Virus record (IMG/VR): IMGVR_UViG_3300006923_000155
Location: 1-21,224 of that record
DNA: 21,224 bases
Strand: one strand, 5' to 3'
Source of the DNA: a virus
Shown in pieces: positions 1 to 21,224 of this stretch. Below the pieces are notes generated by a model. The model did no database searches, had not been told where the DNA came from, and saw nothing but the letters and a program-made list of their open reading frames with translations. Numbering within the stretch: position 1 is the stretch's first letter; every line of letters starts with the position of its first letter. The translations under genes were made by a program, and so were the position numbers.

Positions 1-234
1 GAAGAATTAAAAGATAAATTTATAGAAGAAGGTGGTGTATTTGATCAATTAGAAAAAGATGCCGACAAAGGCTACGACGGACTACCTGAAATTATAAAAG
101 ATGAAACAATTGCGCTTCCTTATTATTCCCACACTGAACGTGGCTTTGCCGCTGATTTCGGAATTGCCGGTTATAAAAAATTTCTAGAACTTGCTCGTGG
201 ATATGCCGAACAATATAAAGAGTATATGTACTAA
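1..234 (+). CDS. 3' end of an unknown protein
   Basis: An open frame runs from the first base to a TAA at 232-234 and gives the last 77 residues of a protein that starts outside the window. The fragment is acidic and rich in aromatic residues near its end (YYSHTERGF, then YAEQYKEYMY). I recognise no catalytic motif. The stop overlaps the ATG of the next gene by one base, so the two are probably translated together as part of the same operon. The downstream context suggests a head-assembly or structural gene, but that is inference from position only. Confidence 0.75.
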   Translation, partial: EELKDKFIEEGGVFDQLEKDADKGYDGLPEIIKDETIALPYYSHTERGFAADFGIAGYKKFLELARGYAEQYKEYMY

Positions 235-1646
235 TGAAATTAATACTTGAAAATTGGCGAAGGTATCAAAAAGAGGTTTTGTCCGAAGAAGCTGGTGATG
301 ACGATTTGTTTAATCGCATTGCCCAACGAGACAAAGACAAGAAAACAGTTCAACCAGATCCAGAAAAAGCAAAACAATTAGCACATATAAAGAAAGGGCA
401 AACTCAATACGGAGGATTTGGAATAACAAGGGCGGTTTCTAAAAAGGCAATTCAAGGTTTGAAAAAAGTAGTGAATGAATTGCCGGGTGATGTTGTCTTC
501 GCAGGCAAACTTATATATGCTGTAGGTGAGGGTCTTATTTCGAGCATTGCTGATTCAACGACCAAGGAAAAAGCAGAATTTGTTGCCATTATGGTTGATC
601 CGACCGGAATAACAGGGCATGATGCGGCGAAAGAACAATATAGGATAGCAGAGCGAGAAATTTTTCAAAAAGGTGACCTTTCCTATGGAACGGCTTTTAT
701 GCTTGTGCTATCAGGCTTGGGGGCATTGCCCATTCTAAGTTCTTTGTCAAAAGGCGGCAAACTTTCATTTAAAGTATATCAAACTGCCCTTAAAAAAATT
801 AGTAAAGCTGGTCCCAAGGGCGTGAAGGCCGCAAACGCCACTCGAAGTTTGTTGTTGAAGAGTCTCAAAAAGGGTCAAAAGAAAGGTCTCAGAAAAGGGG
901 GCTGGCGCAAGAAGCGAAAACTAAAACCCGGTCAGACAGCAAAAGTGACTCGAATGGGAAGAGTCAAAGGTCTTTTTCCGACGATGAATCCGAACACTGG
1001 AAAGCCTTTAGGTGTTTTTGTGGACAAAGACGGGCGTGTTTTCGTTCGTGTTTTCGATGAAAGCGCAATGCAGCCCGTGACTTTTATGTACAGTTCTGGA
1101 ACTTCTTATCAAATGGTAGATAAATCTGGAAAAATAGTTGCTTCGCCGAGGGTTTGGACGCCAGTTGGGAGACAAAAAGTGGATGGCCGCTATGAAAAAT
1201 TTCTTCCGGTGGACAGTCCTCGGATAAAGGCAGGTTCTCAAGACATTCCAGATCCAAGATTCGGCAAAGGCGATACAAAATTATATGACAGGCTTTTAGA
1301 TTCAACTAAGCAGTTTGATCCAAAATGCGTGAAAGATTGCCTTACTTGGGATGATACACTTGCCAATATGTTTGGGGACGACTGGCCCAGAAGAATCTGG
1401 TCTGATCCTAAAATTAAAGATATGGTCGAACAAGGCATTCAGGCGGGAGCTTTCCGGCGCATTAATAGAACAGGACTTGGAGTTGGAAAATATCCGTCAC
1501 CCGATAGCGTGTTTGGCAAACTTGGTAAGAAAGTAAAACTCATGTCGCCCAGTGGAAATCCAGAGGATTTAACAGGCTTGTTTGGACCTATAAAAAAAGG
1601 TGTCAAGGACGGCGATTTAAATGATTGGGTTAAAGGAAAATTATAA
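234..1646 (+). CDS. Unknown 470-aa protein with N-terminal ENW helix (candidate virion/internal protein)
   Basis: The product begins MKLILENWRRYQKEVLSEE, a short amphipathic helix almost repeated at the start of the next gene (MKPLLENWKKFLKEE). Residues about 165-178 form a hydrophobic stretch (GTAFMLVLSGLGALPIL region), followed by a strongly basic segment at about 200-240 rich in K, R and G. The C-terminal half is mixed and contains DCLTWDDTLANMFGDDWPRR. I recognise no enzyme motif. The N-terminal helix followed by LSE resembles, in general layout, the capsid-targeting sequences of T4 internal proteins that the prohead protease removes after LxE; this is an inference. The start overlaps the previous stop by one base, and only a weak AAAGAG lies upstream. 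Confidence 0.85.
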   Translation: MKLILENWRRYQKEVLSEEAGDDDLFNRIAQRDKDKKTVQPDPEKAKQLAHIKKGQTQYGGFGITRAVSKKAIQGLKKVVNELPGDVVFAGKLIYAVGEGLISSIADSTTKEKAEFVAIMVDPTGITGHDAAKEQYRIAEREIFQKGDLSYGTAFMLVLSGLGALPILSSLSKGGKLSFKVYQTALKKISKAGPKGVKAANATRSLLLKSLKKGQKKGLRKGGWRKKRKLKPGQTAKVTRMGRVKGLFPTMNPNTGKPLGVFVDKDGRVFVRVFDESAMQPVTFMYSSGTSYQMVDKSGKIVASPRVWTPVGRQKVDGRYEKFLPVDSPRIKAGSQDIPDPRFGKGDTKLYDRLLDSTKQFDPKCVKDCLTWDDTLANMFGDDWPRRIWSDPKIKDMVEQGIQAGAFRRINRTGLGVGKYPSPDSVFGKLGKKVKLMSPSGNPEDLTGLFGPIKKGVKDGDLNDWVKGKL

Positions 1647-1647
1647 A

Positions 1648-2001
1648 ATGTCAATGAAACCTTTACTTGAAAATTGGAAAAAATTCCTAAAAGAAGAACT
1701 TGAACACTACACAATGGAAATCCAAATCAAGGCTGAACAGAATACGCAGCTTTATGGCTCTATTTTCAATAAAATCCGTGCCATCGAAGGAGTTACTATT
1801 ATCAAATCAACTTCAAAGATGGAAAAAGATCGAAACAACAATAAATATCTTACTTTAAGTATAAAATTTCTTGCAAACCCCGCAATGACTCAAACAGAAT
1901 TTTTATATGCCTTCAAACAACGAATCGCTTCGTTAAAAGACGAAGAGGGCGACAAAATCCTCTCAGTTAGAGTCATCAAACTCCCCCAAACTTATAAATA
2001 A
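1648..2001 (+). CDS. Small 117-aa phage protein with ENW N-terminal helix
   Basis: ATG at 1648 is chosen over the upstream in-frame ATG at 1621. It lies just after the previous stop, and an AAAGGA Shine-Dalgarno-like site sits at 1632-1637, ten bases upstream. The protein opens MSMKPLLENWKKFLKEELE, matching the first residues of the preceding gene. The rest looks like a small alpha/beta domain (IQIKAEQNTQLYGSIFNKIRAIEGVTI...ASLKDEEGDKILSVRVIKLP). It resembles, from memory, small conserved proteins of uncultured marine T4-like phages with no known function. The shared N-terminal helix suggests common targeting, for example to the prohead interior. The final codons (TAT AAA TAA) also form a TATAAATA box. 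Confidence 0.85.
   Translation: MSMKPLLENWKKFLKEELEHYTMEIQIKAEQNTQLYGSIFNKIRAIEGVTIIKSTSKMEKDRNNNKYLTLSIKFLANPAMTQTEFLYAFKQRIASLKDEEGDKILSVRVIKLPQTYK
1993..2000 (+). promoter_or_regulatory. Possible T4-type late promoter box TATAAATA
   Basis: TATAAATA is the T4 late promoter -10 consensus. This copy overlaps the stop codon of the 117-aa gene and lies 48 bases before the GTG of the lipoprotein gene, a sensible distance. Copies also occur inside coding sequence (about 10895, 18369), so the match may be chance in AT-rich DNA. Confidence 0.25.
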
Positions 2002-2007
2002 AAAAAC

Positions 2008-2027
2008 ATTTGTTCCAAAAAACAAAT
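2008..2027. repeat. Inverted repeat ATTTGTT-N6-AACAAAT overlapping a promoter -35 region
   Basis: Perfect 7-base arms at 2008-2014 and 2021-2027 flank CCAAAA. The repeat covers the candidate -35 box of the promoter for the lipoprotein gene, so it could be an operator. It could also be a weak hairpin ending the upstream operon, although no U-run follows. Confidence 0.35.
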
Positions 2028-2040
2028 CATAGTGTATAAT
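2010..2040 (+). promoter_or_regulatory. Candidate sigma70 promoter for the MopE/VWA lipoprotein gene
   Basis: A perfect -10 TATAAT lies at 2035-2040 and a -35-like TTGTTC at 2010-2015, with a long 19-base spacer. The GTG start codon at 2048 begins only 8 bases after the -10, about where transcription would start, and no Shine-Dalgarno site is present. The mRNA may therefore be leaderless. Confidence 0.5.
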
Positions 2041-2047
2041 TATTTAT

Positions 2048-4330
2048 GTGACATCTAACTTCAAAAAGCTAATAAAAACAATTCTTAACATTTTAATTGT
2101 TATGTTTTTAGTGGTTTTTATGATAGTGGCATGTGGTGACAATGATGGTAAATCGAATTCTGATCAGACTGTTTATGATTATCCCGAGATGGATGCAGAC
2201 ATTCCTATTGAAAACGATTCGGAAAATTACGATGTTGACGAAACGGAAGAAATAGAAGAAGATACCTACGAACAAGACTGTATTAGATGCGAAAGCTATT
2301 TTTGCCCTCCCCTTGATGCAATCTGGCAGAAAGAAATTTGTATTGATGAATGTACCGACCCTCCAACTATTGTTTTAGAAGGCGTTTGCGAAGAAAAACT
2401 TGAATGCGATCCTACCACACATATTCTTGAAAGTAACATTGATTGTATTACAGATGATGGATATCCCGGCACAAAAGATAAAACTTGCGAAAAGGGTTTA
2501 ATTTATTATACCAAATGCAAAACTGATTGCGTTCCTGAAGAATGTAATGGAAAAGATGACGATTGTGACGGATTAATCGATGAAGGCTTCAAGGATATCG
2601 AAGAAGTCTGCAACAATATTGATGATAATTGTAATGGAATTGTCGATGAAGGTGATTGGGGCACTTGTGACAAATTATGCGGCGAGGGAAACAATTTCTG
2701 TGTTGCTGGAGTCTTAGAATGTATTGGACCTGAGCCTGAAGAAGAGATCTGCGACGGTATTGATAATGATTGTGACGACGAAATTGATGAAGGAGTTTCT
2801 AATGCCTGTGGCGGGTGTGGAAAAGTTCCCGAAGAAGTCTGTAATGGGGTTGATGACAATTGTGACGGCAAGATCGATGAGGGACAATTAAATGCTTGTG
2901 GAAAATGTGGCCCAGTTGACGATGAAATATGCGATGGTATCGATAATGATTGCAATGGCTTAATAGATGAAGACCTTGTAGAAAAATGCTCAACCGATTG
3001 TGAAGAAAACTTACAGTTTTGTGTTAGTGGACAATGGATCTGCACCGCTAAACAACCAATGACAGAAGTTTGTAATGGTTTGGATGATGATTGTGACGGA
3101 AAAGCAGATGAGGGCTTAGATTGCCTTTGTACGATAAACGATATTGGCACTTTATTCCCATGTCAAGAGAGTCCTTTGGTATGCGGCGCGGGATATAAAA
3201 CTTGTGAATGCGTTGATCCAAATGATCCAACTTGTGCAGAATTGCAATTAACAGAATGTTTGGCCGTTTGTTATTGGCTTCCTGCCACAACAACACCCGG
3301 AACAATGTGTGATAAATATTTAGGAGAGATCAAACCAGAAGAATGTAACAATCACGATGATAATTGTAATCAATTGACAGATGAAAATTTATTTGCTGGT
3401 TGTTATAGTGGTGCGCCGGAAACAATGTTAGTGGGTATTTGTCTTCCCGGTGAAATGACGTGTTTGGCAGGCAAATGGGGCAATTATGACGATAATAACC
3501 AGTTTATTAAAAAGCTTTGTCTCGGGGAAATAACGCCCGAACCTGAAGACTTGTGCAATGGGACTGATTCGAATTGTGATGGCAAGATCGATGAAGATAA
3601 AGAACTCGAACCAACGGATATTCTTTTTATTGTTGATCTCTCCGGTTCGATGTCAGAAGAAATAAATGCCGTTATGGTTGCTTTGAACAAATTTGCTGCT
3701 TTTTATAGCGATTCCGAGATGATCAAATGGGGTCTTGTTTTTACAGCCTCTTATAATAGTAGCCTTTCAAAAGAACAAGTGGTTTTAGAAACGGACCTTG
3801 TTGATTTTGAAACTTTTATGAATATTTTTCAAAGTTCAGGTTTTTCTCTCAACGGAGGAGACGAACAAAATTATGATGCAATATATTTAGCAATTCATAA
3901 TTTAGTAAGTGCTGCTGTGCTTCCCTATCAATTGTCTGATTTAACTTGGGCGTCAAATCAATGGCAATGGGGCGCAAATACTGCTGGCTCTATTCCTGAA
4001 AAAGAAAAATGGGATATAAGTTGGCGAGACGATGCAAAACATGTAATTATTTTATTTTCAGACGAAGGAGGTCAAACATATTTTGATCCTAAAATAACAG
4101 AACAAATTCTTGCTAATATGATAAATGCTGCCGATGAACTTGCCGTTTATGTATTTTCTTCTTCCATGGTAATAAATGGAGGATGGGCCGACGATTATAA
4201 AATGTTGACTCAAGCAGGAATGGGTGGTAAATTATACGAATTGACGATGAAAGCCGTTGAGATGTATAATAATCTTCTTGAGATTCTCGACGAAACAGCG
4301 TGTGGTGGTAAAAACTCAACCACTCCATGA
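2048..4330 (+). CDS. MopE-repeat and VWA-domain lipoprotein
   Basis: A 760-residue secreted lipoprotein. Residues 1-28 form a signal peptide (basic KKLIK, then a hydrophobic run) ending in IVAC, with lipidation expected on C29. An acidic linker (about 35-75) and a Cys-rich part follow, then eight 15-residue repeats of the form CNGxDDDCDGxIDEG starting near residues 166, 188, 235, 265, 295, 342, 433 and 503. These match the MopE-type putative metal-binding motif, whose acidic and Cys residues suggest Ca2+ or metal binding. Residues about 524-745 are a von Willebrand A domain with an intact MIDAS start (D530, S532, S534) and a later ILFSDEGG. Start: GTG at 2048 gives a proper basic n-region; an internal ATG at 2102 would not. 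Such proteins are common on the surface of Myxococcota and related bacteria, so this is probably a host-derived moron. Confidence 0.85.
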   Translation: MTSNFKKLIKTILNILIVMFLVVFMIVACGDNDGKSNSDQTVYDYPEMDADIPIENDSENYDVDETEEIEEDTYEQDCIRCESYFCPPLDAIWQKEICIDECTDPPTIVLEGVCEEKLECDPTTHILESNIDCITDDGYPGTKDKTCEKGLIYYTKCKTDCVPEECNGKDDDCDGLIDEGFKDIEEVCNNIDDNCNGIVDEGDWGTCDKLCGEGNNFCVAGVLECIGPEPEEEICDGIDNDCDDEIDEGVSNACGGCGKVPEEVCNGVDDNCDGKIDEGQLNACGKCGPVDDEICDGIDNDCNGLIDEDLVEKCSTDCEENLQFCVSGQWICTAKQPMTEVCNGLDDDCDGKADEGLDCLCTINDIGTLFPCQESPLVCGAGYKTCECVDPNDPTCAELQLTECLAVCYWLPATTTPGTMCDKYLGEIKPEECNNHDDNCNQLTDENLFAGCYSGAPETMLVGICLPGEMTCLAGKWGNYDDNNQFIKKLCLGEITPEPEDLCNGTDSNCDGKIDEDKELEPTDILFIVDLSGSMSEEINAVMVALNKFAAFYSDSEMIKWGLVFTASYNSSLSKEQVVLETDLVDFETFMNIFQSSGFSLNGGDEQNYDAIYLAIHNLVSAAVLPYQLSDLTWASNQWQWGANTAGSIPEKEKWDISWRDDAKHVIILFSDEGGQTYFDPKITEQILANMINAADELAVYVFSSSMVINGGWADDYKMLTQAGMGGKLYELTMKAVEMYNNLLEILDETACGGKNSTTP
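2543..3598 (+). repeat. Eight coding repeats of the MopE-type metal-binding motif
   Basis: Residues 166-517 of the lipoprotein contain eight copies of C-N/D-x-x-D-D/N-x-C-D/N-x-x-x-D-E-G/D/N. Spacing is irregular (22 to 91 residues between copies), with extra Cys pairs such as NACGGCG between them. The DNA copies have diverged, so this is an old protein-level repeat and not a recent tandem duplication. Confidence 0.85.
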
Positions 4331-4644
4331 ACTTAAAAAGAATTAGTTTTTTTTCAATCTTATTAACACTTGTAGTATTAAACATCTTTGATGCGTTTAT
4401 AACGCTTTACTGGATTGAAAACAAGCTTGCAGTCGAAGCTAATCCATTAATGAGAGGATGGATAGATATTGGTCCAAGCTACTTCATTGTATTAAAATTA
4501 TCGATTGTCTTATTAGGTTCATTTTTACTTTGGAAGGCAAGACACAAAAAGCTTACCTATTTTTTACTAACGCCAACTTTGGCCATTTATTTCTATATTT
4601 TTTTGAAGCATTTGAGTTCCCTTTGGGAAACTATTGTTTTATAA
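4327..4644 (+). CDS. DUF5658-like small membrane protein
   Basis: A 105-residue protein with three predicted membrane segments: about 7-30, 50-68 and 77-96. The pattern LNIFDAFITLYWI...EANPLMRGW...FIVLKLSIVLLG is that of DUF5658-type bacterial membrane proteins, whose function is unknown. The ATG overlaps the stop of the lipoprotein gene (ATGA) and no Shine-Dalgarno site is visible, so translation is probably coupled. It forms a two-gene unit with the lipoprotein and may act with it at the host envelope; that role is inferred from position. Confidence 0.75.
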   Translation: MNLKRISFFSILLTLVVLNIFDAFITLYWIENKLAVEANPLMRGWIDIGPSYFIVLKLSIVLLGSFLLWKARHKKLTYFLLTPTLAIYFYIFLKHLSSLWETIVL

Positions 4645-4680
4645 AGCCTAATCGAAACAAAATAACTAATTATAACATCT

Positions 4681-5421
4681 ATGTTTAAATTTCAACGACA
4701 CGCCAACGACTTAACAGACTTTTATCAGAAAAGATATAAAGTAAATCAAATGCCTCAGATAGTTTTCAAAGACGATGAGGAAAATAGCAAAAACGTCTTG
4801 GGAAGAACAGGACAATACGATCCTCATCAACAAATTGTTACTATTTTTACAACTGGTCGTCACGGCAAAGACATTTTAAGATCTCTCGCGCATGAACTAA
4901 TTCATCATTTACAAAATGAGCGCGGGGACTTAGAAAATATAAATTCAACGGAACCCGGCTACGCCCAAAATGACAGTCATATGAGAAATATGGAACGCGA
5001 AGCTTATGAACAAGGTAACTTGTGTTTAAGAGATTGGGAAGATCATATTAAAACAAACAACATTCAACTTTATGAAACTATTTATAAAGCAGACAAAACA
5101 AAGGGAGATTCAGTTATGTCAATCAAAGAACAGCGAAATGTAAATTTTCACAACAAACTCATGGAATCATGGGGATTTAGCAAAAAAGATGAGGAAAGCA
5201 AACTTCTGACAGAAGAAGTCGATGCTTTTATGGATTTAAACGTTGGCTGGGGCGGCGGCTCTGAAGTCTGGCCTAAAGATGATACCGTTGAAGATGGCGT
5301 AGATGATGAAGTTTCCCTCGAAGCTCATTCCGCTGACGCTGAAGAGCGCAAAGTAAACAACAAAGTCGAAGAAACCATTCGCAAGTCAATTAGAAGCATT
5401 CTAAAAGACATCGTAAAGTGA
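4681..5421 (+). CDS. HExxH zinc metallopeptidase-like protein with a C-terminal extension
   Basis: A 246-residue protein. The N-terminal 140 residues carry the zinc motif HELIHH (H71, E72, H75), and NMEREAYEQGN at 103-113 offers a Glu as third ligand, as in small gluzincin or SprT-like phage proteins. From residue 146 the character changes: MSIKEQRNVNFHNKLMESW, then an acidic tail ending KSIRSILKDIVK. An AGGGAG site at 5102-5107 precedes the in-frame ATG at 5116, so the tail might also be made as a separate protein. No clear Shine-Dalgarno site precedes 4681; a TATAAC lies at 4671-4676. Possible roles are prohead maturation or host protein cleavage; the substrate is unknown. Confidence 0.75.
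   Translation: MFKFQRHANDLTDFYQKRYKVNQMPQIVFKDDEENSKNVLGRTGQYDPHQQIVTIFTTGRHGKDILRSLAHELIHHLQNERGDLENINSTEPGYAQNDSHMRNMEREAYEQGNLCLRDWEDHIKTNNIQLYETIYKADKTKGDSVMSIKEQRNVNFHNKLMESWGFSKKDEESKLLTEEVDAFMDLNVGWGGGSEVWPKDDTVEDGVDDEVSLEAHSADAEERKVNNKVEETIRKSIRSILKDIVK
5116..5421 (+). CDS. Possible internal in-frame gene product (101 aa)
   Basis: ATG at 5116 lies 8 bases after AGGGAG (5102-5107), a better ribosome site than that of the full-length gene. The product would be MSIKEQRNVNFHNKLMESW and an acidic remainder. LMESW near its N-terminus recalls the LLENW helix of the two genes at 234 and 1648, which fits either a fused or an independently translated core-type protein. Evidence is limited to the ribosome site and the change in composition. 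Confidence 0.35.
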   Translation: MSIKEQRNVNFHNKLMESWGFSKKDEESKLLTEEVDAFMDLNVGWGGGSEVWPKDDTVEDGVDDEVSLEAHSADAEERKVNNKVEETIRKSIRSILKDIVK

Positions 5422-5669
5422 GTATTGACTTAAACGCCATTACTAGAAGATTTTTATTGGGAGAATCCAAAGCGGAGCCTTCAACGCGAGGTTATGTGGA
5501 ATCTGTTTTAAAAATTCTTAACGAAATGGTCCCTAAAAGCCAAAGACAAAGCAGGCAACTTGAAGTTGCCAAGAAACACCTTCAAGAAGTAAAGTTATTG
5601 AATCTCCGACTTGAAAAGAAGGTTAGAACATTAGAAGAACAGGTAAAAATCTTAGAAGAGGGAAAATAA
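5418..5669 (+). CDS. Small coiled-coil protein, prohead-core-like
   Basis: An 83-residue protein starting with GTG at 5418, overlapping the previous stop by four bases (GTGA). Residues about 37-81 have strong heptad character (KSQRQSRQLEVAKKHLQEV, then LRLEKKVRTLEEQVKILEE) and should form a coiled coil. The N-terminus contains RRFLLGES; the hexapeptide FLLGES occurs again in the next gene at residues 290-295. Size, charge and position between putative head genes suggest a scaffold or core component, but no family is recognised. Confidence 0.75.
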   Translation: MSIDLNAITRRFLLGESKAEPSTRGYVESVLKILNEMVPKSQRQSRQLEVAKKHLQEVKLLNLRLEKKVRTLEEQVKILEEGK

Positions 5670-8600
5670 ATGGGTGGTAACGCTGCTGAATCACTTATTC
5701 GAAAGTCTCTTTCTCACCACTCTTCCAACGAAGGGAAAGAACTTCATTATCGCTCCATTTCAAATACAGAATTAGATCAAGTCTTACCTTTTGAATATGG
5801 AACTCACACATCTGGTGATGAATCCATTGTTGGTTATCTTTTAAACGAACTTATAAAAGCAAATCTTATAGATCCTTCATATTTTCCCAAATTTGTCCTC
5901 GGTTCGACTCGCCTCGCTGCTATTTCGAAATATGGAGCAGAAAACATTGAAATTGACGACTTTGAAACAGAAGATGTAATACAAGGCGCATTAAATCAAA
6001 AAACTTCATTTGGTGATTTAGATATCGATGTCGTTATGACAAAACCTATTCGTGAAGTTACCGAATTCTTAAATAAATTAAAACCCGGAGCGCTTGCCGC
6101 TAAAACTGGTGCAGGCGAAATTCATCTCGCCGTTAAAATGGATGATGATTCAGTTTTACAAGTCGATCTTGTGAATGTTTCAAGTGGGGATGTTTCTAAT
6201 ACAAAATTTATACAATACAGTAGTTTTTTGGATCTCTCTCACAACATTAAGGGCGTCTTTGCGTCAATACTCCTCCGAGCGGTTGCATCGATAAAACAGC
6301 CTCAAAACTTAGCTCATTTTGAAGAGTTTGCAAAAGCGAATCCAGAAACTGATTTTGCTCAAGATTGGGACAAAATAGTTACTGCAGGATATAGGCCATT
6401 TCAGGCACGTTACATAGTAAGTCCCGAGCATTTGAAATTAGCAGTTGAGTTTGAAAAAGAAGGTGTAAAGACTGTTAAAAAATTGTTCTTTCCTGAATTT
6501 CAAAAGGATTACAACGATTTAGAATCTCTTGCGAAGTTTTTATTGGGTGAAAGCGCTAAAGGGCCTGAACTTTTACATGCGACGGCGCTGGCCGAATATG
6601 TTAAAAACAATTTTTCTAAGCAGCAAATCAATTCCATTAGAGAGCGATATGTCGATGCCCTTGAAGGCAAGATTAAAAAGGGAATTGATCCAAAAAGTTA
6701 TGAAACGGGTCTTAATTCAATTGTAAAAATTTTAAATACCGAAGAAGAACCTAAGAATCTTGTAAAAGAAGGTCGAAAAGGTATTGGAAGATTTGTTGGC
6801 TCAAGCAAACTCACGAATAAAAACGCCCTAGAGATTATTTATTATTTGATTCATCAATCTGATAACGTCGGAGAAAACCGTTTTTCTATTGATCTCCTTG
6901 AAGATCCAAGTAAAATCGATATGGTTGAGAAAATGGATTCCAATTTTATTTCAATTGGTCTCGACAGAAGAAAACAGTTTTTCATCGAATCAAGCAATAG
7001 CGGTTTGGTATATCCATCCACATATAAACAGAAATTTGGATTTTCCGTTGATTTTCTCAAGTCTTATGAGGCTTTGATGAACAATGAAGGACTTCAAAAC
7101 GCATTAAAGCAAATCTTTGATAAATTCGGTTCTTTTAAGATGAATTCTGAACTCTTTCCAATGTTGACTCACGGAGGAACAAGCGATGGGAGAGTTGTTT
7201 TTGTAGGGACACCCTATTTAAAAGAAAAATTTGGGTCTGAGGGTGGTCTTGCTGTTTTTAATGCCCAACTTTGGGACAGTAATAAAAATAGCTGGTATAG
7301 ACCCAAACAAGAAATCAGTTCTGAAATCGTTTCTGACTTTAAACAACTTTCAGAAGAAAACAATTTTAAAAACGAATGGAAAGTATATTCAAATGACGAT
7401 GATATGCTTTTGCCGGGGCAATTAGATATTAACCTTTATGGATTGGAAGGCTTCTTTGAAGATAAAGAATCCTTAAACCATTTAAACAAGCTTGTTAAAA
7501 AAGCAGAATACAAACAACGACTTAATAAAATCAAAAAAGACCTTCAGGAACAATTAGATAGATTTGCAAATTACTCACAATCTAATTTAGGCGGTGAAGA
7601 CTCTTATATGGAAGGCATTGTTCTGAGGATAAAGAAAGAAGACGGCGACTTCTTTGAAGTTAAAGGAACTTCAGAACAGTTTGACTTGAAAAAGAAAAAA
7701 TATTGGAATGACAGAGTTGAACTCTTAAATCTTGAAAAGGATTTTAATAATTCATTGATAGTAGATATTTTGGGCCTCCCAAGCGCTCATCCCGCAAGAA
7801 TCAATAAAATTTTAAAAACCTTTGTTTTTGGTAATTATGTCAACAAGGAAGAGATAAACAAAAAAGATTTTATATTCAATCTATTAGATTCTGGAGCTAT
7901 TTTTGGAGATTCTAATGTAGAAGTGGCGACAATTAAAAAGAAACTATCAGATCTAATTCAAGACGCAGAGCTTGAACTTCAAGAGATTTTAATCAATGTC
8001 AAAAGACAAGAAAATGAAAAAACTCTTGACAAAGATTCAATTAGAAAAACATATGAAATTTACAATTCAGTTGTCAAGCTCATTGAAAAATACGAACAAA
8101 CCCTTCAAATCGACAATGACGAAGATTTTATTGTTGAATTTATTTATTTAGCTCTTGAAAAACGAATTTCAAAAACAATAAACCTTGAAAATTCAACAAG
8201 CTATAAACCAGATGAAGGAAACTATCCAAAAGTTATTGTCATTCCCGGCAGATTCCAACCCTTTCACAAAGGACATCAGAAAATGGTTGAACTTGCTGTG
8301 GATTCACTTTCTGATGTTGGCGGAGATAAAGTATTAATTTATGTTGTTAAAGGAAACGCTTCAAGTCTTGATAATGAACAAAACCCATTAAGCGAACAAG
8401 AACAAATCGAACTCATTTCTTCCATCTATAAAGATAATCCGCAAGTTGAAGTGGCTCAAGATGTTATTCCCAATGCACATTTAGCCTCTTCTATTATTCC
8501 AAGTCTTTACGAGAAAGGATTAAAACTTGTTGGTTTGGCGGCTGGTCCCGATAGACTACCTCAATATAAACAATTTGTTTATGCATTTAGTCCGTCATAT

Positions 8601-10196
8601 TTTAAAGCAGATCACGAGTTCACTCCTATTGATAAAACGGAAACTGGTCACTATAATTTTAAATTCGTGGAAACGCCACGAATCTTTTCTGGTACTGAGG
8701 CGAGAAATCTTGCTAAGACAGCCACCTTTGATAATTTTCTTAATTCAGTTGTTGGTTCAAATGTTTCAGAGGAAACAAAAAATATTTATCACATGGTCTA
8801 TGATAAATTAAGAGGCGAAGAAAGTCAAGAAGAAACTGAGCAAAGCTTAGAGGAGGCCCGGTATAATCTGGGAATCTTTTGTGAGCTGATCAAAGAAATT
8901 GATGGCCAAGATGACGGTGAAAAGTATAAAATTCAAATCGAAAGGGCTTTTGAAAAGACCAAAGAAGAATTTATTTTCTTAAATGTTATAAAGAAAGAAA
9001 AACAAATAAAAAGATGGTTCGAAAACATTAAACGAAAGAGCGGAAAAACTCACAATATTGATTTTGATAAGGTTTTTTCAGAAATTATCGATTTTATAAA
9101 AAAGACAACAGTAAACTTTAATAGAAAATCTGATCCAACTGCCACAAAGGATTCTCAACCTCTTGAGTTCAATCAGTATGATAACGCTATAAATGTTTAT
9201 TCGTGGCCAACGTATTGGTTTAAACAATTTGGTTCTCCACAAGAAGGGTTCAAAACTCTAATGGTATATTTATCTCATGAATTGGGCCACTCAAAAGATA
9301 GAGCGCTTAAAATGGCCGCAAAAAAGTTTCATCTTTATGTTGATGGCTGGTTTAGTTCAGTTTTCTTAAAAACCTTAAAGGGGTGTTTTCCTAAATTAAC
9401 GCTAACGAGCGATGAACATCACGAATTGGTTTATGAATTTTATGGTTCCTTGCAAGAGCTTTTTTCATTCCTTGGGAGAGAATTTTTAATACCCGAGGAC
9501 GTTAAATTAGCTTATGTTTATCAGAACAAGAAACAAATACTTTTTCAAAAAAGCGAAACCGATCCAACAGGTTTTAGTGGATTGAGAAGAGAAAGTCCTC
9601 TTATTAAGAGTTGGCTGAAGAAGACACCAAACTTGTCAAAGAAATTGGACTTGTTTGATGCTATCATTTTCGTCGCTGCTAACGAGGTTTGGGAAACTGC
9701 TGATTTTAAAAACTGTCGCAACCCTTCAAACTTTTTAAAGGTAATGAATTCCCTTGCAAAAGTTGTCCCCAAGCTTAAAGCTCGTGAAACAAGATCACAA
9801 ATGGCCGAATCTAATAATGACGGTACAATGTTTGGAGTTGGAAGAGCACATTTGGGCCAAAATCTTGGTGGGAATCATAAGGTTGCGCCTGATGAGCCAA
9901 ACAGAGATAACGTTCACAACGAACCAGAAGAAACTTTTTCTTTAGAAGATTTAGGTTTAGAGATAAAAAACATGATAGCTGATAAGCTAAAAGAAAAAGA
10001 AAACCAAGTGACAATTAAAACCGGCCAAGAACAAGAAGACCTTGAAGAAATTTCTGCTATGGGCGCTGGGGCAGTTGAAGGCGCGGGCGGCCCTTTTGGA
10101 ATTCGAAAAAGAAAAAGAAAACCATCGAAGAAACCCATCGAAGAAACCACTATTAAACTTGCAAACTATTTATTAAAAATATCAGGAGAACAATAA
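5670..10196 (+). CDS. 1508-aa multidomain protein: NTase, RNA-ligase-like, NMNAT-like and HExxH peptidase domains
   Basis: Start ATG 5670 follows GAGGG at 5658-5662. Domains in order: (1) residues about 70-215, pol-beta-type nucleotidyltransferase, with LGS (77-79), GDLDIDV (115-121) and a third carboxylate D166; (2) about 385-690, covalent nucleotidyltransferase of RNA-ligase type, with motif I EKMDS (K421), Ia ESSNSG (440-445), III SELF (493-496), IIIa VFVGTPY (510-516), IV EGIVLR (648-653) and V EVKG (663-666); (3) about 853-1045, HxGH nucleotidylyltransferase, with GRFQPFHKGH (860-869) and SGTEAR (1007-1012), as in NMNAT or cytidylyltransferases; (4) about 1065-1370, metallopeptidase-like, with HELGH (1203-1207). 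The tail (1371-1508) is charged. Motif I has S424 where most ligases have Gly. Domain 3 may make NAD or another nucleotide conjugate. The substrate of each domain is unknown. Confidence 0.85.
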   Translation: MGGNAAESLIRKSLSHHSSNEGKELHYRSISNTELDQVLPFEYGTHTSGDESIVGYLLNELIKANLIDPSYFPKFVLGSTRLAAISKYGAENIEIDDFETEDVIQGALNQKTSFGDLDIDVVMTKPIREVTEFLNKLKPGALAAKTGAGEIHLAVKMDDDSVLQVDLVNVSSGDVSNTKFIQYSSFLDLSHNIKGVFASILLRAVASIKQPQNLAHFEEFAKANPETDFAQDWDKIVTAGYRPFQARYIVSPEHLKLAVEFEKEGVKTVKKLFFPEFQKDYNDLESLAKFLLGESAKGPELLHATALAEYVKNNFSKQQINSIRERYVDALEGKIKKGIDPKSYETGLNSIVKILNTEEEPKNLVKEGRKGIGRFVGSSKLTNKNALEIIYYLIHQSDNVGENRFSIDLLEDPSKIDMVEKMDSNFISIGLDRRKQFFIESSNSGLVYPSTYKQKFGFSVDFLKSYEALMNNEGLQNALKQIFDKFGSFKMNSELFPMLTHGGTSDGRVVFVGTPYLKEKFGSEGGLAVFNAQLWDSNKNSWYRPKQEISSEIVSDFKQLSEENNFKNEWKVYSNDDDMLLPGQLDINLYGLEGFFEDKESLNHLNKLVKKAEYKQRLNKIKKDLQEQLDRFANYSQSNLGGEDSYMEGIVLRIKKEDGDFFEVKGTSEQFDLKKKKYWNDRVELLNLEKDFNNSLIVDILGLPSAHPARINKILKTFVFGNYVNKEEINKKDFIFNLLDSGAIFGDSNVEVATIKKKLSDLIQDAELELQEILINVKRQENEKTLDKDSIRKTYEIYNSVVKLIEKYEQTLQIDNDEDFIVEFIYLALEKRISKTINLENSTSYKPDEGNYPKVIVIPGRFQPFHKGHQKMVELAVDSLSDVGGDKVLIYVVKGNASSLDNEQNPLSEQEQIELISSIYKDNPQVEVAQDVIPNAHLASSIIPSLYEKGLKLVGLAAGPDRLPQYKQFVYAFSPSYFKADHEFTPIDKTETGHYNFKFVETPRIFSGTEARNLAKTATFDNFLNSVVGSNVSEETKNIYHMVYDKLRGEESQEETEQSLEEARYNLGIFCELIKEIDGQDDGEKYKIQIERAFEKTKEEFIFLNVIKKEKQIKRWFENIKRKSGKTHNIDFDKVFSEIIDFIKKTTVNFNRKSDPTATKDSQPLEFNQYDNAINVYSWPTYWFKQFGSPQEGFKTLMVYLSHELGHSKDRALKMAAKKFHLYVDGWFSSVFLKTLKGCFPKLTLTSDEHHELVYEFYGSLQELFSFLGREFLIPEDVKLAYVYQNKKQILFQKSETDPTGFSGLRRESPLIKSWLKKTPNLSKKLDLFDAIIFVAANEVWETADFKNCRNPSNFLKVMNSLAKVVPKLKARETRSQMAESNNDGTMFGVGRAHLGQNLGGNHKVAPDEPNRDNVHNEPEETFSLEDLGLEIKNMIADKLKEKENQVTIKTGQEQEDLEEISAMGAGAVEGAGGPFGIRKRKRKPSKKPIEETTIKLANYLLKISGEQ

Positions 10197-11069
10197 ATGT
10201 CAGAATTTCAACTCAAGGGTGAACAAAGACTAAGAGAACTCATTAGAAGAAGCTATTTCATAATGAATGAAGTTGAAAATAAACAAAAAATTAGCGAAAA
10301 ACGTCTTCGTAAAGCTTTGAAAAAATTCATCAAAGAGGCTAAAGATAAACAATTTCATGCCTCCACTGGAGTTAACGAACTTGGAGTCGTTCTTGATTCC
10401 ATTTATGTAGTTTCAAAAGATGCCTATATGAGACTTGCAACATCTCCTGATCAACGAAAGGCTTATTTGATGACTTGGGAATGGCTTTTCAAAGAAGCCT
10501 TTTCTGGGGATATTAAAAGACGAAATGCCGTTGAAAAAGCTGCTGCTGAAGTCGCTAAAAGCGGGTTTAAAGCACAAGAGACCGAGGAAGAAGAGGTCGA
10601 TCTTAAAGAAGGAAAGGATTTGGATGGTGACGGTGAAGATGATAAAATTGTAATGAAAGTTACTGATCCAGATCTTCAAGTCAATGAACCAGAAGAGGAA
10701 GAACCGACACCAGAAGAAGCTGAACAAGCAGAAGAAGATTCAAGAATTTCTGATCTTGTATCTGCACCTGATGATATGGATAGAACCGGACCCGACGCGG
10801 CTATGAAAACTTTTCACAATACCAAAACAACAGTTCTTAAAGCTTTTGATACTTTAAGAGGAGATGATTCTGAAAAGTTTTATAAATGGTTTTTTATAAA
10901 TATGTTAGGTTCGGAAAGATCAGGATTTGCTGATGTTACTCAAGAGCCAGTTATTGGACATTTTCAAAATGCTGAAAAAGAACTTGAAGGTTTGGGAATT
11001 CCTACTGCCCCGGCTCTTCTCCCACCTGAAGATGTGGATGAGCTTAATTTAAGTTCTGATGATTTTTAA
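10197..11069 (+). CDS. Acidic 290-aa protein, possible head scaffold/core component
   Basis: AGGAG at 10184-10188 supports the ATG at 10197, which follows the previous stop directly. Residues 1-125 are mostly helical and basic (KGEQRLRELIRRSYFIMNE). Residues about 130-195 are very acidic (ETEEEEVDLKEG, then NEPEEEEPTPEEAEQAEED). The C-terminal part returns to a folded pattern with FYKWFFINMLG and a Pro-rich end. An acidic, helical protein after coiled-coil and targeting-helix proteins resembles phage scaffold or core proteins in general character, but no homologous family is recognised. It is the last gene of the 4681-11069 run; a 46-base AT-rich gap follows. Confidence 0.75.
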   Translation: MSEFQLKGEQRLRELIRRSYFIMNEVENKQKISEKRLRKALKKFIKEAKDKQFHASTGVNELGVVLDSIYVVSKDAYMRLATSPDQRKAYLMTWEWLFKEAFSGDIKRRNAVEKAAAEVAKSGFKAQETEEEEVDLKEGKDLDGDGEDDKIVMKVTDPDLQVNEPEEEEPTPEEAEQAEEDSRISDLVSAPDDMDRTGPDAAMKTFHNTKTTVLKAFDTLRGDDSEKFYKWFFINMLGSERSGFADVTQEPVIGHFQNAEKELEGLGIPTAPALLPPEDVDELNLSSDDF

Positions 11070-11115
11070 TCTTTCTATTATTTAATACTTATTTAATTTT
11101 ATTCTATCATGAATT

Positions 11116-11523
11116 TTGAAGTTTGTAAAGAGATTTAAGATTAAAGATTTAAAAAATAAGAAACAACTCTCTAAAAGATACAGTGTAATCAATAAGTTAA
11201 AGGCTGAAGATAAAATATCAGATTCTGTTTTAACTGATCTGAATGATCTCTCTCTTGAAGAAATAATAGCAGTAAAACTTGAGTTGACAACAAGATTTTT
11301 ATGTGGTAAACTCTATGGACTTCCTGTTTGGAGAGTCTCAAAACAAGCTGTTACAGATGCTCTTTTAAAAACAGCACTAAGTATTTCAAGAACTAAAAAA
11401 GAGGGAGCTTTATTTCTTGGTATAAATTATTCTGAATATCAAAAATTACTTAAGAAATATAAAACAGTTTCCTTTTTTGAATCTGGGGGTGAAATGGTTT
11501 CGACAGAGAAGAAAGAAATTTAA
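11116..11523 (+). CDS. Fis-type helix-turn-helix DNA-binding protein
   Basis: A 135-residue basic protein. Residues about 82-117 (DALLKTALSISRTKKEGALF, then LGINYSEYQKLLKKY) match the Fis-like HTH pattern, in which a conserved helix precedes the turn and recognition helix. It is probably a phage transcription regulator. The only usable start in this frame is TTG at 11116 (or ATT at 11113), without a Shine-Dalgarno site. An ATG at 11109 is out of frame by one base in a TTTT run; deleting one T would give MNLKFVKRF. The last 12 codons (from G124) and the stop lie within the tmRNA gene that begins at 11485. Confidence 0.75.
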   Translation: MKFVKRFKIKDLKNKKQLSKRYSVINKLKAEDKISDSVLTDLNDLSLEEIIAVKLELTTRFLCGKLYGLPVWRVSKQAVTDALLKTALSISRTKKEGALFLGINYSEYQKLLKKYKTVSFFESGGEMVSTEKKEI

Positions 11524-11792
11524 TGTGCAAGGCTGTATGAGTAATACAGTAAAAATACTCAACTTTTTTAATTGCCAACAATAATGTTGAAATTGATTAC
11601 GCACTCGCTGCTTAATCGGAAGTTTTTAGTAACTTTCTAAACAAATACTAAACATTTCCAGTTTTAAGAAAAACTGGTGGTACGCGCAAGCGGGTTTTAA
11701 GTTTGTTGAAGTTCAAATAATCAACTAACCTTGTGAATGACATATTTTTTAATCTTTTTTGGACTCGGGTTCGACTCCCGACACCTCCACCA
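11485..11792 (+). ncRNA. ssrA: tmRNA (transfer-messenger RNA)
   Basis: Rescues stalled ribosomes by adding a degradation tag. The 5' end GGGGGTG (11485-11491) pairs with CACCTCC (11782-11788) as a seven-base acceptor stem with a G3-U70 pair, the alanyl-tRNA synthetase signature. Discriminator A11789 and an encoded CCA (11790-11792) follow. The 5' region holds the hallmark TGGTTTCGAC. The T arm is TCGGG-TTCGACT-CCCGA (11765-11781). P2 pieces can pair: AAGAAAG 11509-11515 with CTTTTTT 11754-11760, and AATGTG 11522-11527 with CATATT 11741-11746. Hairpins that may form pseudoknots lie at 11533-11549 and 11658-11677. The tag frame is 11574-11615. At 308 bases it is shorter than the E. coli RNA (363). 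It overlaps the 3' end of the HTH gene by 39 bases. Confidence 0.95.
11574..11615 (+). other. tmRNA tag-peptide reading frame
   Basis: The resume codon GCC at 11574 opens the frame A-NNNVEIDYALAA, ending in TAA at 11613-11615. Together with the alanine carried by tmRNA the tag is AANNNVEIDYALAA. The YALAA end is shared with E. coli (ANDENYALAA), where it directs proteins to ClpXP. The 13-codon frame is slightly longer than the E. coli one. Confidence 0.9.
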
Positions 11793-11808
11793 GTTAATAA
11801 GGAATGTA

Positions 11809-12405
11809 ATGTTTAATTTGATAATAATATCTGTTTTGATTATCCCACAGTTATCTTTTGCCGAAGAAAAGCCTTTTTCTTATGAAGAATTAGTGAATCA
11901 GGCGCAGAATAATTGTATTTCTTCCAAAAGAAGAATTGTTGATGTTAATTTGCTTTGGAAACTTGTTCAAATCGAAAAAATGTACAGCCCTCCTCCAAAA
12001 GTTCGTGGAATGTTGCTTGCTGCGGCTTGCATGGAGTCTGGCTTTAATCCAAATGCAAAAGGTGATAGAAAATTCAGCAAAAATGGAAAAACTCCAAAAG
12101 CTATTGGTATTCTGCAAATGTGGAAAGTTTATGAAAGGGCGTATGGAACAAACCGCTTTGATCCTGTCTCATCAGCGCATGGCTGGATGCAACATATTGT
12201 AAGAATGCTTCCCAAAGTTAAAAAACTATGCAAATATAGAACTCCTAAAAGAAATTGGATTGCTGCATGGGTTACGGGAGTTCGCTCTCCAAAAAAAGGA
12301 GGCAGATGCAGAGAGACTCCTAAACATTTAAGAATCTTAAAGAAATGGCAAAGAAACATCAAAAAGCTGCGTCTTGAACTTGTTCACTTTGAGTGTGGTT
12401 GTTGA
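11809..12405 (+). CDS. Secreted lytic transglycosylase/lysozyme-like protein
   Basis: A 198-residue protein. ATG 11809 is chosen because AAGGA (11799-11803) lies five bases upstream and it opens a signal peptide, MFNLIIISVLIIPQLSFA, with cleavage expected after A18. The frame is open further upstream, but that part lies in the tmRNA. Residues about 60-160 match the SLT/goose-lysozyme-like fold: AAACMESGFNPNAKGD with catalytic E76, then AIGILQMW (98-105) and a later NWIAAWVTG. It should cleave peptidoglycan glycan strands in the periplasm, for lysis or DNA entry. C-terminal cysteines (ECGC) may form disulfides. It begins 17 bases after the tmRNA, so the RNA could be processed from a shared transcript. 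Confidence 0.8.
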   Translation: MFNLIIISVLIIPQLSFAEEKPFSYEELVNQAQNNCISSKRRIVDVNLLWKLVQIEKMYSPPPKVRGMLLAAACMESGFNPNAKGDRKFSKNGKTPKAIGILQMWKVYERAYGTNRFDPVSSAHGWMQHIVRMLPKVKKLCKYRTPKRNWIAAWVTGVRSPKKGGRCRETPKHLRILKKWQRNIKKLRLELVHFECGC

Positions 12406-12469
12406 TTTTTTTCTTAAAATTTCCTCAAAAGTCTGATATCATAATGTTTAACAATAAGAGGTAACCTTC

Positions 12470-12679
12470 GTGGAAGATTTAGTTTTTAAAATTTGGAAAA
12501 CATTCGGTACTTTTGAAACTTTTGAAGAAGCTGATTCGAAAAGAAAAGAACTTGAAAAGGTTCATGAAATTGTAAAAGTAAGAAGATGCGGGAAAAGTGG
12601 CTCTTCTTATAAAATAAAGTTCTGGAATAAACCTGAACTTGTTCAAAAATCCAAAAAGAAGAAAAAAGGAAAGAAATAA
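12470..12679 (+). CDS. Unknown 69-aa basic protein
   Basis: GTG start at 12470, supported by AAGAGG (12456-12461) eight bases upstream. The N-terminal part, MEDLVFKIWKTFGTFETFEE, looks folded. The C-terminus is a Lys run (QKSKKKKKGKK) suited to nucleic acid binding. No family is recognised. The stop overlaps the next ATG (TAATG). The 64-base gap before it holds a palindrome, TGATATCA (12434-12441), but no convincing promoter. Confidence 0.7.
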   Translation: MEDLVFKIWKTFGTFETFEEADSKRKELEKVHEIVKVRRCGKSGSSYKIKFWNKPELVQKSKKKKKGKK

Positions 12680-12894
12680 TGTCAACAAAGCGGTTTGCTT
12701 TTGACAAAGATGGAAACAAGGTTTTGATTGGCTCCAAAGTCTTCTTTGAGAACAAAATTTACATAATCGAGGACATTGAATACTTGAGTTGGAATGTTAA
12801 TCAGTATCTTACTCTTTCTGAACTTAAGAACAAAAACAAAAAAGTTCAGTTTGTTTCTTCTCATGAAATTTCTTCAAAGGAAAAAATTAGATGA
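12679..12894 (+). CDS. Unknown 71-aa protein
   Basis: ATG at 12679 with AAAGGA (12665-12670) eight bases upstream. The sequence (FAFDKDGNKVLIGSKVFFEN, then KIYIIEDIEYLSW) suggests a small all-beta, SH3- or KOW-like fold, but no named family is recognised. It overlaps both neighbours by a few bases and so belongs to the same operon as the GAPDH gene. Confidence 0.7.
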   Translation: MSTKRFAFDKDGNKVLIGSKVFFENKIYIIEDIEYLSWNVNQYLTLSELKNKNKKVQFVSSHEISSKEKIR

Positions 12895-13976
12895 AAAAGA
12901 ATGTTTTAATTATTGGAACGGGAACCATTGGAGAACCTTTGATTGGCCTCCTTTCAGACTTTAAAGATCAGCTTGAGATAAACGTATTCTTTCATAAAAG
13001 AACACCTCTTGAAGATGAAGTGGCAAAAGTCAACAGTTTAACAGAAAGAGGCGCTAAATTGGTCGTTGACCAAGAAAGGGTCAAAGAATTTCAAGATTTG
13101 GGACATGAACCAGTTCTTAATTACGAGGCTGCCTTGGGAATTTCAGATGTTGTTATAGATTGTACTCCTGCAGGCAATAAAGCAAAAGAAGAACATTATC
13201 TACCACTTCTCAAGGTAAAAGAATGCGGAGCTAAAGAAAATAAAAGAGTCTTTATTGCCCAAGGGAGCGAAAAAAACTTTGGCGTTCCTTATGCTTTTGG
13301 AATAAATGATGAAATTCTATTAAAGAAACAGCCTCAATTTATACAAGTGGTAAGCTGCAATACTCATAATATTTCTTCTATTGTGGATACGTTATCTTCT
13401 GGAAATATGTTAAATGTTGTGAGCGGAGATTTTACTTGTATCCGCAGAGCAAATGACATCAGCCAAGAAGGAGATTTTATTGCCTCTCCTGAGATTGGTA
13501 AACATAAGGATCTTGTTTTTGGAACTCATCACGCACGAGACTCTTATGATCTTTTTGCAACGATGCATCATCATCCGAATCTTTTTTCAAGCGCCCTGAA
13601 GATCAATTCTCAATATATGCATATTCTTCGCTTTTGTGTTGAAATCAAAGGAAGCCCTTCCAAAGAAGATGTTTTGAAAAAGTTTCAAGAAAACAAATTC
13701 ATTGCACTGACTAAGAAAAATCTCACAAACAAAGTCTTTTCATTTGGCCGCGACCATGGATACTATGGACGAATTTTCAATCACACCGTCATTGCAGAAA
13801 ATTCATTGATTTTAAACAGGGTTGGTGGAAATACGAAAGTAACTGGTTTTTGTTTCACTCCTCAAGACGGAAATTCCATTTTAAGTAGCATTGCAGCAAG
13901 TCTTCATGCAGTTCATGGAGAAAAATATAAGGAGCTTATGTCAGTATTTGATAAATTTCTATTTAGTCATGTATGA
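12891..13976 (+). CDS. Type II (archaeal-type) glyceraldehyde-3-phosphate dehydrogenase homologue
   Basis: A 361-residue protein; ATG 12891 has AAAGGA (12876-12881) nine bases upstream and overlaps the previous stop (ATGA). The N-terminal Rossmann motif GTGTIGEP (9-16), VVIDCTPAGNKAKE (87-100) and FIAQGSE (121-127) follow the order of archaeal GAPDH. VVSCNTHN (153-160) carries the catalytic Cys C156, as in SCNTT of that family, and CIRRANDISQEG matches its substrate-binding RRAxDP region. The enzyme would oxidise glyceraldehyde-3-phosphate with NAD(P), or a related aldehyde. Family members are known from archaea and some bacteria but are unusual in phages. It could instead act on another phosphorylated aldehyde. 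The cofactor preference cannot be read with confidence. Confidence 0.8.
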   Translation: MKKNVLIIGTGTIGEPLIGLLSDFKDQLEINVFFHKRTPLEDEVAKVNSLTERGAKLVVDQERVKEFQDLGHEPVLNYEAALGISDVVIDCTPAGNKAKEEHYLPLLKVKECGAKENKRVFIAQGSEKNFGVPYAFGINDEILLKKQPQFIQVVSCNTHNISSIVDTLSSGNMLNVVSGDFTCIRRANDISQEGDFIASPEIGKHKDLVFGTHHARDSYDLFATMHHHPNLFSSALKINSQYMHILRFCVEIKGSPSKEDVLKKFQENKFIALTKKNLTNKVFSFGRDHGYYGRIFNHTVIAENSLILNRVGGNTKVTGFCFTPQDGNSILSSIAASLHAVHGEKYKELMSVFDKFLFSHV

Positions 13977-14308
13977 ACAAGCATTTTATCAAAGAAAGAG
14001 ATTACGTTTGCACCCCCCAAAATTTTTCAATTAAATTAACCTTTAACCCCAAATCAGCTTCTACAGATATTGTTTTTTTTGACGGCACTGTGGAATGTTT
14101 TAACCTTCGTTATTCCATGAGCATGACGAATAAAAAGGAACACTTCGATCATCTTCTTGAACATGTCCTCGATTCTTTAATAAATCAGCTTGCTAAAAAA
14201 GAATTTCAAGATTTTATTCTTGATGGTGAGCTTCTTGGCATGAACTTCTATAATTTAATAGAGTTTGTAAAAAATCGATCCGGCGGACTGGTTTGGACTC
14301 GTAGATAG
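13973..14308 (+). CDS. Unknown 111-aa protein
   Basis: The ATG at 13973 overlaps the GAPDH stop by four bases (ATGA), with no Shine-Dalgarno site, so translation is likely coupled. The sequence has a beta-rich start (FSIKLTFNPKSASTDIVFFD) and a helical second half (HFDHLLEHVLDSLINQLAKK). No family is recognised. Its last 54 bases overlap the 3' end of the serine protease gene on the other strand. Confidence 0.65.
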   Translation: MNKHFIKERDYVCTPQNFSIKLTFNPKSASTDIVFFDGTVECFNLRYSMSMTNKKEHFDHLLEHVLDSLINQLAKKEFQDFILDGELLGMNFYNLIEFVKNRSGGLVWTRR

Positions 14309-15061
14309 TTTTTGATATCTATTAAGCTCTTTGGAATCGTAGAAGCGGGTAACTTCTGGAAAGTATTTTAGTCTGTTTTTTCTAATGAATTGCTTTAAGT
14401 TAGTGAACGGAACTCCAACAACTATCTCGTTCATCATATAATGAATAGAATGAACCAATCCAATTAGTTCTCCATTGCTGTTGAGAATCATTGAACCACT
14501 TGCTCCGGGTCCACTTGAAAATGTATAAAAACCATTGAAACCTGTTCTTCCCGCGAACGTTCCTTTAAAAATTGGAACAACATTGGTATATTGAATTCCA
14601 AATGGAGAGGAAATATTTATAACTTTATCGCCAACTTTTGGCCCCTCTTCTGCGAGCTTTACTTCTTCGACACCATCAACTAAATCCTCAACAAACATCA
14701 TACAAGCGTCAATTTTTCTATCATACGAAACAATTTTTGCTTTGTAATATCTACCATCGAGAGTCTTTACTTTCATTGCAATGTTGTTTTGTCTTTTGTT
14801 TTTATCAAGACAAACATGCGCCGCAGTCATTGCAAAAGATCCTAATGGGGTTATTTTGACTATGAAGCCAGAACCAACTTTTACTTCTTTCTTCAATTGA
14901 CATTTTTTATCTTTGCTAGAACATACTTCGACCGTAAGGACTTGTTTTATAAAGAGATAAGATTTCCTAGGAAGTTCATTTTCTTTAATAGTGCTGAAAG
15001 ATGAGCCACAGGATAGGGTTAACAGAACGAGAATTACACTAATTATTCTTTTAAAAAACAT
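14255..15061 (-). CDS. Trypsin-like serine protease, lipoprotein
   Basis: A 268-residue protein and the only minus-strand gene in the window. GGAGG at 15069-15073 lies seven bases before the ATG. A signal peptide ends in LTLSC, with C18 as the likely lipidation site (the -3 residue is T, slightly atypical). The S1-type triad is visible: TAAHVC (H82), RKIDAC (D118) and GPGASGS (S188, in place of the usual GNSGG), followed by GELIGLVHS. The paired C47, C54, C84 and C120 may form disulfides. It would act in the host periplasm or outer membrane. Its separate orientation, strong ribosome site and secretion signal mark it as an independently expressed accessory gene. It converges on the unknown gene at 13973-14308 with overlapping ends. 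Confidence 0.85.
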   Translation of the reverse strand: MFFKRIISVILVLLTLSCGSSFSTIKENELPRKSYLFIKQVLTVEVCSSKDKKCQLKKEVKVGSGFIVKITPLGSFAMTAAHVCLDKNKRQNNIAMKVKTLDGRYYKAKIVSYDRKIDACMMFVEDLVDGVEEVKLAEEGPKVGDKVINISSPFGIQYTNVVPIFKGTFAGRTGFNGFYTFSSGPGASGSMILNSNGELIGLVHSIHYMMNEIVVGVPFTNLKQFIRKNRLKYFPEVTRFYDSKELNRYQKLSTSPNQSAGSIFYKLY

Positions 15062-15218
15062 AAAGGAACCTCCATTGCGATTATTCGCTCCTTAAAATAA
15101 ATATGAAATCAAAACGATTATTCGGTTTATAAAAAAGAAAAAAGTGAAACTATTTATAATACGCTTTAGCGAATGTATCACAAATGTGCGACATTGTTGA
15201 AAAAAGTTTTTAATTTTT
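15062..15218. promoter_or_regulatory. Divergent control region between serine protease and PIN-PhoH genes
   Basis: 157 non-coding bases separate two divergent genes. On the plus strand TATAAT (15155-15160) is a possible -10 for the PhoH gene, without a recognisable -35. On the minus strand TATAAATA (15158-15151) is a possible T4-type late box for the protease. A direct repeat lies at 15078-15087 and 15115-15124. An imperfect inverted repeat (ATGT-GCG-ACAT core) lies near 15182-15195. Which of these is used is not clear. Confidence 0.45.
15078..15124. repeat. Direct repeat CGATTATTCG, two copies 37 bases apart
   Basis: Identical ten-base copies lie at 15078-15087 and 15115-15124, both upstream of the minus-strand protease gene. 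The position fits an operator pair for a regulator of the divergent genes. The copies are short, so chance cannot be excluded. Confidence 0.45.
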
Positions 15219-16532
15219 ATGACAAAAAAAATATACGTTCTCGATACCAGTGTTTACCTTACAGACTCTGATTCTCTTCGCGCCTATGAGAATAATGATA
15301 TTGTAATTCCTTTAAAAGTTTTAGAAGAAATCGACAATAACAAAAAACGGCAAGACAGCGTTGGAATAAACGCAAGAGAGATTATAAGAAATCTTGATTC
15401 TCTTCGAGAACAGGGAAGTCTCTATAAAGGGGTTCGTATTGAGAAAGGAAAGGGCCTTCTTTCTGTAAAACTGTGCAAGAATGAAAATCTGCCCCCCGGA
15501 TTGGATATTTCTGTACCAGATAATGAAATCATCGCTGTTGCTCTAAATCAAAAAGAAGAATTTCCAAAGAAAAAAGTGGTTGTTGTTACTCGTGATATAA
15601 ATATGCGCGTAAAATGCGATGCTCTTGGCCTCATTACAGAAGATTATCAAACAAATCAAGCAGTTAAAGATACAAGTCTTTTGTACACAGGACTCACGAC
15701 CCATTTGTTTGATGAAGTCGTCGTTGACAGATTTTACAATGACGAAGAGATTTTCATCGACAAAGAAGAATTAGAATTAATGCCCAATCAATTCATTATG
15801 CTGGTTTCGAATCAAAACGAGAAGAAAACTGGCCTTGCGCGTTTCATCAATTATAATACGCCTCTTAAGAGGTTAAACGGCGCCCATAAGAAAGGTGTCT
15901 GGAGGGTGAAACCCCGAAACAAAGAACAAGTATTTGCGCTTGAATTATTAAAAGATAAAAATGTTCCTATTATTACTCTCGTCGGCTCCGCAGGAACGGG
16001 AAAAACTCTTTTAGCGGTTGCCACCGGACTTCAACATGTAATGGAAGATTCAATTTACAAACGTCTAGTCATTTCAAGGCCAATTCAGCCAATGGGCAGA
16101 GATATTGGATTTTTGCCGGGAACAATGGAGGAGAAAATGTCTCCTTGGGTGGCCCCTATTCAAGATAATCTAAGATTTTTAATGGGGAACGATAGGGAAA
16201 CTTTAGATATGTATATTGAAAATGGAATGATAGAAATCGAAGCCTTGACCTATATAAGAGGAAGGTCGATTTCTGATGCTTTTATTATTATCGATGAAGC
16301 ACAGAATTTAACCGCTCATGAATTGAAGACTATTCTTACGAGGGTGGGAGAAAATACAAAAATCATTCTAACGGGTGACATCGAACAAATCGATAACGTT
16401 TATATCAATGAGACTTCAAATGGCTTAACTCACGCAGTTGAAAAATTTAAAACTCTTGATATTTCGGGACACGTCACGCTTGTAAAAGGAGAGAGATCTT
16501 CTGTTGCAACAATCGCAGCAAAAATTCTTTAA
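15219..16532 (+). CDS. PIN-domain PhoH-family ATPase
   Basis: A 437-residue protein. Residues 1-150 are a PIN RNase domain with acidic residues D9 (VLDTSVY), E37, D101 (PDNEII) and D126 (TRDINMR). Residues about 230-437 are the PhoH ATPase: Walker A GSAGTGKT (256-263), ISRPIQPMGRDIGFLPG, Walker B IIIDEAQN (356-363) and sensor ILTGDIEQID. The same PIN-PhoH order occurs in bacterial PhoH2/YlaK-type proteins, which are linked to RNA unwinding and cleavage. PhoH genes are frequent in marine phages, with an uncertain role in infection. No Shine-Dalgarno site is visible before ATG 15219. The 45-base gap downstream is AT-rich without a clear terminator. Confidence 0.9.
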   Translation: MTKKIYVLDTSVYLTDSDSLRAYENNDIVIPLKVLEEIDNNKKRQDSVGINAREIIRNLDSLREQGSLYKGVRIEKGKGLLSVKLCKNENLPPGLDISVPDNEIIAVALNQKEEFPKKKVVVVTRDINMRVKCDALGLITEDYQTNQAVKDTSLLYTGLTTHLFDEVVVDRFYNDEEIFIDKEELELMPNQFIMLVSNQNEKKTGLARFINYNTPLKRLNGAHKKGVWRVKPRNKEQVFALELLKDKNVPIITLVGSAGTGKTLLAVATGLQHVMEDSIYKRLVISRPIQPMGRDIGFLPGTMEEKMSPWVAPIQDNLRFLMGNDRETLDMYIENGMIEIEALTYIRGRSISDAFIIIDEAQNLTAHELKTILTRVGENTKIILTGDIEQIDNVYINETSNGLTHAVEKFKTLDISGHVTLVKGERSSVATIAAKIL

Positions 16533-16560
16533 TTTTTAATAAAAAAATATTATTATTTAC

Positions 16561-16589
16561 TTGACATGGAGGAAAAGATGAAATATAAT
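16561..16589 (+). promoter_or_regulatory. Full-consensus sigma70 promoter across a start codon
   Basis: TTGACA (16561-16566) and TATAAT (16584-16589) are separated by exactly 17 bases, a 12 of 12 consensus match with optimal spacing. The ribosome site GGAGG (16568-16572) and start ATG (16578) of the 82-aa gene lie inside the promoter. Transcription would begin near 16596, inside that gene, so this promoter would serve the genes downstream from 16834. Confidence 0.55.
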
Positions 16590-16826
16590 GTAGATGAGAG
16601 TCCAGAGCTTTTAAAGAAAGTGGAAAAAGAAACACCAGTAAAATCTTGGCTTGTTGAATATGTCGGCAAGCAATTAGATCCAAAGAATGACGAAGTGAAC
16701 GTAGAAATGATTATTGAGGTCATGGCTTCGGAATTCCCTGAGTTTCTGCTCCCAATCGCTGAAGAAAACTTTATTAGGGGATATCAGCAAGCAATGGCAG
16801 ACATTAAAACAGCAAGAACAGCCTAA
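16578..16826 (+). CDS. Small 82-aa conserved-looking phage protein
   Basis: ATG 16578 is preferred over the in-frame ATG at 16566, because GGAGG (16568-16572) sits five bases before it. The protein (MKYNVDESPELLKKVEKE, later VEMIIEVMASEFPEFLLPIA and ENFIRGYQQAM) is helical and acidic. It resembles, from memory, small proteins of marine T4-like phages without assigned function. The open frame of the next gene overlaps its 3' part, but the likely start of that gene is after this stop. Confidence 0.75.
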   Translation: MKYNVDESPELLKKVEKETPVKSWLVEYVGKQLDPKNDEVNVEMIIEVMASEFPEFLLPIAEENFIRGYQQAMADIKTARTA

Positions 16827-16833
16827 AACAATT

Positions 16834-17517
16834 TTGGAAGAATATATAAAAAATTCATCGATTAAACTCTTCGAACGAGTTTATCGTCTTCACGGTCATC
16901 AGGTTTATATGGTAAAACCGTTCACGAATGATATAAATTTTGCTTCTGCTTTATCAAAGATCGAAGAAGTCGTCCCTGAACACCTTATGAATAATTTTGA
17001 GATGATCTATGTTGCAAACTTTGACAATTTGAAAGAAAAGGGGCAAGATTTTAATGCGCTTTTCAAAGACGGCGCAATTTACATTTCAAATGACCAAGAC
17101 AATGCAGAAGATCTTATAGATGACATTGTTCATGAGATTGCCCACTCGATAGAAAGCAATGAACAATTAAATGATATTATCTATGGAGATAATGCTTTGG
17201 AATCTGAATTTTTAGCGAAGAGACAGTCTTTATATCATTTGATTGACAAACCAACAACAAATATGTTATACTATACAAATCCTGATTATGATAAGAGCTT
17301 TGACAAGCATCTTCATCAAGATTTAGGCTATGACTATTTAAGAACAGCGGCGTCTGGACTATTTTATTCTCCTTATGCCATTACTTCTCTTAAAGAATAC
17401 TGGGCAAACGGATTTGAAAACTATTTGTTGGGCGATCCTTTTAAATTACGAGATTTGAGTCCTGTTCTTTTCGATAAGGTTTCAAAAATTTTAGACACTG
17501 GAAAGGAATATAAATAA
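16834..17517 (+). CDS. HExxH metallopeptidase-like phage protein
   Basis: The frame is open from 16714, but upstream codons lie over the 82-aa gene. The best start is TTG at 16834 (or ATT at 16831), giving MEEYIKNSSIKLFERVYRLHG and 227 residues. No ATG and no good Shine-Dalgarno site are present, so the start is uncertain. The core motif is DDIVHEIAHSIES with H100, E101 and H104. A conserved acidic stretch (DQDNAEDLIDDI) precedes it and an ESEFLAKR segment follows that could supply the third zinc ligand. This is the third HExxH protein in the window, and its substrate is unknown. From memory, similar proteins occur in uncultured marine T4-like phages. Confidence 0.75.
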   Translation: MEEYIKNSSIKLFERVYRLHGHQVYMVKPFTNDINFASALSKIEEVVPEHLMNNFEMIYVANFDNLKEKGQDFNALFKDGAIYISNDQDNAEDLIDDIVHEIAHSIESNEQLNDIIYGDNALESEFLAKRQSLYHLIDKPTTNMLYYTNPDYDKSFDKHLHQDLGYDYLRTAASGLFYSPYAITSLKEYWANGFENYLLGDPFKLRDLSPVLFDKVSKILDTGKEYK

Positions 17518-17518
17518 A

Positions 17519-17845
17519 ATGAAAATTGATTTTTTTGGAGATCACAAGGTAAAAATTACACTTGAACTTCAAGCTCAATATAAATGCAAACTTGAGCATA
17601 GAAAGGTTATTGGAAATGCCGTCATCATGGAAGAGTTTAATAAAATCCACCCTGATAAAAAAATTAGTAAGGTGATCTCGGGATGTAAAATCAATAATTT
17701 TTCAAAAACAGAAGTTGTTTCTGGAGAATGGGTTTTTGAGCTTGAAAAGCCCCCCGCTCCAAAAAAGAAAACACAAACTTACAAAAAGAAAGTACAAACT
17801 TTCAAAAAACAAAGCAGCAAAAAGAAAAACCCCTCTTTAAAGTAA
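17519..17845 (+). CDS. Unknown 108-aa protein with basic tail
   Basis: ATG 17519, with AAAGGA at 17502-17507 eleven bases upstream. Residues 1-78 look folded (MKIDFFGDHKVKITLELQAQ start). Residues 79-108 are a Lys/Pro/Gln tail with a short repeat: KKTQTYKKK then VQTFKKQ. The tail suggests nucleic acid or membrane contact. No family is recognised. It lies two bases after the metallopeptidase gene and one base before the nuclease gene, in the same operon. Confidence 0.7.
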   Translation: MKIDFFGDHKVKITLELQAQYKCKLEHRKVIGNAVIMEEFNKIHPDKKISKVISGCKINNFSKTEVVSGEWVFELEKPPAPKKKTQTYKKKVQTFKKQSSKKKNPSLK

Positions 17846-17846
17846 A

Positions 17847-18629
17847 ATGGCACACATTTCATATTCAGAGCTTAAAGAATGGGCTAATTGCCCATGGAAG
17901 CATAAATTAAATTATATTGAACGAATAAATCCGTTTGCTGGAAACGAACATACGGCTTTTGGTACATCTATGCATACAGTTTGTGAAAATATTGTTCAAG
18001 AGAAAGATGTTGATTTCAAAAAATTGTTTCAAGAAGAATTCCTTAATAATCTCCAAAAACTCAAAGAAGCAAACTCAAATTATGATTTCCAACAAAAATT
18101 AATCACAGAGATGAGAGAACAAGGTGAAAAGCTGGTTAAATATGTGTTACCGGCACTAAAACAGTATTTTGGTGCCTTTGAGCTTGTTTCTATCGAAGAA
18201 AAGCTGTTTGAACCAATCGTTGACGCTGATTACGACTTTAAAGGCTTCATTGACCTTGTGGTTAAAACAAAAGATGGAATTCATCACGTTATTGACTGGA
18301 AAACTTGTTCTTGGGGTTGGGACACCAGAAGAAAGACAGATAAAATAACAACTTACCAATTAACTCTTTATAAATATTTTTGGTGTCAAAAGCACAATGT
18401 CGATTTAAAAGATACCCAAACACATTTTGCTTTATTGAAAAGAACAGCGAAAAAAAATCAAGTAGAATTCTTTAAAGTCACAACAGGTGCTAAAAAAATT
18501 GAAAATGCACTTAAATTATTAAATAAAGCAGTGTACAATATTAAAAAACAAAGACATATTAAAAATCGACTTTCTTGTCATGGCAAATATGGTCTTTGCG
18601 AATTCTACAAAACAAAACATTGTAAATGA
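17847..18629 (+). CDS. PD-(D/E)XK nuclease, Cas4/RecB-like, with Fe-S cysteines
   Basis: A 260-residue protein. The N-terminus ISYSELKEWANCPWKHKLNY is the classic PDDEXK_1 opening. GTSMH (39-43), GFIDLVV (D136), VIDWKT (D150, K152) and YQLTLY (Q171, Y175) are the nuclease motifs in order. Four cysteines, C15 near the N-terminus and C244, C251 and C259 at the C-terminus, fit the Fe-S cluster arrangement of Cas4 and AddB-type nucleases. It probably acts as a DNA exonuclease or end-processing enzyme in phage recombination or repair. There is no CRISPR array or other cas gene in the window, so a Cas4 role in adaptation is not supported. Confidence 0.85.
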   Translation: MAHISYSELKEWANCPWKHKLNYIERINPFAGNEHTAFGTSMHTVCENIVQEKDVDFKKLFQEEFLNNLQKLKEANSNYDFQQKLITEMREQGEKLVKYVLPALKQYFGAFELVSIEEKLFEPIVDADYDFKGFIDLVVKTKDGIHHVIDWKTCSWGWDTRRKTDKITTYQLTLYKYFWCQKHNVDLKDTQTHFALLKRTAKKNQVEFFKVTTGAKKIENALKLLNKAVYNIKKQRHIKNRLSCHGKYGLCEFYKTKHCK

Positions 18630-18636
18630 GGTACAA

Positions 18637-19902
18637 GTGAACGAAAAAATTAAGGTTTTCACTCTTGGCGATATGCCACTAAGTCCTTCCGGCGTCGGAA
18701 CTCAATCAAAATATATCTTCGAAGCGCTCTTGAATTCTGGTAAATTCAAGGTAATCAGTTTCGGAGGGGCAATTAAACACCAAGAGTATAAGCCCTTGAA
18801 AACAGAAGAATATGGAGATGATTGGATTATTTTTCCTGTAGACGGCTATGGAAGTCCAGATATGGTCCGTTCCGTTTTCCGTCAAGAAAAACCAGATATC
18901 CTTTGGTTTATGACAGATCCAAGATTTTGGGGCTGGTTATGGGAAATGGAGAATGAAATTAGGCCTTTAGCTCCTATGGTCTATTATCACGTTTGGGATA
19001 ATTATCCATACCCTACCTACAATAAGGTTTTTTATGAATCAAATGATAGAATTGCAGCTATTTCAAAAGTTACGGATGACATTGTAAAAACGGTTGCTCC
19101 AGATATATCTTCCGAATATATCCCTCATGCAGTAAGTTCTGAGATTTTTAAACCCCTCGGAAAAGAAAACGCTGATGATTTTAAGAAACAAAGCTTTGGT
19201 GATTTTTATGACCCAGAGAAATTTGTTTTCTTCTGGAATAATCGAAACGCTCGAAGAAAACAAAGCGGAACTTTGATTTTTTGGTTTAAAAAGTTTCTGG
19301 AGGAAGTTGGCGACGACAAAGCAATGCTTGTTATGCACACTGAAGTAAAAGATCCCCATGGTCAAGATTTACAAATGATTGCCGAAGAGCTTGGACTCAA
19401 CAATGGACAAGTTCTTTTCTCTCAAAAGAAAGTTGCTCCTAACGATTTGGCAAGAATGTACAACGCTGCAGATTGCACGATAAATATTTCTGATGCTGAA
19501 GGCTTCGGCCTTGCAACTCTCGAATCTCTTGCCTGCGAGACTCCAATTATCGTTACAATGACTGGTGGTCTTCAGGAACAAGTTACAGATGGTGAAAATT
19601 GGTTTGGTATAGGTCTCGAACCCGCCTCAAAAACTGTTATCGGATCTCAAGACATTCCTTGGATTCAAGAAGATCGTTTAAATGAAAGGGATTTCGTTGA
19701 AGCACTCAAAAAGATGTATAATTTCTCTAGCAAAGAACGTCAAGCTCTTGGAGAAAAAGGTCGCGAGCATGTTATGAAAAATTATAATTTTGACGACTTT
19801 AATCAAAAATGGGTTGATTATATGTTACAGATTCACGAAGAAGAAGGATCTTGGGAAACAAGAAAACAAATTCAACGCTGGATTCTGGAGGAACTCAAAT
19901 GA
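18637..19902 (+). CDS. GT4-type glycosyltransferase (first of a cluster)
   Basis: GTG 18637 is chosen as start: GAGG (18628-18631) lies five bases upstream and it follows the nuclease stop. The frame is open further upstream, but that overlaps the nuclease. The product is 421 residues. VFTLGDMPLSPSGVGTQSKY is the GT-B N-terminal loop, with a Gly-rich donor/acceptor turn. NNRNARRKQSG supplies the phosphate-binding Arg/Lys. EGFGLATLE (E288 to E296) is the EX7E motif of retaining GT4 enzymes. It transfers a sugar from a nucleotide sugar to an unknown acceptor (virion protein, DNA base or host glycan). Confidence 0.85.
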   Translation: MNEKIKVFTLGDMPLSPSGVGTQSKYIFEALLNSGKFKVISFGGAIKHQEYKPLKTEEYGDDWIIFPVDGYGSPDMVRSVFRQEKPDILWFMTDPRFWGWLWEMENEIRPLAPMVYYHVWDNYPYPTYNKVFYESNDRIAAISKVTDDIVKTVAPDISSEYIPHAVSSEIFKPLGKENADDFKKQSFGDFYDPEKFVFFWNNRNARRKQSGTLIFWFKKFLEEVGDDKAMLVMHTEVKDPHGQDLQMIAEELGLNNGQVLFSQKKVAPNDLARMYNAADCTINISDAEGFGLATLESLACETPIIVTMTGGLQEQVTDGENWFGIGLEPASKTVIGSQDIPWIQEDRLNERDFVEALKKMYNFSSKERQALGEKGREHVMKNYNFDDFNQKWVDYMLQIHEEEGSWETRKQIQRWILEELK

Positions 19903-21164
19903 ATAAAAAAGTTATCGTCCGCGCACCCGTTTTAACAAGAACTGGCTATGGAGAACATGCAAGATTTGTTTTAAGATGTCTCAGAGAGATTGAAGATAAA
20001 ATTGATATTTATATATTGCCACTTCCTTGGGGACAATCGAATTGGATTTGGGAAGATGATGAAGAAAGGCAATGGCTTGATGAGAATATTAAAAAAACTG
20101 CTTTATATCAACAACAAGGCGGCCAATTTGATATTAGCGTTCAAGTGACAATTCCCAATGAGTGGGAAAGAATGGCTCCGGTGAATATTGGCGTTACTGC
20201 TGGCATTGAAACTACAAAAGTGGCACCGCAATGGCTTGGAAAAGGAAATGAGATGGATAAAATTATAACCATTTCAGAACATTCAAAGCAGACATTTCTC
20301 AATACTGTATATGAAGGAACCGATCAAAGAACTGGTGAAAAAGGATTTCTCAAGTGTAAAAAAGAAGTCGATGTGGTACATTATCCCGTAAAAACATTTG
20401 AAGAGGTATCGTTAGATCTGAATACCTCTACAAAATTTAATTTTTTAACTGTGGCTCAATTTGGCCCCAGAAAAAATCTAGCAAACACAATAAAATGGTT
20501 TGTTGAAGAATTTTTTGATAATCCAGACGTAGGCTTGATTGTAAAAACTTTTCAAAAAGGTGGCTCAAAAATTGATCGAAAAAGAGTCCGGACGCAACTT
20601 GAATCTCTTTTGCAAAGCTACGATAACAGACAATGTAAGGTTTATTTTTTACATGGAGATTTTACCGATCAAGAAATGCACTCTCTTTATAAAGCAAAAG
20701 GGATTAAAGCACTTATTTCTCTTTCTCATGGAGAGGGTTTTGGCCTTCCATTGTTTGAAGCCGCTTATTCAGGTTTGCCCGTAATTGCCCCGGCTTGGAG
20801 TGGTCATGTAGATTTCCTTTACAAACCAACAAAAGACAAAAAGAAGCGCACTAAAATGAAAGCTCATTTTGCAAAAGTTGATTATGATTTGCATCAAGTT
20901 CAAAAGGAAGCGCATTGGGAAGGAGTAGTTCAACCGGATTCTATGTGGTGCTTCCCACAACAGGGTTCATATAAAATGAAACTTCGTGAGGTTCTCAAGG
21001 AACATGGCCGGTTTAAGAAACAAGCCAAACAGCTCCAAGAATATATTTTAAAAGAGTTTACTTTCGAAAATCAATCTAAAAAGTTTATAGAAGCAGCTAT
21101 TCCTCTTGAGGAATATGATATGGAGCAATGGCTCGATGATTTTGATGTAGAGGAATATGCTTAG
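19899..21164 (+). CDS. GT4-type glycosyltransferase (second)
   Basis: ATG 19899 is supported by GGAGG (19887-19891) and overlaps the previous stop (ATGA); an earlier in-frame start at 19851 lies deep in the upstream gene. The product is 421 residues, the same length as its neighbour but clearly diverged. APVLTRTGYGEHARF is the N-terminal GT-B loop, VAQFGPRKN the donor site and HGEGFGLPLFE (E279 to E287) the EX7E motif. Probably works in the same glycan or modification pathway as the adjacent enzymes. The acceptor is unknown. Confidence 0.85.
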   Translation: MNKKVIVRAPVLTRTGYGEHARFVLRCLREIEDKIDIYILPLPWGQSNWIWEDDEERQWLDENIKKTALYQQQGGQFDISVQVTIPNEWERMAPVNIGVTAGIETTKVAPQWLGKGNEMDKIITISEHSKQTFLNTVYEGTDQRTGEKGFLKCKKEVDVVHYPVKTFEEVSLDLNTSTKFNFLTVAQFGPRKNLANTIKWFVEEFFDNPDVGLIVKTFQKGGSKIDRKRVRTQLESLLQSYDNRQCKVYFLHGDFTDQEMHSLYKAKGIKALISLSHGEGFGLPLFEAAYSGLPVIAPAWSGHVDFLYKPTKDKKKRTKMKAHFAKVDYDLHQVQKEAHWEGVVQPDSMWCFPQQGSYKMKLREVLKEHGRFKKQAKQLQEYILKEFTFENQSKKFIEAAIPLEEYDMEQWLDDFDVEEYA

Positions 21165-21224
21165 TGAACTTTGTTTTTTCGGCGGACTTCTTTGCTTCCG
21201 AAATCAATGGCGGCGGCGAGTTAA
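21164..21224 (+). CDS. 5' end of a third glycosyltransferase-like gene
   Basis: GTG at 21164 overlaps the previous stop TAG by one base and opens a frame to the end of the window: MNFVFSADFFASEINGGGEL. The F-x-S-D-F-F...NGGGE pattern is a typical GT-B N-terminus with its glycine loop. Only 20 residues are present, so the family call is tentative. Confidence 0.6.
   Translation, partial: MNFVFSADFFASEINGGGEL

Follow-up and report, generated by a model that had tools for sequence, protein, structure and literature searches.

A conserved phage triad of predicted nucleotidyltransferase, ligase and NMNAT domains, fused in one viral protein, as a candidate module for RNA repair and NAD+ restoration

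Why a single phage protein should join several unrelated domains for nucleotide transfer, and what such domains would do together, is the question raised by one open reading frame on a viral DNA stretch of 21,224 nucleotides (IMG/VR virus record IMGVR_UViG_3300006923_000155, positions 1 to 21,224), here called the window. The frame opens with ATG at 5670, with a strong AGAGGG ribosome-binding site upstream and an in-frame TAA directly before it at 5667, and encodes a 1508-residue protein with the N-terminus MGGNAAES. A preliminary description, made from the sequence, had read in it a Pol-beta-like nucleotidyltransferase (NTase), an RNA-ligase-like domain, an NMNAT-like domain and a HExxH peptidase, and had named the joining of separate genes by assembly error as one finding that would overturn this picture. 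A second IMG/VR contig, IMGVR_UViG_3300025133_008937 (31,211 bp), was found to encode a 100% identical 1508-aa protein and agreed with the window contig at 99.95% identity (9 mismatches over 17,795 bp), which ruled out an assembly chimera as the origin of the frame. Every motif quoted in the description was located in the protein, with GSTR at residue 78, FGDLDIDV at 114 and QVD at 164-166 in the NTase; EKMDS at 420, ESSNSG at 440, SELFP at 493, EGIV at 648 and EVKG at 663 in the ligase; and GRFQPFHKGH at 860, SGTEAR at 1007 and HELGH at 1203 beyond them. The parts of the protein are arranged as follows.

5670..10196, + strand: whole open reading frame, 1508-aa multidomain protein (frame and translation; identical in the second contig)
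5670..6674, + strand: likely Pol-beta-superfamily-like NTase domain, residues ~1-335; GSTR at 5901, FGDLDIDV at 6009, QVD at 6159 (invariant motifs; AlphaFold2 and Foldseek)
6777..7769, + strand: predicted RNA-ligase-type adenylyltransferase domain, residues ~370-700 (motifs, invariant columns, AlphaFold2 and Foldseek)
Ligase motifs, + strand: I EKMDS at 6927, Ia ESSNSG at 6987, III SELFP at 7146, IIIa LAVFN at 7248, IV MEGIV at 7608, V EVKG at 7656
7770..8204, + strand: helical segment between ligase and NMNAT, residues ~701-845 (AlphaFold2 secondary structure; kept in relatives)
8217..8825, + strand: NMNAT-like (NadM-type, HxGH) domain, residues ~850-1052; GRFQPFHKGH at 8247, SGTEAR at 8688 (profiles; Foldseek)
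8895..9869, + strand: possible zincin metallopeptidase region (motif only); HELGH at 9276-9290, residue 1203

Matches of the whole protein to PF01467 and to the PHROG cytidyltransferase/NMNAT families fell on the NMNAT segment only, and the NTase, ligase and HELGH parts had no Pfam match. When the whole protein or single domains were used as query for close relatives in IMG/VR, the sister contig alone was returned; a scan of genome contigs gave two Chryseobacterium NMNAT matches and nothing else, and PADLOC gave no match. An AlphaFold2 model of residues 1-1075, built from 15 alignment rows (pLDDT 85.4, pTM 0.50), and the conserved motifs nevertheless supported the claim that the chain combines three unrelated folds for nucleotidyl transfer, with the fold matches of the NTase being individually weak.

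The NMNAT-like domain carries the GRFQPxHxGH and SxTxxR motifs of NadM-type enzymes on a predicted HIGH nucleotidyltransferase fold. It matched PF01467 over the cut-off (E 1e-6) and PHROG 3041 and 395 (E 1e-14), its residues GRxQPxHxGH and S...AR were invariant among homologues, and Foldseek returned NMNATs for the AlphaFold2 model at probability 1.00, in keeping with the earlier assignment of residues 845-1050. Archaeal NMNAT models matched under their curated cut-offs (E 2e-6 to 8e-6), and the score against TIGR01527 (25.5 bits) lay so far under the curated NCBIfam NMNAT threshold of 181.2 that the domain must be regarded as divergent and its substrate as uncertain.

Residues ~1-335 are likely, judging from alignment and model, to form a Pol-beta-like NTase. 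G78/S79, D116/D118/D120 and Q164/D166 were invariant in 10 homologues, giving the G-S motif, the D-h-D motif and the third Asp on a strand that characterise this superfamily, in a placement that fits the predicted helix and strands. Modelled alone (pLDDT 87.6, pTM 0.79), the domain had FAM46A, Pol lambda/mu, TUT7, Cid1, CutA, LnuA and an aminoglycoside adenylyltransferase as its top Foldseek matches, many of them Pol-beta members and each one weak (best E 0.01, best probability about 0.6, low TM, unrelated folds intermixed). In view of the invariant catalytic motifs these matches are consistent with a Pol-beta NTase, as had been proposed for residues 1-300; the sequence profile found nothing credible in Pfam or PDB.

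Residues ~370-700, described before as an RNA-ligase-like domain at 380-700, had the predicted adenylyltransferase fold of the covalent nucleotidyltransferase (RNA ligase) superfamily. Foldseek matched them to the adenylyltransferase domain of a fungal tRNA ligase (9qw7, E 5.7e-5, probability 1.00) and to an archaeal RNA ligase (5d1o, probability 1.00), with which they share the fold at ~10-14% identity; among the matches in BFVD were the RM378 and Aeromonas RNA ligases and S-PM2 cytidyltransferase-like proteins, and the sequence profile had no credible match in Pfam or PDB. The Glu-Lys and Asp of motif I, the Glu of motif III, the Glu-Gly of motif IV and the Lys-Gly of motif V were invariant across 8 homologues. 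The canonical motifs K-x-D-G (I) and K-x-K (V) were not present in the window, where, differing from 9qw7 and 5d1o, motif I reads K-x-D-S (KMDS) and motif V E-x-K (E-V-K). K-x-D-S was also found in most relatives, K-x-D-G being retained in L151 and L153 and in the cultured phages Marzo and X1. Both the motif I Gly and the two motif V Lys residues are important for activity in T4 RNA ligase 1, so the competence of the domain is uncertain, and its sealing activity may, from these replacements, be lost or altered.

The arrangement had been thought to be isolated, which proved not to be so. Scanning IMG/VR for FGDLDIDV identified the relatives L131, L132 and L135, and alignment-based scans identified L142, L151, L153 and L154. 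Like the window, two of these relatives, L142 (1406 aa) and L154 (1597 aa), hold NTase, ligase and NMNAT in this order in a single chain. In five contigs (L131/L143, L132/L144, L135/L145, L151 and L153) the three are divided between two adjacent genes a few nucleotides apart; in L131, L132 and L135 the first of these encodes the NTase and the second the ligase together with the NMNAT, colinear with the window. Cultured phages of Stenotrophomonas (Menderavirus) and the Xanthomonas phage X1 carried the triad as separate genes of one run, ordered NTase, unknown gene, ligase, NMNAT (Marzo 053-056; X1 WEM34317-34320). Marzo 056 is the NMNAT gene, reached through the match of the NMNAT domain to Stenotrophomonas phages. 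Over 7168 open frames, Marzo 053 was the best non-member match to the NTase profile (E 0.007) and Marzo 055 the second-best non-member match to the ligase profile (E 0.23); their motifs read MGGN...GSYR...GDVDI for the NTase and KMDG...SRSG...HAECLP...IEGVI for the ligase. The X1 matches were at E 3.4e-11 for the NTase and 1.5e-16 for the NMNAT, and the ligase was weak at 0.53 but had KLDG and EGVV, so that in both phages score counts for less than motifs and position in identifying the ligase. When complete genomes were searched, the NTase profile had a single match in each, inside the triad run (X1 E 8e-12, Marzo E 0.002). Vibrio phage Va1 also gave an NTase match (E 5e-4), with no ligase or NMNAT neighbour established. 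The gene between NTase and ligase in the Stenotrophomonas and Xanthomonas phages (L005 4372-5316 and L176 8011-9015) has, by eye, a possible PD-(D/E)XK-like motif.

Since the triad keeps its order and its adjacency whether it is fused, divided between two genes or encoded gene by gene, it looks like a functional module, and the three predicted enzymes probably work together. The literature searched, which covers the field incompletely, held no description of it. The wider occurrence applies to three domains and not to four, since a chain that also contains HELGH was found in the window lineage only. HELGH itself is present at residue 1203 as the preliminary description had said, and is rare by chance (0.025% of shuffled 1508-mers, against 3.9% for HExxH anywhere), so a peptidase is plausible from the motif; no relative of the region was found in IMG/VR, INPHARED, PDB or Pfam, it had no fold match, and HExxH was absent from all other triad proteins (L142, L154 and the two-gene forms). 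By these comparisons the region is an optional, lineage-specific addition, peculiar to the window, outside the conserved module. Another gene of the window, at 16714-17517, has a third HExxH (HEIAH), and its homologue (E 1e-45) lies in L161, on the contig of L142.

The genes on either side of the frame were the following.

4681..5421, + strand: 246-aa gene of its own with HExxH (AHELIHH), ahead of the module; a homologue likewise precedes the fused L142 module, E 3e-38
5418..5669, + strand: small coiled-coil-like gene, 83 aa; phmmer E 1.7e-12 to L142 8581-8862, ahead of the L142 module
10197..11069, + strand: acidic 290-aa gene; the fused L142 protein ends in a homologous region, phmmer E 2.6e-12
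11485..11792, + strand: tmRNA gene downstream of the module, tag ANNNVEIDYALAA (ARAGORN)

Homologues of the 4681, 5418 and 10197-11069 genes on the L142 contig indicate that the whole locus is conserved. The neighbours had been called coiled-coil and acidic scaffold-like genes; coiled-coil-like and acidic genes are indeed there, but the homology of the acidic gene to the C-terminal part of L142 places it with the locus and not with a scaffold.

We tentatively favour, with slightly more doubt than belief, a reading of the triad as a counter-defence module in which RNA repair is combined with NAD+ restoration during infection. The Pol-beta-like NTase would add back nucleotides lost at damaged RNA ends, probably those of tRNA; the ligase domain would adenylate itself on Lys421, pass the adenylate on to the 5'-phosphate end of the cleaved RNA, and join that end to the restored 3' end; and the NMNAT domain would adenylate NMN, supplied by a phosphoribosyltransferase of phage or host, to NAD+. 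The targets of such a module would be host defences that cleave RNA and drain NAD+.

What adjoins the module is in keeping with the RNA-repair part of this reading. The window has its tmRNA gene, and an Rnl2-type ligase gene (E 1.7e-15) and a large tRNA array with a tmRNA come after the module in G002; downstream of the L142 module lie a long array of tRNA genes and a tmRNA. Phage RNA repair by a Pol-beta NTase paired with a neighbouring RNA ligase has also been described, for RlaP (PF10127) and ATP-grasp RNA ligases, which have been proposed to refill and reseal cleaved tRNA (PMC7824862). The triad differs from these pairs in that its NTase has an NMNAT as fusion partner or as a member of its gene run, and has no PF10127 match: at a threshold of E 10 the profile found nothing in the module contigs or in the genomes of the cultured phages, whereas control genomes did match. 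Against RNA repair, canonical Rnl1 ligases have genes of their own in the complete genomes of the cultured phages, with an Rnl2-type ligase as well in X1, so that the triad ligase would not be the sole one. Polynucleotide kinase and KptA were not recognised in the module, where they were looked for unsystematically.

The NMNAT fits NAD+ salvage, in that Marzo and X1 each encode an NMN-making enzyme of the NAPRTase family (E 9e-42 and 7e-46); none was found in the extended contig of the window or in the other module fragments, all of which are incomplete. Similarly, in phage NadV-NadM/NadR salvage a NadM-like NMNAT is present, and every NadM phage in a published survey also carries NadV (PMC9503650), while the NMNAT of the triad, unlike NadM/NadR, has no Nudix or P-loop kinase fusion and is joined to an NTase and a ligase.

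The same chain could instead be an effector of the polyvalent type, packaged in the head and injected, in which unrelated enzymes share one vehicle, are separated by a metallopeptidase after entry and act on different host targets. The window protein does hold several unrelated predicted enzymatic domains in a single chain, as do polyvalent proteins, large multidomain phage chains in which zincin MPTases (in about 36% of them) are joined with Pol-beta NTases and other enzymes (PMC5512222, where NMNAT is not mentioned). Relatives lend this some weight. A pattern scan for GRFQPFHKGH yielded 120 stretches, most with the NMNAT first, a variable middle of 400-1600 aa and an EKTDG...EGIVF ligase-like domain last, and a few with the ligase first (L076, L089, L026); in the huge phage LR756500.1 (265969-269176) a ligase-first gene adjoins an NMNAT-first gene. 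The domain of gene 4681-5421 is fused inside many such chains, more than 20 of them, at E 1e-10 to 1e-5. An [LI]xE leader was present in 68 of 82 NMNAT-ligase relatives against 28.7 +/- 4.1 in shuffled sequences, the relatedness of the sequences meaning that these counts are not independent, and MxFxxF starts occurred around the module in 15 of 313 genes of the contigs against 3.0 +/- 1.7. T4 capsid-targeting sequences span ~10 N-terminal residues, and gp21 trims short N-terminal peptides from packaged core proteins (PMC9958956); a cytidylyltransferase homologous to NMNAT was detected in virions of cyanophage S-CREM2, for which the authors allow carry-over (PMC10665884).

We consider this alternative unlikely for the triad, as constant order and neighbourhood in fused, two-gene and separate forms argue for cooperation, and as the window protein has neither a typical polyvalent partner domain nor an [LI]xE-ending leader of the T4 capsid-targeting type. 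A general leader regex over whole contigs gave no clear enrichment, and the leader of the NMNAT-first (class A) chains was not found on other genes of their loci. Delivery has a place in the favoured reading too, in that the triad proteins of some lineages may, on such indirect signs, be head-packaged and injected. In the majority of module NTases GG directly follows a leader whose last residue is Glu, and the window, Marzo and X1 begin MGGN, so that cleavage after Glu or removal of Met would be expected to leave the same GGN terminus. Neither gp21 nor gp23 was found in the module contigs, which are fragments; both were present in wider-family contigs. A T4 prohead-protease domain (PF03420) was matched inside a 668-aa open frame in L159 (G013 46515-46862).

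That the module restores NAD+ alone, the NTase and ligase being degenerate or serving as sensors of RNA damage while the NMNAT (with NAPRTase) acts against defences that deplete NAD, we regard as improbable. It would explain why the NMNAT is the most recognisable domain, why motifs I and V of the ligase deviate and why both cultured phages have a NAPRTase-family gene and other ligases; the NTase carboxylates, ligase Lys421 and the motif III and IV residues are, however, invariant, which would be unexpected for dead domains. A different chemistry, in which one substrate is worked on by all three domains in turn, so that for instance RNA 5' ends or proteins receive or exchange an NAD-like or nucleotidyl group, would be undescribed end-modification chemistry used by phages during infection and would suit the non-canonical motifs I and V, the constant order and the separate canonical RNA ligases of the cultured phages, but is very improbable given that each domain has an ordinary reading.

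The trio is conserved and, in the literature searched, undescribed, with NTase and ligase members invisible to Pfam. Its fused forms act as a Rosetta stone linking three genes of cultured Stenotrophomonas and Xanthomonas phages, two of them annotated 'hypothetical', by which a possible link between RNA repair and NAD+ restoration in phage counter-defence becomes directly testable; its ligase adds an RNA-ligase-like family that is new and unusual in its active-site motifs. Close to the triad in composition are the 'cytidyltransferase' proteins of cyanophages and IMG/VR (PHROG 3041, PHROG 395; S-PM2 A0A0M6VVW4 and Q5GQJ8; Microcystis phage Mel-JY01), which share the NMNAT and of which many have the EKTDG...EGIVF ligase-like domain, an [LI]xE leader and HExxH domains. 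They differ from the triad in usually placing the NMNAT first and the ligase last, and no NTase of the window family was detected in them; the ligases were not confidently linked by profile, and homology of the NMNAT-first ligase to that of the window is suggested at motifs IV-V only, the part aligned by hhalign (probability 2.7%), and is not claimed. Polyvalent proteins, for their part, differ from the triad in that its order is constant.

Several further observations were made on these contigs. Proteins with an N-terminal NMNAT and a C-terminal ligase-like domain are widespread (L006-L125), and their highly variable middles contain HExxH by profile and, by eye, P-loop kinase-like, HD-like and tRNA-NTase-like segments. 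Downstream of the window in G001 (L127), a long run of nucleotide-sugar, glycosyltransferase and NeuA/NeuB-like genes was seen by eye. Within the window, the gene at 12891-13976 resembles type II (archaeal-type) glyceraldehyde-3-phosphate dehydrogenase (E 2e-22, under the curated cut-off), and the unrelated genes at 234-1646 and 1651-2001 have a common leader-like start (LILENWRRYQKEVLSE and PLLENWKKFLKEE), possibly a targeting peptide. The gene at 2048-4330 encodes a 760-aa protein with six stretches of MopE-type metal-binding motif (PF11617, E 6e-26) and a weak VWA-like C-terminus, which is unusual for a phage.
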